Assembly: GCF_014199615.1 (NCBI RefSeq)
Contig: NZ_JACHOB010000004.1
Coordinates: forward strand, 1-64,000
DNA length: 64,000 nucleotides
From: Parvularcula dongshanensis
GTDB taxonomy: Bacteria > Pseudomonadota > Alphaproteobacteria > Caulobacterales > Parvularculaceae
Direction: 5' to 3'
The translations under genes and the position numbers were made by a program. This document shows positions 1-64,000 of the stretch, piece by piece; within the stretch, counting starts at the first letter, position 1, and each line of letters begins with the position of its first letter. Under the pieces are notes generated by a model, which saw only the letters and a program-made list of their open reading frames with translations, was not told the origin of the DNA and made no database searches.

Positions 1-65
1 GCCCCGATGATCGCCGTCGTCAAACCACACCCCGCCCCGTCATACATCACGCCCTCCCAACCCCC

Positions 66-1151
66 TCACGCCGACGGCGTGCGTAACCGCGCTGCGAGGG
101 CTCGCTTATGGCTACGCCGGGTGCGCATCCTCGTCATGAACCCTGTCCAGACCACCACGATGGCGAAGGTCAGGCTAGCATAGCAGTGATACAGCCAATG
201 AAGGCCAGCCCCTGCAATTGCGGTTCCGCGGGACTGCCGCCGCAGGACGCGGAGGAAGCGCCGGTTGGAAACGAGGTAGGCGAGCAACGCGCCGGCGGAC
301 AGCGCGACGAAGGCGAGCCAGATCGCGCTCTCGCCGACGAGCGCGGTGCCCATAGCGACGAGCGCGAACAGCCAGACGAGGTGGGCGAGGACGCTCTTGG
401 TCTGCTCGGCGCCGCCGGTGTTGAGCGTCGGCGCGATCCGGCCCTCGGCGACGAGTTGCGACCAGGGCACCGCGCGCTGAAGCAGGTCCGTTCGCCAGAG
501 CTGCACGAGGGTCCAGTCCTTCATGTGGTCTCCGCGCGCGTCGGGAACGAGTAGCAGTCGGCCCCCTCGCGCCTTCAGGCGGAGCCCAAGCTCCACGTCC
601 TCGATGCAGGGACGGCCGTAGCCCTCGTCGAACCCGCCGACCGCGAGGAACGCGGCCCGATCGACGGCGCCGAGGCCCGACCAGAAGGTCTGGGCCTCCG
701 CGACCCCGCTCGGGGCCGCCGTGACGTGGGTGTGGTGGTGGCGCAGGTTCGCGTAGCGGCCCGCGACGTTCCGCACGACCGCGCTGACGCGGTCACCGTA
801 CGCGCCGAAGGCTGCCGAGACGTTCTCGTCGCTGCTGACGAGACGCGAGAGGCGGCCAAGCGCGTCCGGCGCAACCGCGACGTCGGCGTCGACGAAGAGG
901 ACGGTAGGGCATCGCGCCGCTTGCGCGCCTCGGTTGCGGCCATAGGCGGGGCCGCGCCGCGCGACGGTACCGGCGATGACGCGGGCCCCGTGGGCGCGCG
1001 CGATCTCGGGCGTCTGGTCGGTGGAACCGTCGTCGTAGACGATTACCTCGTCGGGCGCCGGCCGCGCCGCGTTGATCGCTTCGAGGCAGGCTTGCAGGGT
1101 GGACGCCGCCTGATAGGCGGGGATGACCACGCTAAACGCGTCGCGGCGCAT
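66..1151 (-). CDS. Family 2 glycosyltransferase with C-terminal membrane segments
   Basis: 361 aa. Residues 7-14 and 36-46 carry the GT-A nucleotide-sugar fold signatures (VVIPAYQ, DDGSTDQTPE). DAD at 88-90 is the DXD-type metal and nucleotide site. GGFDE at 172-176 and EDVELGLR at 184-191 match the acceptor/catalytic region of GT2 enzymes. Two hydrophobic stretches (about 256-294 and 315-337) and a basic tail anchor it in the inner membrane. Such proteins transfer sugars to lipid carriers or polysaccharides; donor and acceptor cannot be read from the sequence. It is divergent from the membrane protein starting at 1257 (105 bp between starts), which may work in the same envelope glycan pathway. 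The 65 bp beyond its stop hold nothing recognisable. Confidence 0.88.
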   Translation of the reverse strand: MRRDAFSVVIPAYQAASTLQACLEAINAARPAPDEVIVYDDGSTDQTPEIARAHGARVIAGTVARRGPAYGRNRGAQAARCPTVLFVDADVAVAPDALGRLSRLVSSDENVSAAFGAYGDRVSAVVRNVAGRYANLRHHHTHVTAAPSGVAEAQTFWSGLGAVDRAAFLAVGGFDEGYGRPCIEDVELGLRLKARGGRLLLVPDARGDHMKDWTLVQLWRTDLLQRAVPWSQLVAEGRIAPTLNTGGAEQTKSVLAHLVWLFALVAMGTALVGESAIWLAFVALSAGALLAYLVSNRRFLRVLRRQSRGTAIAGAGLHWLYHCYASLTFAIVVVWTGFMTRMRTRRSHKRALAARLRTPSA

Positions 1152-1256
1152 CGAAACTTCCCTCTGGCAACTCGATCATCGTTAAAGAAAAGTTGCCCTT
1201 GCACAATGTGTGCGGTGCGCAAAGCACTGGGCGCTGACGCCCTCGTGAGAGATACG

Positions 1257-2807
1257 ATGAACCTGCGGAAACCGGCTCCAGAGATCGATTGGCTGAGGGG
1301 CGCGATGCCCTCAATGCTGGTAACGGCTGCGATGTTCCTCCTCTTCGCGGCCGTCTTCCTGGACGGGTTCGGGCCACGCGACGCGGAGCGCTATGCACAG
1401 TTCGCCGCGGATTGGGCCGCGAACGGTCCCAGCCTGGGACAGGATCACTGGCAGCTGCGCACGCCGCTGATCGCGAGCCTCGCCCTCGGCTTCCGCCTCT
1501 TGGGTCCGTCCGAACTCACCGCCTCCCTCGTCTGCGCGGTCTGGGTCGCGCTGCTCGTCGGCATCACCTTCGTCGGGGCGAGACGTCTCCTCGGCGCGGA
1601 GGCAGGCACCCTTGCCGCCCTGTTCACGGCCGGGTCGGCCTTTAGCGCCGCGGAGGCCTTCGAGGTCCGGGTCAACACTCCGGAAACGGTGTTCGCCGCC
1701 GCTGCGTGCTGGTGCATGATCGCGGGGCTGAGGTCCGGGCGCCTGACCGCGCTCTTCGCGGCGGGTGCGCTCGCAGGCGGCGCTTGGCTCTGCCGGGAGA
1801 CCGCCGTCTTCCTTCCCATCCTCTTCGGCTTGTCGAGCCTTGTCGCCTTCAGGCTCCGGCTCGCCCCCCTCCTCGCCTCCAGCGCCGGCTTCCTCGCCGT
1901 GCTGGGAGCGGAGCTGGCGACCTACTGGGCGCTGACGGGCAATCCCTTCTACAGGGTGATGATCGGCGCGGGCCACGAAGCGCGCAATGCGGGGCACGTT
2001 CCCGAAGCCCCCGTCAGCGTGGTGAGCGCGGTCACCGCCGACCTGACCGAGTCGCCGCTCGCCGTGCTGCTGGCGACGCCGAACGTCACGCCGTTCCTGC
2101 TCGGCGGGCTCCTGCTTCTCGTCGCGGCCCTCCTCGCCGGCCGCGGGCGGCCCTTCACGACCGCCGAGCGTTGGGCTGCGGTGGTGTTCGGCGGCGGCGC
2201 TGTGCTGTCCTTCGTGATCTCCGGCTACGTGCTGCGCCTCGAGTCCCCCCTCTACTCGCCCATCCTGCCCTATGCCTGCGGCGTCGCGGCGGGCTGGTCG
2301 CTCTGGCGGTTGCGGGGGGCGATCGGCAGGATCGGCGTCGTCGCAGGCGCTGCGTCGTGGATCGTCGCGAACGCCGCCGCAGCGGACTTCCGCGACTATA
2401 GCGAGTACGCGGACGCCCGCTGGCTGGCGCGGACCTTCACGGATGGCCGCGCCCTCTACACCGATCCGATCACCGCCCACCGCATAAGGGTCATGCAGGC
2501 GCTCGACGGCACGTCGCCCGCCCGTCTGACCTACGGCGCCGCGCCCTGCGCCGGGGACGAAGCCGCCGTGACGCGCGCCAAGGGCTTCAGGGGCGGGCTC
2601 GTCCCGGCGCGGGATTGGCAGCTCGTGCAGGAGGTCGAAACGCGCCGCCCCTCCCCGACGCGTGCGCTCCTTCGGGCCGTGCCGGGGGTCGAGAAGGTGC
2701 CGAGCCTGAACGAGCGGCTCGCCGCGTCAGAGCCCCTGCGCCTCTACGTCGTCGGCCCGTCGGCGGCTGAGTGCCCCGCCCGAACCGACGGTGCCGAGGA
2801 CGGCTGA
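1257..2807 (+). CDS. Polytopic membrane protein, GT39/PMT-like glycosyltransferase candidate
   Basis: 516 aa from the ATG at 1257; an in-frame ATG at 1206 would add 17 residues. The frame stays open further upstream, but that part lies antisense to the neighbouring glycosyltransferase and is not used. About ten hydrophobic segments are visible, followed by a soluble C-terminal part of about 120 residues. The first periplasmic loop has an acidic, aromatic pattern (PRDAERY, then DHWQLRTP) as in lipid-linked-sugar glycosyltransferases of the PMT/ArnT type, which take a sugar from a polyprenyl phosphate. Specificity is unknown. It ends 8 bp from the convergent lipoprotein gene. Confidence 0.7.
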   Translation: MNLRKPAPEIDWLRGAMPSMLVTAAMFLLFAAVFLDGFGPRDAERYAQFAADWAANGPSLGQDHWQLRTPLIASLALGFRLLGPSELTASLVCAVWVALLVGITFVGARRLLGAEAGTLAALFTAGSAFSAAEAFEVRVNTPETVFAAAACWCMIAGLRSGRLTALFAAGALAGGAWLCRETAVFLPILFGLSSLVAFRLRLAPLLASSAGFLAVLGAELATYWALTGNPFYRVMIGAGHEARNAGHVPEAPVSVVSAVTADLTESPLAVLLATPNVTPFLLGGLLLLVAALLAGRGRPFTTAERWAAVVFGGGAVLSFVISGYVLRLESPLYSPILPYACGVAAGWSLWRLRGAIGRIGVVAGAASWIVANAAAADFRDYSEYADARWLARTFTDGRALYTDPITAHRIRVMQALDGTSPARLTYGAAPCAGDEAAVTRAKGFRGGLVPARDWQLVQEVETRRPSPTRALLRAVPGVEKVPSLNERLAASEPLRLYVVGPSAAECPARTDGAEDG

Positions 2808-2815
2808 CGTCTCCC

Positions 2816-3652
2816 TCAACCCGGCAGGGCGAAGGCGACGGTCGAGGCCTGCGCCAGCACCCGCCCGATGGGGGTCGGCTCGTCGACCGGCACCGGCCCT
2901 TCCGGCCACATCGCGATCAGCGCGTCGAGCGCCTCGATCAGCTCCGGCGAGGCCTGAGCCAGGCTCCTGGCGCGCTCGCGCGCGACGACGGCGAACCCGT
3001 AGGCGTCCTGATACTCGCCGGGGTCGGACACGACGCCGTCCGTGATGGCCACCTGATACTCCTCGGCGAGGGTCTCCATGAGGAAGCGGATGATCTCTGT
3101 CGGCTCGCCGCCCGCCTTGCCCGCCACCATGGCGAGGTTCTCCTCTGCCGCCGCGAGCTCGGCTTCCACCTCGGCAGCCGGACGGCCCGCCTCGAGCGAG
3201 GCGGAGACCTCCTCGAAGAGCGCAGGTTCGAACCCCAGCGCGTCGAGGCCCGCCCGCTCGGCGGCGTGCGTCTCCGAGATCGGGTGGAGCAGGTGGCGTG
3301 CCGCCATCTGAGGCTCGTCGGCACGGTAAAGGGCCAGGCCGGCCGCGACGTGGCCGCTCATGAAGGCAAGGCGGTCTGGCAGCGGCAGGGCGCCGATCTC
3401 GTGACCCGCACCGCCCCCTTCGCCTTCACCCTCGCCTTCTCCTTCGCCCATGCCGGCGAAGGCCGTAGCGGGAGCGGGGTCGGACCCGTCGGTCGCCGCA
3501 GCGGCCCCGACGTCGTGACCATCGTGCGAGGCCGCCTGCTCGGTCGACGCCGGCGGTGCCGTATCCGGCGCCTGACCGCAGGCCGCGAGGCCCGTTCCCA
3601 GAAGGGCCGTCCCGAGACCGAGCGTCGTCCAGCGCTTCGTCGTCTTCGTCAT
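2816..3652 (-). CDS. His-rich lipoprotein of unknown function beside iron-uptake genes
   Basis: 278 aa from the ATG at 3652, chosen because it opens a clean lipoprotein signal (basic n-region, hydrophobic core, lipobox LAAC with Cys25). After the Cys come a low-complexity linker with HDGHD (43-47) and a Gly-Glu alternation at 69-79, then a helical domain with scattered His (MSGHVAAGLALY, HLLHP, ETHAAE). No family is recognised. The His-rich linker, the helical body and the divergent PiuC gene suggest periplasmic metal binding or iron handling, but that is inference. The acidic Gly-Glu run is encoded by a simple repeat and may vary in length between strains. Confidence 0.7.
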   Translation of the reverse strand: MTKTTKRWTTLGLGTALLGTGLAACGQAPDTAPPASTEQAASHDGHDVGAAAATDGSDPAPATAFAGMGEGEGEGEGEGGGAGHEIGALPLPDRLAFMSGHVAAGLALYRADEPQMAARHLLHPISETHAAERAGLDALGFEPALFEEVSASLEAGRPAAEVEAELAAAEENLAMVAGKAGGEPTEIIRFLMETLAEEYQVAITDGVVSDPGEYQDAYGFAVVARERARSLAQASPELIEALDALIAMWPEGPVPVDEPTPIGRVLAQASTVAFALPG

Positions 3653-3665
3653 TTTCTTGCCTGCT

Positions 3666-3684
3666 TGTCCGCGTTGGGCGGACA
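3666..3684. promoter_or_regulatory. Inverted repeat between divergent lipoprotein and piuC
   Basis: TGTCCGC, a 5-bp spacer, then GCGGACA: a perfect 7-bp dyad 14 bp upstream of the lipoprotein start and 46 bp upstream of piuC. It is well placed to be an operator shared by both genes. It does not resemble a Fur or Irr box, so the regulator is unknown. Confidence 0.35.
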
Positions 3685-3730
3685 CTAGTAGGGTCACCCT
3701 CGATTGCAAACAGTTCTCAGTCGCGAAGCC

Positions 3731-4408
3731 ATGATCCTTACCGTCGCAGACGTGCTCGAAGCCGATGCCCTCGCCGCGTTCAGGCGCGATGCCGAGCGGC
3801 TGTCATGGCGCGACGGCCGCGAGACCGCGGGCAAGGAAGCGCGCGCGGTGAAGAGAAACGAGCAGGCGGACCTCTCTACGCCCGAGGGCCGGCGGGTCAG
3901 AGACGCGCTTCTCGCTGCGGTATCGTCTCACCCGGTCGTCGCGGCGGCGGCGCGCCCGCGACGTTTCGCCCGCCTTCTCCTGAGCCGTACCGGGGTCGGC
4001 GGCGGCTACGGCGCTCATGTCGACAATGCGCTGATGGGTCGCGGCGAAGCCCGGATCCGCACGGACCTCTCCTTCACCCTCTTCCTGTCTCCGCCGGACG
4101 CCTATGACGGCGGCGAGCTGACCGTGTACGGTACGGACGGCACTCAGAGCTTCAAGCCCGGCGCGGGCGACCTCGTCCTCTATCCTTCTACTGAGCTTCA
4201 CGAGGTCGCCCCTGTGACCCGCGGCGTCCGCATGGTCTGCGCCGGGTGGATCGAGAGCCTCGTGCCGGACGGCGCTCAGCGGGCGATCCTGTTCGACCTC
4301 ACCAACCTTCGGGCTTCCATGGCGACCTCGCTGCCCCAGGGGGCGGGCGAACGCCTCGTCCTCGACAAGGCGATCGCGAACCTCCTGCGGATGTGGGTGC
4401 GGACCTGA
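3731..4408 (+). CDS. piuC: PKHD-type Fe(II)/2-oxoglutarate dioxygenase, PiuC/YbiX family
   Basis: 225 aa, the same length as E. coli YbiX, when started at the ATG at 3731. Family members are Fe(II)- and 2-oxoglutarate-dependent hydroxylases found beside TonB siderophore receptors or iron transporters; their substrate is unsettled. The iron triad is visible as His96 and Asp98 (GAHVDN) with distal His157 (STELHEV), followed by arginines at 164/167 that would bind 2-oxoglutarate. An upstream ATG at 3704 is in frame but overlaps nothing conserved. It is convergent with the ferric-binding protein gene (3 bp between stops), so the whole block reads as an iron island. Confidence 0.92.
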   Translation: MILTVADVLEADALAAFRRDAERLSWRDGRETAGKEARAVKRNEQADLSTPEGRRVRDALLAAVSSHPVVAAAARPRRFARLLLSRTGVGGGYGAHVDNALMGRGEARIRTDLSFTLFLSPPDAYDGGELTVYGTDGTQSFKPGAGDLVLYPSTELHEVAPVTRGVRMVCAGWIESLVPDGAQRAILFDLTNLRASMATSLPQGAGERLVLDKAIANLLRMWVRT

Positions 4409-4411
4409 ACC

Positions 4412-5461
4412 CTACCGCCAGCCGGCTCGGTCGAAGATCCGGACGGCCTCCGCCTGGTTCTCGCCGAGCGCGGTGACGTTGATCTCGTCCGCCTTGAAGG
4501 TGCCGAGCGACTCGACGGCGGAGGACGCCTCGACGCCCTTGGCCGCCGGGTACTCGTTGTTGCCGTTCGCGAAGTAGCCCTGCGCGCGGTTCTCGGTCAG
4601 GTACTCGATGAAGCGGATCGCGTTCTCGCGGTGCGGCGCGTACTTCAGGACGCCCGCGCCGCTGATGTTGACGTGCGTGCCGCGGTCGTCCTGGTTCGGG
4701 AAGACGACGCCGATGCTGTCGAAGACTTCCTTCGCCCGCGGATCGTCCGAGGCCGCGAAGCGGGCGAGGTAGTAGGTGTTCACGATCGAGATCCGGCACT
4801 CCCCCGAGGCGACCGAGGTGATCTGCGTCGTATCGTTCCCCTGCGGTCGGCGGGCGAGGTTCGCGACCACCCCCTTCGCCCAGTCTTCCGCCGCCGCTGC
4901 CCCGTCGTTCTCGACGATCGAAGCGAGCAGCGAGATGTTGTAGATGTTGGACGAAGACCTGACGCAGACTTCGCCGCGGTGAATGGGATCTGCTAGGTCT
5001 TCGTAGGTCGAAAGGCTCTCGGGCAGGCCCTTCGACTTGTCGTAGATGATGATCCGCGCCCGGGTCGAAAGGCCGAACCAGCGTCCCTCGGGATCGCGGA
5101 GGTGGTCGGGAAGCCGTTCGTCGAGGAGGTCCGATTGGATCGGCGCCAAGATGCCCGCCTCCTCCGCACGCCAGAGGCGCCCGGCGTCCACCGTGATCAG
5201 CACGTCGCCGGGACTGAACTCGCCTTCGGCCCGGACCCGCTCGATCAGCACGTCGGCCTCCGCTTCAAGGAGGTTCACCTCTATCCCGGTGGCCGCGGTG
5301 AACTCGTCGTAGAGGGCGAGGTCGGTGTCGTAGTGCCGCGCGGAGTAGACGTTGACCTCGCCCTGGGCAGCGGCTGGCCCCGTGAAAAGGGTCGCCGAGG
5401 CGGCGAGGAGGCTTCCGAGTAGGATCCTGGGTCTTTGCGGAAGGAGCGTTGGGTTCGGCAT
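4412..5461 (-). CDS. fbpA: Periplasmic Fe(III)-binding protein of an ABC importer (FbpA/FutA type)
   Basis: 349 aa with a signal peptide of about 32 residues ending in AAAQ. The mature protein opens with VNVYSARHYDTD, and the paired tyrosines at 230-231 (NTYYLARF) are the iron ligands typical of FutA/FbpA proteins. This protein captures ferric iron in the periplasm and hands it to the permease encoded at 6774-8420. The start at 5461 gives the clean signal peptide; upstream in-frame sequence overlaps the fbpC end. It is the second gene after fbpC on the same strand, 76 bp downstream, so it may have its own promoter in that gap. Confidence 0.94.
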   Translation of the reverse strand: MPNPTLLPQRPRILLGSLLAASATLFTGPAAAQGEVNVYSARHYDTDLALYDEFTAATGIEVNLLEAEADVLIERVRAEGEFSPGDVLITVDAGRLWRAEEAGILAPIQSDLLDERLPDHLRDPEGRWFGLSTRARIIIYDKSKGLPESLSTYEDLADPIHRGEVCVRSSSNIYNISLLASIVENDGAAAAEDWAKGVVANLARRPQGNDTTQITSVASGECRISIVNTYYLARFAASDDPRAKEVFDSIGVVFPNQDDRGTHVNISGAGVLKYAPHRENAIRFIEYLTENRAQGYFANGNNEYPAAKGVEASSAVESLGTFKADEINVTALGENQAEAVRIFDRAGWR

Positions 5462-5537
5462 GACAGGCGTCCATTCTTGTTCTTGCGACGCGATATCATC
5501 TAGGATGTCGGGAACGCAAATGCGCGCTTCGTAACCC

Positions 5538-6683
5538 TCAGCCCCTGCTGCGCAGCGGCCCGACCTTGGGCGTGGCGCCGACCCAGCCGGTCGCACCCGG
5601 CGAGCTGGCTTCGCTCGGCCCTGATGGCGGCGGGCTCGGCGTCTCCGCGGCCGGAACGCCGAAGGCGCGGCCCGCGCCGAGCTTGGGACGAATGCTGACC
5701 CGCTCGTCCAAGGTCGCCGCCTCGCTGCGCGGCGCTTCGACCGCCAGCGCCTCTCCGGTTTCGGCTCGAACCGTGATCCGGAGGCAACGCCCGAGGACGC
5801 GCACATCCTCGATACGGGCCGGCGCTACTGGGTTCGGCTCGAGCAGCAGGGCCTCCGGCCGGACGAGGACATCCAGGACGGCCTCTTCCGGCAGGGCCAT
5901 CATGCCCGCCGTCGGCCAAACGCCGAAGGGCGTGACGAGGCTGTCTCCCGCGCGGCGGGCGCGGACGAGCTGGCCGTCGCCGAACAGAGTGCCGACCGCC
6001 GCGGTCGCCGGGGCGTCGTATAGGGTGGCCGGCGTGTCGGCCTGAACGATGCGGCCCGCCTCCATCACGGCGATCTTGTCGCCGATCGCCATCGCCTCGT
6101 CGGGGTCGTGGGTGACGAGGATCGAGATCGCGCCCCGGGCCCGCAGCGCCGATCGCATCTCCTCGCGCAGCGCATGCCGCCGGACGACATCGACGCTGGC
6201 GAAGGGCTCGTCGAGGAGGACGACGCTCGGCGAGGGGGCGAGCGCCCGTGCGAGCGCGACCCGCTGCTGCTGTCCGCCGGACAGGTCGTTCGGATAGGCG
6301 TCCGCCTTCTCGCGCAGCCCGATCTGGTCGAGCAGCGCTTCGATTCGCGCGCGGTTCCGCCGCACCCCGCCGACGAGGCCGAAGCCGACATTTCCCGCGA
6401 CGCTGAGATGCGGAAAGAGCGCGCCTTCCTGAAAGACGAGCCCAACGGGCCGCTTCTCGGGCGGCGGGTTGCGTCCAGGCCCGGCAAGGACCTTCCCGTC
6501 GAGGCGGAGCTCGCCCGCCTGGACGGGAAGAAGCCCGGCGATCAGGCGAAGCAGGGTCGTCTTGCCGCAACCCGACGCCCCGAGCAGGCAGGTGATCTCA
6601 CCGGGGGCGGCGCCGAGGCTCAAAGAGCGCAGGACCGTGCCTTCACCGTAGCTATGGCTCAGATCGGCGATCTCCAGGCTCAT
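5538..6683 (-). CDS. fbpC: ABC transporter ATP-binding subunit for Fe(III) uptake
   Basis: 381 aa. Walker A is GASGCGKT (35-42), the Q-loop lies near 85, the ABC signature LSGGQQQR is at 134-141, and Walker B VVLLDEP is at 154-160, followed by the H-loop in LVTHDPDEA. The C-terminal part of about 150 residues fits the regulatory (TOBE-like) domain of the FbpC/PotA group. It powers import through the divergently encoded permease FbpB and receives iron from FbpA. The start at 6683 (MSLEIADLSHSYG) is fixed by the domain boundary. In-frame sequence further upstream lies antisense to fbpB and is ignored. Confidence 0.95.
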   Translation of the reverse strand: MSLEIADLSHSYGEGTVLRSLSLGAAPGEITCLLGASGCGKTTLLRLIAGLLPVQAGELRLDGKVLAGPGRNPPPEKRPVGLVFQEGALFPHLSVAGNVGFGLVGGVRRNRARIEALLDQIGLREKADAYPNDLSGGQQQRVALARALAPSPSVVLLDEPFASVDVVRRHALREEMRSALRARGAISILVTHDPDEAMAIGDKIAVMEAGRIVQADTPATLYDAPATAAVGTLFGDGQLVRARRAGDSLVTPFGVWPTAGMMALPEEAVLDVLVRPEALLLEPNPVAPARIEDVRVLGRCLRITVRAETGEALAVEAPRSEAATLDERVSIRPKLGAGRAFGVPAAETPSPPPSGPSEASSPGATGWVGATPKVGPLRSRG

Positions 6684-6773
6684 TCGGACCTTTCGGCTGT
6701 CCCGGCGCAGCATGCGCCCGGACGGTGGCTCGCCCTTCTGGGCGACGTCCCCATACCGTGTTAGCGCTGGCAC

Positions 6774-8420
6774 ATGCAAAGCATTCTCAGATCGTCCGGT
6801 CTCCGCCCCCCGCCATGGGGGATGTTTGCGGTCGTGGCGGTCGCGCTCCTCGCAGGTCTTCCGCTCATCGCCGTCCTGTGGGGAAGCGTCGCCCGGCCCG
6901 GCGACCTCGTCTCGCTGATCGTCACGACCCTGCCCCCCTACCTCGCCAACACCCTGGGCCTCGCGCTCATCGTCGGCGCGCTCACGACCTTGATCGGCGT
7001 CGGCACCGCCTGGCTCGTCACCGCGACCGAGTTTCGCGGCCGAAGAACGCTGTCCTGGCTCCTCGTGCTGCCGCTCGCGGCGCCGGCTTACCTCGTCGCC
7101 TATGTGTATACGGACCTTCTGGCCTATGCCGGTCCGGTGCAGGGCGCGCTTCGGGCGGTCTTCGGCCCCGCCGGCTCGGACTGGGTCCCGCCTGTCCGGA
7201 GCCTGCCGGGCGCGGGCTTGATGCTGGCGCTCGTCCTCTACCCGTACGTCTACCTTCTCTCCCGAGCGGCCTTCGCGGCGCAAAGCCGAAGCCAGCTCCT
7301 CGCCGCGAGGAGCCTCGGCGCGCGCCCGATGACGGCTTTCCGCCGCGTGGTGCTGCCCGCGGCGCGTCCGGCCATCGCCGGCGGCCTCGCCCTCGTTCTG
7401 ATGGAGACGCTCGCCGACTTCGGCGTTGCGGACTACTTCGCCATCCCGACCTTCAGCACCGGTATCTTCAGGACGTGGCTCGCGCTCGGCGACCGTCAGA
7501 CGGCGCTGCAGCTCGCGGGCGTCCTCCTCCTCTTCGTCTTCCTGCTGGTCGCGGTCGAGGCGTCGAGCCGCCGAGGCCTCGTCGCCAGCGGCGACCGCCT
7601 GTCGGAGGGCGTGCCCCCGTTTTCGTTGTCGCGGGGCCAAGGCGTGCTCGCCGTCCTCGCCTGCAGCCTGCCCATCGTGCTGGGCTTCGCCGTCCCCGTC
7701 GGCGTCCTGACCGTCTTGGCGATCGGGGGGGGCGACGACATGTCGGCCGAGGCGTTGCGCGGCTACGCGAAGAACAGCGTCGGGGTCGCGCTCCTGACGG
7801 CGGGGATAGCGACGCTGCTCGCCTTGCTCTTGGGCTACGCGCGGCGGCGGGCGCCCCGTCGCGGGGTCGTCGGCGGCGCCGTCCGGGGCGGCCTGCGGCT
7901 CGCGACGCTCGGCTACGCGCTTCCGGGGACGCTGCTCGCCGTCGGGCTCCTCGCGCCGCTCGGGGGCTTCGACCGCTGGCTGACGCGCCTCTCGCGCGAG
8001 GTGACGGGCATCGATCACGGCCTCTTGCTGACCGGTTCGGTCGCGCTTCTGACCTACGCGCTGACGGTCCGCTTCCTGACGGTGTCGTTCAACGCGGTCG
8101 GCGGCGGCCTCGACAAGATTCCGCCCTCGCTCGACGAAGCTGCGCGGTCCCTGGGGGCCGGACCGCAGGTCGTCGTCCGGCGCGTTCACGTCCCTCTCCT
8201 CGCGTCGAGCCTTCTGGCGAGCGCGAGCCTCGTCTTCGTCGACGTCATGCGAGAGCTGCCGGCGACCTTGATGCTGCGGCCCTTCGACTTCGAGACGCTG
8301 GCGACGCGGGTCTACCGCCTTGCCAGCGACGAGCGGCTCGCCGAGGCGTCGACGGCCGCCCTTCTCATCATCCTGGTCGGCATCCCGCCCGTCATGCTCT
8401 TGAACCGGGTTCGCCGTTGA
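6774..8420 (+). CDS. fbpB: Fe(III) ABC transporter permease, two fused membrane halves
   Basis: 548 aa with about twelve transmembrane segments and two EAA-type loops that dock the ATPase (ARSLGARPMTAFRRVVLPA around 180-200 and ARSLGAGPQVVVRRVHVP near 455-475). The tandem layout is that of FbpB/SfuB ferric permeases. It lies divergent from fbpC with 90 bp between starts, so the importer is split over two transcription units that share one control region. No convincing Fur box is visible in that gap. It ends 16 bp before the convergent oxidoreductase gene. Confidence 0.94.
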   Translation: MQSILRSSGLRPPPWGMFAVVAVALLAGLPLIAVLWGSVARPGDLVSLIVTTLPPYLANTLGLALIVGALTTLIGVGTAWLVTATEFRGRRTLSWLLVLPLAAPAYLVAYVYTDLLAYAGPVQGALRAVFGPAGSDWVPPVRSLPGAGLMLALVLYPYVYLLSRAAFAAQSRSQLLAARSLGARPMTAFRRVVLPAARPAIAGGLALVLMETLADFGVADYFAIPTFSTGIFRTWLALGDRQTALQLAGVLLLFVFLLVAVEASSRRGLVASGDRLSEGVPPFSLSRGQGVLAVLACSLPIVLGFAVPVGVLTVLAIGGGDDMSAEALRGYAKNSVGVALLTAGIATLLALLLGYARRRAPRRGVVGGAVRGGLRLATLGYALPGTLLAVGLLAPLGGFDRWLTRLSREVTGIDHGLLLTGSVALLTYALTVRFLTVSFNAVGGGLDKIPPSLDEAARSLGAGPQVVVRRVHVPLLASSLLASASLVFVDVMRELPATLMLRPFDFETLATRVYRLASDERLAEASTAALLIILVGIPPVMLLNRVRR

Positions 8421-8436
8421 CGCGTCGGCGGGGGCG

Positions 8437-9297
8437 TCACCCCGCTTCGTAGCGTTTGACGACGGCGCTCATGTTCTCCGCCGCGAGGCCGTTCGCCTCG
8501 GCGTCCTCGAAGAGAGCCCGCGCCGCATCGATGATCGGCGTCTTCGCCTCCTCGCTCGCGCCCGCGGCGTAGCCGAGGTCCTTCGCGACGAGTTCCACCG
8601 GAAAGAGGGGGTCGAAGCTACGCTTCACCATCAGGCCGCCCGCGGTCTTCGCTGCGGGGCTTGCCCAAGGCGTGGCGCTGAGGAGGTCCAGCGTCTTCTC
8701 CGGCTCGAGCCCCAACTTCGCGCCGAGGCTCAAGAGTTCGGCCATCATCGCGACCTGCGTGCCGAGCGCCGCGTTCACGAGGAGCTTCGCCGTGGCGCCC
8801 GCCCCGATCGGGCCGGCATGCTCGACCGACTTGCCCATGGCCAGCAGGAGCGGCTTCGCGCGCTCGACGTCGGCCTGCCTGCCGCCCGCGAGGATGACGA
8901 GCTCGCCCGCTTCGGCCTGCGGACGGGAGCCCGAGACCGGCGCGTCGATCGGAACGGCGCCCGCCGCCTTCGCCGCCGAGGCGAAGGCCCTGGCGCGTCC
9001 TGCCGTGACCGTGCTCATCTCGAGGGCAATGGCGCCCTCGCCCATCGACCCGAGGGCGCCGTCCGCGCCTTCCCAGACCTCGCGGGAGGCATCGTCGTCG
9101 CGGACCATCGCGATCACGAACTCGGCGCCGCCCGCCGCTTCTCGCGGGGTGGCGGCGGCCTTCGCGCCCTTCTCCTCGAGCGGCGCCGCGCGCTCGGGGC
9201 TGCGGTTCCAGACCGTCAGGTCGTGTCCGGCCTCCATCAGGCGGACGGCCATGCGGCTGCCCATGGCGCCGAGGCCGAGAAAGGCGACGCGGCTCAC
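8437..9297 (-). CDS. NAD(P)-dependent beta-hydroxyacid dehydrogenase family protein
   Basis: 286 aa from a GTG at 9297 that overlaps the stop of the upstream SDR by 4 nt (GTGA), so the pair is translationally coupled. GLGAMG at 8-13 is the dinucleotide-binding loop, DAPVSGS at 118-124 the substrate motif, and Lys171 in GAGATAKLLVN the catalytic lysine of the 3-hydroxyisobutyrate/tartronate-semialdehyde reductase family. It probably reduces or oxidises a small 3-hydroxy acid or a semialdehyde; the exact substrate is open. The linked SDR and upstream agmatine genes do not settle it. Confidence 0.88.
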   Translation of the reverse strand: MSRVAFLGLGAMGSRMAVRLMEAGHDLTVWNRSPERAAPLEEKGAKAAATPREAAGGAEFVIAMVRDDDASREVWEGADGALGSMGEGAIALEMSTVTAGRARAFASAAKAAGAVPIDAPVSGSRPQAEAGELVILAGGRQADVERAKPLLLAMGKSVEHAGPIGAGATAKLLVNAALGTQVAMMAELLSLGAKLGLEPEKTLDLLSATPWASPAAKTAGGLMVKRSFDPLFPVELVAKDLGYAAGASEEAKTPIIDAARALFEDAEANGLAAENMSAVVKRYEAG

Positions 9298-10292
9298 GGC
9301 CGGCCCCGCGCCATCAGACCGCCGAGACCGACACCGAGCGCGAGCAGCGCGAGGCCGGAGGCGACCGGGTGGTTGGCCGCGTTGGCGGACAGGCTCGGCC
9401 GGACATGCCGCCCGCGGGTATCGCCGCGCTTGGCCGTCGCCTCGCTCGGCGCGAAGAGGTTGTCGGGATGGCCGTGCGCAGGCTCGTCCGTCGTCATCGC
9501 CTCCATTCCCGCCGCGCTCATCCGATCGGCGAGCCTTGGGAAGTGCGCCGCCCCCATCGCGCCCAGGACCGCCGAGCCGCCGACGTAGCGGTCTCGGGTC
9601 GGATGCTCGGCCGCGTGCAGGATCACGCGGGCTACGTCTTCCGCCGGGTAGAGCGGCGGGGGCATCGCCATCTCTTCGCCCGTCAGGTTCCTCTGGTTGT
9701 CCATGATCGGGGTCGCGATGGGCCCCGGTTTGATGAGCGTGACCGAGACCGGCGCCCCGTCGTGCTCGAGCTCGATCCGAAGCGCGTCCGTGAAGCCGCG
9801 CACGGCGTGCTTGGCGGCCGAGTAGTAGCCCATGAGCGGCGTGGCGACGTCGCCCGCCATGCTGCCGACATTGATCAGCGCGCCGCCATGCTCTTTGAGC
9901 GTTGGCAACGCCGCGCGGCAGCCGTGGACCATGCCCCAGAAGTCGACGTCGAAGAGGCGGCGGGCCTCGTCCTCTCCGGTCTCCTCGATCTTGCCGAAGA
10001 TCGAGACGCCCGCATCGTTGACCCAGGTGTCGATACCCCCGAAGCGCGCGATCGCGGCGCGCGCCAGCGCCTCCACGGCAGCCGCGTCCGACACGTCCGT
10101 CGGCACGGCGAGGGCCTGGCCACCGGCCGCCTCGATCTCGCTTGCGAACCGTTCGAGGTCGTCGCCGCTGCGCGCAGCCATGACGACCCGCGCGCCTTTC
10201 TCTGCGGCCATCTGCGCGGTGGCGAGGCCGATTCCGGAGGACGCGCCGGTGACGACGATCACCTGCTCCTTGAGGGGTTTGAGACGAACCAT
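9294..10292 (-). CDS. Short-chain dehydrogenase/reductase with C-terminal membrane anchor
   Basis: 332 aa. The Rossmann loop TGASSGIG (15-22), NDAG (92-95), Ser144, Tyr157 and Lys161 (YSAAK) form a complete classical SDR active site. An extension of about 80 residues after the catalytic domain ends in a hydrophobic segment (about 308-328) followed by RGRP, which suggests attachment to the inner membrane. The substrate is unknown; this extended layout is common among SDRs of bacterial membranes. It overlaps the downstream dehydrogenase by 4 nt and follows aguB by 53 bp on the same strand. Confidence 0.88.
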   Translation of the reverse strand: MVRLKPLKEQVIVVTGASSGIGLATAQMAAEKGARVVMAARSGDDLERFASEIEAAGGQALAVPTDVSDAAAVEALARAAIARFGGIDTWVNDAGVSIFGKIEETGEDEARRLFDVDFWGMVHGCRAALPTLKEHGGALINVGSMAGDVATPLMGYYSAAKHAVRGFTDALRIELEHDGAPVSVTLIKPGPIATPIMDNQRNLTGEEMAMPPPLYPAEDVARVILHAAEHPTRDRYVGGSAVLGAMGAAHFPRLADRMSAAGMEAMTTDEPAHGHPDNLFAPSEATAKRGDTRGRHVRPSLSANAANHPVASGLALLALGVGLGGLMARGRP

Positions 10293-10345
10293 GAGCCTTC
10301 TCCTTCGCCCCGCGAACGGGGCGGCACCGAAGAAGGTTCGCCGCG

Positions 10346-11200
10346 TCAGTCCACCGTGGTCTGCGACAGAGCGCCGTAGAGGTCAGGACGCCGATCACGG
10401 AAGAAACCCCAGGCCGCGCGTTCCCGCTCGACCGCATCGAGGTCGAACGCGGCGGTGATCACGCCGGTCTCGGTCCTGCCGAGCTCGGCGACGACGTCCC
10501 CCGCCTGATCCGCGATGAAGCTCGTCCCGTAGAAGACTTGTCCGTCCTCGTCGCCGACCCTGTTGGCGGCGACGACGGGCGTCGTGTTCGAGACCGCGTG
10601 CCCCAGCATGGCGCGGCGCCAGCGCGCGGCGGTGTCGAGGCTCTGGTCCTGAGGCTCCGCTCCGATCGCGGTCGGATAGAGAAGGACGTCCGCCCCCTGA
10701 AGAGCGAGCGCGCGGGCGACTTCGGGGAACCATTGGTCCCAGCAGATGCCGGCGCCGATCCGGCCGTGCTTCGTCTGCCACACCTTGAAGGGCGTGTTGC
10801 CGGGACGGAAGTAGTACTTCTCCTGATAGCCGGGACCGTCCGGAATGTGGCTCTTGCGGTAGCGGCCGAGGAGCGTTCCGTCCGCGTCCACCATGACGAG
10901 CGTGTTGTAGTAGTGCGGGCCGTCGCGCTCGAAGACCGAAAGCGGCAAAACGACGCCGAGCTCGGCGGCGACGGGCGCGAGGCGCGTCACCACCTTGTGC
11001 TCCCGCCAGGGCCCCGCCTCGCGGAAGAAGGGCTCTTCCTGGCTCTTGCAGAAGTAGGAACCTGCGAAGAGTTCCGGCAGGAGGACGACCTTCGCGCCCC
11101 GCCCCGCCGCTTCGCGGACGAGCGCCTCGGCCTCGGCGACGGGATCGTCCGATAGTCCCGGCGCGAACTGGATCGCGGCGACGGTCAGCTCACGCGGCAC
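10346..11200 (-). CDS. aguB: N-carbamoylputrescine amidase
   Basis: 284 aa of the nitrilase superfamily. The catalytic Glu43 (LPELFAG), Lys116 (YRKSHIPDGPGYQEK) and Cys153 (GICWDQWFPE) are present, with the sequence context typical of AguB. It hydrolyses N-carbamoylputrescine to putrescine, CO2 and ammonia. Its start overlaps the end of aguA by 11 nt, so the two enzymes of the agmatine route are made from one message. The family length (about 290 aa) fits. Confidence 0.95.
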   Translation of the reverse strand: MPRELTVAAIQFAPGLSDDPVAEAEALVREAAGRGAKVVLLPELFAGSYFCKSQEEPFFREAGPWREHKVVTRLAPVAAELGVVLPLSVFERDGPHYYNTLVMVDADGTLLGRYRKSHIPDGPGYQEKYYFRPGNTPFKVWQTKHGRIGAGICWDQWFPEVARALALQGADVLLYPTAIGAEPQDQSLDTAARWRRAMLGHAVSNTTPVVAANRVGDEDGQVFYGTSFIADQAGDVVAELGRTETGVITAAFDLDAVERERAAWGFFRDRRPDLYGALSQTTVD

Positions 11201-12173
11201 CCGGCACCTCCCGCGTCATGCAGTGAAACGCGCCGCCGCCCCCTTCGAGGATCGCGCGGGCGGGCAGCGCGACCACTTCGCGGCCGGGAAAGAGCGGCGC
11301 CAGAGCCTCGCGCGCGGCCGCACCCGAGGCCTCGTCGTAGATCGGCAGGAGGACGGCACCGTTCGTGATCGTGAAGTTCATGTGGCTCGCGGGAAGGACC
11401 TCGCCGTCCGCATCGAGGATCCGGCCCGGCGACGGGATCGTCGCCACGTCGAGGCCTGCCGCGCGCAGATCGCGCTCGGCCTCGGCCAGCACGTCCGCAT
11501 GAGGATCGTCGTCGCCGTAGGGCGCTTGGCACACCGCCCGCCCCGGCCCCGTGAAGCGCGCGAGGTTGTCGACGTGCCCGTCCGTGTGATCGCCGTGCAA
11601 ACCCCGTCCGAGCCAGATCACCTCGGTGCCGCCCAGCGCGTCCTTGAGCAGGGTCTCGACCTCTCCTTCCGTCACCTCGCCATTGCGGTTCGGGTTCAAG
11701 AGACACTGCCGCGTCGTCAGAAGCCGCCCCTCCCCGTCGAAGTCGAGCGATCCGCCTTCGAGGACGAAGCCGAACGCCTCGGCTAGGCTGCCCTCCGCCC
11801 GGGCGATCGCCGAGGCGGTCTCGGCGTCCCCCTCCATGTCGTACTTTCCGCCCCATCCGTTGAAGGCGAAGCAGAGGGCGCGGCCGTCCTCTGTGAGAAG
11901 CGGACCCGTGTCCCGCAGCCAGATATCGCCCGTTGGAATGCGGACGACCTCGCACACCGTGTCCAGGCCTCGCTTGTGCGCAGCCGCCGCGGCCGCTTCG
12001 TCGCCCGCGGCGAGCCTCACCGGCACGAAGCGCGACGCGGCACGGACGAAGGCTGCGATCTCGTCGCGCGCAGCCTCCATGCCGCCGGACCACTCGTGAT
12101 CGAGGCGGGGCCAGCCGACCCAGAGCGCGCGTTGCGGCGCCCATTCGGGCGGAAGAGAAGAAGGGTTCGTCAT
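11190..12173 (-). CDS. aguA: Agmatine deiminase
   Basis: 327 aa from the ATG at 12173; in-frame sequence upstream runs into the tRNA gene and is excluded. The guanidine-modifying fold motifs are clear: WLRDTGP, HGDHTDGHVDN with the catalytic His, and GGGGAFHC with the nucleophile Cys318 ten residues from the C-terminus. It converts agmatine to N-carbamoylputrescine plus ammonia, which AguB (overlapping, downstream) turns into putrescine. No arginine decarboxylase is in the window, so agmatine must come from elsewhere. Confidence 0.95.
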   Translation of the reverse strand: MTNPSSLPPEWAPQRALWVGWPRLDHEWSGGMEAARDEIAAFVRAASRFVPVRLAAGDEAAAAAAHKRGLDTVCEVVRIPTGDIWLRDTGPLLTEDGRALCFAFNGWGGKYDMEGDAETASAIARAEGSLAEAFGFVLEGGSLDFDGEGRLLTTRQCLLNPNRNGEVTEGEVETLLKDALGGTEVIWLGRGLHGDHTDGHVDNLARFTGPGRAVCQAPYGDDDPHADVLAEAERDLRAAGLDVATIPSPGRILDADGEVLPASHMNFTITNGAVLLPIYDEASGAAAREALAPLFPGREVVALPARAILEGGGGAFHCMTREVPGAA

Positions 12174-12222
12174 GCGGCGCCAGATAGGGAACGGGCGGCG
12201 CGGACACAATCGGCGGGGAGGG

Positions 12223-12299
12223 TGGTACCGCCTTCTGGAATCGAACCAGAGACCTCTTGATCCACAATCAAGCGCTCTAACCAACTGAGCTAAGGCGGC
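12223..12299 (-). tRNA. tRNA-His (anticodon GTG), CCA encoded
   Basis: The 77-nt cloverleaf reads on the minus strand: acceptor GCCGCCT paired with AGGCGGT, D arm GCTC/GAGC, anticodon stem CTTGA/TCAAG around loop TTGTGGA (anticodon GTG), T arm TCTGG/CCAGA with TTCGATT, discriminator A73 and a genomic CCA. The first pair is G1:U72 and the base before G1 is T, so there is no genomic G-1 to pair with position 73. This atypical His tRNA is known from part of the alphaproteobacteria. Confidence 0.97.
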
Positions 12300-12350
12300 A
12301 GCGGGGGCGGCATAGCCCCGGCGGCTCCCCGCAACAAGGGGGGCGTAGGA

Positions 12351-13271
12351 TCAGTCGCGGCCCTGCGGCAGCGCGGACGTTCCCTGGACCCGGCCCGAGG
12401 GCTGAGCGTTCGTCGGGACCGGGCCGGCCGGCGCCTGCGGCGCGGCCGAGCTTCGGGCGGGGGCCCCGCCCTCGCCGTAGATCTGCGCGACCTCCTCCTG
12501 AAGCGCGGCGATCCGCGTTTCGGTCGCAGGGTGAGTACTCGCGAACTCAGGCGGACGCTCCTGCCCCTCGCTCGCGCTCGCCATGTTCTGCCAGAAGCGC
12601 AGGGCTTCGTGCGCGTCGTAACCCGCCGCCGCCATGTAGCGCACGCCGCCCGCATCGGCCTCGAGCTCGTGCTTGCGGCTATAGGGCAGGATCAGGCCGT
12701 ACATCGCGCCGACGCCCAAGGCTTGCGCCAGTTGCCCGGAGTTCTGCTGGCAGGCCTGCTGCTGCGCGGCCGTACCGCTGCAGCGCGAGCCGAGGCCGAT
12801 CTGCGCGCCGATCAGGCCGAGCTGCGCGAGCAGGCCTTGGCTCGAGCGCTCGGCGGAGTGGTTGTAGTTCACATGCGCGATCTCGTGGCCGACCACGGCG
12901 GCCAGCTGCGCGTCATTCTGCATGATGTCCATGATGCCGGTATGGATGCCGACCTTGCCGCCCGGCAGCGCGAAGGCGTTGAGCGTCGGGTCCTCGAAGA
13001 CGAGGTACTCCCACTCCGCCGGGTTGCCGCCCGCCGCGCGGATGATGCGCGGGGCGACGCGGTTCAGGCGTTCGGTGTAGCGCGGGTCGGTCGAGACCTT
13101 CTGCTCGGCCTTGATGTCGTTCCAGGCGGCTTGTCCCGCTTGGGACATGTCGCCGCCGCCGAGCAGGAACTGGTTCCGTCCAAGCTCTTCATTGTAGGTG
13201 CAGCCCGTCGCGCCGAGCGACAGGGCGCTCGCCGCGAGAAGAGCCTTGAAGTGCCGACGGGGACGTCTCAT
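12351..13271 (-). CDS. M48-family zinc metalloprotease, lipoprotein
   Basis: 306 aa starting at 13271, with a lipobox ending at Cys24 (LGATGC). HEIAH at 129-133 and a downstream ELEAD motif give the two His and one Glu zinc ligands of the M48 Ste24/LoiP/YfgC group. A variable region rich in Cys and Gln sits between them, and the C-terminal tail is Pro/Ala-rich. It probably degrades misfolded envelope proteins at a membrane. An inverted repeat lies 14-32 bp upstream of the start, within the leader. Upstream on the same strand is the stress-type DUF2383 gene. Confidence 0.92.
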   Translation of the reverse strand: MRRPRRHFKALLAASALSLGATGCTYNEELGRNQFLLGGGDMSQAGQAAWNDIKAEQKVSTDPRYTERLNRVAPRIIRAAGGNPAEWEYLVFEDPTLNAFALPGGKVGIHTGIMDIMQNDAQLAAVVGHEIAHVNYNHSAERSSQGLLAQLGLIGAQIGLGSRCSGTAAQQQACQQNSGQLAQALGVGAMYGLILPYSRKHELEADAGGVRYMAAAGYDAHEALRFWQNMASASEGQERPPEFASTHPATETRIAALQEEVAQIYGEGGAPARSSAAPQAPAGPVPTNAQPSGRVQGTSALPQGRD

Positions 13272-13284
13272 GGGCGTGCCTTCC

Positions 13285-13303
13285 TGAACCTCTTTAGGGT
13301 TCA
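13285..13303 (-). repeat. Inverted repeat in the leader of the M48 protease gene
   Basis: TGAACC and GGTTCA are separated by 7 bp, immediately upstream of the ribosome-binding site (AGGAAGG). It could form a small hairpin that touches translation, or be an operator. Function not established. Confidence 0.3.
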
Positions 13304-13334
13304 AGGTGGGGCAGCGCGCCCCCTCCGGCAAGCA

Positions 13335-13355
13335 GGGGCCGGACGAACCGGCCCC
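13335..13355 (-). terminator. GC-rich hairpin after the DUF2383 gene
   Basis: GGGGCCGG and CCGGCCCC pair perfectly around the 5-base loop, starting 16 bp past the stop at 13372. No T-run follows on the minus strand, so it may be a Rho-assisted or weak terminator rather than a classical intrinsic one. Confidence 0.5.
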
Positions 13356-13371
13356 CGACATGCGCGAAGTC

Positions 13372-13806
13372 TTACGACTCGTAGGTCTTCACTTCGGAGA
13401 GCGAGCGGCTGACGCTCTCGCGCTGCCGCTGCAGCACGCCGTAGGCCATGTCGGTCGACGGGATGTCCTCCAGCGCGTCGTCATACTCCTTGAGGAGGGT
13501 CGACTCGCCGCGCTCGATCTCCTTCAGGATCGCATCGTCGGAGCCGCCCGTGACGGCGTTCTTGAGCTCGGTGAAGGTCCGGTGCGCACCCGCCAGAAGC
13601 GAGCCGTCCTCCTTCACGTCCTCGCCGAGGCCCGTCAGGTGATTGCGGATCTCGCTCGCGAAGCCGCGGCGCTCCTGCGCCTTCTCGCGGAACATGACCG
13701 CGAAGCGGCCGGCCTTGGCGTCTTCCGCCGCGTTCTCGTAGCCATCGGCGCTGTCCACGACGCGGGTCAGCACGTCCTTGAGTTCGTCCTTGATCTCTTT
13801 GGCCAT
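13372..13806 (-). CDS. DUF2383-type four-helix-bundle protein (PA2169-like)
   Basis: 144 aa, almost wholly helical, with EIKDELKDVLTRVVDSADGYENAAEDAK at the start and paired-helix spacing typical of the ferritin-like DUF2383/PA2169 family. Members are small stress-associated proteins without a settled function. The ATG at 13806 is chosen over upstream in-frame codons. A perfect EcfG-type promoter (GGAAC-N17-CGTT) points towards this gene from 13925 to 13900 and would give a leader of roughly 85-90 nt. The divergent neighbour is the DUF2254 membrane protein. Confidence 0.85.
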   Translation of the reverse strand: MAKEIKDELKDVLTRVVDSADGYENAAEDAKAGRFAVMFREKAQERRGFASEIRNHLTGLGEDVKEDGSLLAGAHRTFTELKNAVTGGSDDAILKEIERGESTLLKEYDDALEDIPSTDMAYGVLQRQRESVSRSLSEVKTYES

Positions 13807-13899
13807 CGTTCGAATCCTTTCTCGTCGGACCTCGGAGGGTCCACGCAGGAGCAACAAGCGACGCAGGCGAACGTTCCAGACTGGGACAGGCGGTCACGG

Positions 13900-13925
13900 A
13901 ACGACCATGGAGTTGTTTCTGTTCC
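13900..13925 (-). promoter_or_regulatory. EcfG (general stress response sigma factor)-type promoter
   Basis: On the minus strand GGAAC (13925-13921) is followed by exactly 17 bp and CGTT (13903-13900), the alphaproteobacterial EcfG consensus. It faces the DUF2383 gene. On the plus strand GGAAC at 13898-13902 is followed after 17 bp by TGTT, a one-mismatch copy facing the DUF2254 gene at 13977. The region may therefore be a divergent stress promoter. Confidence 0.65.
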
Positions 13926-13976
13926 GTCATGAGCGTCAGGCCGCCGCCGAAACGGGACGCCAAGGAAGGAAGAAGT

Positions 13977-15341
13977 ATGCTCTCGGGACGCCTGCTGGCG
14001 GGCTATAGAAACCTGGTCGCCAGCTACGCGTTCCTTCCGGGATTGCTGATCGGAGCGGGCACGCTGCTGGCTGCGGCGTTGACCGCCGTCGACACCTTCT
14101 ACGAGCCGGACTGGATGGGGCCGCTGAGCGCCGTCTTCGGTCCCACCACGGCGGAAGGTGCGCGGAGCCTGCTTTCGACCGTGGGCGGCTCGATGCTGTC
14201 GGTCGCCGGCATCGTCTTCTCCGTGACGCTCGCGGCCATCGTCTTCGCTTCGGGTCAGTACGGCCCCCACGTCCTGCCGCAGTACCGGCGCGACAAGCTC
14301 GCCCAGGCGACGCTCGGGGTGATGCTGGGCGTCTTCGCCTACTGCATGACGGCGCTTTACTCGGTTCAGGCCGGCGAGGACGCCTTCGTGCCGCGGCTCG
14401 CGGTCTTCGGCGCTCTCGTCCTCTCCGCCGTGGGCCTTAGCATGCTGATCGCCTTCATCAGCCACATGCTCGTGATGCTGCACGTCTCGAACGTCGTCGG
14501 GCGCATCGGCAACCAAGCCGCCGCGCTCCTCGCGCAGGACCTTCCCTGTGACGATGCGGACGCCCGCCACGAGCCTAGGCCGGGACACGAGGCCGACTTC
14601 CTGACGAAGGACGGTGACCCTCTCGTTCGGGCCGAAGGCGCGGGCTACGTCCTCACCGTCGGCACGGACCGGCTCGTCGCAGTCGCGACCAGGCAGGACC
14701 TTCGCGCCGACCTCCTCGTCCGGCCCGGCGACTACGTAACGCCTCGCACGCCGCTGCTCCGCGTCGCGCCGACGCTCGAGGAAGGCGTGGCGGACGAGTT
14801 TCGAGGCGCCTTCGCCTATGGTCGCCGCCGCACGCCGGACGAAGACACCGCCTTCACGCTCGACGAGCTCTGCGCGATCGGCCTGCGCGCCCTCTCACCC
14901 GGCGTGAACGACCCGTTCACGGCGACCGACGTCGTTCACCAGATGATGCGCCTCGTCGAGCGCGCGGCGCGCGGACGCCAGGTCGGTGCGGTCCACCGCG
15001 ACGAGGACGGCACGCCGCGGCTGCGCCGACCGGTCCTTACCTTCGGCGACGTCGTTCGCCTTACCCTCGAAAGGATCGGCCCCGACGCGGCCGGCAACGT
15101 CACCGTCACGCCGGAACTCATCGCGGTCTATGACGGCCTCCTCTCGGAGATCCCCGAGGGGGCGGAAGCCGACCGCCTGCGCCGCTCCGCGAGAGCCTTC
15201 CGTGCGCTCTGCGAGGAGAAGCTTCCGATCCGCGCCGCCCGGGAGGAGGCTCTGTCGGCGCTCGACCGCATCCTCGCCCGGGGTCACACCGCGCCCGCCG
15301 CGGCGCAGGTCGCGCGGCTGAAAGCGGGGCGCCCGTCATGA
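13977..15341 (+). CDS. DUF2254 membrane protein
   Basis: 454 aa. The ATG at 13977 is preferred over that at 13929 because a strong Shine-Dalgarno sequence (AAGGAAGG) lies about 6 bp upstream. Four hydrophobic segments in the first 175 residues (for example FLPGLLIGAGTLLAAAL and a segment around ISHMLVMLHV) are followed by a cytoplasmic part of about 270 residues, as in DUF2254 proteins of unknown function. The segment ALSPGVNDPFTATD is strongly conserved in the family. Its stop overlaps the topoisomerase start by 4 nt (ATGA), so the two are co-translated. The shared divergent promoter region suggests stress control. Confidence 0.87.
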   Translation: MLSGRLLAGYRNLVASYAFLPGLLIGAGTLLAAALTAVDTFYEPDWMGPLSAVFGPTTAEGARSLLSTVGGSMLSVAGIVFSVTLAAIVFASGQYGPHVLPQYRRDKLAQATLGVMLGVFAYCMTALYSVQAGEDAFVPRLAVFGALVLSAVGLSMLIAFISHMLVMLHVSNVVGRIGNQAAALLAQDLPCDDADARHEPRPGHEADFLTKDGDPLVRAEGAGYVLTVGTDRLVAVATRQDLRADLLVRPGDYVTPRTPLLRVAPTLEEGVADEFRGAFAYGRRRTPDEDTAFTLDELCAIGLRALSPGVNDPFTATDVVHQMMRLVERAARGRQVGAVHRDEDGTPRLRRPVLTFGDVVRLTLERIGPDAAGNVTVTPELIAVYDGLLSEIPEGAEADRLRRSARAFRALCEEKLPIRAAREEALSALDRILARGHTAPAAAQVARLKAGRPS

Positions 15342-16354
15342 GCGAGACCGCGGACGCGGAGGCCGAGGCCCGTGCCCATGCGAGGGCCGCGGGGCTGCGC
15401 TACTCCTCGGACGGCGAGCCCGGCATCAAGCGCGTCCGGCGGGGGCGCGGCTTCTCCTACTACGGGCCGGACGAGAGCCTGCTGACGACGGGGCCGGACC
15501 GAGAGCGGTGCGAAGCGCTGGCGATCCCGCCCGCCTATGAGGACGTGTGGATCTGCGTCGATGCGCGCGGGCACCTGCAAGCGACGGGGCGCGACGCACG
15601 GTCCCGCAAGACCTACCGCTACCACGACGACTGGCGCAGCTTCCGCGACACGGTGAAGTTCGAGGGGCTGTCCGCCTTCGGCGGCCGTTTGGGCCGGGCG
15701 CGCGAGCAGGCCGAGGCGGCGAGGCGAAAGCGCGGCCTCAAGAAGGAGCGCCTCCTGGGCGCGGTCTTCCACCTTCTCGATCATCACGCGCTCAGGGTCG
15801 GCAACGAGGCCTACGCGCAGGAGAATGAGAGCTTCGGCGCGACGACGCTGCGGCACGAGCACGTCGCGGGCGACGTCGTCCACTTCCCCGCCAAGCACGG
15901 CCGCGAGGTCGAGGTGGAGATCGACGACGCTCGCTTCGCGCGCCTGGTCCGCAAGCTCTCGGACCTGCCCGGCCAAGCCTTGTTTCAGTACCAGGACGAG
16001 GGCGGCACGCTGCACCGCCTGCACAGCCACGACGTCAACGACTACCTCGAAGAGGTCTTCGGCACGCCGGTGACCGCCAAGCAGTTCCGCACCTGGGCGG
16101 GCAGCCTCGCCGCCTTCGAGCGCGGCGCCCAAGACGGGGCGGGCATCGGCGACGCGGTCGAGGCCGCGGCGGCGCGGCTTCAGAACACCAAGGCGGTGGC
16201 GCGCAAGGCCTATGTGCATCCCGCCATCATCGAGGCGGTGCGCGAGGGGAGCCTGCCGGAGGCGGTCCGCGCGCTGCGGCCCAAGGTCGGCAAGCGGAAG
16301 AATCTCACGCGGACCGAGGCCCTGTTCCTGCGGTGGCTGGACGAGGCGGGCTGA
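15338..16354 (+). CDS. Type IB DNA topoisomerase (poxvirus-like)
   Basis: 338 aa. An N-terminal segment of about 90 residues (GKGFxYxxPD-like: GRGFSYYGPDESL) is followed by the catalytic domain, with YRYHDDWR, the active-site region KKERLLGAVFHLLDHHALRVGNE, TAKQFRTWAG and the likely nucleophile Tyr in KAYVHPAII. These enzymes relax supercoils by a 3'-phosphotyrosyl intermediate without ATP. The gene overlaps the DUF2254 gene by 4 nt. Bacterial TopIB genes are accessory and often sit in stress or repair neighbourhoods, which fits the EcfG motif upstream. Confidence 0.93.
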   Translation: MSETADAEAEARAHARAAGLRYSSDGEPGIKRVRRGRGFSYYGPDESLLTTGPDRERCEALAIPPAYEDVWICVDARGHLQATGRDARSRKTYRYHDDWRSFRDTVKFEGLSAFGGRLGRAREQAEAARRKRGLKKERLLGAVFHLLDHHALRVGNEAYAQENESFGATTLRHEHVAGDVVHFPAKHGREVEVEIDDARFARLVRKLSDLPGQALFQYQDEGGTLHRLHSHDVNDYLEEVFGTPVTAKQFRTWAGSLAAFERGAQDGAGIGDAVEAAAARLQNTKAVARKAYVHPAIIEAVREGSLPEAVRALRPKVGKRKNLTRTEALFLRWLDEAG

Positions 16355-16359
16355 CCCGC

Positions 16360-17316
16360 TCAGTGGGCGGGCGCGCCCACTGTGTCCGCCGCGTAAGCGC
16401 CGCGCTCCCCGATCGGCTCGTGCGTGCCGGTCGTCGTGTCGCGCTTCGTTTGGCGTTCGAGCTCCGCGTTCACCTCGGCGCCCAAGAGGACGACGAAGGC
16501 GGTCAGGTAGAGCCACATCAGAAGGATCACGACGCCGCCGAGCGTCCCGTAGGTCGCGTTGTAGCTGGCGAAGTTGCCGACGTAGATCGAGAACGCCCAG
16601 GAGCCGAAGATCCAGAGCACCACCGCGAAGACGGCGCCCCCCGTCAGCCACTCCCACCGCGCGTCGTCGCGGTCCGGCGCGAGGCGGTAGAGGACACCGA
16701 AGGCGAAGAGCGCGCCGCCGAGAAGGACGATCCACTGGGCGATGGTCGCCAGCACCTTCCCGATGCCGCCCAGGCCGAGGACCTCGAAGGTGGCCGGCAC
16801 GGCGATGACGAGGACGGCCGCCACGATCAGGCCGATCACCGCGCCGAAGGTCAGCGCCACGTTCAACAGCGTCTTCTTGATGAAGGAGCGCTCGTCGTCC
16901 TCGTCATAGGCGACGTTGAGGCCTTCGGTCAGCGACTTGATGCCCTTGGACGCACTGAACACCCCGATCGCGATGCCGATGAGGGCGGTCAGGAGGGCGC
17001 CCGTGTCCGCGCTCGCGGCGGAGACGGCTTGCTCATGGATGAGGTCGGCGGCCTCGGGCGGCATGGTGTTGGTGAAGCCATCGATCTGGCTGACGATCTG
17101 GTTCGGATCGGCGAGAAGACCCCAAAGAGAGATCGCTGCGGCGATGCCCGGAAAGACAGCGAGGAGGCCGTAGAACGCGCAGCCCGCCGCGATCAGGCTG
17201 ATGTGGTCCTTGCCCATCTCGCCCTTGACCCGCATCAGCACGTCGAACCAGCCCTTGGGCGGGATGTGCCATGGCTTGCTCGCTTGCCGGCCGCGTGTCG
17301 CGTCCTCGGTCGCCAT
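16360..17316 (-). CDS. YihY/BrkB-family inner-membrane protein
   Basis: 318 aa with six transmembrane helices between about 35 and 290. The family pattern is clear: ISLIAAGCAFYGLLAVFPGIAA near the start and NATYGTLGGVVILLMWLYLTAFVVLLGAEVNAELER at the end. Once misassigned as RNase BN, the family is now regarded as membrane proteins of unclear function. It ends 5 bp from the convergent topoisomerase gene and follows the SDR gene on the same strand by 51 bp, so it may be co-transcribed with it. Confidence 0.92.
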   Translation of the reverse strand: MATEDATRGRQASKPWHIPPKGWFDVLMRVKGEMGKDHISLIAAGCAFYGLLAVFPGIAAAISLWGLLADPNQIVSQIDGFTNTMPPEAADLIHEQAVSAASADTGALLTALIGIAIGVFSASKGIKSLTEGLNVAYDEDDERSFIKKTLLNVALTFGAVIGLIVAAVLVIAVPATFEVLGLGGIGKVLATIAQWIVLLGGALFAFGVLYRLAPDRDDARWEWLTGGAVFAVVLWIFGSWAFSIYVGNFASYNATYGTLGGVVILLMWLYLTAFVVLLGAEVNAELERQTKRDTTTGTHEPIGERGAYAADTVGAPAH

Positions 17317-17367
17317 CTTCTGAACCTCGTTCCTCGCGCTTTCGCTGCGCGAACACGCTGAGGGCGT

Positions 17368-18183
17368 TCAGGTTCGGAAGGCGCCCTCCTTGTCCGGCAC
17401 GGTGTGGAGGGCGAGGCGCCCGCCATCGACGAACAGCGTCTGCCCGGTGATGAAGGAAGCGTCTTCCGAGGCGAGGAAGTGCACGGCGCTCGCCGCCTCC
17501 TCGGGCTCGCCGCGGCGGGCGAGCGGGGTCGCCGCGATGATTCGCTTGCGGTCGGCGGTCGTCGTCGACTCGACGTCGTCGAGCTCCTCCTTGATGGCGG
17601 CGGCACCGACCGCGTTCGCCCGCGCGCCGTAAGGAGAGAGCGTCATCGCCACCGCTTTGGTCAGCTGCACGACGGCGCCCTGGCTAGCCGCGAAGATCGC
17701 ATGGTCGGCGCTGGCGGTGACCGCTTCGTTCGAGACGACGTTGACGATGGCGCCGGAGCGCGCGGTGTCGACCCCGCCGTCGCTCGGTGCGCTCGCCTGC
17801 TTGATGATCTGCTTCGCGACCGCCCGGTTCAGCAAGAAGCAGGCTCGGACGTTCCGGTCGAGAACGAGGTCGAGGTCCTCTTCCGAGGTCTCGAGGAACG
17901 GAGCGGAGAAGAAGAGGTTGTCGCAATGGGCGAGCACGTTGACCGAGCCGTAGGCGTCGAGCGCGTCCGCGATGACGTTGTGCACGTCGAGCTTCTTGTA
18001 CAGTTCCGCCTCGATGAAGGATGCCTCGCCGCCGCCCGCGCGAATCTCGTCGCGCAAGGCGATGCCCGAGGTCGCGTCCGTGTCGGCCAGCACGAGGCGG
18101 TCCCCCGACCGCGCGAAGCGCAGAGCCGTCGCCCGGCCGATCCCGCCGCCCGCGCCCGTTACGATGACCGATCTGCCCGCCAT
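17368..18183 (-). CDS. SDR-fold protein lacking the catalytic Tyr and Lys
   Basis: 271 aa. The nucleotide-binding loop TGAGGGIG (9-16) and acidic Asp34/Asp36 (LADTD) argue for NAD binding, and the C-terminal FITGQTLFVDGG motif is normal. Ser151 is in place (NVVSNEA), but thirteen residues later the catalytic Tyr is Phe164 and the catalytic Lys is Gln168 (FAASQ instead of YxxSK). The NNAG motif reads HCDN (86-89). As written it should not work as a classical dehydrogenase; it may be a cofactor-binding or regulatory protein. A GAGGA ribosome-binding site precedes the ATG. Confidence 0.85.
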   Translation of the reverse strand: MAGRSVIVTGAGGGIGRATALRFARSGDRLVLADTDATSGIALRDEIRAGGGEASFIEAELYKKLDVHNVIADALDAYGSVNVLAHCDNLFFSAPFLETSEEDLDLVLDRNVRACFLLNRAVAKQIIKQASAPSDGGVDTARSGAIVNVVSNEAVTASADHAIFAASQGAVVQLTKAVAMTLSPYGARANAVGAAAIKEELDDVESTTTADRKRIIAATPLARRGEPEEAASAVHFLASEDASFITGQTLFVDGGRLALHTVPDKEGAFRT

Positions 18184-18230
18184 GCCCTTAAGTCCTCATC
18201 CTTGCGACCCCGCCCGGGCGACCGAGAAGA

Positions 18231-18252
18231 AGGGCGGCCCGGGGGCCGCCCT
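18231..18252 (-). terminator. Intrinsic terminator after the DUF465 gene
   Basis: AGGGCGGCC and GGCCGCCCT form a perfect 9-bp stem with a 4-base loop, 14 bp past the stop at 18267. On the minus strand the stem is followed by a T-rich tract (TTCTTCTC). This is the clearest intrinsic terminator in the window, and it separates the small gene from the SDR gene. Confidence 0.75.
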
Positions 18253-18266
18253 GTGCTCTTGGTTCC

Positions 18267-18449
18267 TCAGCTCGGCAAGCCCCGCCTGGTCTCAAGGCTT
18301 CGTATCTCGTCCTTGATCGCGAGCTTCCGTCGCTTGATGTCGTGCACGCGGTCCTCGTTGAAGGCAGGCGACCGCATCTCCTGCGAGAGGGCGGTCTCAA
18401 GCGCGGCATGCTTCCGGCCGAGCGTATCGAGGCGTGCTTCGATGGACAT
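18267..18449 (-). CDS. Small DUF465/YdcH-family protein
   Basis: 60 aa from the ATG at 18449. Almost entirely a charged helical hairpin: MSIEARLDTLGRKHAALETAL, then DRVHDIKRRKLAIKDEIRSL, which is the DUF465 signature (heptads plus IKRRKLAIKDEI). Members are small coiled-coil proteins without assigned function. A second member of the same family lies at 19192-19488 on the other strand. An upstream in-frame start would add 20 residues with no family similarity. A good terminator follows. Confidence 0.85.
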   Translation of the reverse strand: MSIEARLDTLGRKHAALETALSQEMRSPAFNEDRVHDIKRRKLAIKDEIRSLETRRGLPS

Positions 18450-18592
18450 GCAAGAGTCTCCTTCGCGGTTGACCCGCACAGCGAACCACGTCCGGCCCTC
18501 TTCTGTCACGGGACGGTCACGGCGCGCGCTGCAAGTGTGATCGATGCGGCGGAGTGCTTCCTGTGCGTCGCTTGGCGCTCTACACCGACACC

Positions 18593-19195
18593 ATGGCAGC
18601 TCCCGACCTCCACCGCCTCGCCGAGTCCGGCCGGCTCTGGGCGTGGTCGGTCTCCGCGCTGGAAGATGACGGGCTGCGCCGGGCGGCGGTCGCGCTTCAG
18701 GACGGCTACGCCTTCAACGTCAACCTCGCGCTCTGGTCCGTCTGGGCGGCCCGCCTCGGCTACGTCCTGCGCGACGAGGAGGTGGTCGAGATCGTCGAAG
18801 GGGTCCAGGCGATGGACCGCTACGTCGTCCGGCGCCTGCGCGAGGTGCGCCGCTACCTCGCGGCGCCGAAGCCGGGTTATCCTCTTTCGGACCTGGCCCG
18901 GCTTCGGACCGAGACCTACGAGGCGGAACTCGCGGGCGAGCGCCTCGTCCAGCTTCGGCTCGAAGCGGCCACCCTGCCCTTCGCGATCGATGAAACCCGC
19001 AGCGAGGAGGGCGGTCGTCATCACGCGCGGCGCCTGTTCACCCTGTGCCAGCGTCAGCTTGAAAATCCGGTCGTTCTGGCCGATGAGCTTGGCCCCGAGG
19101 GCCCCGGCGCGCTGTTCGCCACCGTCCTCGACCTCGCCCCGGACCCACGCGGGTTCGCCGGCGCCGAAGGAAAGCGCGAGCGGGACGACGCATGA
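18593..19195 (+). CDS. TIGR02444/DUF2390-family protein
   Basis: 200 aa from the ATG at 18593. The first half matches the family pattern of uncharacterised proteins: LWAWSVSAL, then LQDGYAFNVNLALWSVWAARLG. The rest is helical. The start is uncertain: no Shine-Dalgarno precedes 18593, while a GTG at 18563 has GGAG about 8 bp upstream and would add 10 residues. The stop overlaps the next start by 4 nt (ATGA), making it the first gene of a coupled four-gene operon that ends with PPK2. Confidence 0.75.
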   Translation: MAAPDLHRLAESGRLWAWSVSALEDDGLRRAAVALQDGYAFNVNLALWSVWAARLGYVLRDEEVVEIVEGVQAMDRYVVRRLREVRRYLAAPKPGYPLSDLARLRTETYEAELAGERLVQLRLEAATLPFAIDETRSEEGGRHHARRLFTLCQRQLENPVVLADELGPEGPGALFATVLDLAPDPRGFAGAEGKRERDDA

Positions 19196-19488
19196 CGAGA
19201 GACAAGCCCCCTCACCTCACCGCCATCGACGGCGACCGCAAGGACGAAGAAGGCCTGCCGGTAGAGGACGTCGAAGAAGGCACGAAGGCGGCGAACGACG
19301 AGGCCATCCGCATGCGCATCCGGCGCCTGGAGGAGGAACACCGCGACCTCGACCAGGCGATCGCCACCATGGAGGAGCGGATGCCCTACGACCGCCTGAC
19401 CATACAGCGCCTGAAGAAGCGGAAGCTCGCGCTCAAGGACCAGATCTCTGAGCTGCACGAGCAGATCCTGCCGGACATCATCGCGTGA
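19192..19488 (+). CDS. DUF465-family protein, extended form
   Basis: 98 aa. An acidic N-terminal part of about 40 residues is followed by a helical hairpin (IRRLEEEHRDLDQAIATME, then IQRLKKRKLALKDQI) with the DUF465 repeat. It is a relative of the 60-aa protein at 18267-18449, which lacks the N-terminal extension. It overlaps the previous and next genes by 4 nt each (ATGA and GTGA). Probably a small coiled-coil protein; function unknown. Confidence 0.85.
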   Translation: MTRDKPPHLTAIDGDRKDEEGLPVEDVEEGTKAANDEAIRMRIRRLEEEHRDLDQAIATMEERMPYDRLTIQRLKKRKLALKDQISELHEQILPDIIA

Positions 19489-20075
19489 GGGCCCTGCTCG
19501 CCCTCCTCCTTCTGTTCGCTTCGCCCGCGGCGGCGGAGACCTACGCTCGCGTTCAGACCTCGATGGGAAACATCGATCTCGCCCTCGATGACGAAGCGGC
19601 GCCCGTGACGGTCGAGAACTTCCTCGCCTACGCGACGTCCGGCTACTACGACCGGCTGATCTTCCACCGCGTCGTTCCCGGCACGCTGATCCAGGGCGGC
19701 GGGATGACCCCGGCGCTCTATCCGCGCGCGGCGAGCCGGGAGGCCATACCGAACGAGGCGGCGCAGGACCGCAAGAACCTGCGCGGCACCATCGCCATGG
19801 CGCGCTACGACGAGCCCGACAGCGCCACGAGCCAGTTCTTCATCAACCTCAAGGACAATCCCGATCTCGACCGGACGGGTGACGAGTGGAAGAAGGACGC
19901 GGGCTACGCCGTCTTCGGCCGCGTCGTCGCCGGGATGGACGTCGCCGACGCCATCGGCGCGGTCGAGACGGGCCCGGGGACGCCCGAATCCGGCCTCGCC
20001 GCGGAGGTTCCGACCGAGCCCGTCACGATCCTCCGTATCGACCCGATCGAGAAGGCGGAGGTCGGCGCGGAGTGA
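19485..20075 (+). CDS. Secreted cyclophilin-type peptidyl-prolyl isomerase
   Basis: 196 aa from a GTG overlapping the upstream stop by 4 nt. A signal peptide of about 18 residues ([14 protein letters not shown]) directs it to the periplasm. The cyclophilin core is visible: [41 protein letters not shown], the active-site [10 protein letters not shown], and [17 protein letters not shown]. It would speed proline isomerisation during envelope protein folding. Linkage to a cytoplasmic polyphosphate kinase is odd and may only reflect operon packing. Confidence 0.93.
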
Positions 20076-20950
20076 GAGAGGACGTTCCCGAGGTCGAACT
20101 CCGTATCCGCGACGAACGTCGCCGCCTGGACCTCGACGCGCCGACGCTGCCGGACTGGGTGACGGAACCGGGCCTCTCGGCGGGGGGCTACCCCTACGAC
20201 GAGAAGCTGTCCAAGAAGCGATACAAGCGGACGCTCGAGGCGCTGCAGGTCGAGCTCGTCAAGCTGCAATATTGGCAAGAGCGTACCGGCGAGCGGATCG
20301 TCTGCCTCTTCGAAGGCCGCGATGCGGCGGGAAAGGGCGGCTCGATCGCGCGGGTCCGGGAGTATCTGAACCCCCGCCGTGCCCGCATCGTCGCGCTGCC
20401 CAAGCCGTCCGACGCCGAACGGGGGCAATGGTACTTCCAGCGCTACGCCGCGCACCTTCCGACGACCGGCGAGATGGTCCTGTTCGATCGGTCTTGGTAC
20501 AACCGCGCCGGGGTCGAGCGGGTCATGGGGTTCACGGACGACGCTGCCGTCGAGCGCTTCATGGACGAGGCGCCCCGCTTCGAGGCGGCGCTCGTCCGCT
20601 CAGGCATCCGCCTTCACAAGTTCTGGCTCGCCATTGCCCAAGAAGAGCAGATCGAGCGCTTCCACGACCGTAGGCACGACCCCCTCAAGACCTGGAAGCT
20701 GTCGAGCATGGACGTCGCCGCGATGACGAAGTGGGACGCCTACACGCAGGCCCGCGACGCGATGTTCGAGGCGACGCATACGGACTGCGCGCCCTGGACG
20801 GTGGTCCGCGCCAACGACAAGCGCCGGGCCCGGATCGAAGTGATCCGCACCATTCTCTCGAATGCCGACTACGACGACAAGGACGAAGGCGCGATCGGCG
20901 ACCCCGACCCGAAGATCGTCGGCGGCCCCAGCCTCGTCCAGGGCGACTAG
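20072..20950 (+). CDS. ppk2: Polyphosphate kinase 2
   Basis: 292 aa from a GTG at 20072 that overlaps the isomerase stop by 4 nt; the frame stays open upstream but only inside the previous gene. The P-loop [13 protein letters not shown] (about 79-91), the lid arginines ([13 protein letters not shown]) and the Walker B-like [16 protein letters not shown] are those of single-domain class I PPK2. It transfers phosphate between polyphosphate and nucleoside diphosphates. The tail ([10 protein letters not shown]) is short and polar. It ends 1 bp from the convergent yacG. Confidence 0.95.
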
Positions 20951-20951
20951 C

Positions 20952-21137
20952 CTACGCCTCGTCAGTGCCCTCTCGGCCGCTCTCGTCCTCGGCGCCCGGA
21001 ATGGCGTAGCCGTCGGAGAGCCAGCGGTTGAGGTCCACGTCGGCGCAGCGCTTAGAGCAGAAGGGGCGATACTCGGGCACGCTCGGCTTGGCGCATATCG
21101 GGCAGGGCGCGGCGCGGCGCGGGGTCTCAACGGACAT
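20952..21137 (-). CDS. yacG: Zinc-ribbon protein YacG (DNA gyrase inhibitor family)
   Basis: 61 aa. CPIC (12-15) and CSKRC (27-31) supply four Cys zinc ligands, and the segment [17 protein letters not shown] is the family hallmark. E. coli YacG inhibits gyrase. The start at 21137 overlaps the end of the RNase gene by 11 nt, so the protein is the last cistron of infA-maf-RNase-yacG. Its acidic C-terminus follows the family pattern. Confidence 0.95.
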
Positions 21138-22371
21138 CGAAGCTCTCCATCGGCGCGGGCTCGACGCGGAAGCGCGGGCCGTAACGGCCAGCGAGCGCGG
21201 GCGCCGAGGCTTCGAGGTAAGGGGCGGCACGCTCGGCGCAAGTGAGGCGGATCTGCGCGCTCCTATCGGCGAGGAGCGCGGCTTCGAGCGCACGGTAGGC
21301 GCGGGCCGCGAGGACATCGCTGCGCAGGCGCCGTCCGGGCCGCACGTCCCCACCGGAAGCCTCCGTCAGGCGTTCGAGCAGGCTCGGCACGCTTCTCGGC
21401 GCGATGGCGACGCAGATTCCTTCGCCCGTCACCGCAGGCACGCTCGGCCGCCCGCCATGCGACAGCGCCTTGGAGAGCCGCTCCCGAACGATCTTCGGGC
21501 TGCGGATCGCGGCGCGGGGCAGGTCGAGGACGATCTGGCCGCCCAGGCTCCGCAGCGCGCTCTGCCGGTCGAGGCTGGCGAAGACGTCTTCCGTCGCGCG
21601 CGCCGCGGCCCCCTTCTTCGAACGCCCGTCCTGCCGGCCGAGGTCGACATCGATCGCGGTCAGCGCCTCGGTCTCGTCGAAGACGATCCGTCCGCCGCCG
21701 GGCAGCGGCGCCGTGCGCGCGAGCGCTCCTTCTTCCGCCTCGTCGAGGGCGGAACGCAAAGGCCGTGGGTTCCCCGCGACGACCTCGATCCCCAGCGGAG
21801 CGAGGGTCTCGTTCAGTAGCGGGACCAGGTCGGGATCGGTCACGTGGACCTCGCGGGTCCCGGCATCGAGGACGTTCATCAGAGAGCGGATCAGCGGGTC
21901 GGGCGAACCGAGCACGCCCTCCTCCCCCTCGGCGAAGACGGCCTTCGCCATCCGCTCCGCCGCCTCCCGCCGGCTCGCCTTCTCGGTCTCGGGCACGGTC
22001 AGGGGGCCGGGCTTGAAGACGAAGCCGTCCTCGCCCTCGAAGACGGTGATGCCGGGCAGGTGCAGGGCGGCATTGAGCCCGATCTGCGCCGCCTTCTCCC
22101 CGATCGCTTCGCGGCGGACGCTGGCGAGCATCATGCTGCCCCGGGCCGGCGGCTTGCCCTTCGGCACCGGGAGGAAGGCGTCGCGCCCTGCCACCGTGCA
22201 GAAGGCGCCGCCCAGGCGGGGCTCGAACCGTTCGACGCGGGCGCGGACCAGCGCGCCGAGCCGCAACTCGCCGCGCGAGGGGTATTCGTGGTGCAGGCGG
22301 GTGACCGCTCCGTCCTCGACGCGCCCGATCCGAAGCTCGATCGGCGTCCGGTCGACGAGGAGCACGCTCAT
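21127..22371 (-). CDS. Short RNase E/G-family endoribonuclease without a Zn-link
   Basis: 414 aa. The N-terminal S1-like part ([18 protein letters not shown], then [13 protein letters not shown]) precedes the RNase H-like catalytic fold. The two catalytic aspartates are visible in [13 protein letters not shown] and [10 protein letters not shown]. The CPxC zinc-link found after the catalytic core of RNase E and G is missing; the corresponding region reads [11 protein letters not shown]. It overlaps maf by 4 nt (ATGA) and yacG by 11 nt. It probably processes structured RNAs; whether it is monomeric or tethered by another route is open. Confidence 0.88.
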
Positions 22372-22949
22372 GGCAGGCGCCGTCCCAGCGCAGCGGAGAG
22401 GAGGTTCGCCGCCTCGTAGAGCGGCAGGCCGACGACGTTCGCGTAGGAGCCGATCAGGCTGACGACATGCGCCTCGAAGGCGCCTTGGATGCCGTAGCCG
22501 CCCGCCTTGCCGCGCCATTCGCCCGAGGCGAGGTAGGCGTCCACCGCTTCCGCGCTCAAGTGGCGAACCTTCACGCGGGTCTCCACGACCCGAGAACGCT
22601 CTTCGCCACCGGGGCCGAGGACGGCGAAGCCCGTGAAGACGCGATGCGACCGGCCGGAGAGCAGCGCGAGGCAGGCCCGCGCTTCCTCCTCGGTCTCGGT
22701 CTTGGGCAGGATGCGCCGACCGACGCCGACCACGGTATCGGCGGCGAGGACGACCGCGCCTTCGTGCCGCGCGGCGACCGTGCGTCCCTTCTCGAGCGCG
22801 AGGCGCAGCGCGAGGTCTCGCGGCAGCTCGCCGGGCGCCTCGGTCTCGTCGATGTCGGCAGGGTCGATGGCGTCGGGCGTGACGCCGATACGGGCCAGAA
22901 GCTCGCGGCGGCGCGGGCTTGCGCTCGCGAGCACCAGGCGCGGCGTCAC
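22368..22949 (-). CDS. maf: Maf-family nucleotide pyrophosphatase
   Basis: 193 aa from a GTG at 22949 that overlaps the infA stop by 4 nt. The N-terminal [12 protein letters not shown] motif, the DIDETE segment and the catalytic ADTVV (around 69-73) are typical, as are GYGIQGAF and [12 protein letters not shown] near the end. Maf proteins hydrolyse non-canonical or modified nucleoside triphosphates (dTTP/UTP or m7GTP classes) as a house-cleaning step. The infA-maf-RNase order is familiar in alphaproteobacteria. Confidence 0.95.
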
Positions 22950-23164
22950 TTGAACCGGTAGGTGATCCGGCCCTTGGTCAGGTCGTAGGGCGTCATCTCC
23001 ACGAGCACCTTGTCCCCCGCCAGCACGCGGATGCGGTTCTTGCGCATCTTGCCTGCGGTGTGGGCGATGATTTCGTGGTCGTTCTCGAGCTTCACGCGGA
23101 AGGTCGCGTTGGGCAACAGTTCTTCGACTGTGCCGGAGAACTCGAGCAATTCTTCCTTGGCCAT
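22946..23164 (-). CDS. infA: Translation initiation factor IF-1
   Basis: 72 aa, exactly the family length, with the OB-fold signature [37 protein letters not shown] and the ending [11 protein letters not shown]. It binds the 30S A site during initiation. It is the first gene of the coupled infA-maf-RNase-yacG operon and divergent from selO, with 100 bp between starts. Confidence 0.98.
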
Positions 23165-23264
23165 GCGGGTCCTTGGTGACGCGGGACTGCGGCATCTGGG
23201 GGGAGTTCGGCAGAAGGTCAAGGCGAGAGAAGGCCGCTTCGCTCGTTTGCCCTAGCTCAAGCTC

Positions 23265-24701
23265 ATGACCGACCTGCCAATCCTCGCCCTCGGCCCGGCC
23301 TTCTACGACGAGGTCGAGCCTGCCGCCTTCCCCGAGCACGTCCTTCGCTTCCGCAATCAGCGCTGGGCCGAGCGCGTGGACCTCGGCGCCCTCTCGGACG
23401 AGGACTGGGTCCGCCACATGGGCCGCTTCGAGCCGCTGCCGGGGAACCTCCCCCGCCCATTGGCGCTGCGCTATCACGGCCATCAGTTCCGCAGCTACAA
23501 TCCGGACCTCGGCGACGGCCGAGGCTTTCTCTACGCGCAGGTCCGCGACCGGGCGGACGCCCGCCTCCTCGACCTCGGCACCAAGGGGTCCGGGACGACG
23601 CCCTACAGCCGCGGCGGCGACGGGCGGCTGACGCTCAAAGGGGGCGTGCGCGAGGTCCTGGCGGCCGAGGCGCTGGAGGCGCGGGGCGTCTACACATCCA
23701 AGGCCTTCAGCCTGATCGAGACCGGTGAGAGCCTCGCCCGCCACGACGAGCCCTCCCCGACGCGCGCCTGCGTCCTCGTCCGCCTCTCTCACGGCCATAT
23801 CCGCTTCGGCACCTTCCAACGCCTCGCCTACTTCGGGGACGAAGAGGGAACGGCGCGCCTGCTCGCCTACGCTTGCACGCAGTTCTATCCGGACCTCAGC
23901 CCCTTGCCCCCGGCCGAGCAGGCGCCCGCCTTCCTGCGTGCCGTCTCGGAGCGCTCCGCCCGCCTCGCCGCGTCTTGGATGGCGGCGGGCTTCGTTCACG
24001 GCGTCCTCAACACGGACAACTTGTCGGTCACCGCCGAGAGCTTCGACTACGGCCCCTGGCGCTTCCTGCCGCGCGTCGATCCGCAGTTCACGGCCGCCTA
24101 CTTCGACCATACCGGTCTCTACGCCTACGGACGTCAGGCCGAGGCGGTTCTTTGGAACCTGAGCCAGCTCGGCGGCGCCCTCCTGCCGCTCTCGGACGAG
24201 GAGACCCTGACCGAAGCCCTGCGCGGTTTCCCCGACGCCTTCGAGGACGCGCTTGCGGACGCCTTCTTCGCAAGGCTCGGACTGAAGCGGACGGGTCCGG
24301 ACGACACCGCCTTCGTCCAGGACCTCCTCCGATGGATGCGGGCGAGCGGCGTGCCCTTCGAAGGCGCGATCTTCGACCTCTTCTGCGGCCGGGAAAGCGA
24401 GGCTCGGCGGCGGACGAGCCCGCGAGCGGCCGCCTATGCGGAGGCCTCCTTCGCCCCGCTTGCGGCCCGGCTCGATGCCTACGATGCCTCTCGTCCCGAC
24501 CGTCTGGGTGACCCCCTCTTCGCCCGGCCGAACCCAGTGGATCTCACCATCGAGGAGGTCGAGCGGCTCTGGGACCGAATCGACACATCAGATGACTGGT
24601 CAGCATTCGAAGAGAAGGTCGACGACTTGCGAAGGTTCGGTACCGTCTGTGCGCTGAACCCGCTGTCCGCGGGCGACGCCCATCAACCCTTTGGCCGGTA
24701 A
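23265..24701 (+). CDS. selO: SelO-family protein adenylyltransferase (pseudokinase fold)
   Basis: 478 aa. YHGHQFRSYNPDLGDGRG, the loop KGSGTTPYSRGGDGRLTLKGGVREVL and HGVLNTDNLSV (catalytic Asp) are the SelO signatures. The family transfers AMP to protein Ser/Thr/Tyr hydroxyls and helps in redox stress. Many bacterial members end with a redox CxxC or CSS motif; here the C-terminus is ALNPLSAGDAHQPFGR with no paired cysteine, so the redox switch seems absent. It stands alone, divergent from infA and followed by the lipoprotein cluster 75 bp later. Confidence 0.93.
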   Translation: MTDLPILALGPAFYDEVEPAAFPEHVLRFRNQRWAERVDLGALSDEDWVRHMGRFEPLPGNLPRPLALRYHGHQFRSYNPDLGDGRGFLYAQVRDRADARLLDLGTKGSGTTPYSRGGDGRLTLKGGVREVLAAEALEARGVYTSKAFSLIETGESLARHDEPSPTRACVLVRLSHGHIRFGTFQRLAYFGDEEGTARLLAYACTQFYPDLSPLPPAEQAPAFLRAVSERSARLAASWMAAGFVHGVLNTDNLSVTAESFDYGPWRFLPRVDPQFTAAYFDHTGLYAYGRQAEAVLWNLSQLGGALLPLSDEETLTEALRGFPDAFEDALADAFFARLGLKRTGPDDTAFVQDLLRWMRASGVPFEGAIFDLFCGRESEARRRTSPRAAAYAEASFAPLAARLDAYDASRPDRLGDPLFARPNPVDLTIEEVERLWDRIDTSDDWSAFEEKVDDLRRFGTVCALNPLSAGDAHQPFGR

Positions 24702-24716
24702 CCCCTTCTTCAGAAC

Positions 24717-24740
24717 TTGACACTTTAGTCATGTAGCAAG
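24717..24740 (+). promoter_or_regulatory. Possible promoter of the CsgG lipoprotein cluster
   Basis: TTGACA at 24717-24722 is a perfect -35 hexamer in an AT-richer gap upstream of the CsgG gene. No good -10 follows at 16-18 bp. A GCAAG/CTTGC dyad with a 5-bp loop lies at 24736-24750 and could be an operator. Only the -35 match is firm. Confidence 0.35.
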
Positions 24741-24776
24741 CACAACTTGCGGTAGGGATATCCGAGGGGACGAACC

Positions 24777-25733
24777 GTGAATAGACTCTGGCTTGGCGCG
24801 GTTCTCTGCGCCACGTCCGCATGCGCGAGCGTGGAGACGACGCCCGTTCAGCAGCCCGTCTCTCAGACGCAGGCGGAAGAAGCGCAACGCCTGGCGGCGG
24901 AGGCGCTGCCGGCGGCGCCCTCGCTCAAGCGCAAGGTCGCCGTAGGGCGCTTCACGAATGCTACCCGCTACGGGCGGGCCCTCCTCTACGATGACGAACG
25001 CGATCCGCTCGCCGAGCAAGCCTCGGACATCGTTTCCAATCGCCTGGCCGAGACCGATGCCTTCATCGTCGTCGAGCGCCGCGACCTCGAACTGCTTGAA
25101 GACGAAGCGGACCTCACCGGCAAACAGATGGATCTCATCGGCGTCGATACGCTGCTCGTTGGATCGGTCACCGAATTTGGTCGGAAGACGGAAGGCAAGG
25201 CGGGCTTCTTGTCGTCGACCAAGAAGCAGGCCGCCGAGGCCGTCGTCGAGGTGCGCATGATCGACGCCAAGACAGGCGTGGTCTTCGCCACGGCGACAGG
25301 AACAGGCAGCGCTTCGACCGAGGCCGGAGAGACGATGGGCTTCGGCACAAGGGCCGCGTTCGACGCGACCCTGACAGACAAGGCGCTGAGCTCGGCCATC
25401 GCCGATCTGATGACCGCGGTGATGCAGAACGTCACCGCCCGGCCCTGGCAGGCCGACATCCTCAAGGTGGAGAGCGAGCGCGCCTTCATCTCGGGCGGCC
25501 GGTCGCAGGGGTTGAAGGTCGGCGACGAACTAGCGGTGATGCGCGAGGGCGAGGCGGTGAGGAGCGAGCGGTCCGGCATGGTGATCCGGTTGCCAGGAGA
25601 AGAAGTCGCGCGTGTCCGCGTGACCGGCTTCTTCGGTGACACGGAACTCGCCGAAGGCGCCGTCGTCACCCTGCTCTCAGGTCGGCTTCCCACCTCCGGT
25701 GAGGGTCATCTGGTCGAGGAGGTCCGGTCGTGA
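24777..25733 (+). CDS. CsgG/HfaB-family outer-membrane lipoprotein
   Basis: 318 aa from a GTG with GAGGGGA about 6 bp upstream. A lipobox ends at Cys16 (TSAC). The CsgG core is visible: KVAVGRFTNATRYG, FIVVERRDLELLEDE, GVDTLLVGSVTEFG, VVEVRMIDAKTGVVFATATGTG and the helix ALSSAIADLM. CsgG forms a nonameric outer-membrane channel for curli subunits, and HfaB anchors the Caulobacter holdfast. The extra C-terminal segment (about 225-318, LKVGDELAVMREGE) looks like an added beta domain. It is the first gene of a run of five lipoproteins, overlapping the second by 4 nt. Confidence 0.9.
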   Translation: MNRLWLGAVLCATSACASVETTPVQQPVSQTQAEEAQRLAAEALPAAPSLKRKVAVGRFTNATRYGRALLYDDERDPLAEQASDIVSNRLAETDAFIVVERRDLELLEDEADLTGKQMDLIGVDTLLVGSVTEFGRKTEGKAGFLSSTKKQAAEAVVEVRMIDAKTGVVFATATGTGSASTEAGETMGFGTRAAFDATLTDKALSSAIADLMTAVMQNVTARPWQADILKVESERAFISGGRSQGLKVGDELAVMREGEAVRSERSGMVIRLPGEEVARVRVTGFFGDTELAEGAVVTLLSGRLPTSGEGHLVEEVRS

Positions 25734-26026
25734 AGCGGTTGATCCTCACCCTCGTGGCGGCGTCGCTGGCTGGTTGCATGAGCTACCCGGAGACCGTTTC
25801 GGAGCAGGGCGCCTCTTTGAGCTCGCTCGTCGTAAGCAACGCGCCCGGACGAGCCACCTTGAGCGTGGACGGCATCGACTACGGCCCGGCTCGCCAGTTC
25901 TCAGGCGCGTCGTCCCTAGCCGTGACGCCCGGTAAGCACGTCGTCGAGCTCTTCGTGGACGGCCGGCAGGTCATGTCCCGCGACGTCTTCGTCGGACAGG
26001 CGGCCCAAGCAACCGTAGCCTACTAA
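25730..26026 (+). CDS. Small lipoprotein with PEGA-like beta domain
   Basis: 98 aa from a GTG that overlaps the CsgG stop by 4 nt. The signal ends in the lipobox LAGC (Cys15). The rest is a single beta-rich unit: SNAPGRATLSVDGIDYG, then TPGKHVVELFVDGRQVMSRDVFV, which resembles PEGA repeats (a surface or carbohydrate-contacting fold). The usual CsgG-DUF4810-DUF799 clusters that I know have no such gene between the first two, so this member may be lineage-specific. Role inferred: accessory subunit on the CsgG assembly. Confidence 0.75.
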   Translation: MKRLILTLVAASLAGCMSYPETVSEQGASLSSLVVSNAPGRATLSVDGIDYGPARQFSGASSLAVTPGKHVVELFVDGRQVMSRDVFVGQAAQATVAY

Positions 26027-26036
26027 GGAAAGCATC

Positions 26037-26393
26037 ATGCGGAAGACTGTTGGATGCCTCGTATGCGTCGCCGCGCTCGCGGCCTGTGCGACGCCGAGCC
26101 GCTACGAGTGGGGCGACTACGAGCGGTCGCTATACGGTTATGCCCGTTCGCCCGAGCTGCGTGACCAGTACGAGCAGTCGCTTCGGGACGCGATCGACGT
26201 CGGCGAGAAGACGAACCGCGTCGCGCCCGGCATCTACGCCGAACTCGGCTACCTCCTTCTCGAAGAAGGAGACGAGCGCGGCGCAGCCGAAGCCTTCGAG
26301 CGGGAGATGGAGCTCTTTCCGGAGTCTCGCGCTTTCATCGAGCGCGTGATGGGGCGGACAACGCTCGCGGACAACGCAGAAACGGACCGCTGA
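26037..26393 (+). CDS. DUF4810 lipoprotein
   Basis: 118 aa with a lipobox LAAC (Cys17), preceded by an AAGGAAAG ribosome-binding site. RYEWGDYERSLYGYARSPE followed by APGIYAELGYLLLEEGDERGAAEAFEREMELFPES matches DUF4810, with a TPR-like helical pair at the end. Members lie between CsgG and DUF799 genes in many Gram-negatives, including Neisseria, and presumably form a periplasmic adaptor. Function is not established. Confidence 0.88.
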   Translation: MRKTVGCLVCVAALAACATPSRYEWGDYERSLYGYARSPELRDQYEQSLRDAIDVGEKTNRVAPGIYAELGYLLLEEGDERGAAEAFEREMELFPESRAFIERVMGRTTLADNAETDR

Positions 26394-26394
26394 A

Positions 26395-27081
26395 ATGATG
26401 AAACCTCTCGTCCTCGCGCTCGGCCTGCTCGCCATGACCGCCTGCGCGACTGCCCCCGCGCCCTACGATTACAGCGCCTTCCGGTCGGAAGCGCCGCGGT
26501 CGATCGTGATCCTCCCCGCGCTGAACAATACGACCAACGTCGAGGCCCATGAGTGGTTCGTATCGACCGTGTCCCGTCCCTTCGGCGAGCGCGGCTACTA
26601 CGTCTACCCCGCCTGGATGGTTAAGAGGACTCTCGAGGATTCGGGTCTCGGCGACGCCGCGCTCGTTCACGAGGCCGATACCCGCCGCCTCAGCCCCATC
26701 TTCGGTTGCGACGCCGCGATGTACATCGACATTCAACAGTGGGAGTCGAAGTACGTCCTCATCCAGACGAACACGACCGTCGCGTTCGAATATGAGCTAC
26801 GCAGCTGCAAGACCGGCGAGACGCTTTGGGCGAACCAGCAGCAGCTGACCTACTCGCCGCAAGCCAGCAGCACCGGAAACCTGCTGGGCGACCTCGTCGC
26901 GCAAGCGGTGGTCTCGGCGATCGAGAAGGCCCGTCCGAACTACATCCCGCTGGCGCAGCAAGCGAACGCCATGGCTGCCGCTTCGCCCGGACGCGGCGTG
27001 CCAGCCGGTCCGTACCTGCCGGATCAGTACGGGCAGGACGAGAACGCCTATCCGAGCGCGTTGGCGACCACGGTCGAGTAG
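26395..27081 (+). CDS. DUF799/GNA1162-family lipoprotein
   Basis: 228 aa with lipobox MTAC (Cys16). SEAPRSIVILPALNNTTNVEAHEWF, ERGYYVYPAWMVKRTLEDSGL and DAAMYIDIQQWESKY are the family's conserved blocks; the fold of Neisseria GNA1162 resembles the N-terminal domain of TolB. The C-terminal 45 residues are a Gly/Pro-rich tail. It is the third conserved gene of the CsgG-DUF4810-DUF799 set, starting 1 bp after the previous stop. Confidence 0.92.
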   Translation: MMKPLVLALGLLAMTACATAPAPYDYSAFRSEAPRSIVILPALNNTTNVEAHEWFVSTVSRPFGERGYYVYPAWMVKRTLEDSGLGDAALVHEADTRRLSPIFGCDAAMYIDIQQWESKYVLIQTNTTVAFEYELRSCKTGETLWANQQQLTYSPQASSTGNLLGDLVAQAVVSAIEKARPNYIPLAQQANAMAAASPGRGVPAGPYLPDQYGQDENAYPSALATTVE

Positions 27082-27085
27082 CCGG

Positions 27086-27742
27086 GTGAGCGCCGGCCGG
27101 GCGACCATCCTTCTTGGCGAGTTGGCTCTGCTGGCCTTCTTCCTCGCCGCCTGCGTCACCACCGGGCGCAGCCCGGTCGATGATCGGGTCACGTCGCGCT
27201 TCGCGCCGCCTGCCGTCACGGTCGCCTTCACGGACCCGGACGGCCTGCCGCGATCCTACGACGTCGCGATGCGCGGTGTCCTCGGCGACACGGGGGGTCC
27301 CACGACGGGCCTCGCCGTCTCTTACGTCGAAGAGACGCTCGCAGCGCTCCTCTCCGAGCGCCTGCCGCCCGCCTATACGGGCACCGAGCCCGCCGCCGTG
27401 AGGGTCGAGATCGTCAACGTCATCCTGCCCGACGGCACGCGCTTCACGCCGCTGTCGGGCATGAAGAGCTTCGCCGTCGACCTCACCCTGACGGACGGGC
27501 AGGGGCGCGTCGTCGCCGAGACGACCCGGCCCTTCACCGTGCTCTCCGACTTCCAGCGTAGCCGCTTCGGCGGCTCGGCGTGGAAGCGCATCGGCCGGAC
27601 CGATGCCTTGCGGGCCGAGGCGATCGCATCGCTGGCCGAAGCGTCGGCGGACGTGGTCGCGGAGGCCCTGACGGGCGGTGCGACCCAGACGGGCCTGTCC
27701 GGGCGCCTGGTCGTCCACGAAGAGACCCTGCCTGCGGATTAA
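27086..27742 (+). CDS. Lipoprotein of unknown family, last of the CsgG cluster
   Basis: 218 aa from a GTG 4 bp past the previous stop. The signal ends in LAAC (Cys23). The mature protein is alternating beta and helix with VTVAFTDPDGLPRSYDVAMRG, VRVEIVNVILPDGTRFTPLSGMKSFAVDLTLTDGQG and a C-terminal amphipathic helix. I do not recognise the family. Its place suggests a fifth component of the same outer-membrane assembly. Confidence 0.75.
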   Translation: MSAGRATILLGELALLAFFLAACVTTGRSPVDDRVTSRFAPPAVTVAFTDPDGLPRSYDVAMRGVLGDTGGPTTGLAVSYVEETLAALLSERLPPAYTGTEPAAVRVEIVNVILPDGTRFTPLSGMKSFAVDLTLTDGQGRVVAETTRPFTVLSDFQRSRFGGSAWKRIGRTDALRAEAIASLAEASADVVAEALTGGATQTGLSGRLVVHEETLPAD

Positions 27743-27776
27743 CCGCTTCGACTCTCGCGTGTGCTAGGGCGCGCTG

Positions 27777-28943
27777 ATGTCGGCAGAGCACAAGGCCGCG
27801 CTGGTCCTCTCGGGCGGCGGCGCGCGCGGCGCCTATCAGGTCGGTGTCCTCAAGGCGGTGGCCGAAGACGTGCCGTCGGGCACCAACCCGTTCCGTGTCC
27901 TGACGGGCTTGTCGGTCGGCGCAATCAACGCCGCCGTGCTGGCCGAAGGCGCGGACGACTTTCCCGGCGCGGTGCGCAAGCTCGAAGCCTTGTGGCGGAG
28001 CCTTCACTGCGCCTCGGTCTACAGGACGGATTGGGGCTCCCTCGTCGGCCGGCTCGCGCGGTGGGCAGGGGCGCTGACGCTCGGCTGGGCCGGCGCGAAG
28101 CCGCCGCCTTCCCTCCTCGACGCGGAGCCGCTCGCGCGGCTCCTCGCCCGGCGGGTCGATTTTGGCCGCGTCAACGCCATGGCCGAGGGCGGCGCCTTCG
28201 ACGCCCTCGCGCTCACCGCGTCCTCCTACTCAAGCGGAAAGGCGGTCACCTTCTTCGCCGGCGCCTTCGCCGAGGACTGGCGCCGGGCGCGCCGCACCGG
28301 GCGGCGCTGCCGGATCGGCCCCGAGCACGTCCTCGCTTCCGCGGCGTTGCCGGTCGTCTTCCCAGCGGTTCAGATCGAAGGCGAGTGGTTCGGCGATGGC
28401 GCTCTGCGCCAGGTCGCACCGCTCTCCCCCGCGATCCATCTCGGCTGCGACAGGCTCTTCCTGATCGGTGCGCGGGACAAGGACACGGGGCCGGACGTCG
28501 CGCCCGCCCCCTCCCCAAGCCTCGGCGTGATCGGCGGACAGCTTCTCGACATCGTCTTCAACGATCAGATGGATGCCGACATCGAGCGGTCCGCGCGGAT
28601 CAACCGGACGCTCGACGCCATGCTGCCGGAGCGGCGCGCCGCCACGCAGCTTCGTCCGATCGCGATCGAACGGATCAACCCTTCACGGGATGTCCGCCTC
28701 CTGGCCGGCGAACACGTCTCGGCCCTGCCGCCGACGGTGAAGCTGCTTCTGCGTGCCGTAGGCGCGTACCGGCCGCCTTGGGTGCTGCCGAGCTACCTGA
28801 CCTTCGAGCCGGGCCTGATCGCGGCGCTGATCGACCTCGGCTACGCCGATGGCCGGGCCCGCGCCGGCCGCACCCGCGCCTTCTTGGGACTGGGCGAGGC
28901 GCAGCCGAAGCTGGCCGCCCCGGATCTCGTCGTCGACGACTAG
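27777..28943 (+). CDS. Patatin-like phospholipase
   Basis: 388 aa. The oxyanion loop GGGARG (13-18), nucleophile motif GLSVG with Ser46 (44-48) and catalytic Asp207 in the DGA motif (FGDGALRQ) give an intact patatin Ser-Asp dyad. No signal peptide is visible, so it should act in the cytoplasm or on the inner membrane as a lipid acyl hydrolase. It starts 34 bp after the lipoprotein cluster and its stop overlaps the convergent beta-barrel gene by 4 bp. Confidence 0.92.
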   Translation: MSAEHKAALVLSGGGARGAYQVGVLKAVAEDVPSGTNPFRVLTGLSVGAINAAVLAEGADDFPGAVRKLEALWRSLHCASVYRTDWGSLVGRLARWAGALTLGWAGAKPPPSLLDAEPLARLLARRVDFGRVNAMAEGGAFDALALTASSYSSGKAVTFFAGAFAEDWRRARRTGRRCRIGPEHVLASAALPVVFPAVQIEGEWFGDGALRQVAPLSPAIHLGCDRLFLIGARDKDTGPDVAPAPSPSLGVIGGQLLDIVFNDQMDADIERSARINRTLDAMLPERRAATQLRPIAIERINPSRDVRLLAGEHVSALPPTVKLLLRAVGAYRPPWVLPSYLTFEPGLIAALIDLGYADGRARAGRTRAFLGLGEAQPKLAAPDLVVDD

Positions 28944-29569
28944 AAGCCGAGATTCGTCCGCCAGCTGACGAGGAGCGCCGCCCCGCCATACTCGGCGTGG
29001 ACGTCCACGATCCTGTCCGCGGCGTCGATCGACTCCGTACCGAACCCGTCCGTGCCGATGTAGCTCGCCTCGAAGCCCACCATCCGGCCCGGGGCGTAGA
29101 GGTAGAGAAGGCCTGCCTTCGCCCCCCAGGCAAGGGCTAGGTTCGAGCCGTCGAGGTTCGAGTAGGCGAAGCCGACGCCCGCCCCGAGGTATGGACGAAC
29201 GGAACTCTTCAACGGCGCGGTCAGCACGCCGTTCGCCATCAGGCTCGTCACCGTCAGCGCGTCGTCGCCGAGGTTCCCGTCGAAGTCGTTCACGCGCGCC
29301 GTCAGCTCGGCCTCCGCCGCGAACATGGGTGAGAGCTGGTAGCCGAAGGCACCCCCGAAGGCGACGCCGGTGTCGTAGTCCACTTCCCGCAGGACCACGC
29401 CGGGCACGCCCTTGGCGCCCGCCCCTTCGAAGCGGACCTCTTCTTCGGTGACGAGCGACGCGCCGATGTGGACCTGCAGGTAGGCGTTGGAAGGAACGGC
29501 ATCCTGGGCCCGAACGCCGCTCGGGGTGAGTAGAAGCGCTGCGCTGAGCGCCAGGAGGCACGTCTTCAT
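28940..29569 (-). CDS. Small outer-membrane beta-barrel protein
   Basis: 209 aa from the ATG at 29569, which opens a signal peptide ending AQDAVP. The rest alternates aromatic and polar residues in about eight strands (AYLQVHIGASLVTEEEVRFEG, AFGYQLSPMFAAEAELTARV, KAGLLYLYAPGRMVGFEASYIG) and ends with an aromatic Phe (WRTNLGF), the outer-membrane insertion signal. It fits OmpA/OmpW-like eight-stranded porin-type proteins; its ligand is unknown. Confidence 0.82.
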   Translation of the reverse strand: MKTCLLALSAALLLTPSGVRAQDAVPSNAYLQVHIGASLVTEEEVRFEGAGAKGVPGVVLREVDYDTGVAFGGAFGYQLSPMFAAEAELTARVNDFDGNLGDDALTVTSLMANGVLTAPLKSSVRPYLGAGVGFAYSNLDGSNLALAWGAKAGLLYLYAPGRMVGFEASYIGTDGFGTESIDAADRIVDVHAEYGGAALLVSWRTNLGF

Positions 29570-29630
29570 CGGACCCTCACCTTCCAAGACCGGCGCGCAC
29601 CGTCCCAGAATACGGTGAAGAGTAGGTTAG

Positions 29631-29643
29631 GGCCGTTTCGGCC
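29631..29643 (-). repeat. Short hairpin downstream of purA
   Basis: GGCCG and CGGCC with a 3-base loop, 22 bp after the purA stop. No T-run follows, so termination is possible but weakly supported. Confidence 0.3.
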
Positions 29644-29665
29644 AAGCGACGATCGAAGCCTGTCC

Positions 29666-30958
<1,293 letters not shown>

Positions 30959-31040
30959 GACGACCCTTCGCTTCGCGCGGCGCGACCATAGGGGCGGTTA
31001 CGGGACTGGCAAGACGACCGGTCGCCTTTCTCGGACAAGC

Positions 31041-31055
31041 TTAAGCACGGCTTAA
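31041..31055. promoter_or_regulatory. CtrA-type binding site
   Basis: TTAA-N7-TTAA is perfect, and the whole 31039-31057 stretch is two copies of the 8-bp palindrome GCTTAAGC separated by ACG. It lies 50 bp upstream of the beta-barrel gene start and 83 bp from purA. TTAA is very rare in this GC-rich sequence. CtrA is the alphaproteobacterial cell-cycle master regulator. The flanking bases differ from the full TTAAC consensus. Confidence 0.55.
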
Positions 31056-31104
31056 GCCAGCTGTGGTTTCCTGTTCACGGGGGCGAGAGGCAGGAGACGA
31101 AGCG

Positions 31105-31902
31105 ATGCGGAGAGCCGTTCTTTCGGCCGCCCTGGCGGCGGCAACCCTGATCGGCGGCGCCGCGCCCGCCGCGATGGCGCAGCAGGAGGTCATGCCCCGC
31201 GTGCCGATGCCGCCATCCGCCTCTGCGTCCCGCATGGAAGTCGCGCAGCTCGGCCAGCGCCGCCATACGCGCGCTCTTCGGAAGCGGGAGGGCAGCGCTC
31301 TTCGCCGCCTCGGCGGCGCCCGCATCGAGGCGCGCGTCGGCCTCGACAGCTTCGAGACGGAATCCGGCGCGAAGGCCGAAGGGCCGACCTATGGCGGCTC
31401 GATCGGCTACGACCACCTGCTCTTCCGCACCGCTTATGGCGGCCTCTTCCTGGGCGGGTTCGCTTCCTACGATCAGGCGGCCGGTGACGACGCCGTCTTC
31501 GCGCAGGACCTCGACAACGGCGCGGGCGGCGTGACGCACGTCGAGGCGACCTCCGGCTTCGGCCGTGACCTCGAAGTCGGCGTCCGGGCGGGCTGGATGA
31601 CATCCCGCGTGACGCTCTACGCCCTCGCCGCGCTCTCCGATCAGATGCGCACCGACACCGTCGTGACCACCGTCACGACGACCACGGACAACCCCGACGA
31701 TCCGCGCAACCCCGTCGTGACCGAGAGCGAGCCCGACACCGTGGTCGACGTGACGCGGATCGCCGAGGGCTGGCGCGTCGGCGGCGGGGCGGAGCTTCGC
31801 TTGGTCGGGGACCTCTACGCGAAGGCCGAGTACCGCTACTCGGTCTACGACGAGGACGAGAAGCGTCAGCAGGTCGTGACCGGACTCGGCCTGCGGTTCT
31901 GA
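31105..31902 (+). CDS. Outer-membrane beta-barrel protein
   Basis: 265 aa from the ATG at 31105, with AGGAGA about 7 bp upstream. A signal peptide of about 28 residues (ending PAAMAQQ) is followed by a basic linker (RRHTRALRKREG) and a barrel-type alternation: IEARVGLDSFETES, YGGSIGYDHLLFRTAYGGLFLGGFASY, AKAEYRYSVYDEDEKRQQVVTGLGLRF, with terminal Phe. A Thr-rich external loop (TVVTTVTTTTDN) is notable. Probable porin-like or opacity-type protein. A CtrA-type site lies 50 bp upstream, so cell-cycle control is possible. Confidence 0.82.
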   Translation: MRRAVLSAALAAATLIGGAAPAAMAQQEVMPRVPMPPSASASRMEVAQLGQRRHTRALRKREGSALRRLGGARIEARVGLDSFETESGAKAEGPTYGGSIGYDHLLFRTAYGGLFLGGFASYDQAAGDDAVFAQDLDNGAGGVTHVEATSGFGRDLEVGVRAGWMTSRVTLYALAALSDQMRTDTVVTTVTTTTDNPDDPRNPVVTESEPDTVVDVTRIAEGWRVGGGAELRLVGDLYAKAEYRYSVYDEDEKRQQVVTGLGLRF

Positions 31903-31942
31903 CACCGCTTGCCCGAAGCCGAGGCCGCGCCTAGCGGGCCCC

Positions 31943-32968
31943 ATGCTTCAGGCCCCTGACAAGACCGGCGAGAGTCCGCCCGCCGCTGCCCCGCTCGACC
32001 ACGGCGCGGCGACCGGCGACGGCCTCGCGACGAGCCGTACGCCGACGCGCACCGATTGGCTGATGATGCTCGGCGTGGCCGTACTCGGCGGGTCGAGCTT
32101 CGCCGCGATCCGCATCGGCGTCGAGACCGCCCCGCCGCCGGTCGTGGCGGCCGGGCGCCTCTGGATCGCCTTCGGCTTCATGCTCGCCTACTGCCGGATG
32201 ACCGGACGGCCCTTCCTGCCGCTGAGCCGCCAAGGGCGTTTCAACCCCGCCTGGCTCTTCGCGCTGGCTATCGGCGTCATCGGCTACGCGGCGCCGCTGA
32301 CCGCGATCCCCTGGGCGCAGCGGACCGTCAGCTCCCTCCTCGCGGGCATCTACATCGCCTTCATGCCGGTGATGACCGTTCTCCTCGCGGCCCTCTTCGC
32401 CGACGAGCGGCTGACGGCGCGGAAGGCCGCCGGCTTTCTCGGCGGCACGGCGGGCGTCCTCGTCCTGATCGGTCCCGACGCGCTCGCGCACATCTTCAGC
32501 GAGGACGTTCGGGCGCAGCTCGTCCTCCTCCTCTCGGTCACGGGCTACGCGGTCGCCAGCGTCGTGATGCGACGCGCGCCGGACGTGCCAGCCCGCAGCT
32601 TCGCGGCCGCCTTCCTTCTTTGCGGCGCGCTCCTCGCGACGCCAGGCGCCATCGCCGCGGGAACCGAAGGCATCTCGGCGCGGTCTTGGGCCGCGATCGT
32701 CTTCCTCGGGCTGCTGCCCACCGGCCTCAACGCGGTCTTCATCATCCTGACGGTCCGGCGGGTCGGCGCGGGCTTCTTGTCGCTCTCGTCCTACCTGGCG
32801 CCGCTCGTCGCGATCCTCCTCGGGGTCGCTCTGTTCGGCGAAGCGCTCGAGCCGCGCTACCTCCTCGGCCTCGCGGCGATCCTCGGCGGCATGGCCCTGG
32901 CCGAGCCCGACAGCACGCGCGCCCTCGCTTCCAGGTTCAGAGCCTTATCGTCCCGCGCAGGTAGGTGA
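31943..32968 (+). CDS. EamA/DMT-superfamily exporter
   Basis: 341 aa with ten transmembrane helices arranged as two EamA repeats (LMMLGVAVLGGSSFAAIRIGVE opening the first, LLSVTGYAVASVVMRRAP the second). Such proteins export amino acids, nucleotides or drugs; the substrate is unknown. The first 35 residues are polar and Ala/Pro-rich. Its 3' end overlaps the convergent phzF-type gene by 32 bp, so the two messages can pair. Confidence 0.9.
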   Translation: MLQAPDKTGESPPAAAPLDHGAATGDGLATSRTPTRTDWLMMLGVAVLGGSSFAAIRIGVETAPPPVVAAGRLWIAFGFMLAYCRMTGRPFLPLSRQGRFNPAWLFALAIGVIGYAAPLTAIPWAQRTVSSLLAGIYIAFMPVMTVLLAALFADERLTARKAAGFLGGTAGVLVLIGPDALAHIFSEDVRAQLVLLLSVTGYAVASVVMRRAPDVPARSFAAAFLLCGALLATPGAIAAGTEGISARSWAAIVFLGLLPTGLNAVFIILTVRRVGAGFLSLSSYLAPLVAILLGVALFGEALEPRYLLGLAAILGGMALAEPDSTRALASRFRALSSRAGR

Positions 32969-33770
32969 ACGCCGAGCCCGTCAGGCGCACCCGGTCGCCC
33001 GCGAGTTCGCAGGCGACCGCCCCGCCCCGCGCGCTCGCCTGAAAGGCGAAGAGCGTGGTCTTGCCCAGGCGCTCCGCCCAGTAGGGCGTCAGCATGCAGT
33101 GCGCCGAACCGGTCACCGGGTCCTCCGTGATGCCGACCGTCGGCGCGAAGAAGCGGCTGACGAAGTCGTAGGCCTCGCCCTCGGCCGTGACGCAGACCTC
33201 ACCGGGCGCGGTGACGCAGACGCAGTTCTCGGCCGTCCCCCGGCCGCGGGGCAGGCCCACCGCCTCGAGTGCGAGGAGGTTCGGGCGCAGGGCGCGCACC
33301 GCCGCCTCGTCCTTCAGCACTGCGAGCAGGTACTGCCCTGCGAGCACCGACTCGGGCTCGGTCCCGAGCGCTTCGGCAAGGCCGTCCGGCGCCTCGACGG
33401 GTACGGGCGGGTCGGCGGGAAAGTCGAGGGTGTAGCCTTCGCCCGTCCGTTCGACGTGAAGGGGGCCTGACAGCGTGTCGAAGCTGAACCGCTCGGCGTC
33501 CTCTCCCTCCTCCGCCCAAAGAACGTGCGCCGTCGCGAGCGTCGCGTGGCCGCAGAGCGGCACCTCCGCCCCCGGGGTGAACCAGCGCAGGTCGTAGGCC
33601 CCCGCCCCCTTGCGTACCGCGAAGGCAGTCTCGGCCAGGTTGTTCTCCATGGCGATCGCCTGGAGCGTCTCGTCCGGGAAGAACTCGTCGAGGATCATCA
33701 CGCCCGCCGGGTTCCCGGCGAAGAGCCGATCCGCGAAGGCATCGACCTGGTAGAGGGTGTGCTCGGTCAT
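32937..33770 (-). CDS. PhzF-family isomerase/epimerase
   Basis: 277 aa. The opening YQVDAFADRLFAGNPAGV, the catalytic Glu in MENNLAETAF and GHATLATAHVLW are family signatures, with DPVTGSAHCMLTPYW in the second half. PhzF relatives catalyse isomerisation by proton shuttling; most outside phenazine clusters have unknown substrates. The 216-bp upstream gap to the divergent glycosyltransferase shows no clear motif. Confidence 0.92.
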   Translation of the reverse strand: MTEHTLYQVDAFADRLFAGNPAGVMILDEFFPDETLQAIAMENNLAETAFAVRKGAGAYDLRWFTPGAEVPLCGHATLATAHVLWAEEGEDAERFSFDTLSGPLHVERTGEGYTLDFPADPPVPVEAPDGLAEALGTEPESVLAGQYLLAVLKDEAAVRALRPNLLALEAVGLPRGRGTAENCVCVTAPGEVCVTAEGEAYDFVSRFFAPTVGITEDPVTGSAHCMLTPYWAERLGKTTLFAFQASARGGAVACELAGDRVRLTGSAFTYLRGTIRL

Positions 33771-33986
33771 GGCGGTCCTCCTGCGGTTCGAACGGCGATC
33801 AAGCATGCCGAGACGGGTTCGACCAGAAGGCGGCGCTGCCGAGCGGGCGGTTGCGCTCCGAGGCAGCTTGCCCGGTGACGCCGCGGGGCAAGCGTCGAGG
33901 TAGAGCGAGACACATCTCCTCCATCGAGTTTGGATAACGCGCCCGGCACCTTACGTCTCTGCATCGTAGAACCGAGGTGGCCGCGC

Positions 33987-35282
33987 ATGCCGGGCGAACG
34001 CATCGTGCTCGCGACCATCGGGTCGTTGGGCGACTTGTACCCTTTCCTCGCCATCGGCCGGGCTCTGGCCGAGAGAGGCGCCCGGCCCGTGATCGCGGGC
34101 GCCGAAAGCCACATGCGCTTCGTCGAGGCGGCTGGGCTCGAAGGGGCGCCGATCTATCCCGACATCGAGACCTACGTTCAGGCCGCCGGCTACGAGGACT
34201 TCGAGAGCTGGACCGAGCGGGCGGCGGGCGATCCCGACTTCCTCCTGCGCGAGGGGGCGCTTCGCTTCTTGCCGCAAAGCGCGGCGGCGCTCGACCGGAT
34301 CGCGGAGGGTGCGGACGGTGTCGTCGGCTCTTCGCTCGCCTTCGCCGCGCCCATGGTGGCCGAGCGGCGCGGCCTGCCCTTCGTCGCCGCCGTGCTGTCG
34401 CCCATGCTCCTGTTCCTGACCAACGATCCGCCCACTCTGCCGGGCCTTCCGCCGCTCGCCCGCAAGCCCCGGACGCCGCTGCACCGGCGCTGGAACGACC
34501 TCATCCGCACGATCGTGGCCCTGGAGATGCGCCGCCGCTTCGGCCGCGACCTCAAGCGCACGCGCCGCGACCTCGGCCTCGAAGGTTCGGGCGCGGTCCC
34601 GCTCTTCGCCTTCGGCCGGTCCGGCCCCGCACGCCTCGGTCTCTTCTCGCCGCAGCTTCTCGCGGCGGACGCGCGGCTGCCGGCCGAGATGAACGTGACG
34701 GGCTACTGCTGGCGGCAGTCCCGCGAGCCCATGCCCGAAGGGCTGTCGCGCTTCCTCGACGACGGCCCGCCCCCCCTCGTCTTCTCGCTAGGCAGCTTCG
34801 CGGTGTTCGCCGAGCGCGGCTTCTACGAGCGCAGCGTCGAAGCGGCGCGGCGCCTCGGTCGGCGGGCCGTTCTGCTGACGGGGATGGAGCGGCCGGTGCG
34901 TCCCGTTGCAGGCGACGACGTCTACGTCGCGGACTACGCGCCGCACGAGGACGTCTTCCCGCGCGCGGCCGCTGTGATCCACCATGGCGGCGTCGGCACC
35001 AGCGCCCGCGCGCTCGCCGCCGGCGTTCCGCAGCTCGTCGTCCCGCACCTCGGCGACCAGTGGGACAACGCTGCGCGCCTCGAACGGCTCGGCCTCGCCC
35101 TGAGCCTCGACCACGAAGACTACAAGGTGGAGGCCGCCGCCGGTCGCCTTGCCACACTCACCAAGGACCTGCGCTACGCCGAGGCGGCACGGGAGCAGGC
35201 TTCGATCGTCGGCCGTGAAGACGGCGCGGGCACGGCGGCGGAGGAGATCCTAGCGCGCTTGGCTCGCCGCCCGGCCGCGTGA
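33987..35282 (+). CDS. GT1/MGT-family glycosyltransferase
   Basis: 431 aa from the ATG at 33987, with GAGG about 10 bp upstream; an in-frame TTG at 33930 is less likely. The N-terminus ERIVLATIGSLGDLYPFLAIGRALAERG and the C-terminal donor-binding stretch HHGGVGTSARALAAGVPQLVVPHLGDQWDNA mark a UGT-like GT-B enzyme that glycosylates lipids or small hydrophobic acceptors. The acceptor cannot be deduced. It stands alone, convergent with the DjlA-like gene 33 bp away. Confidence 0.92.
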   Translation: MPGERIVLATIGSLGDLYPFLAIGRALAERGARPVIAGAESHMRFVEAAGLEGAPIYPDIETYVQAAGYEDFESWTERAAGDPDFLLREGALRFLPQSAAALDRIAEGADGVVGSSLAFAAPMVAERRGLPFVAAVLSPMLLFLTNDPPTLPGLPPLARKPRTPLHRRWNDLIRTIVALEMRRRFGRDLKRTRRDLGLEGSGAVPLFAFGRSGPARLGLFSPQLLAADARLPAEMNVTGYCWRQSREPMPEGLSRFLDDGPPPLVFSLGSFAVFAERGFYERSVEAARRLGRRAVLLTGMERPVRPVAGDDVYVADYAPHEDVFPRAAAVIHHGGVGTSARALAAGVPQLVVPHLGDQWDNAARLERLGLALSLDHEDYKVEAAAGRLATLTKDLRYAEAAREQASIVGREDGAGTAAEEILARLARRPAA

Positions 35283-35315
35283 GGCACCGGCGGCGGGGCC
35301 GTCGGTCGCTGCGGG

Positions 35316-35996
35316 CTAGGCCCCGGCCAGCGCCCGCTCATAGGCCGTATTGATCGCGGCCATGCGGTGCTCGGCGATCCTGAAGAGCTCCGGCGGCACG
35401 CCGCGGGCGATGAGCGCGTCGGGATGGTTGGCCCGCGCGAGCTTGCGGTAGGCGGCCTTGATCGCGGGCTCGTCCGCATCCGGCTCCAGCCCGAGGATGA
35501 CGAAGGGATCCTCCTTGTCCGCGCCGACATGCGCGGCCTTCACGCGCCGCCAGACCCCGCCTTGCAGCGCGAAGGCTTCGGCCGCGACCTCGAGGAGGCG
35601 CATCTCTTCCGGGTGCGCCACGCCGTCGGCGAGGGCGACGTAGAAGAGACAGTCGAGAACGTCTTCCAAGACCGCGTCCTCGCCGGCGAACAGGCGGCCG
35701 ACCTGGCGCGCATAGGTCTCGAAGCCCGCCGTGTCCTGCTGCGCCATCTGGAAGACGAGGCGGACCTTGGCCTCCTCTTCGGGGGGATAGGCGAAGAAGG
35801 TGCCGAAGGCGCGGACCTCGTCCGCGGTGACGATGCCGTCGGCCTTCGCCATCTTGGCCGACAGCGCGATCAGCGCGATCGAGAAGATGGCCGCGTCCCG
35901 CCTGCGCCGGCGGGCTTCCATCGCCTCCATCACCGCGCCGAGCGTGCGCTCGCGCGCTTCGGTCAGGATGGCCTGAATGCGTTCCCAAAGCGTCAT
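35316..35996 (-). CDS. DjlA-like protein: TerB domain plus J domain
   Basis: 226 aa from the ATG at 35996. An N-terminal helical part is followed by a TerB-like region (IALIALSAKMAKADGIVTADEV, then CLFYVALADGVAHPEE) around 35-135 and a J domain at the C-terminus with the HPD motif (RANHPDALIARG). It lacks the transmembrane segment of E. coli DjlA. The J domain would stimulate DnaK; the TerB part may sense metal or membrane stress. Confidence 0.88.
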   Translation of the reverse strand: MTLWERIQAILTEARERTLGAVMEAMEARRRRRDAAIFSIALIALSAKMAKADGIVTADEVRAFGTFFAYPPEEEAKVRLVFQMAQQDTAGFETYARQVGRLFAGEDAVLEDVLDCLFYVALADGVAHPEEMRLLEVAAEAFALQGGVWRRVKAAHVGADKEDPFVILGLEPDADEPAIKAAYRKLARANHPDALIARGVPPELFRIAEHRMAAINTAYERALAGA

Positions 35997-36044
35997 GGTG
36001 CCGTTTCGGTCCCCCGAGTGTCCTCTATCCGAAAGGAGTGCGAC

Positions 36045-37421
36045 ATGACGATGAGAAGCGTCAACCCAGCGGACGAGACCGTCCACGGAACCTATGAGGC
36101 GCCGAGCGACGCCGAGTTGGACGCCGCCCTGGATCGCAGCGTCGATGCCCATCACGCCCTTCGTGCGGCGGGGGTTCGCGCCCGGGTGGCCAGCATGGGC
36201 GAGGCCGCGCGCGTCATCGAGCGGCGCCGCGACGAGCTCGCCGCGATCATGACCGAGGAGATGGGCAAGACGCTCGCCTCGGCGAAGGCTGAGGCCGACA
36301 AGTGCGCCCTCGCCTGCCGCTACTACGCCGAGCACGGCGAAGCGTTCCTCGCGGACGAGCCGGTCACGATCGACGAGGGCAGCGCCTACGTCGCCCACCT
36401 GCCGCTCGGCCCGATCCTCGCGGTCATGCCGTGGAACTTTCCCTTCTGGCAGGTCGTGCGCTTCGCCGCCCCCGCACTTGTCGCCGGGAATACGGGCCTC
36501 CTGAAGCACGCCTCCAACGTGCCGCGCTGCGCGCTCGCGCTCGAGAGCGTCTTCGAGGAGGCGGGCTTCCCCGAGGGCGCGTTCCAAGCCCTTCTCATCG
36601 GCTCGAAGCGGGTCGAGGGCGTCCTACGCGACGACCGGGTGAAGGGCGCGACGCTGACGGGCTCCGGACCGGCAGGATCGGCGGTCGCGCGCACCGCCGG
36701 CGACGAGATCAAGCCGAGCGTGATGGAGCTCGGCGGCTCGGACGCCTACCTCGTCATGCCCTCGGCGGATCTGGACGTCGCGGTGGCGGCCGCCGTTCAA
36801 GGCCGGACGCAGAACAACGGCCAGTCCTGCATCGCGGCCAAGCGGTTCTTGGTGCACGCGGACGTCTACGATGCGTTCAAGCAGCGCTTCGTCGCCGCCA
36901 TGGCGGCGCTCGAGGTCGGCGATCCCAAGGCCGAGGGGACAGACATCGGGCCTCTGTCGCTGCCGGGCACGCGGGACGACGCGGACGACCTCGTCCAGGA
37001 CGCGATCCGGGCGGGCGCGAAACGCCTGACCGGCGCTGAGATCATCGAGGGGCCCTGCGGCGGCAAGGGCTATTGGTATCGCCCAGGCATCCTCGAGGGC
37101 GTGACGCCCGACGCGCGCGCTTACAAGGAGGAACTGTTCGGCCCCGTCGCGCTCCTCTTCCGCGTCCCCTCGCTCGATGCCGGGATCGAACTCGCCAACG
37201 CGACCGATTTCGGCCTCGGCTCCGCGATCTTCACGCAGGACGAGGGCGAGATGCAGACCGCCGTGCGCGGCCTTGAGGCCGGAGCGACCGCGATCAATCG
37301 CATCGTGGCGTCCGACCCCCGCCTTCCCTTCGGGGGCGTCAAGACGTCAGGCTACGGACGGGAACTTGCGCGGGACGGCATGATGGCCTTCGTCAACCGC
37401 AAGACGGTGACACGGCTCTAG
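36045..37421 (+). CDS. Succinate-semialdehyde-type aldehyde dehydrogenase (YneI/Sad-like)
   Basis: 458 aa from the ATG at 36045, with a strong AAGGAG 6 bp upstream; the frame is open further upstream only antisense to the DjlA-like gene. MPWNFPFWQV, the catalytic Glu in MELGGSDAYLV and Cys in NNGQSCIAAKRF are all present. The short form (about 460 aa) is that of NAD-dependent Sad/YneI enzymes, which oxidise succinate semialdehyde to succinate. It could follow putrescine or GABA breakdown, but it is not next to the agmatine genes. Confidence 0.9.
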   Translation: MTMRSVNPADETVHGTYEAPSDAELDAALDRSVDAHHALRAAGVRARVASMGEAARVIERRRDELAAIMTEEMGKTLASAKAEADKCALACRYYAEHGEAFLADEPVTIDEGSAYVAHLPLGPILAVMPWNFPFWQVVRFAAPALVAGNTGLLKHASNVPRCALALESVFEEAGFPEGAFQALLIGSKRVEGVLRDDRVKGATLTGSGPAGSAVARTAGDEIKPSVMELGGSDAYLVMPSADLDVAVAAAVQGRTQNNGQSCIAAKRFLVHADVYDAFKQRFVAAMAALEVGDPKAEGTDIGPLSLPGTRDDADDLVQDAIRAGAKRLTGAEIIEGPCGGKGYWYRPGILEGVTPDARAYKEELFGPVALLFRVPSLDAGIELANATDFGLGSAIFTQDEGEMQTAVRGLEAGATAINRIVASDPRLPFGGVKTSGYGRELARDGMMAFVNRKTVTRL

Positions 37422-37493
37422 GCCGCATCCGATTTCGCGCGAACTGTTGCGGCGCGAAAGCGTTCTCCCCCCGTCAAGCCTTCGGGGTCCGCC

Positions 37494-38468
37494 ATGCACC
37501 GCCTACTCCCGCTCGCCGCCCTGGCGGCGGGCCTCTTCGTCACGCCTGCCGCCGCGCAAGAGAGGGCCGTCTGGTCCGGCGTGTTCGAGAACGACCTCGT
37601 CTCGAGCACGGACCGCAACTACACCTCGGGCGCGGAGATCACGCGCGCCGCGCTCGCAGAGCGGGGCGGCGCGGTGCACGGCCTCGCAGAAGCGCTGATG
37701 GGCGCCGATGGCGGCCAGGTCGTCTACGGCCTCGGCATCGGTCAGAGCATCTTCACCCCGCAGGACAAACGCGCGACCGAACCGCTTCCGGACCAGCATC
37801 CCTATGCGGGCTGGCTCTATCTGAAGGGCGACCTCCTCGTCGCGCGGACCTCCGGCGCCAGGGACCGCCTGGGACTGCAGGTCGGCGTGATCGGCCCCGC
37901 CTCCCTCGCCGAGGAGACGCAGAACTTCGTACACGACGTCGTCGGCGCGCCGAAGGTCGAGGGCTGGGACAACCAGATCGGCAACGAGCCGGGCTTCACC
38001 GTGAGCTTCGAGCGGCAGTTCCCCCCGCGTAGGCTATGGGACGGGGCCGTTTCGGCGGACATCGTCCCGACGGCGGGCGTGGCGGCAGGCACGATCCTGA
38101 CGCAGGCGAGCCTCGGCCTCACCGCCCGCTTCGGCCTCAACCTGCCGGACCATCTGATGCCGCAGCGGGTGAAGCCCGCCCTCGCGGGGACGCCGTGGTG
38201 GCCCGAAGGGGGCGCCGGCGGCGCCTACCTCTTCGTGGGCACCGAAGGCCGCGCGGTCGCCCGCAACGCCTTCATCGAGGGTCGCGCCTTCTCGGGAGAC
38301 GTCGTCACGCAAGACGCGGAGACCTGGGTCTACGACATCCAGGCGGGCGGCGTCGTCACGGTGTGGGAGACGCAGGTATCTTTGACCTATGTCCGCCGCT
38401 CGGAGGAATTCGCAGATCAGGCGCGCGCCGAGCAGTTCGCGGCGATCGGCCTCGCGCGGAGGTTCTGA
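37494..38468 (+). CDS. lpxR: LpxR-family lipid A 3'-O-deacylase
   Basis: 324 aa with a signal peptide of about 18 residues (LPLAALAAGLFVTPAAAQ). The family motifs FENDLVSSTDRNYTSG (Asn, Asp, Thr of the active site and calcium-binding region) and HPYAGWLYLKGD (catalytic His region) are visible, and the sequence ends in Phe as a barrel protein. It should remove a 3'-linked acyloxyacyl chain from lipid A in the outer membrane. It ends 3 bp from smpB. Confidence 0.9.
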   Translation: MHRLLPLAALAAGLFVTPAAAQERAVWSGVFENDLVSSTDRNYTSGAEITRAALAERGGAVHGLAEALMGADGGQVVYGLGIGQSIFTPQDKRATEPLPDQHPYAGWLYLKGDLLVARTSGARDRLGLQVGVIGPASLAEETQNFVHDVVGAPKVEGWDNQIGNEPGFTVSFERQFPPRRLWDGAVSADIVPTAGVAAGTILTQASLGLTARFGLNLPDHLMPQRVKPALAGTPWWPEGGAGGAYLFVGTEGRAVARNAFIEGRAFSGDVVTQDAETWVYDIQAGGVVTVWETQVSLTYVRRSEEFADQARAEQFAAIGLARRF

Positions 38469-38471
38469 GGC

Positions 38472-38957
38472 CTAGCCGAGGTTCCGCATCAGGCGCTGCT
38501 TCTGGCGGTTCCAATCGCGAGTCTTCTCGGTCGCGCGCTTGTCGTGGAGCTTCTTGCCTTCGGCGAGGGCGATATCGAGCTTCACGAGGCCGCGCTTGTT
38601 GAAGAAGAGCCGGAGCGGCACGACCGTGTAACCCTTGCGTTCGACCGCGCCCGTCAGCGAGGCGATCTGGCGCTTCGACAGGAGCAGCTTGCGGCTTCTC
38701 TTCGGTTGGTGGTTCTCGCGATTGCCCGCCGTGTATTCGGGGATGTTGGCGTTCACGAGGTAGAACTCGGTGCCGTTGGGTCCGCTCTCGGGCGCGCAGT
38801 AGCTCTCGGCGATGTTCGCCTTGCCCTCGCGCAGGGCCTTCACCTCGGTGCCCTGCAGGACGAGGCCCGCCTCGATCACCTCGCCGACCTTGTACTCGTA
38901 GCGCGCGCGCCTGTTGGCGGCGACGGTCGCGGTGCCGGGGGGCGCCTTCTTCGCCAT
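38472..38957 (-). CDS. smpB: SsrA-binding protein
   Basis: 161 aa. [34 protein letters not shown] and the C-terminal tail [22 protein letters not shown] are the SmpB signatures needed for tmRNA binding and trans-translation. The start overlaps the dapA stop by 1 nt (TGATG), so it is the second gene of a dapA-smpB unit. The tmRNA gene itself is not in the window. Confidence 0.97.
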
Positions 38958-39841
38958 CAGGACAGCTCCAGCCCGGCCATGGCGGCGTCGACCTTGGCGC
39001 GCGCAGCGTCCGACGCCGGGACGAGGGGCAGGCGGAACTCTTCGCGGCAGAGGCCGAGCTTGGCGAGCGCGTACTTGACCGGACAGGGGTTCGTATCGGC
39101 GAAGAGCGCCTCGGCGAGCGGCGTGAGCCGGTCCTGAAGCATCAACGCCTCGTCCCAGCGCCCCTCGAGGCAGGCGGTCTGCATCGCGGCGCACATCCGC
39201 GGGGCCACGTTCGACATCACCGAGATGCAGCCCTGTCCGCCCATGGCGTTGAAGCCAACGGCGGTCGCGTCCTCGCCCGAAAGCTGGACGAAGCCCTTCG
39301 TGCAGGCGACGCGCTGCCGCGCGACGCGGGCGAGGTCGCCGGTCGCATCCTTCACGCCGACGACGCGCTCGAGGCGGGAGAGCCGAGCGAGGGTCGAAAC
39401 AGAGACGTCGGACGCCGTACGGCCCGGCACGTTGTAGATCACCATGGGCAGGGCGCACGCCTCGTGCAGCGCCTCGAAGTGGGCATAGAGCCCGTCCTGG
39501 GGCGGCTTGTTGTAGTAGCCGGTCGTGGTCAGGATCGCGTCGGCGCCCGCCTCCTCCGCGCCGGCGGCGAGGCGGATCGCCTCGGCGGTGTTGTTCGAGC
39601 CTGCGCCCGCGATCACCGGAACCCGGCCCGAAGCGGCCTCGACGCAGAGCCGCACGACGCCGATGTGCTCCTCGATCGACAAGGTCGGGCTCTCGCCGGT
39701 CGTGCCGACGGGGACGAGGCCGTGCGTGCCCGCCTCGATCTGGCGTTCGATGAGCGCGCGGTAGGCGTCCTCGTCCACCGCCCCGCCCGAAAAGGGCGTG
39801 ACGAGCGCCGTGATGGAGCCGCGAAGGATCAGTTGGGTCAT
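38957..39841 (-). CDS. dapA: 4-hydroxy-tetrahydrodipicolinate synthase
   Basis: 294 aa, the family length. GTTGESPTL (about 46-54), the catalytic Tyr in [17 protein letters not shown] and Schiff-base Lys in GVKDATGDL are in place. It condenses pyruvate with aspartate semialdehyde in lysine and diaminopimelate synthesis. It precedes smpB with a 1-nt overlap and is divergent from the lytic transglycosylase. Confidence 0.97.
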
Positions 39842-39912
39842 GCCCCGGAGCTACGCGCGGGGTCCGTTTCGGGCAAGGTTACGGTTCGGCACGGCGCTCG
39901 CAGGACGCGTTG

Positions 39913-42114
39913 ATGGTTAACCTTCTCGTGCTACGCCCTCGTCCCATGGCGAGACATCGAAGCTGGGGTGCCCTGCTGCTGGCGGGGCTTTGCGGAGTGG
40001 TGCTGACGGCGGCGGCGCCGAGCCCGAGCCTGAAGCCGCCTGCGCCGGTCTCGCCCTACGTCACGCCGACGGACGAGGCGGTGCTGCGCGCGGTCTTCAC
40101 CGCCCTGACCGACCGGCGCTACGCCGAGGCCGAACGCCGCCGCCGCGACCTCGAAGACCCGCTCGCCCGTGCGGTCGCGGACTGGGCCTACCTGCGCTCG
40201 GGCGGGCCGGGAATACGCGCGGCGGAGGTCGCCGCCTTCCTCTCCGCTCATCCGGACTGGCCCGACGCGACGCGTATCCAGGCGCAGGCCGAGGACCGTT
40301 TCGACGACGAGACGCCCGCCGCCGACCTTCTTCTCTTCTTCGATACCCGCGACCCCGTCCGCGGCGAGGGTATGGTCCAGCTCGGCCGCGCCCTGATCGA
40401 GAGCGGCAGCGTCGAGGCCGGCGAGGACATGATCCGCCGGGCCTGGATCGAGCGCGACTGGACGGCCGCGTCCGAGCGGCAGATCCTATCCCGGCACGGC
40501 GCGCGCCTGCGCGAGGCGGACCACGTCGCAAAAGCCGACCGGCAGCTCTTCGACATCGAGGCGACCGCGACCGAGCGCCTCCTGCCCCTCCTGCCGAAGG
40601 ACGAGCGCCGCGCGGCCGAGGCGCGGATCGCGCTCCTCAAGCGCGACCGCAACGGCCCCGGGCTCTACGAGGCCCTGCCCGAGGAGAAGCGCCTCGACGC
40701 CGGCGTCCTGCACGCCGCCGTTCGCTACTGGCGCCGTTCGGACAAGGATCTGCGGGCGACCGAACTCGCCGGGCTCGCACCGCAAGGCGCCGAGGCGCTT
40801 CGCGACCCGGACGCCTGGTACACGGAGCGGAGCCTCCTCGCCCGGACCGCCCTGTCGGAGGGGCGATTCGAGGACGCCTACGTCCTCTCAGCCTATAGCG
40901 GCCTCACCCGCGGGGCGGACTTCGCCGAGGCGGAGTTCCTGGCGGGCTGGATCGCGCTTCGCTTCCTGGGCGATCCGCAGCGGGCCGAGACCCACTTCGC
41001 GCTCCTCGCGTCGAACGTCTCGAGCCCGATCAGCCTGTCCCGCGGCGAGTATTGGCTCGCCAGGGCGAAAGAGGCGGGCGGCGACGAGATCGGCGCAGTG
41101 GAGGCCTTCCGTCAGGCCGCATCGCGTCCCTTCACCTATTACGGTCAGCTCGCCGCTGAGCGCCTCGGCGACAGCGCGCCCCGCATCGCTTTCCCGGAGG
41201 CCGAGGCGCCGAACGCCGAGGACCTCGCGAGCTTCGAGGCGCGGCCGATGGCTGGCGCCATGCGCATCCTCGCCGAGGTCGGCGAGGATTGGGCCTTCGA
41301 CCGCTTCGCGCGGGCGCTCGACGACTCGCTTGAGACGCCCGGCGAGGTGCTGGCCTTCGCGGACCTCGTGACGGGCGAACGCAAGACGCACCTCGCCGTT
41401 CGTGCGGGCAAGGTCGCGCGTTCGAACGGCGCGGCCACGCCGCAGGCGACCTACCCGCTCCTGCCCGTGCCTGAAGCCGCCGCCGGCTTCGTCGAGACGC
41501 CGCTGATCCTGGGGCTCAGCCGGCAGGAGTCCGAGTTCAACCCGCGCATCGTCTCCTCCGCACGGGCCCAGGGCGTGATGCAGCTTCTGACCGGGACGGC
41601 GAAGATCACCGCCCGCAAGGAAGGCCTGCCCTACGAGGCGAGCCGACTGCTCGACGACCCGGCCTACAACATGACGCTCGGCGCGGCGCACCTCTCCCAT
41701 CTGATCGAGCGCTTCGGCGGCTCCTACGTGATGACGATCGCGGGCTACAACGCGGGCCCGCACCGGGTCGACGGCTGGACCGAGCGCTTCGGCGATCCGC
41801 GCGAGCCGTCCGTGGACCCCGTCGACTGGGTCGAGTTGATCCCCTTCTCCGAGACGCGGAACTACGTTCAGCGCGTGCTCGAGAACGTGCAGATCTACCG
41901 CGCCCGGCTCGATGGCGGGGTCATCGCGGGCAGGCTCACGGGCGATCTCGTGCGGGGCGGCTCCGCGCCCGGTGCGATCGGCAAGGCGTCGCCGGCCCCC
42001 GCCCTCGTCCGCTATGCGGAGGCGGAAGGCATGACGAACGTCCTCAGCCTGCCCGCAGTCCCGCCCTACGCCGTGACGGCCTACGGCGCCGCGGCCGAAG
42101 GGGCGACTAATTGA
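39913..42114 (+). CDS. Soluble lytic murein transglycosylase (Slt70-like)
   Basis: 733 aa from the ATG at 39913, with AGGAC about 7 bp upstream. After an N-terminal signal (LLLAGLCGVVLTAAAP) comes a long helical superhelix (about 50-520). The C-terminal lysozyme-like domain has catalytic Glu in SRQESEFNPRIVSSARAQGVMQL and the motifs GAAHLSHLI and IAGYNAGPHRVDGW. It cleaves glycan strands of peptidoglycan to 1,6-anhydro products in the periplasm. It ends 4 bp from holC. Confidence 0.93.
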   Translation: MVNLLVLRPRPMARHRSWGALLLAGLCGVVLTAAAPSPSLKPPAPVSPYVTPTDEAVLRAVFTALTDRRYAEAERRRRDLEDPLARAVADWAYLRSGGPGIRAAEVAAFLSAHPDWPDATRIQAQAEDRFDDETPAADLLLFFDTRDPVRGEGMVQLGRALIESGSVEAGEDMIRRAWIERDWTAASERQILSRHGARLREADHVAKADRQLFDIEATATERLLPLLPKDERRAAEARIALLKRDRNGPGLYEALPEEKRLDAGVLHAAVRYWRRSDKDLRATELAGLAPQGAEALRDPDAWYTERSLLARTALSEGRFEDAYVLSAYSGLTRGADFAEAEFLAGWIALRFLGDPQRAETHFALLASNVSSPISLSRGEYWLARAKEAGGDEIGAVEAFRQAASRPFTYYGQLAAERLGDSAPRIAFPEAEAPNAEDLASFEARPMAGAMRILAEVGEDWAFDRFARALDDSLETPGEVLAFADLVTGERKTHLAVRAGKVARSNGAATPQATYPLLPVPEAAAGFVETPLILGLSRQESEFNPRIVSSARAQGVMQLLTGTAKITARKEGLPYEASRLLDDPAYNMTLGAAHLSHLIERFGGSYVMTIAGYNAGPHRVDGWTERFGDPREPSVDPVDWVELIPFSETRNYVQRVLENVQIYRARLDGGVIAGRLTGDLVRGGSAPGAIGKASPAPALVRYAEAEGMTNVLSLPAVPPYAVTAYGAAAEGATN

Positions 42115-42118
42115 GGCC

Positions 42119-42565
42119 TTACCCCGCCTTCTCCCAGCGGCCCTGGGGCGTCTGCTTCCAGTAGGTCGCGTCGAGGCCCGCCCCTTTGACCGCGCGCCAG
42201 GCCTCGCGCGCGTCGGGCGCCCCCTCCGCGTCGAACATCACGACTGCTCGTGCGAAGGACGCCATCGCCTCCGCCGAGACCGGCGCGCCTTCGACGAGGA
42301 AAAGGACCTTCGCCTCGTTGGGGGCCGCTTCGCCGAGCGTCAGGAGGACGGGCTGCGCCGCCTCGTGGTCCTCCCCCGCCCGCCCGTGCGGTAGGAAGCT
42401 CTCGTCGCGGAAGGTCCATAGGTGACCGTCGATCTCCTCGAGCCCCTCGGGCGTGCCGCAGCGGACGAGCGCCCGTTGGCCCCGCTCGATCGTCCGGACG
42501 AGGAGGGCCGGCAGCACCTGGGCCAGGGTCGATCGCTCGAGGTGGTAGAAGAGGACTTCGGTCAC
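42119..42565 (-). CDS. holC: DNA polymerase III chi subunit
   Basis: 148 aa. FYHLERSTLAQVLPALLVRTIERGQRALVRCG and the end YWKQTPQGRWEKAG match HolC, which links the clamp loader to single-strand-binding protein. Start at 42565. Its promoter must lie in the gap shared with the TonB receptor gene. Confidence 0.94.
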   Translation of the reverse strand: MTEVLFYHLERSTLAQVLPALLVRTIERGQRALVRCGTPEGLEEIDGHLWTFRDESFLPHGRAGEDHEAAQPVLLTLGEAAPNEAKVLFLVEGAPVSAEAMASFARAVVMFDAEGAPDAREAWRAVKGAGLDATYWKQTPQGRWEKAG

Positions 42566-42884
42566 GAGGCACTTCTAGCCTCTTCGGGCGGCCGCGTCCC
42601 CTCCGGTGCCTTCCGCTGCGAAGAAACCCTCTTCAAGTCATAGCGGCAGGGAAGGCAGCGTCATGCGCCAACTCTCATTGCCATATCTTGCTGCAGCGCA
42701 GCGTAGATCGACAACGTTCGTTGTAATTCTTGCAACAACTCTCTCATCATTTGAAAAACCCGATCACACTATCAGCCTCCCAGATTGACACACATTAAGA
42801 ATGGTCGCCTGATCCCAGAGGGCCGGGGGGCTGGAAAAACGAGGCGCACTCTTCGGAAGTGAGCCCGGAACAGGGAGGAACGGC
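42566..42884. other. 319-bp intergenic control region between holC and the TonB receptor
   Basis: Noticeably richer in A and T than its surroundings, especially 42711-42800, and without a believable gene. It contains the palindrome at 42711-42724, a second TTGCAACAA element just after it, and TTGACA at 42785-42790 without a clear -10. The receptor's ribosome-binding site AGGGAGG lies just before the ATG at 42885. It probably holds the regulated promoter of the uptake gene. Confidence 0.6.
42711..42724. promoter_or_regulatory. Perfect palindrome upstream of the TonB receptor
   Basis: ACAACG-TT-CGTTGT: two 6-bp arms around a 2-bp centre, 161 bp upstream of the receptor start. It could be an operator for a LacI- or GntR-type sugar regulator, but no such gene is in the window and the site is not repeated before manD or uxaC. 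Confidence 0.4.
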
Positions 42885-45845
42885 ATGCCGATCAAGGATG
42901 AAACGCGTACCCGCCCGCACGCGTTGCGCCGCGGACTTTTGACCGCCACCCTTCTGAGCGGCCTGCCTCTCGGCTGGACGGCCGCCGCGCAGGACGCGGA
43001 GCCGACGGTGATCGACGACCAGCCGGTGCCCGAAGACGAGGACGGCGACGTCATCGTCGTCCAAGGCTACCGTGCCGCGCTTCAGGACTCCACCAACGCC
43101 AAGCGCGACGCCAACGGTTTCACCGACACGATCTTCGCCGACGACATCGGCAAGCTGCCGAGCCAGAACCTCGCTGAATCGCTGAACCGCATTCCCGGCG
43201 TGAAGATCAACCGTGACGTGACCGGCGAGGGCCAGCAGATCTCCGTGCGCGGCCTCGGGCCGAGCTTCACCAAGATCGTCCTCAACGGGAACAACATCTT
43301 CACTGCCTCGGACGGCAACCTGACGGGTACGAACTCGAACCGCGAGGTCGACCTCGACGTCTTCCCGGCGGAGCTCTTCTCTTCCCTCGTCGTCAACAAG
43401 ACGCCGATGGCCGATCAGCTCGAAGGCGGAACCTCCGGCTACGTCAACCTGCGCACGAGCAGGCCCTTCGACGCCGAGGGCCAGCGCTTCCGCTTCTCGG
43501 TCGAGGGCGCCTACACCACCATCAACGAGGAGGTGAGCCCGATCGTCTCGGCCATCTACTCGAACACCTGGAACGACAAGTTCGGCATCCTGGCGGGCGT
43601 CGTCGCCTCGCGGCGCGAGTCGCGCGTCGACGGCTACGAGACCGTCGGCTTCTCCGATGGCTGCGTCGCCGACTTCACCGATCCGCCGGCCAACACGACG
43701 TCGAACTGCTTGGACGGCTACATCGGGCGGAACCACTTCCGCTACTCGCCTTACGCCACGGCGGACTACGTCGCGGCGCATCCGGAGCTGAGCCTAGCCG
43801 TCGGGGACCGGATCGATCCCGTCGCGACGTCGGGCCTGACGCAGGACGAACTCGACCGGGGCATCCTGCCCTATCTCGGCCGGGGCATGTACACGATCGG
43901 CGATCGCGACGCGACGAGCGCGCTCGGTTCGGTCCAGTTCCGTCCCTCCGAGGCGATCGACATCGCGATCGACGTTCTTTACGCGGAGACGAAGCGCGAC
44001 TTCGACCGGGTCGAGGCGATGAACTGGGGACGCCGCAACTTCCTCAGCTTGGGCGCGGCGTGGATCCCCGAGGACCTGACGATCGACGGCGATCAGGTGA
44101 TCCGGTCGGGCACGCTCTACAACACGCGCGCCTGGGTCGGCCACCGTGCGTATGAGGAGGACTTCGAGTTCTTCACCGTCATGCCGAGCCTGTCGTGGGA
44201 CGTCTCGGAAGTCTTCCGCATGGACTTGTCCGCGAGCTACTCGGAGTCGGACTTCCGCCGGGACGAGCCCTACTTCAACTTCCTGACTCCTGGCATGACG
44301 GTCGACTTCGCGAACTCGGGCGACGTCGCCACCTTCGACTACTCGCTCGACATCTCGCAGCCGAACGTCGGCTGGGTGTGGAACGACGTTCAGGGCGACC
44401 AGCTCCGCTTCAACCGGAACTTCCGCGACGTCGACACATTGGGCTTCCACGCCGACTTCGATCTCGGCGCCGAGCCCGAGCGGACGGGTGTGCAGTTCGG
44501 CATCCACTACGACGAGGCGACGCGGGACCTCGAGTTCTTCGGCGGCGGGAACAACGACGTCCTCAAGAACGAGTACTTCTTCCCTTCCGACGCCTACGCG
44601 AACATCGAGGACTACCTCCTGCCCTCGCCGATCTCGGACCTGGGCGACGTCTTCGACGAGGACATCGGCTATTCGGGCATCGCCTACCTCGACATCGACC
44701 GGTTCTACGAGGCGATCCGCTACGACGAGTTCGAGCCGACCGCTGCGGCGACGGGCGACCAGTTCGGCCAGGGCGTCGGCGGGATCGAGGAGAAGTATCT
44801 CGGCCTCTACCTGATGGCGAACGTCGAGGCGGACCTTCTCGACCAGCCCCTGCGGATCAATGCGGGCGTGCGTTGGGTCGACACCGATCAGACGCTGACG
44901 AGCCTGGCGGATGAAGGCGAGACCGAGACGCAAGCGAGCTACGCGAAGTTCCTGCCCTCGTTCAGCGCCGTCTACGACGTCACCGACGCGCTCAAACTTC
45001 GTGCCAGCGCCTCGCGGACCATGACGCGGGCGAACCCGGGCGAGATGTACCCGAACTCGGTCTGGACCTCTTCCGGCATCGACACGGCGCGGGCGGGCAA
45101 CCCGAACCTCTCACCCTTCGAATCGGTCAACTTCGATGTCGGCGGCGAGTACTACTTCGGAGAGCTCGGCTATGTCGGGCTCTACTACTTCGACAAGGAG
45201 GTCCGCGGCTTCACCAGGGACGACACGGTCGACGTCCTCTTCGCGAACATCGCCGATTACGGCCTCGACCCGAACGACCTCTCGGAGACGCAGGCAGAAG
45301 CGCTCGTGGCCTGCGGCGGACCGCAGAGCTGCAATGTGCAGGTCAGCACCCGGACCAACGTTCAGGGCACGGCGACGCTCAAGGGGTTCGAGGGCATCTG
45401 GGTGCAGCCGCTCGACTTCCTGCTCGAAGGCTTGGGTTTCAACGCCAGCGCGACGAAGATCGAGCAGGATGCGGACGACCCCGCGGCGATCATCACGGGG
45501 ATCTCCGACTGGACCTACAACGCCACCGGCTACTACGAGAACGAACTCTTCCAGTTCCGCCTGACCTACTATCATCAGGACGGCGCGGTCGCCTCGGGCT
45601 TCCAAGGCTATGACGGCTCGGACGGCCTCCCGGCCCGGCGGATACGGTCGGACCACCGCACGCAGGTCGACTTCTCGGCGATCGTCAACCTGCCCTTCCT
45701 CGAGAACCAGAACGTCGCGCTGACCTTCGACGGTTACAACATCACCAACGAGCCGGTGAGGAACCTCTTCGAGTACGACGATTTGAGCTACGACGTCTTC
45801 TACCCTGGCGCGACCTACACGGTCGGCCTCCGGGGCAGCTTCTAG
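42885..45845 (+). CDS. TonB-dependent receptor, Caulobacter/Xanthomonas carbohydrate type
   Basis: 986 aa. A signal peptide (about 1-36, ending AAAQD) is followed by an acidic TonB-box region (EDEDGDVIVVQGYR), the plug with LPSQNLAESLNRIPGVKI and ISVRGLGPSFTKIVLNG, and a long 22-strand barrel that ends with LRGSF. The pattern SSLVVNKTPMADQLEGGTSGYVNLRTSRPFD is that of the TIGR01782 family used by Caulobacter and Xanthomonas for oligosaccharide uptake. It should import the oligosaccharide feeding the adjacent uronate pathway. A 319-bp AT-richer control region lies upstream. Confidence 0.95.
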   Translation: MPIKDETRTRPHALRRGLLTATLLSGLPLGWTAAAQDAEPTVIDDQPVPEDEDGDVIVVQGYRAALQDSTNAKRDANGFTDTIFADDIGKLPSQNLAESLNRIPGVKINRDVTGEGQQISVRGLGPSFTKIVLNGNNIFTASDGNLTGTNSNREVDLDVFPAELFSSLVVNKTPMADQLEGGTSGYVNLRTSRPFDAEGQRFRFSVEGAYTTINEEVSPIVSAIYSNTWNDKFGILAGVVASRRESRVDGYETVGFSDGCVADFTDPPANTTSNCLDGYIGRNHFRYSPYATADYVAAHPELSLAVGDRIDPVATSGLTQDELDRGILPYLGRGMYTIGDRDATSALGSVQFRPSEAIDIAIDVLYAETKRDFDRVEAMNWGRRNFLSLGAAWIPEDLTIDGDQVIRSGTLYNTRAWVGHRAYEEDFEFFTVMPSLSWDVSEVFRMDLSASYSESDFRRDEPYFNFLTPGMTVDFANSGDVATFDYSLDISQPNVGWVWNDVQGDQLRFNRNFRDVDTLGFHADFDLGAEPERTGVQFGIHYDEATRDLEFFGGGNNDVLKNEYFFPSDAYANIEDYLLPSPISDLGDVFDEDIGYSGIAYLDIDRFYEAIRYDEFEPTAAATGDQFGQGVGGIEEKYLGLYLMANVEADLLDQPLRINAGVRWVDTDQTLTSLADEGETETQASYAKFLPSFSAVYDVTDALKLRASASRTMTRANPGEMYPNSVWTSSGIDTARAGNPNLSPFESVNFDVGGEYYFGELGYVGLYYFDKEVRGFTRDDTVDVLFANIADYGLDPNDLSETQAEALVACGGPQSCNVQVSTRTNVQGTATLKGFEGIWVQPLDFLLEGLGFNASATKIEQDADDPAAIITGISDWTYNATGYYENELFQFRLTYYHQDGAVASGFQGYDGSDGLPARRIRSDHRTQVDFSAIVNLPFLENQNVALTFDGYNITNEPVRNLFEYDDLSYDVFYPGATYTVGLRGSF

Positions 45846-45861
45846 ACGCGCGCGTTCGGCT

Positions 45862-46788
45862 TCAGGCCGGGCCGGTCCCGCCCCGCGGCAGGATCGCGCC
45901 CGGCGTGCGCAGCACCTTGGCCGCCAGCACGTGACCGGCCATTGCCGCCTCCTTGGGCGGTGCGCCTCCGAGCCGCGCGGCGAGGTAGCCCGCGTTGAAG
46001 CTGTCGCCCGCCCCCGTCGTGTCGAGCGGCAGAACGGTTTCGGGCGGCGGAACCCAACCCTTGCCGGCGATGAGCGCGCCTGCGGGGCCGTGCTTCACCA
46101 CCACCTCGCGCGCGCCGGCGGCGAGCCAACGGTCCGCGCTGTCGATGGGCTCTGAGAAGCCGAACAGGATCGCCTCGTCGTCGAAGGTCGGCAGCGCGAT
46201 CGACACGTGCGGCGCCAGGGCGTCGATCGTCCGGGCCGCTTCGCCTGAACTTTCCCACCCGCGAGGACGGTAGTTGGTGTCGAAGACGACGGCTCCGCCC
46301 ACCTCGCGCACGGCGCGCGCGAAGCTGATGACCTGCCGCCGTTCGCTCTCGTCGAACAAGGAGAGCGTGATCCCGGAGAGGTAGAGGAGCGGCGTCCGCT
46401 CCGCTTTCCGAAGCACGTCGTCCGCCCCTTGCGTACGGAAGAAGGCGCGCGCCGCGCTCGCCGAGCGCCAGTAGGTGAAGCTGCGCTCACCGACCTCGTC
46501 CACCGTCACCGCGTAGAGGCCGGCCGTGCCCCCGTCGCGCCGCAGGACGTAGCGGGTGTCGATGCCCTCCTCGGTCAGCGCCCCCGCAATGCGGTCCGAG
46601 AACGCTTCGTCGCCGAGCGCCGTCATGTAGGCGACGCTGAGACCCTGTCGGCTGAGATAGACGGCCGTGTTGAAGCTGTCGCCCGCGACGCCGAGGCGGC
46701 AGGCCTCGTCGGTGACGTCGGACAGCTCGATCATCGCCTCGCCGAACACGACGGCGGGGCAGTCGGGCGTCGGGGCTACCAGTTCCAA
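45862..46788 (-). CDS. kdgK: 2-dehydro-3-deoxygluconokinase
   Basis: 308 aa if started at the TTG at 46788, which overlaps the manD end by 13 nt; GTG at 46749 and ATG at 46734 are alternatives, the latter cutting into the first strand. PfkB-family motifs are present: FGEAMIELS at the start, GGTAGLYAV, and the anion-hole/catalytic motif [15 protein letters not shown]. It phosphorylates KDG to KDPG, the last step before the Entner-Doudoroff aldolase. ManD directly upstream makes its substrate. Confidence 0.92.
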
Positions 46789-48023
46789 AGCGTGCCGTCC
46801 CGCAGCCGGGCGACCGGTAGCTGCCTTGGCTTGTAGGGATGCTTCGCGGCGAGCTTCTCGTCCAGCGTGACGCCGTGGCCGGGCGTCTCGCCGCAATGCA
46901 TGAAGCCGCGCTCGAAGCGGTAGTCGTGCGGGAAGACCTCGTCGGTCAGCTCCGTGTGCATCATGTACTCCTGAATGCCGAAGTTCGGCACCCAGCTGTC
47001 GAAGTGCAGCGCCGCGCCCATGCAGACCGGCGAGAGGTCGGTCGCGCCGTGGCTCCCCGTGCGCACCTGATAGAGCCCCGCGAGGTCGGCGATCCGCCGA
47101 AGGTGCGTGATGCCGCCCGCATGCACGACCGTCGCGCGGATGTAGTCGATCAGCTGCTCTTCGATCAGCGTCCGGCAGTCGTGGATCGTGTTGAAGACCT
47201 CTCCCACCGCGAGCGGCGTCGTCGTGTGCTGCCGGATGAGGCGGAAGGCCTCCTGGTTCTCCGCCGGGGTGAGGTCCTCGAGCCAGAACAGGTCGTAGGG
47301 CTCGAGGGACTTGCCGAGGCGCGCGGCTTCCTGCGGCGTCATCCGGTGGTGCGCGTCGTGAAGGAGCTTGGTCTCGGGCCCCACCTTCTCGCGCAATCGC
47401 TCGAAGAGCTTCGGCACGAAGGTCATGTAGGCGCGCGTGTCCCACTCCTGCACCTCGGGCAGCTCCTCGCCCGCGGGCTCGTAGTACATGTCGCCCTTGC
47501 CGATGCCGTAGGCGGTGGCGAGACCGGGCACGCCCGACTGTGCGCGAATCGCCTCGTAGCCCATCTCCTTGTAGCGCAGGACCTCGTCGACCGTGTGCTC
47601 TAGGTCCTTGCCGTTGGCGTGACCGTAGACGAGCACGCGCTCCCGGCTCTTGCCGCCCAAGAGCTGGTAGAGCGGCATGCCCGCCATCTTCGCCTTGATG
47701 TCCCAAAGCGCCGTGTCGACGGCGGCGATCGCGGACATTGTGACGGGCCCCCGCCGCCAGTAGGCGCCTCGGTAGAGGAACTGCCAGACGTCCTCGATCC
47801 GGCTCGCGTCGCGCCCGATCAGGTTCGGGATCACGTGGTCCGTCAGGTAGCTCGCGACGGACAGCTCGCGCCCGTTCAAGGTCGCATCGCCGATGCCTAC
47901 GACCCCGGCTTGCGTCTCGATGACGAGGGTGACGAAGTTGCGCCCCGGCGAGCAGACGACCACCCTCGCACCGGTGATGGTGCGCTCCCTCGCGCTCCCG
48001 TCCGTCCGCTCCGCTTCGGCCAT
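46776..48023 (-). CDS. manD: D-mannonate dehydratase, enolase superfamily (ManD)
   Basis: 415 aa from the ATG at 48023. [16 protein letters not shown], the His in HDAHHRMTP, metal ligands in [10 protein letters not shown] and AVGEVFN, and the C-terminal LRDGTLWNW identify the RspA/ManD subgroup. It dehydrates D-mannonate to KDG, replacing UxuA, which is not in the window. Its partner kdgK follows with an overlap. The divergent uxaC operon begins 113 bp away and shares the control region. Confidence 0.94.
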
Positions 48024-48040
48024 GCTGACGTTCCCTTCGG

Positions 48041-48069
48041 TTGACAGCGCGCGGGCGCGCTCACTTAAG
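48041..48069 (+). promoter_or_regulatory. Probable sigma-70 promoter of the uxaC operon
   Basis: TTGACA (48041-48046), 17 bp, then CTTAAG (48064-48069) in the gap between divergent manD and uxaC. The -10 overlaps the 10-bp palindrome CACTTAAGTG (48062-48071), which could be an operator that blocks it. Confidence 0.45.
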
Positions 48070-48136
48070 TGCCCCCATGTCGCGGGCGGCCGGATGCCGG
48101 TCAAGCACCGCAGGAACAAGGTTCGGGAGGACCGTC

Positions 48137-49555
48137 ATGGCCGCACCGCTTCAGCTGCATCCCGACAGGCTCTTTTCCTCCGACGAGACGCAGCGCGGGA
48201 TCGCGCGCCGCCTCTACGCCGAGGTGAAGGACCTGCCGATCATCTCGCCGCACGGGCACACGGATCCGTCCTGGTTCGCGCTGAACGAGCCCTTCCCGGA
48301 CCCAGCGCAGCTTCTGATCGTGCCCGACCACTACGTGTTCCGCATGCTCTACAGCCAGGGCATACCGCTCGAAGCGCTGGGCGTGCCGAGTGTGGACGGC
48401 ACGCCGGTCGAGACCGATGGGCGCAAGATCTGGCACCGCTTCGCCGAGAACTACTTCCTCTTCCGCGGCACGCCTTCGCGCATGTGGCTCGACTGGGTCT
48501 TCGCCGAGGTCTTCGGGCTCGACGTCCTTCTGTCACCTGAGACGGCGGACCTCTACTACGACACGATCGACGCGGCGCTGCGCACGGACGAGTTCCGGCC
48601 CCGCGCCCTCTTCGACCGCTACAAGATGGAAGCGCTCGCGACGACCGAGGGGGCGCTAGACGACCTTGCGCACCACAAGACGATCGCCGCGTCGGGTTGG
48701 GGCGGCCAGGTCATCACGACCTACCGCCCGGACGCGGTCGTCGACCCCGAAATGCCCGGCTTCGCGGACAACGTGCGCAAACTCGGCGAGCTGACGGGCG
48801 AGAACGTCGAGAATTGGGACGGCTACCTCGCCGCGCACAGGACCCGCCGCGCATACTTCCGCGAGGTCGGCGGCGCGACGGCGACCGACCACGGCCACGC
48901 CACGGCGAAGACCCTCGACCTTCCGCGCGCCGAGGCGGAGGCGCTGTTCGGCCGCGTCCTGTCGGGCGACGCGCGGCCCGGCGACGCCGAGGCCTTCCGT
49001 GCGCAGATGCTGACTGAGATGGCGCGCATGTCCGTCGAGGACGGCATGACCATGCAGATCCATCCCGGCGCGCACCGCAATCACAATGAAGGCGTCCTCA
49101 CCCGCTTCGGCCGGGACAAGGGCGGGGACATCCCCGCGCCGACCGAGTACGTGACCGCCCTCAAGCCGCTCCTGAACGCGGTCGGCAACGAGCCGAACCT
49201 CAACGTCATCGTCTTCACGCTGGACGAGGACAGCTACAGCCGCGAGCTCGCACCCTTGGCCGGGCACTACCCCGCCCTCACGCTCGGCCCGCCCTGGTGG
49301 TTCCACGACAGCCCCGAGGGGATGCGAAGGTTCCGGGAACGGACGACCGAGACGGCGGGCTTCTACAACACCGCAGGTTTCAACGACGACACGCGCGCCT
49401 TCCTGTCCATCCCCGCCCGGCACGACGTCGCGCGGCGCATGGACTGCGTCTGGCTCGCCCAGCTCGTCGCCGAGCACCACCTGCCCGAGGACGAGGCGGC
49501 CGAGGTGGCGCACGAGCTCGCCTACGGCCTCGCGAAGAAGGCCTACAGGCTTTGA
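48137..49555 (+). CDS. uxaC: Glucuronate isomerase
   Basis: 472 aa from the ATG at 48137 with GGGAGG about 6 bp upstream. LHPDRLFSSDETQRGIARRLY, ISPHGHTDPSWFA with the metal-binding His pair, and AGFNDDTRAFLSIPARHDVARRMDC are UxaC hallmarks. It converts D-glucuronate to D-fructuronate (and galacturonate to tagaturonate). It is the first gene of uxaC-dctP-dctQ-dctM-uxuB, all overlapping. Confidence 0.97.
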   Translation: MAAPLQLHPDRLFSSDETQRGIARRLYAEVKDLPIISPHGHTDPSWFALNEPFPDPAQLLIVPDHYVFRMLYSQGIPLEALGVPSVDGTPVETDGRKIWHRFAENYFLFRGTPSRMWLDWVFAEVFGLDVLLSPETADLYYDTIDAALRTDEFRPRALFDRYKMEALATTEGALDDLAHHKTIAASGWGGQVITTYRPDAVVDPEMPGFADNVRKLGELTGENVENWDGYLAAHRTRRAYFREVGGATATDHGHATAKTLDLPRAEAEALFGRVLSGDARPGDAEAFRAQMLTEMARMSVEDGMTMQIHPGAHRNHNEGVLTRFGRDKGGDIPAPTEYVTALKPLLNAVGNEPNLNVIVFTLDEDSYSRELAPLAGHYPALTLGPPWWFHDSPEGMRRFRERTTETAGFYNTAGFNDDTRAFLSIPARHDVARRMDCVWLAQLVAEHHLPEDEAAEVAHELAYGLAKKAYRL

Positions 49556-50541
49556 TCCTTACCCGCAGGGTAGCTCTTGCGACCGGCGTGGCCTGCGCCG
49601 GGCTCGCTGCGTGCGGGCAGGCCGACCGGCCGCTCTACGCGGCCGATGCCCAGGCCATCGACTACCCGACGACCAAGGCCGTCGAGGAGATGGGACGGCT
49701 CCTCGACGAGCGCACGGGCGGACGTCTCCGCTTCAAGGTCTTCGGCGGCGGTCAGCTCGGCCCCGAGCGCGACACGCTCGAGATGACGATCTTCGGCGGA
49801 CTCGACCTCAACCGGATCAACACCGCGCCTCTGAACCCGATCGCGCCCGAGACGCTCGTCCCCGCCCTACCCTTCGTCTTTCAGTCCGTGCCCCACATGC
49901 GGGCCGCGATGGACGGCGAGGTTGGCCGAGCGATCCTCGAAAGCCTCGAGCCGCACGGACTGAAGGGTCTCTGCTACTACGATTCAGGCGCGCGAAGCTT
50001 CTACAACGCACGCCGTCCCATCCGTGAGCCGGACGACCTTCGCGGCTTGAAGATCCGGGTTCAGAACTCCGACCTCTACGTCTCCATGGTCGAAGCGTTC
50101 GGCGCCAACGCGACCCCGATGAGCTTCTCCGAGGTATATGGGGCCATCGCCAAGCGGGTGGTCGACGGGGCGGAGAACAACTGGCCGTCCTACTACACGA
50201 CGCGCCATTTCGAGGTCGCCCCCTACTACACACTGACCGAGCACGTGATGGCGCCCGAGGTGCTGGTCATGTCGATGCGCCGCTGGCGGAAGCTTTCGGA
50301 CGAAGACCAAGCGCTCGTCCAACAGGCCGCGCTCGATAGCGTGCCCTTCATGCGGAACCTCTGGGACGCCCGCGTTGCCGAGGCGAAGGCCGCGATCGCC
50401 GCGGCGGGAAATGAAGTCGTCACCATCGAGGACAAGGCGCCCTTCCGTGCACAGATGGAACCGGTATACGAACGCTTCGTGACCCCGAAGCTGCGCCCGC
50501 TGGTCGAGGCGATCCAAGCAACGGAGGTGCCCGTTGCCTGA
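49552..50541 (+). CDS. dctP: TRAP transporter substrate-binding protein, lipoprotein form
   Basis: 329 aa from a TTG that overlaps the uxaC stop by 4 nt. The signal ends with LAAC (Cys21), so it is predicted to be lipid-anchored rather than free in the periplasm. DctP-family motifs are visible: PTTKAVEEMGRLLDERTGGRLRFKVFGGGQLG, GLKIRVQNSDLYVSMVEAFGANATPM and GAENNWPSYYTTRHFEVA. Context points to a uronate (probably glucuronate) ligand. Confidence 0.93.
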   Translation: MILTRRVALATGVACAGLAACGQADRPLYAADAQAIDYPTTKAVEEMGRLLDERTGGRLRFKVFGGGQLGPERDTLEMTIFGGLDLNRINTAPLNPIAPETLVPALPFVFQSVPHMRAAMDGEVGRAILESLEPHGLKGLCYYDSGARSFYNARRPIREPDDLRGLKIRVQNSDLYVSMVEAFGANATPMSFSEVYGAIAKRVVDGAENNWPSYYTTRHFEVAPYYTLTEHVMAPEVLVMSMRRWRKLSDEDQALVQQAALDSVPFMRNLWDARVAEAKAAIAAAGNEVVTIEDKAPFRAQMEPVYERFVTPKLRPLVEAIQATEVPVA

Positions 50542-51184
50542 CGCAGACACAGACCAGGCACGCTCGGCGCCCCGCGCGCCGAGGTCTCACGACGCCGCCT
50601 CGCTGCCGGGGCAGTCCTCGCCGGCAACCGAAAGCGCGAGCCACTCCGTGCCGCTAGGACACGATGACCGCCATCTCGGTCCCTATACGACGGGGGCTGC
50701 CGCCCGCGCGTCCCGCCTCGCCTCGCTAGGCTGCTTGTGGCTTTCTGGCGTAGGTCTTTGCGTCATCACGCTGATCATCCTCTACCAGGTCTTCATGCGC
50801 TACGTCCTCTCGGCGAGCCCCTCCTGGTCCGAGCAGGCCGCTCTTTACATCCTCGTCTGGACGGTCCTCATCGCCGCCGCCGCCGGTGTGCGAGAGCAGT
50901 TCCACATCCGCATCCAAGCGGCGCAGGATGCGCTCTCACCGAAGCGTCGCCGCGTCGCGATCATCGCGGCGCACGCGGTCACCGGACTTATCGGCGTCTT
51001 CCTCGCCGTCTACGGCACGCAGCTCGTCACCGCGCTCTGGGCTTACGACATCCCGACGCTCGGCCTGCCGCGCGGGTCCGCCTTCCTGCCGCTCCCCCTA
51101 GGCGGCTTCTTGATCGCGGCCTTCTCGGCCGAGCACGTTCTCGCCATTCGCAAAGGGTTGGAGGTCGAACCGGTATGGCGCTGA
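50534..51184 (+). CDS. dctQ: TRAP transporter small permease
   Basis: 216 aa from a TTG with GGAGGT just upstream, overlapping dctP by 8 nt. Four transmembrane helices start only near residue 60 (for example GVGLCVITLIILYQVFMRYV and LAVYGTQLVTALW). The first 55 residues are a polar, Ser/Ala/Pro-rich leader not usual for DctQ; an internal start is possible but none has as good a ribosome-binding site. It pairs with DctM in a sodium-driven importer. Confidence 0.88.
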   Translation: MPDADTDQARSAPRAPRSHDAASLPGQSSPATESASHSVPLGHDDRHLGPYTTGAAARASRLASLGCLWLSGVGLCVITLIILYQVFMRYVLSASPSWSEQAALYILVWTVLIAAAAGVREQFHIRIQAAQDALSPKRRRVAIIAAHAVTGLIGVFLAVYGTQLVTALWAYDIPTLGLPRGSAFLPLPLGGFLIAAFSAEHVLAIRKGLEVEPVWR

Positions 51185-52455
51185 GCGTTCTCCTCGTCTC
51201 GCTCGGGCTCTTCCTGGCCCTCGGCGTGCCGGTCGCCTTCTCGCTCCTCGGCGCGTCGGTCCTGACCTTCTTCTTTCTCGACGTCGCGCCCGTGATCGCG
51301 GTGCAGCAGCTTGCTTCGGGCATCAACGTCTTCACGCTGATGGCGATCCCCTTCTTCGTCTTCGCAGGCGACCTCATGTACCGTGCCGGCATCGCGGAGC
51401 GCCTGGTGCGCCTCGCGGACGCAGGCCTCGGGCGGACGCAGGGCGGGCTCGGCCAGGTCGACGTTGGCGCCTCCATGCTGTTCGGCGCGATCTCGGGCTC
51501 GGCCGTGGCGTCCGTCTCGGCGCTCGGCTCGACCTTGATGCCGATGATGGAGGAGAAGGGCTACGACCGCGACTACGCGGTCAACGTCACCTCGACGGCG
51601 GCGATCCTGGGGCTGATCATCCCGCCGAGCCACAACATGATCATCTACGCGGCCGCCTCCGGCATCGGTGTGTCGATCGGCGACCTCTTCGTGGCGGGCA
51701 TCGTGCCGGGGCTTCTCTCGGGCATCCTCCTCGGGCTCGCCGCTTGGCTCGTCGCGAAGAAGCGCGGCTACCCGCGCGGCACCTTCCCCGGCTGGGCCGT
51801 CTTCGGGCGCGCAGCAGTCGCCGCGATCCCCGGGCTTCTCACCGCCCTCATCATCGTCGTCGGCATCCTCGCCGGGGTCTTCACCCCGACCGAGAGCGCG
51901 GCGGTCGCCGTCGGCTACACCGTGATCGTCGCCACGCTCGGCTACAAGAGCCTCGGGCGCGAAGGCTTCGGCCTCGCCGTCACGGGCGCCGTGCGCACGA
52001 CGTCCATGATCATGCTGATCATCGGCTCGGCGGCCGCCTTCGGCTGGCTCCTCGCCCTTCTCGAAGGGCCGACCCGGCTCGCGAGCCTCGTCACCACGAT
52101 CACCGACGAGCCGGCCTTCGTCCTCCTCCTGGTCCTCGTCGTGCTCCTGATCCTCGGCACCTTCATGGACATGGCGCCGCTCATCATCATCACGACGCCG
52201 ATCTTCCTGCCGATGATGATGGGCCTCGGCATGGACCCCGTCCACTTCGGCATCGTCTTGATGCTGGCGCTCGGCATCGGGCTCGTCACGCCTCCCGTCG
52301 GCGCCGTGCTCTTCGTCGGCGCGGCGATCGGCAAGCTTCGCATCGAGAGCGCGGTGAAGACGATCTGGCCCTTCTACCTCGCGCTGATCCTCGCGCTCCT
52401 GATCACCGCCTACGTGCCCGCCCTCTCTCTGACGTTGCCCGCGATGCTCCAATGA
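51175..52455 (+). CDS. dctM: TRAP transporter large permease
   Basis: 426 aa with about twelve hydrophobic segments. SAVASVSALGSTLMPMMEEKGYDRDYAVNVTSTAAILGLIIPPSHNMIIYA and FTPTESAAVAVGYT are conserved DctM features. The start at 51175 has GGAGGT about 9 bp upstream and overlaps dctQ by 10 nt; the upstream open frame is a shadow of dctQ. It forms the channel for the acidic sugar captured by DctP. Confidence 0.96.
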   Translation: MALSVLLVSLGLFLALGVPVAFSLLGASVLTFFFLDVAPVIAVQQLASGINVFTLMAIPFFVFAGDLMYRAGIAERLVRLADAGLGRTQGGLGQVDVGASMLFGAISGSAVASVSALGSTLMPMMEEKGYDRDYAVNVTSTAAILGLIIPPSHNMIIYAAASGIGVSIGDLFVAGIVPGLLSGILLGLAAWLVAKKRGYPRGTFPGWAVFGRAAVAAIPGLLTALIIVVGILAGVFTPTESAAVAVGYTVIVATLGYKSLGREGFGLAVTGAVRTTSMIMLIIGSAAAFGWLLALLEGPTRLASLVTTITDEPAFVLLLVLVVLLILGTFMDMAPLIIITTPIFLPMMMGLGMDPVHFGIVLMLALGIGLVTPPVGAVLFVGAAIGKLRIESAVKTIWPFYLALILALLITAYVPALSLTLPAMLQ

Positions 52456-53915
52456 CCGACCGCCTTTCCGAGAAAACCCTCGATCAGCTCTCGCAGGAGG
52501 CCCGCCGCCCCGGCTACGACCGCGCGACCCTCCGCCCGCGCATGGTCCACCTCGGCGTGGGCGCGTTCCACCGCGCGCACCAGGCGGTCTGCACGGAAGA
52601 CGCGATCGAGGCCAAGGGCGGCGATTGGGGCGTCACCGGCATCTCGTTGAGGAGCGACACCGCCGAGACCCAGCTCGCCCCCCAGGACGGCCTCTTCACC
52701 GTCGGCACGCGCGAGGGACAGGATCAGTCCCTGCGCCTTATAGGCAACCTGACCCGCGTCCTGACCGCACCCAAGGCGCCGCAGGCCGTGCGCGCCGCCC
52801 TCGCCGCGCCGGACCTCAGCGTCGTCACCCTGACGATCACCGAGAAAGGCTACGCGCTAGACCCCGCGACGGGGAACCTCAGGACCGACGCGCCCGAGAT
52901 CGCGGCGGACCTTCGCTCGCCGCGCGAACCCGCCTCTGCGATCGGATACCTGGTCGAGGCCTTCCGCAACCGGCGCGAGGCGAGCCTCGCGCCCTTCACC
53001 ACCGTCTCCTGCGACAACCTCCCTTCCAACGGTGAACGCCTCCGCAGCGCGGTCCTTCAGTTCGCGGGCGCGGTGGACAAGGACCTCGCCTCCTGGATCG
53101 AGGCCGAGGCCGCCTTCCCCGAGACGATGGTCGACCGCATCGTCCCCGCCGTGACCGAGGAGGACCTCGCCCGCGCCGAGGCGCAGATGGGCCTTCGCGA
53201 CGAGGGCCACATCGCGACCGAACCCTTCTTCCAATGGGCGATCGAGGACAGCTTCTGCGGGCCGCGCCCTTCATGGGAAGCAGGCGGCGCGCTCTTCGTG
53301 TCCGAGGTCGCCCCATACGAGGCCGCGAAGCTCCGCCTCCTCAACGGCCCGCACAGCGCGATCGCCTACCTCGGCTACCTCGCAGGGCACACTTACGTGC
53401 ACCAAGTGATGGCCGACGAGGACCTCTGCGCCTTCGTGACGGCTTTGATGGAGGAAGAGATCGCGCCCACGGTGAAGGCGCCGGACGGTTTCGACCTTGC
53501 TTCTTACACGCAGGACCTGCGCGACCGCTTCCGCAATCCCGCCCTCAACCACCGCACCTGGCAGATCGCGATGGACGGCAGCCAGAAGCTGCCCCAGCGC
53601 CTTCTGAACACGATCCGCGACCGCCGGGCGGCGGGCGCGCCCATCGAAAAGCTCGCCACGGCCGTCGCTGCCTGGATGGCCTACGCCCGCGGGCGGGACC
53701 TGAACGGCGAACCCATCGACGTGCGCGATCCGATGAAGGACCGCCTCGCCGAGATCGGCGGGGCGGGAAGCGCGGCGGACCTCGTCTCGGGCTACCTCGC
53801 GCTCAAAGACGTCTTCGGTGACGACCTGCCGCGCGACGAAGCGTTCAGGACGGCAGTGACGGGCAAGCTCGAAGCCCTCCTGGCGGGCGGCGTTACGGCG
53901 GCGCTTCGCGGCTGA
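52452..53915 (+). CDS. uxuB: Fructuronate reductase (mannitol dehydrogenase family)
   Basis: 487 aa from an ATG overlapping dctM by 4 nt. RMVHLGVGAFHRAHQAVCTEDAI opens the Rossmann domain, and AAKLRLLNGPHSAIAYLGYLAGH carries the catalytic Lys and His/Asn of long-chain polyol dehydrogenases. With UxaC upstream, reduction of D-fructuronate to D-mannonate is the natural assignment (UxuB rather than a mannitol enzyme). It delivers the substrate of ManD, encoded divergently. Confidence 0.93.
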   Translation: MTDRLSEKTLDQLSQEARRPGYDRATLRPRMVHLGVGAFHRAHQAVCTEDAIEAKGGDWGVTGISLRSDTAETQLAPQDGLFTVGTREGQDQSLRLIGNLTRVLTAPKAPQAVRAALAAPDLSVVTLTITEKGYALDPATGNLRTDAPEIAADLRSPREPASAIGYLVEAFRNRREASLAPFTTVSCDNLPSNGERLRSAVLQFAGAVDKDLASWIEAEAAFPETMVDRIVPAVTEEDLARAEAQMGLRDEGHIATEPFFQWAIEDSFCGPRPSWEAGGALFVSEVAPYEAAKLRLLNGPHSAIAYLGYLAGHTYVHQVMADEDLCAFVTALMEEEIAPTVKAPDGFDLASYTQDLRDRFRNPALNHRTWQIAMDGSQKLPQRLLNTIRDRRAAGAPIEKLATAVAAWMAYARGRDLNGEPIDVRDPMKDRLAEIGGAGSAADLVSGYLALKDVFGDDLPRDEAFRTAVTGKLEALLAGGVTAALRG

Positions 53916-53919
53916 CGGC

Positions 53920-55095
53920 GTGCCGCGCGACGTCCTCGTCTGCGGTGCCGGCATCGGCGGCCTCGCAGCTGGCCTCGCCCTTGCCCGAAGAAGAATCCGC
54001 GTCCGGATCCTGGAGCGCGCGGAGCGCCTGGAAGAGGTCGGAGCGGGCCTCCAGCTCAGCCCCAACGCGGTGCGCGTCCTTCGCGCCTTGGGGCTGGAGG
54101 ACGAGGTGCGCTCCACCGCGTTCGAGCCTGAAGACGCTGTCGTCCGCGACGGCCGGACGGGCCGCGTGCAGCTCCGGGTTCCGCTCAAGGGCGCCTGCGA
54201 GCGGCGCCACGGCGCGCCCTATCTTCAGACGCACCGTGCCGATCTGCATGCGGTCCTGCGCCGCGCGTGCGAGGCGGCTGGCGTCGAGATCGCGCTCGGC
54301 AGAGACGTGCTTCGCTACGAGACCGGGCCGCGCGCTGCCCTCCTAACCGCGAGGGAGCGTTTCGAAGCCGACGCGGTGATCGGCGCGGACGGCCTGCGCT
54401 CCGCGATCCGCGCGCAGATGACGCGCGGCCCTGCGCCCCGCTTCACCGGACAGGTCGCGTGGCGCGCGGTCGTGCCGGCGCACGCTCTCGCCGCCGGAAC
54501 GATCCCGCCCGATGCGACGAGCTGGACGGGGCCGGGGCGTCACCTCGTCACCTACTATCTTCGCGGCGGGGCGTTCATCAACGTCGTCGCGGTCGAGGAG
54601 CGCGCGGGCTTCGCCGCCGAGGACTGGCGCCAGGCGGGCGACCCAGCCGCGCTCAAAGCCGCCTTCGCGGGATGGGACCCGCGGCTCCTAGCGCTTCTCG
54701 ATGCGGTCGAGACGCCGTTCCTCTGGGGCCTCTTCGATCACCCTCCGTTGGCGAGCTGGACCGACGGCGCCGTCGCCCTGCTCGGCGACGCTGCCCACCC
54801 CATGCTGCCCTTCCTCGCCCAGGGAGCGGCGATGGCGTTGGAGGACGCCTGGGTCCTTGCCGCGATGCTGAGCGGCGCGGACGACGTGCCGAGCGCTCTG
54901 CGCCGTTACGGGGCGATCAGGCGGCCCCGGACCACGCGGGTCCAGCGCATGTCCGCTGCCAACAGGGCGATCTTCCATGCAGGCAAGGGCCCGGCCCATC
55001 TGCCGGCACGCCTGGCGCGCGGGGCGGCCCGGCTGGCGCCGGGCCTCGCCGGGCGGCGCCTCGCAGCGGTCTACGGGCACGACGTCACCGACTGA
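53920..55095 (+). CDS. FAD-dependent aromatic-ring monooxygenase family protein
   Basis: 391 aa from a GTG 5 bp after uxuB. GAGIGGLAAGLALARRRIRVRILER is the FAD-binding motif, DAVIGADGLRS the DG motif, and GDAAHPMLPFLAQGAAMALEDAWVLA the second FAD motif of UbiH/salicylate-hydroxylase enzymes. Such enzymes hydroxylate phenolic rings. It may be the last gene of the uronate operon, which is unexpected; release of lignin-derived phenolic acids from glucuronoxylan-like polymers would explain it, but this is speculation. Confidence 0.87.
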   Translation: MPRDVLVCGAGIGGLAAGLALARRRIRVRILERAERLEEVGAGLQLSPNAVRVLRALGLEDEVRSTAFEPEDAVVRDGRTGRVQLRVPLKGACERRHGAPYLQTHRADLHAVLRRACEAAGVEIALGRDVLRYETGPRAALLTARERFEADAVIGADGLRSAIRAQMTRGPAPRFTGQVAWRAVVPAHALAAGTIPPDATSWTGPGRHLVTYYLRGGAFINVVAVEERAGFAAEDWRQAGDPAALKAAFAGWDPRLLALLDAVETPFLWGLFDHPPLASWTDGAVALLGDAAHPMLPFLAQGAAMALEDAWVLAAMLSGADDVPSALRRYGAIRRPRTTRVQRMSAANRAIFHAGKGPAHLPARLARGAARLAPGLAGRRLAAVYGHDVTD

Positions 55096-55203
55096 TGGTC
55101 GCGCTGTCGGCGCGAGGCCGGCTTGCCGCCGACTTGCCGGAATGCGGACCCGACACTAAACCGGGATACGGGCCCGGGCGCAGGGGCTGTTTCGCGAGTC
55201 GCA

Positions 55204-58047
55204 GTGTCACGATCAGCTCTACCCTCCGCCCGCTTCGGGCGCGCGGCTTGGCGCCGGGCGTTGTTCCGGCGCTTCGGGCTATCCCTTACCGTCCTCGCGG
55301 TCGGCCTCGTCACGACCGCCTTCGTCACCTGGCAGGTCTCCCGCTTCGGCGAGGTCGGCGACCGCGAGCGCCTCGCGCGGCTGATCGACGTGCAGGTCGA
55401 GGCGATCCGTGACCGCCTCAACGCTCAGATCGCGCTGTTGCGGGGCGGGGCCGGCTACTTCGCGGCCACCGACGGGGAGATCACCGAGGACGAATTCGCG
55501 GCCTATGTGAACCGCCTGCGCTTCGAGGACACCTATCCGGGTGCGCAGGGCCTCGGCTACGCGCGCGTGACCGGCGTCCAACCGAGCGGCCGACTGACCT
55601 CCGAGATCGTCTTCCTGGAGCCCAAGGAAGGGCGAAACGAGTCCGCGATCGGCTACGACATGCTTTCCGAGCCGGTGCGGCGAGGGGCGATGCAGCGCGC
55701 TCGCGACCTCGGCGTCGCGTCCATGACGGGTCCGCTCAACCAGGTCCAGACCGACGCCGGCACCTTGCGGGCCGGCTTCATCATCTACGTGCCGGTCTAC
55801 ACCACGCCCGGCGTGCCGAGCAGCCTCGACGCCCGTCGCGCGACGATCCGCGGCTGGGTCTACAGCGCGCTGCGCGCGAACGCCTTCTTCGGCGAAGGCG
55901 TGCTGCGTGGCCGTCCGCCGCGCGAGGTCGCCTTCGCAGTCTATGACGCCTCTCAACAAGAGGTCCCGATCTTCGCTTACGGTGCCCGTGCTCCTTGGGC
56001 CGCAACCACGGTTCGCCGGCTCGAAGTCGGCGGGCGTGAGTGGCTCGTCGCCTTCGCCGCGACGCGCGACTTTCAGCGCAAGGCAGGCCGTCCGTTCCTC
56101 GCGACGATCGCCCTCATCGGCTTCACCGTCACCGTGCTGCTCGCCCGTGCGGCCGATGCGCAGGTTCGCGCTGCCCGCGAGGCCGTCACGGCGCGAGAGG
56201 CGCTCGAAGAGGAGACCGTCCGTCTCGACGCGCTGCGCCGGGCGTCGGCCGCGCTCGCCGCGGAGCTCGACCTTCGACGCCTCGTCGAGCTCGTGGTCGA
56301 CGAGGCGCAGACCCTGACCCGTGCGGCCTACGGCGCCTTCTTCGAGCGGGCAGTGAGCCAGGACGGTGAGCCGATCTGGCGCCTCTACAGCCTTTCCGGT
56401 GCGAAGCGCGAAGACTTCGTTCGCTTCGGCACGCCGCGCGTGACCGACCTCCTCGCGCCGAGCTTCGAGCGCGGTGAGACCGTCCGGTCGGACGATGTCC
56501 TCACCGACGCCCGCTACGGCCGGATGGGCGGCATGCCCAAAGGCCACCTGCCGGTGCGAAGCTACCTCTCGACGCCGGTCGTCTCGAGCTCGGGCCAAGT
56601 CTTCGGCGCGCTTCTCTTCGGACACCCAGAGCCCGCCCGGTTCGGGCATCGGGAAGAGGAACTGATCACCGCCTTCGCGGCTCAGGCGGCGACCGCCCTC
56701 GACAACGCTCAGCTCTTCCGTGATGCGCAGGAAGAGATCGCGCGCCGCAAGCGGGCCGAGATCGAGCTTCAGGACGAACGCCGCGCCGCGGAGATCGAGG
56801 CGGCGGAACGCGCGGCGATCCTCGGCCAGCTCGGCGAGGGAGTGATCGTCACCGACGCGAGCGGACGGATCACCTTCGTCAACGACGCGGCCGCGAGGCT
56901 TCACGGCGTCAGCGAACTGAACGTCGGGCCCGAAGGCTACGTGTCGACCTACGGCATCCTGACGCTCGATGGGCGCCCCTACTCGTCGGAAGAGATGCCG
57001 CTGACGCGTGCGGCCCGCTACGGCGAGAGCATCGCCGACGCACGCTGGCGCATCCGCCAGCCGAACGGCACGGAGGTGCTCGCCATCGGCTCCGCCCAAC
57101 CGATCACCGCCGCTTCGGGTCAACGCATCGGCGCCGTGCTGACCCTACGGGACGATACCGAGCGCCACGCGGCCGAGGAGAGCCTTCGGGCGTGGAGTGA
57201 GCGCCTGGAGGAACGGGTCAAGGCGCGCACCGCGGAGCTCGAGCGGGCGAGGGACAGCCTCGAGATGATCAACCGCGACCTCGAGGCGATCGTTGAGGCA
57301 CGCGTCGCGGACGTGAAGTCGGCGAACGAGGAGGTCCAACGCTTCGCCTACATCGTCAGCCACGACCTGCGCGCGCCGCTCGTCAACATCATGGGCTTCG
57401 CCGGTGAGCTCGAGACCAGCTTCGCAGAAGTCCAGGACACCTTGCCGAAGGCCGACGCCGACAGTTTCGGCGCGGACGTGAAGGAATCGCTCGACTTCAT
57501 CCGTGCGGCCATCTCGAAGATGGACGGGCTGATCAACGCCATCCTGAAGCTCTCGCGCGAGGGGCAGCGCCGTTACACCCCGGTGCCGCTCGACATGACG
57601 ACGCTCGTCCGCACCGCGATCGCGACCCTCCACCACCAGGCAGGCGAGGTCGGCGCGGAGATGAGCGTCGAGGCGCTGCCCGACATCACCTCCGACCGCC
57701 TCGCCGTCGAGCAGATCTTCGCGAACCTCCTCGACAACGCCCTGAAGTACCTCGACGCGGACCGGCGCGGGAAGATCGACGTCTCGGGCCGGATCGACGG
57801 GTCCTTCGCCGTCTTCGAGGTCACGGATAACGGGCGCGGCATCGATCCCAAGGATCACGCCCGGGTCTTCGACCTTTTCCGCCGCTCCGGGCGTCCGGAG
57901 AAGCCGGGCGAGGGCATCGGTCTTGCTTACGTCCGGATGCTGGTCCGTGCGCTCGGTGGCCGTATCAGCTTGTCTTCCGAGCCGGGGGTAGGCACGACGT
58001 TCACCGTCCGCTTGCCTCTCGAATTCGCGGGCGCCACCAGTCAGTAG
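55204..58047 (+). CDS. CHASE-GAF-PAS hybrid-type sensor histidine kinase
   Basis: 947 aa from a GTG at 55204. The start is uncertain: a TTG at 55123 would add 27 residues with odd codons. Order: transmembrane segment (about 23-45), extracytoplasmic CHASE domain (about 60-290), second segment (297-317), GAF (about 347-505), PAS (about 537-655), coiled coil, HisKA with His720 (FAYIVSHDLRAP) and an HATPase domain with NLLDNALKYL, DNGRGID and GEGIGLAYVRML. The GAF has no Cys for bilin attachment. CHASE suggests sensing a small molecule outside the inner membrane. No receiver is fused; two receiver proteins follow directly. Confidence 0.92.
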   Translation: MSRSALPSARFGRAAWRRALFRRFGLSLTVLAVGLVTTAFVTWQVSRFGEVGDRERLARLIDVQVEAIRDRLNAQIALLRGGAGYFAATDGEITEDEFAAYVNRLRFEDTYPGAQGLGYARVTGVQPSGRLTSEIVFLEPKEGRNESAIGYDMLSEPVRRGAMQRARDLGVASMTGPLNQVQTDAGTLRAGFIIYVPVYTTPGVPSSLDARRATIRGWVYSALRANAFFGEGVLRGRPPREVAFAVYDASQQEVPIFAYGARAPWAATTVRRLEVGGREWLVAFAATRDFQRKAGRPFLATIALIGFTVTVLLARAADAQVRAAREAVTAREALEEETVRLDALRRASAALAAELDLRRLVELVVDEAQTLTRAAYGAFFERAVSQDGEPIWRLYSLSGAKREDFVRFGTPRVTDLLAPSFERGETVRSDDVLTDARYGRMGGMPKGHLPVRSYLSTPVVSSSGQVFGALLFGHPEPARFGHREEELITAFAAQAATALDNAQLFRDAQEEIARRKRAEIELQDERRAAEIEAAERAAILGQLGEGVIVTDASGRITFVNDAAARLHGVSELNVGPEGYVSTYGILTLDGRPYSSEEMPLTRAARYGESIADARWRIRQPNGTEVLAIGSAQPITAASGQRIGAVLTLRDDTERHAAEESLRAWSERLEERVKARTAELERARDSLEMINRDLEAIVEARVADVKSANEEVQRFAYIVSHDLRAPLVNIMGFAGELETSFAEVQDTLPKADADSFGADVKESLDFIRAAISKMDGLINAILKLSREGQRRYTPVPLDMTTLVRTAIATLHHQAGEVGAEMSVEALPDITSDRLAVEQIFANLLDNALKYLDADRRGKIDVSGRIDGSFAVFEVTDNGRGIDPKDHARVFDLFRRSGRPEKPGEGIGLAYVRMLVRALGGRISLSSEPGVGTTFTVRLPLEFAGATSQ

Positions 58048-58056
58048 GAGAAGTCC

Positions 58057-58491
58057 ATGATGCCTGTAAGCATCGTCATGGTCGAAGACGATGAGGGCCA
58101 CGCTCGCCTCATCGAACGAAACATCCGCCGTGCTGGCGTTACCAACGACATCCAGGGCTTCACGGACGGGCAGAGCGCGCTCGACTTCCTGCTCGGGCCG
58201 GATGGCAGCGGCTCGGTCAACGCCGGGCGGCAGCTCCTGGTGCTTCTGGACCTCAACCTGCCCGACATGACGGGGATCGACATCCTCGAGAAGATCAAGG
58301 CGAACGACCACACCAAGCTCGCGCCGGTCGTGGTCCTGACGACGACGGACGACGAGGTCGAGATCCAGCGCTGCTACGATGCGGGGGCGAACGCCTACAT
58401 CACCAAGCCCGTCAACTACGAAGGCTTCGCGGACACGATCCGCAACCTCGGCATGTTCTTCTCGATCATCCAGGTGCCGGAGACCGTCTAG
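58057..58491 (+). CDS. Single-domain response regulator, Rcp1-like
   Basis: 144 aa, with AGGAGAAG before the ATG. The acidic pocket (MVEDDEGH), phosphoacceptor Asp65 (LLDLNLPDMTG), Thr switch (VLTTTDD) and Lys (ITKPVNY) are intact. The extra loop after helix 2 (GPDGSGSVNAGRQ) is that of Rcp1-like regulators that partner phytochrome-type kinases. It has no output domain, so it should pass phosphate or act by protein contact. It lies 9 bp after the kinase gene. Confidence 0.95.
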   Translation: MMPVSIVMVEDDEGHARLIERNIRRAGVTNDIQGFTDGQSALDFLLGPDGSGSVNAGRQLLVLLDLNLPDMTGIDILEKIKANDHTKLAPVVVLTTTDDEVEIQRCYDAGANAYITKPVNYEGFADTIRNLGMFFSIIQVPETV

Positions 58492-58492
58492 C

Positions 58493-59539
58493 GTGCCGGA
58501 CAGCCTTCCCTTCGTTCTCTACATCGACGACGACCCCGGGCTTGCCAGCCTCGCGGGCCGCGCGTTGCAGCGCCGAGGCTTCGGCTTCGCGCACGCGGAG
58601 AGCGGAGCGGACGGATTGGCGCGCCTCGGCGCAGGGGGCGTGGACGTGGTCGCGCTCGACCACTTCATGCCGGACGAGACCGGGCTCGACGTGCTGCCGA
58701 AGATCCGCTCGCTGCCCGACGCTCCTCCGGTCGTCTACGTGACGGGATCGGACGACAGCCGGGTGGCGGTCGCAGCGCTCAAGGCGGGGGCCGCCGACTA
58801 CGTCTGGAAAGACGTGAACGGAGAGTACCGGGAGCTTCTCGCGGAATCCATCCTCGCGGTGTTCGAGCAGGAACGCCTGCGCCGCGCCAAGGTCGCCGCC
58901 GAGGCCGAGGTCCGCGTTGCGCGCGACAGGGCGGAGGCCTTGCTCGTCGAGGTCAACCACCGCGTCGCCAACAGCCTTCAACTCGTCTCCTCGCTCATCC
59001 TGCTTCAAGAACGCGCGCTGCCGGAGGACGCCCTCGTCGCGCGGGCCGCCCTCGGTGAGACGGTCGCGCGGATCGAGGCCATCTCCCGCGTGCACCGGCA
59101 CCTCTACACCTCCGAGGACGTCACCAGGATCGACCTCGACGTCTACCTGCGCGAGCTGATCGAGCAGCTTCAGGACACGTCCTGTCCCGAGGGCGGCGTG
59201 ACGCTGAGCTACGCTGCGGTCTCCGAGCTCTACGTGTCCGCCAACGAGGCGGTCTCCTTGGGCGTCATCCTGACCGAGCTCGTCACCAACGCGATCAAGT
59301 ACGCCTATCCGAGCGGCACCGGCGGGGTGCGCATCAACCTCTCTCGCGAGCGGGACGAGATTGCTCTGACCGTCGCCGACGACGGTGTGGGCAGCGCTTC
59401 GGAAGCGGAAGGCGGGGCCAAGGGCACGGGCCTCGGCACCAAGATCATCGGCGCCATGGCGGGGTCGCTCAAGGGACGCATCGTCCACAACCCCGTCGCG
59501 GGCACCAGCGTGACGGTCAGGTTCCGCCACGCCGGTTGA
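58493..59539 (+). CDS. Receiver-HisKA_2 histidine kinase
   Basis: 348 aa from a GTG 1 bp after the previous stop. An N-terminal receiver with Asp56 (DVVALDHFMPDE) is joined by a helix to a HisKA_2 domain with His156 (EVNHRVANSLQLVSSLILLQ) and an HATPase-like domain (ILTELVTNAIKYAYP, DDGVG, GTGLGTKIIGAMA). This arrangement takes phosphate from one kinase and starts another relay; HisKA_2/HWE kinases often feed PhyR in the general stress response. It ends 6 bp from the GH9 gene. Confidence 0.93.
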   Translation: MPDSLPFVLYIDDDPGLASLAGRALQRRGFGFAHAESGADGLARLGAGGVDVVALDHFMPDETGLDVLPKIRSLPDAPPVVYVTGSDDSRVAVAALKAGAADYVWKDVNGEYRELLAESILAVFEQERLRRAKVAAEAEVRVARDRAEALLVEVNHRVANSLQLVSSLILLQERALPEDALVARAALGETVARIEAISRVHRHLYTSEDVTRIDLDVYLRELIEQLQDTSCPEGGVTLSYAAVSELYVSANEAVSLGVILTELVTNAIKYAYPSGTGGVRINLSRERDEIALTVADDGVGSASEAEGGAKGTGLGTKIIGAMAGSLKGRIVHNPVAGTSVTVRFRHAG

Positions 59540-59545
59540 GCCTCG

Positions 59546-62092
59546 TCAGGGTGCGCCCGCCGCGTCCGCCCCTTCGCCCGTCGCGCTCGTCAGGTCGCGC
59601 GCCGCCGCGACCAGCTCGACGTAGGATGCGCCGAGCGGAATGACGTACTCGTTCTCGCCCCAGAAGAACGGCCAGTCCTCCTTGTTCTCGGGGAAGTCGG
59701 GTTTGAGGATCAGGACACCCGGCACCACGCCCCCCGCGATGAAGGAGAAGTCGGCGCGGTTGTTGCCATAGGCGACCTCCTTCGACTTCGCGCCGACGGC
59801 GGAGACGAGGGAGAGGTCGTGACCCGGATGCCGCCCGAGGACGTAGTCGAGGCCCGCGAGGACTTCCTCGGCGCTGACGAGTTCCGGGAAGGCCTTGTGG
59901 ATCTGGTACTGGACGAGGGACTCGTTGACGACGGTGCCCGAGCCCGCCCAGCCGCCGCGGGTGATCCGTACACCGAACGGGTTCTCGGTCTTCGCTTCCT
60001 CCATCTCGACGAGCCAAGCTTCCGACGCCTCGCGCAGCGTCTGACGGAAGGTGTCGGGCATGTCCGGCAGCACGCGGAAGGCCGCGTCGGCGGTAAAGCC
60101 GTAATACGCCTCTGCCTCCGGCCAGAGGCGTATTACGGCCTCTTCGTACTCGTCCTTGCCGGTCGTCGCGAAGAGTTCGGCGGCGGCGAGGAAGCGTTCC
60201 GCCTCGAGCGGGCCGCCCGTCGTGTTGCCGTGGCGGTAGGTATCGGGCTCCTTGCCCTGCTCCTCCGCCCAAGTGTCCTCTGCGATCTTGAGCGCCTTGT
60301 CCGCAAGCTCGTCGTCATAGCCGCGCAGCGCGCGAGAGGCCGCCGCGAGGCCGGCCGAGGAGCCGTAGTTGAGTGCGCTCGCCTTGCTCGTGAACGCCCA
60401 GCGGTCGTCCTTCTTGCCGCTGCGGCCGCGCTTCTCCTCGTCCGGCGACAGCTTCGCGTTGTAGACGAGGCCGTCCGTCTTCGTCACCGCGTCGCCGAGG
60501 TGGGTGTACTGATCGAGGTCGGGCTCGACGATGCCGTGGATGGCGTGGCCGACCGCGTCGAACTGGGCGACGAGCTGCAGCGTGCCGTGCTTGATCTGCT
60601 GCAGCATGTCGGGCTCGCCGTCCGGCGTGTGGAGGTCGACGCGGTGGCGCGGCCAGTCGACCTTGGTCTCGTCGCGATCCGGCGCGAAGGCCTCCCACCC
60701 TGCGACGAGCGAGCGGACCGTACCGTACTGGCTCTGCGTGCGGATGTCGAAGTCGCCCGCGTCGAACCAGCCGCCGACATCGAGGCCGGGGATGTGCTCC
60801 ATCGGCTCGAACTTCGTGTCCGTGGTCGGCCCTTGCGCGTAGAGGTCGTGGTGCTCGTGGTTCACCGGCGCTTGCAGCGCGTCGTCCATGTGCGCCGTGC
60901 CGTGCCAGACCCGGTAGGCCTCGTTGACGAACATGTGGTCCATCTGGACGGGGAAGAAGACGTCCATGGTCGGCTTCCAGGCGTCGTCATAGACGTCGTC
61001 GGCGATCGTGATCGGTGCCGTGCGGTGATCGCCATAGGCGAGGACGTAGAGGCCGGGCTCGGTCACGTCCGAGAAGTCGATGGTCGCGTAGGTATAGCGC
61101 AGGTACTCGCCCCAAGGCTCGACCGGTGCGACCATCGCCTCGGTTTCCGAACCGTCCGCGCCGATCTTCAGGACGCGCGCGCTCTCCTCGGGCGTGTCGT
61201 TCCGGTCGAGCTCGACCACGGCGACCTTATCGCGGTTCGGCGTGTAGCCGACCTGGCTGTGGCTGATGACGGGATCGCGCGTCCAGCCGGGGATCGAGCT
61301 CGCGTCGATCGTCCAGGTCAGCAGCGTGCCCGACTTGCCTTCCGGCAGCACGCTCCTGAGCACGTACCAGCCGTTGCTCGCCTGGTTCCGCCCGTCATAG
61401 AGCAAGATCGGCGCGCCGTCCGAGGTGATGGAGATACGGTCCTCGGGCGAGGCGGGCGCCATCGTGAAGGACTGGGCCGTCGCGATCGCCTCCGGCTCGG
61501 CCATCGCGCCGTCGGGCCGCGCGCCGTCCTCGCGCAGGGTCATGTCGCCGGCGGGATAGCGCGGCAGCATCCCGGCCTCGCCGTCCGCGATGTAGCCCTT
61601 GCCCCAGAAGGCGGAGGGCTGGAACTCGAGGTTGAAGCCGGCCCGCCCCGCGAGGCTGTCCGGCACCGCCTCGTCTGAGAGGACGCTGATCGTCACCGCG
61701 CCGTCGCCGGTCGCTTCGGCCCTGATCGTGTACTCGAAGCCTTCGTCCGGGTAGGACAAGTGCGCCTCGATGACGCCCGCCTCCTCGTCGACCGTGCGCT
61801 CGCCGAACCTTCCGATCGGCTCCCACTGCCCCGGCGTCGCGCTCAGGCGGACGTCGCCGTTCGTGACCACGCGCTGGCCGTGATGGATCACCTCGACGCC
61901 GCTGATCTTCGCGTCGGCGAACAGGCCGTCATACCAGTTGGAGAAGACGAGGACGTTGACGCCGTCGGTCTCGAAGTAGCCCTGATCGGATAGGGTGAGC
62001 GCTGCGTCCTCCTGCGCGAACGTGAGGCTCGGCGCGGCGGCGAGGGCGATCGTGAGAGCGCTAACAGCGGTAAGCAGGGATCGTTTCGGCAT
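59546..62092 (-). CDS. Secreted family 9 glycoside hydrolase
   Basis: 848 aa from the ATG at 62092. A signal peptide (1-26, ending TFAQED) precedes an unassigned beta-rich N-terminal domain (to about 285), a CelD-N/Ig-like domain (HSQVGYTPNRDKVAVVE to PITIADDVY) and the GH9 barrel. The catalytic Asp pair is in GGWFDAGDFDI (about 443-446) and the acid Glu in WGENEYVIP (about 812). GH9 enzymes cleave beta-1,4-glucans and related backbones or act as exo-enzymes. Here it may trim a glucuronate-bearing polysaccharide. The gene contains a 17-bp perfect inverted repeat at 60098-60139. Confidence 0.93.
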   Translation of the reverse strand: MPKRSLLTAVSALTIALAAAPSLTFAQEDAALTLSDQGYFETDGVNVLVFSNWYDGLFADAKISGVEVIHHGQRVVTNGDVRLSATPGQWEPIGRFGERTVDEEAGVIEAHLSYPDEGFEYTIRAEATGDGAVTISVLSDEAVPDSLAGRAGFNLEFQPSAFWGKGYIADGEAGMLPRYPAGDMTLREDGARPDGAMAEPEAIATAQSFTMAPASPEDRISITSDGAPILLYDGRNQASNGWYVLRSVLPEGKSGTLLTWTIDASSIPGWTRDPVISHSQVGYTPNRDKVAVVELDRNDTPEESARVLKIGADGSETEAMVAPVEPWGEYLRYTYATIDFSDVTEPGLYVLAYGDHRTAPITIADDVYDDAWKPTMDVFFPVQMDHMFVNEAYRVWHGTAHMDDALQAPVNHEHHDLYAQGPTTDTKFEPMEHIPGLDVGGWFDAGDFDIRTQSQYGTVRSLVAGWEAFAPDRDETKVDWPRHRVDLHTPDGEPDMLQQIKHGTLQLVAQFDAVGHAIHGIVEPDLDQYTHLGDAVTKTDGLVYNAKLSPDEEKRGRSGKKDDRWAFTSKASALNYGSSAGLAAASRALRGYDDELADKALKIAEDTWAEEQGKEPDTYRHGNTTGGPLEAERFLAAAELFATTGKDEYEEAVIRLWPEAEAYYGFTADAAFRVLPDMPDTFRQTLREASEAWLVEMEEAKTENPFGVRITRGGWAGSGTVVNESLVQYQIHKAFPELVSAEEVLAGLDYVLGRHPGHDLSLVSAVGAKSKEVAYGNNRADFSFIAGGVVPGVLILKPDFPENKEDWPFFWGENEYVIPLGASYVELVAAARDLTSATGEGADAAGAP
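60098..60139. repeat. 17-bp perfect inverted repeat inside the GH9 gene
   Basis: The arms GCCGTAATACGCCTCTG (60098-60114) and its exact complement (60123-60139) flank an 8-bp loop. It is fully in frame in the GH9 coding sequence, where it encodes VIRLW...AEAYYGF. A strong mRNA hairpin is predicted. Confidence 0.9.
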
Positions 62093-62198
62093 CGGTTCCT
62101 CCGGGAGCTTTGCGGCCGCTCGGCGCGACTCTTTCAATTCAGTCCGTAGCCTAGGAGATGGCCGGGGCACCGGCCATAAAAACCCGCAGAGGTTCGGC

Positions 62199-63683
62199 TC
62201 ACCCCTGCGCGGGGCAGTACCGGGCGATGAAGTCCTCATGCGAGGGCAGCTGGCCAAGGGCGCGTTCGACGCTCCGCTCGATGCCGGAGAGGGCGCCCGC
62301 GAGCTGCTCGTCCGTCATCATTCCGGCCATGCGGTGGTGTCCGCCTGGCACGAGGCGTTGTCCGAGCATGACCTGCACCCAAGAGTCGACCTGGAACAGG
62401 TCTTCGGGCCCCTGATAGGCGTAGCCGCTCTCCTCGAAGAGGGCGATCCGCTCGGCGAGGCTGCCTGGGATCTCCATGTTCCGGCAGTGCCGCCAGAAGG
62501 GCGAGTCGTCGCGCTCCGTCGCCCTATAGTGAAGGATGATGAAGTCACGGATGCGCTCCATCTCGACCGCCGCCATCTCGTTGAAGCGGGTCCGCAGGGC
62601 CGAGGCGTCGCCCGAGAACGGAAAGAGCTTGATGAGGCGCGTCACCGCGATCTGGATGAGGTGGATGCTGGTCGACTCGAGGGGCTCGATGAAGCCGCTC
62701 GAAAGGCCCAGCGTGACGCAGTTCTTGTTCCAGGCCTTGCGCCGCCGCCCCGTGACGAAGCGGATCGGGCGCGGCTCGGTCAGCCGTTCCCCGGTCACGG
62801 CGCCGAGAAGACGCGCCTCGGCCGCCTCGTCCTTGAGGAAGCTCGAGCAGTAGACGATGCCGTTGCCAACCCGTTTCTGAAGCGGAATGCGCCAGCGCCA
62901 ACCAGCGTCATGCGCGATCGACCGCGTGTAGGGCACGGGCGGCTCGGTCGCACTCGTCTGCACCGCGATCGCCCGGTCCATGGGCAGCCAGTGCCGCCAG
63001 TCGTCGTAGCCGGTCTTCAGCGTCTCTTCGATCAGGAGGCCACGGAAGCCCGTGCAGTCGAGGAACAGGTCTCCTTCGACCCGCTCGCCGCCTTCGAGCA
63101 CGAGGGCGGTCAGATCGCCGCTCTCGGCGTTCTGCTCGACACGGTCGATCTTCCCTTCGACGCGGGCCACGCCCGCCCCTTCCGAGAGCGTCCTGAGCAG
63201 CTTCGCGTAGGCCGTCGCGTCGAGGTGGAAGGCGTAGTTGAGCCCTCCCTTCTCGTCCGTATACATTTTGCTCTCTTCGGCGGCCCGAAGCTCGAGGCAG
63301 TAGGCACCGAGATCCTTTCCGAGCCCGCGCGCTCTCGCCTCGGCCCAGACCGAGAAGAAGTGGGTCATCCAGGGCGACTTGCCGATCGTGCCGAAGGAGT
63401 GGACGTAGCGGTCGCCTTCGCGTGCCCAGTTCTCGAACGCAATGCCCAGCTTGAACGTGGCCTGTGTGGCGCGCATGAACGCGCGCTCGTCGAGACCGAT
63501 CATGGTGTGGAAGGTCCGCTGCGTCGGGATCGTCGCCTCGCCTACGCCGATCGTGCCGATCTGATCGGACTCGACGAGGGTGATGTCGAGGAGCGGCCCG
63601 AGTTGCTTCGCGAGCGCGGCCGCGGCGACCCAACCCGCCGTGCCGCCGCCGGCGATGACGACTTTGACCTTCGGTTGTTCCAT
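62199..63683 (-). CDS. Flavin-dependent tryptophan halogenase-family protein
   Basis: 494 aa. GGGTAGW (12-18) binds FAD, Lys78 (ATFKLGI) matches the catalytic Lys of PrnA, WRWRIP (about 265-270) is the halogenase signature, and SSGFIEPLESTSIHLIQ holds the conserved Glu. All hallmark residues are present, so real halogenation is possible. Relatives in Caulobacter- and Xanthomonas-type loci lie next to TonB receptors and sugar hydrolases, with no proven substrate. It starts 10 bp after the cupin-like gene and precedes GH9 by 106 bp on the same strand. Confidence 0.94.
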   Translation of the reverse strand: MEQPKVKVVIAGGGTAGWVAAAALAKQLGPLLDITLVESDQIGTIGVGEATIPTQRTFHTMIGLDERAFMRATQATFKLGIAFENWAREGDRYVHSFGTIGKSPWMTHFFSVWAEARARGLGKDLGAYCLELRAAEESKMYTDEKGGLNYAFHLDATAYAKLLRTLSEGAGVARVEGKIDRVEQNAESGDLTALVLEGGERVEGDLFLDCTGFRGLLIEETLKTGYDDWRHWLPMDRAIAVQTSATEPPVPYTRSIAHDAGWRWRIPLQKRVGNGIVYCSSFLKDEAAEARLLGAVTGERLTEPRPIRFVTGRRRKAWNKNCVTLGLSSGFIEPLESTSIHLIQIAVTRLIKLFPFSGDASALRTRFNEMAAVEMERIRDFIILHYRATERDDSPFWRHCRNMEIPGSLAERIALFEESGYAYQGPEDLFQVDSWVQVMLGQRLVPGGHHRMAGMMTDEQLAGALSGIERSVERALGQLPSHEDFIARYCPAQG

Positions 63684-63693
63684 TCCTCGGCCC

Positions 63694-64000
63694 CTAGCGG
63701 TTCAGCTTGGCGAGGAGCGCCCGCCGCAGGCGGCGCGCCGTTCCTTCGTCCATCGGCCCCAACGGCCCCCTGGCGCCTTCGGGTAGGTGCGCGCCCGCGC
63801 GCTCGGCCGGTCCGAACACGTAGTAGTCGAACAGCGCCTGCCACGCCCTCTTCTCCGCTTCCGGACGGTCGCGCAGGCTGAGAAGGCCGTGCAGCAGCGT
63901 GTTCATCGGCGTGTCCATGTAGGCGGGCACGGCGTTCCACCAGTAGTTCACGAGCACGTTGAAGTCGTCGAGCGCCTCGACGTGGTGCCACCACATGGCG
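63694..64000 (-). CDS. JmjC/cupin-like protein, C-terminal fragment at the window edge
   Basis: The last 102 codons or so of a gene that continues past the window end. WWHHVEALDDFNVLVNYWWN is the C-terminal signature of cupin_8/JmjC-like proteins that regularly sit beside tryptophan-halogenase genes in carbohydrate loci; the two His may be metal ligands. The tail is helical (EGTARRLRRALLAKLNR). It is upstream of the halogenase in the same unit. The ATG-like codon at 63996 is internal, not the start. Confidence 0.82.
   Translation of the reverse strand, partial: AMWWHHVEALDDFNVLVNYWWNAVPAYMDTPMNTLLHGLLSLRDRPEAEKRAWQALFDYYVFGPAERAGAHLPEGARGPLGPMDEGTARRLRRALLAKLNR

Follow-up and report, generated by a model that had tools for sequence, protein, structure and literature searches.

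A flavin-dependent halogenase and a JmjC-type oxygenase encoded in one unit with a TonB-dependent receptor in Parvularcula dongshanensis

Results

Organization of the locus

The window (the whole analysed stretch of 64,000 nucleotides of Parvularcula dongshanensis DNA, from the start of contig NZ_JACHOB010000004.1) ends with three minus-strand genes, encoding a GH9 hydrolase, a flavin halogenase and, in part, a Cupin_8/JmjC protein (Table 1). The initial annotation had described them as following one another on one strand, and the open reading frames are found in that arrangement. Past the window edge, the order reads TonB-dependent receptor (TIGR01782), SapC, Cupin_8, halogenase, the first two genes, with which the unit starts, lying outside the window. 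The genes for the receptor, SapC, the JmjC-type Fe/2OG oxygenase and the BrvH-like halogenase form one nearly gapless unit. The receptor scores 654.9 bits with TIGR01782 (curated cut-off 310) and SapC 230 bits with PF07277 (cut-off 28.9).

Table 1. Features of the locus and its surroundings
Feature	Position	Strand	Evidence or remark
GH9 hydrolase with CelD_N Ig-like domain and export-signal-like N-terminus	59546..62092	-	PF00759 60 bits, PF02927 33 bits
Terminator-like hairpin, 9 pairs, T-rich tail	62185..62209 (L009 4210-4186)	-	At halogenase stop codon, before GH9
Flavin-dependent halogenase, BrvH-like, 494 aa	62199..63683	-	PF04820 620.6 bits; Lys78 and Glu333 present
Cupin_8 (JMJD5/FIH-like) gene, 3' part	63694..64000, on to ~contig 64746 (L009 5695-6747; start codon uncertain)	-	Cupin_8 profile
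SapC gene, outside the window	contig 64748-65617	-	PF07277
TonB-dependent receptor of the operon, outside the window	contig 65639-68935 (ORF limits)	-	TIGR01782
Second TIGR01782 receptor of the window, contrast case	42885..45845	+	No halogenase within 10 kb; mostly unlinked part of receptor tree
UxaC match (uronate gene)	48041-48540	+ (opposite to halogenase unit)	36.5 bits, partial ORF

The GH9 protein matches PF00759 above the cut-off of 27.7 bits, starts at an ATG (62092) with a hydrophobic N-terminus, and carries the motifs GGWFDAGD and GENEYV, which we take to be the sites of the GH9 catalytic Asp and Glu. The gap between the halogenase and GH9 genes (106 bp) holds the terminator-like stem; such sites number 7 in the stretch versus 5.4 ± 2.7 expected from shuffles, and the hairpin, weak on its own, is spoken for only by its place. 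The initial annotation had counted GH9 as a member of the unit. As a core part it was rejected: it is absent from the 25 of 66 Pfam families listed for 43 genes neighbouring the other type I loci (families GH3, GH67 and GH36 are present there, and GH16, GH5 and GH43 hydrolases occur in further neighbourhoods), and the hairpin precedes it. GH9 is classed as a neighbour specific to this locus and does not appear in the recurrent core. Nor was a tie to the adjoining uronate pathway found. The UxaC match lies on the opposite strand, and the plus-strand genes between it and GH9 (55123-59539), judged by eye from their sequences, seem to encode response regulators and a sensor kinase. Sugar enzymes do occur around many halogenase loci in other genomes.

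The halogenase

The halogenase matches PF04820 with 620.6 bits (cut-off 21) over profile positions 1-457 of 458. The family is recognized by a GxGxxG FAD motif and by the hallmark Lys, Glu and WxWxIP. Every hallmark that the initial annotation had listed is located in the protein: GGGTAGW at residue 12, Lys78, WRWRIP at 262, and Glu333 in FIEPLES. Lys78 and Glu333 are both kept in 225 of 245 halogenase sequences. The closest solved structures are 6y1w (590 bits), presumably the Xanthomonas enzyme Xcc4156, 9luq (553 bits) and BrvH (6frl, 431 bits); 6y1w and BrvH belong to the same family, have the catalytic Lys and Glu, and align over nearly the full length.

In RebH a long loop (residues 440-467) covers the substrate site, whereas the BrvH loop is short, according to the accessible part of PMC5945002. 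The alignment of our halogenase with RebH stops at RebH 466, and that with BrvH is ungapped over residues 405-492, the region spanning the short loop; judged indirectly through this ungapped alignment, a RebH-type long loop is absent. The protein resembles the open-site BrvH. In the same portion of PMC5945002, the BrvH site is described as solvent-open, potentially able to accept larger substrates, and likened to that of MibH, which halogenates tryptophan within a peptide (the NAI-107 lanthipeptide); indole, which BrvH brominates weakly, is possibly not its natural substrate, and neither that substrate nor the gene context is given there. We set MibH beside the present enzyme by description; it differs in belonging to an antibiotic pathway. 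We know of no receptor, SapC or JmjC partner of MibH.

QhpG is a halogenase-related flavoenzyme that dihydroxylates tryptophan in a periplasm-bound protein. A similar role for the window protein, which would have ceased to halogenate and would instead be a flavin monooxygenase hydroxylating a protein tryptophan, the JmjC enzyme supplying a further hydroxylation, would accord with its match to the QhpG profile (NCBIfam equivalog), 29.6 bits, and with the 34.4 bits of an inactive-looking array copy (see below). Both matches are weak and far under the cut-off of 240 bits, and the presence of both Lys78 and Glu333 in most of the family also argues against it, making this reading quite improbable.

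Matches to the window halogenase are also found in 91 plasmid records.

The paired oxygenase and SapC

The cupin piece in the window comprises 101 aa, the first 25 of which align to the final part of the Cupin_8 profile (29.5 bits); the whole gene, read past the window, scores 240 bits. The metal triad HxD..H (H174, D176, H258) is invariant in 34 of 34 Cupin_8 proteins. A structure model, made for the L132 relative and not for the protein encoded in the window, resembles JMJD5 (Z 26) and FIH (Z 23); it is also close to JMJD7, and equally close to the tRNA hydroxylase TYW5 (Z 24.9). Profile, modelled fold and metal triad agree with a JmjC/Cupin_8 Fe(II)/2OG oxygenase, and the protein can be described as JMJD5/FIH-like with an intact triad, protein hydroxylation being a prediction. 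FIH and JMJD5 differ in having eukaryotic substrates, and at the position of FIH Lys214, which we assume binds 2OG, all 34 Cupin_8 proteins carry Arg. Both enzymes of the unit keep their catalytic residues.

DUF6445, another oxygenase-like family, also recurs adjoining halogenases (18 rows at the loci, equal to 16 genes because some named loci duplicate or overlap others), and a search for solved relatives up to E 10 gave none. For SapC, no solved relative better than E 0.26 was found by sequence; with a model of the L132 relative (pLDDT 87.6), Foldseek against the PDB gave 0 of 386 listed hits at E ≤ 0.001, and none of 996 VIA-align comparisons reached Z ≥ 2. The modelled SapC fold is therefore without a PDB match in these searches, from which a new fold does not follow.

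Export-signal-like N-termini over the hydropathy mark are found in 0 of 34 cupin proteins, 3% of 30 SapC proteins, 7% of 245 halogenases and 61% of 113 receptors; the scan is crude, since only that share of the receptors passes. By this measure the cupin, SapC and halogenase proteins have few or no export signals.

Linkage to receptors in other genomes

Of the 105 full-strength halogenases among the matches listed for 60 genomes, at least 87 have a listed TIGR01782 receptor no more than 10 kb away; chance would give some 2% at 2.75 such receptors per genome; the other 18 have no receptor among the matches listed within that distance. The tie to TonB-dependent receptors in other genomes, on which the initial annotation had staked its reading, is thus upheld. 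From the receptor side, 61 of 150 listed receptors (the best 150 of 165 matches) have a halogenase. In the window genome, 12 halogenase genes occupy 6 loci, all 6 loci and all 3 Cupin_8 genes adjoin TIGR01782 receptors, and 6 of the 9 such receptors have a halogenase. The gene set and its variants adjoin one receptor family in alpha- and gammaproteobacteria, and receptor plus halogenase also occur in betaproteobacteria. In the receptor tree (109 linked and 42 unlinked sequences; FastTree only, as for the halogenases), linkage follows receptor clades, with 9 label changes. The unlinked set took every second of 89 receptors (40), of which 38 had an ORF ≥750 aa, plus 4 from the window genome, one gene being present twice (L122/L219).

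The companion genes vary. SapC, cupin and halogenase are contiguous at 20 of 146 loci, and 112 of 146 halogenase loci have no cupin, so the co-occurrence with the cupin gene expected in the initial annotation holds for part of the halogenase family and fails for the rest. By genome, Cupin_8 (E ≤ 1e-20) is present in 20 of the 33 on the halogenase list and in 0 of 27 others. That list covers rows shown in the search output, less weak fragments: two from G017 (44.7 bits and 33.2 bits) and all that score below 23 bits, apart from one of G054. By the tally of the search itself, 40 of the 60 genomes have a match at E ≤ 0.001 and 37 exceed the cut-off. Cupin_8 or strong DUF6445 (21 strong among the 26 matches listed) occurs in 26 of 30 genomes with a full-strength halogenase and in 2 of 30 without, as assessed by Fisher tests that ignore the relatedness of the genomes. 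Four genomes have such a halogenase and neither oxygenase (G007, G008, G012, G035), and two have DUF6445 and no such halogenase (G036, G041). In nine genera only some genomes have a full-strength halogenase; eight of these genera include a genome carrying halogenase together with oxygenase as well as a genome lacking the two, and g6 goes against this.

It is quite unlikely, in our estimate, that the enzymes do not serve the receptor chemically and merely ride in a co-regulated operon, with an unrelated oxidative or halide-related function. Some halogenases do stand apart from receptors: 18 of 26 in subfamily B, and 12 of 57 named loci have none by the seeds used (three more than for the order set; at least two named loci duplicate order-set loci, L151=L034 and L183=L119, and L159 and L167 overlap). 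SapC occurs in every one of the 60 genomes, and of its 80 copies only 15 are close to a halogenase; one annotated four-gene copy has type VI secretion genes beside it and no adjoining sugar genes. Against these observations stand the conservation of the linkage across classes, together with an old array layout, and the two different oxygenase families that accompany the halogenase.

Halogenase arrays and receptor types

Where halogenases form arrays, at least one of Lys and Glu is missing from the second copy in 18 of 19 cases. Identity between array copies is 28-60% over seven inactive-looking pairs versus 57-81% over five active pairs, all five from locus pairs that also yielded an inactive-looking pair; identity alone was used because most pairs gave a dS that had reached saturation or could not be computed. 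The grouping of these fast-evolving copies in the trees could be due to long-branch attraction.

Receptor types I and II hold 32 of 33 cupin-bearing receptor rows. A tryptophan, W603 (L009 receptor ORF numbering), is present in 94% of type I and 100% of type II receptors and in 0-5% of other groups, and sits in a poorly alignable stretch. A single-sequence search of the PDB returned no receptor homologue at E ≤ 0.001. The conserved tryptophans, among them W417, W603 and W1019 of the L009 receptor ORF, may reflect ancestry alone, since linkage follows clades.

Discussion

We tentatively favour, at somewhat less than even confidence, a receptor-linked protein-modification cassette that is cytoplasmic and most likely acts on the partner receptor. 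This reading draws on the gene order and tight spacing, the linkage to receptors, the paired oxygenase with its JMJD5/FIH-type fold and residues, the probable open site of the halogenase, the export-signal scan, and the W603 common to types I and II. The halogenase and oxygenase would act on a polypeptide inside the cytoplasm, and the likeliest candidate is the freshly synthesized partner receptor, not yet exported. Using FADH2, O2 and halide, the halogenase would halogenate an exposed aromatic side chain, or oxidize it by the same flavin chemistry, and the oxygenase would hydroxylate a different residue. Delivery or holding of the substrate may fall to SapC, and the inactive-looking halogenase of the arrays may take part as a subunit without catalysis of its own. 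The effect would be to adjust how receptors for oligosaccharide import bind their ligands or are assembled. That the enzymes act on a protein, for instance the receptor, is plausible; genetic linkage would look the same if the substrate were the ligand or another envelope protein.

Alternatively, the enzymes could act on a small aromatic molecule, either a glycan-linked phenolic (e.g. hydroxycinnamate) or an aromatic ligand that is made and secreted. Known halogenase relatives use free indole or tryptophan, among them BrvH with its weak activity on indole (PMC5945002, as far as available), and sugar-degrading genes stand near many halogenase loci. We consider this unlikely, since the 12 halogenase genes at 6 receptors in one genome exceed what any one pathway for detoxification or for a ligand would need, the oxygenase of the pair resembles protein hydroxylases in type, and the 25 of 66 families listed for the 43 neighbours include no recognized natural-product assembly enzyme.

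Loci with a TonB receptor and a 'tryptophan halogenase' were reportedly noted earlier in Xanthomonas, Caulobacter or Shewanella work, for which reason the linkage is not claimed as unpublished. We know of no earlier receptor-specific protein halogenation system. In carbohydrate-utilization loci of Xanthomonas and others, a TonB-dependent receptor adjoins glycoside hydrolases and sugar transporters, as here, and the halogenase/oxygenase cassette is the addition; the accessible text of PMC1790865 does not contain the terms halogenase, SapC or Pass1, nor that of PMC2996990 the term halogenase. The available portions of PMC11337851 (phage and Colwellia halogenase transcripts) and PMC3377617 (PrnA) do not mention a receptor-halogenase linkage, and titles and abstract openings in the literature searched gave no description of the receptor-SapC-Cupin_8-halogenase set.

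A bolder generalization, which we regard as doubtful, is that TonB receptors for sugar import are completed, in many proteobacteria, inside the cell before export. A tryptophan or other aromatic side chain would be halogenated and a further residue hydroxylated, by a flavin halogenase and either of two unrelated oxygenases (Cupin_8 or DUF6445), with SapC as a substrate handler in one branch and the conserved inactive array halogenase as a partner subunit. Many annotated bacterial 'tryptophan halogenases' are without a known product or natural substrate. For the present clade, the ties to a receptor, to SapC and to an oxygenase of FIH/JMJD5-like type give a short list of candidate substrates. 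If the receptor is indeed modified, outer-membrane proteins would undergo a new type of maturation, and the modified target could reveal a novel route by which a nutrient receptor is completed.

Gene organization at the window end

The GH9, halogenase and Cupin_8 (JmjC, JMJD5/FIH-like) genes, which the initial annotation had placed in sequence on one strand, are found in that arrangement by both open reading frames and profile matches. The window opens contig 4 of a 3.13 Mb genome, and the gene set was followed beyond the window end (locus L009), where the order is TonB-dependent receptor (TIGR01782, 655 bits), SapC (PF07277, 230 bits), Cupin_8 (240 bits) and halogenase. The receptor-SapC and cupin-halogenase gaps are 21 and 10 bp, SapC and cupin abut or overlap by ~11 bp according to the start codon, and GH9 lies 106 bp downstream of the halogenase. 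Where the halogenase stops there is a terminator-like stem of 9 pairs; it is weak evidence, since the scan gave 7 such sites against 5.4 expected. Past the receptor come, in order, genes for a glutathione S-transferase-like protein, a GH35/GH42-like enzyme and a carbohydrate esterase. The uronate gene UxaC is on the opposite strand, behind kinase-like and regulator-like genes.

Coordinates of features in the window and in compared loci
Feature	Location	Positions	Strand	Profile match
GH9 gene	window	59546-62092	minus	
Flavin-dependent halogenase	window	62199-63683	minus	PF04820, 620.6 bits
Cupin_8 gene, end part	window	63694-64000	minus	
Second receptor	window	42885-45845		TIGR01782
DUF6445	L144 (Shewanella)	9495-10178		
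DUF6445	L231	9457-10173		
SapC copy	L123 (contig 6, window's genome)	9570-10379		

Linkage across genomes

Six loci in the genome of the window carry a total of 12 full halogenase genes; each locus adjoins one of 9 TIGR01782 receptors, and all three of its Cupin_8 genes are at receptor-halogenase loci. The suggested company of TonB receptors holds across the order, where 60 genomes were compared: of 105 halogenases (≥500 bits), 87 have a listed TIGR01782 receptor within 10 kb, against roughly 2% expected by chance with 2.75 receptors per genome. Counted from the receptors, 61 of the 150 TIGR01782 receptors among the matches listed have a halogenase no more than 10 kb away; per genome, the two gene counts correlate (Spearman 0.71).

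The expected co-occurrence with the cupin stood only in part. Cupin_8 (E≤1e-20) occurs in 20 genomes, all within the 33-genome halogenase list (Fisher 1.5e-7, without correction for relatedness), and 22 of these 31 Cupin_8 genes have a halogenase at 10 kb or less, but just 34 of 146 halogenase loci hold a cupin. These loci (89 from the order and 57 from named alpha-, beta- and gammaproteobacteria, at least two being in both sets) have a receptor in 111 cases by seed searches and SapC in 29; contiguous SapC, cupin and halogenase are observed at 20, in alpha- and gammaproteobacteria. Mere operon company of the enzymes and the receptor seems a less probable reading.

Four annotated plasmid stretches were inspected. 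In Sphingobium sp. RAC03 the series is receptor, SapC, cupin-like, halogenase, GH16, LacI, MFS, GH3 and two GH43 genes; Sphingomonas parapaucimobilis has all four genes next to type VI secretion genes, without neighbouring sugar genes; Sphingomonas sp. R1 is without the cupin, and Catenovulum adriaticum shows receptor, halogenase and DUF6445.

Receptor tree

When 109 halogenase-linked receptors and 42 unlinked ones are placed in a FastTree, 9 changes of label are required. Four mostly linked clades (types I-IV, support 0.98-1.0) contain 107 linked among 113 rows, as against 2 of 38 outside. Type I, the kind of the window's receptor (n=33), has SapC at 28 loci and cupin at 25; SapC is absent from types II-IV, where cupin is found at 7/28, 1/34 and 0/12, respectively. 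Residue W603 (L009 receptor numbering) is present in 94% of type I, 100% of type II and 0-5% elsewhere, and types I and II are non-sisters in the FastTree. Because its surroundings differ between these types and the stretch is poorly alignable, W603 is a candidate site only, as are W417 and W1019.

The second receptor of the window, near the uronate genes and without a halogenase, falls in the mostly unlinked part of the tree. A second halogenase subfamily (L036, L053, L063, L074, L138, L139, L143) occupies, at some type I loci, the position directly 3' of the receptor, ahead of SapC and/or cupin; elsewhere it is solitary, without a receptor.

The halogenase

The hallmark residues claimed for the halogenase (GGGTAGW, Lys78, WRWRIP, Glu333) are confirmed, and next to them flavin hydroxylation in place of halogenation appears rather unlikely. 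Among solved halogenases, 6y1w (590 bits), 9luq (553) and BrvH, 6frl (431), come closest. LooH scores 285 bits, and chains named tryptophan 5-, 6- or 7-halogenase, PrnA or RebH at most 279.

Chain 6qgm, named VirX1, a phage halogenase, is a further relative (177 bits). One study reports halogenase transcripts that it assigns to phages (PMC11337851). Since outer-membrane receptors are used by phages, one could ask whether there is a link to receptor modification.

The alignment with BrvH is gapless over residues 405-492, spanning the site of the BrvH short loop. In the description of BrvH, this loop leaves the active site open to solvent, larger substrates are suggested, similarity to the peptide halogenase MibH is pointed out, and indole is doubted as the natural substrate (PMC5945002). 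Action of the enzymes on a small molecule is conceivable, albeit unlikely.

Halogenase arrays

Catalytic Lys and Glu are both kept in 225 of 245 halogenase-like proteins. Two of the other 20 are truncated; among the remaining 18 (330-539 aa), six lack Lys, seven Glu and five both residues. Each of the 18 occupies the second position of a same-strand array with three or four copies, and these arrays come from gammaproteobacteria as well as from the order of the window (L010, L011, L012, L042, L052, L058, L061, L068, L097, L118, L155, L160, L162, L163, L164, L168, L169 and L170); L038 is the exception among 19 arrays. The inactive-looking copies group together (support 0.87), and a single clade (0.93) unites the 19 first copies. 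Both groups mix order-set with gammaproteobacterial rows, which makes an old origin of the array probable; the last copies are not one clade. The inactive-looking copies diverge faster (for example, those of L164 and L169 share 57% identity, the first copies 81%). We infer that the inactive-looking copy is a non-catalytic partner; relaxed drift would be the alternative.

Cupin_8 and SapC proteins

In sequence searches, FIH and JMJD5 are the nearest solved relatives of the Cupin_8 protein. The model of a relative from locus L132 (pLDDT 86.4) matches JMJD5 (Z 26.1, 2.5 Å, 231 residues), TYW5 (Z 24.9) and FIH (Z 23.4). H174, D176 and H258 are kept in 34/34 sequences, as is Arg189, whereas FIH has at this position the lysine that binds 2OG.

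The L132 SapC model is confident (pLDDT 87.6), and a PDB search with it gave no match. SapC has an additional role apart from receptor loci, since all 60 genomes of the order carry it and just 15 of 80 copies are within 6 kb of a halogenase. The copy at L123 is remote from receptors.

DUF6445, a second oxygenase-like family

At L144, a locus without cupin, DUF6445 directly follows the halogenase. It occurs at 16/112 halogenase loci without cupin and 2/34 with, a small difference in which two loci are counted twice. HxD, a distal His and Arg are kept in 18/18 rows, the pattern of Fe/2OG oxygenases, and on this sequence basis DUF6445 is described as Fe/2OG oxygenase-like; a search for a solved relative found none. 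Across the 60 genomes, 11 of 21 strong matches have a halogenase within 10 kb, and 17 of 19 DUF6445-bearing genomes contain a halogenase; the window's genome has no DUF6445. In genomes G033 and G040, DUF6445 is less than 300 bp from a Cupin_8 gene.

Either Cupin_8 or DUF6445 is present in 26/30 genomes with a full-strength halogenase and 2/30 without. Eight of the nine genera that vary in this halogenase include genomes that have halogenase and oxygenase together as well as genomes that lack the two; genus g6 goes against this. Genomes G007, G008, G012 and G035 have the halogenase alone, G036 and G041 DUF6445 alone.

Likely substrate

In a crude scan the enzymes mostly have no export signals. 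Together with the open-type halogenase site, the protein-hydroxylase-type partner and a conserved place next to the receptor instead of next to any single sugar pathway, this suggests that the enzymes modify a polypeptide in the cytoplasm, with the receptor as the likeliest putative substrate.
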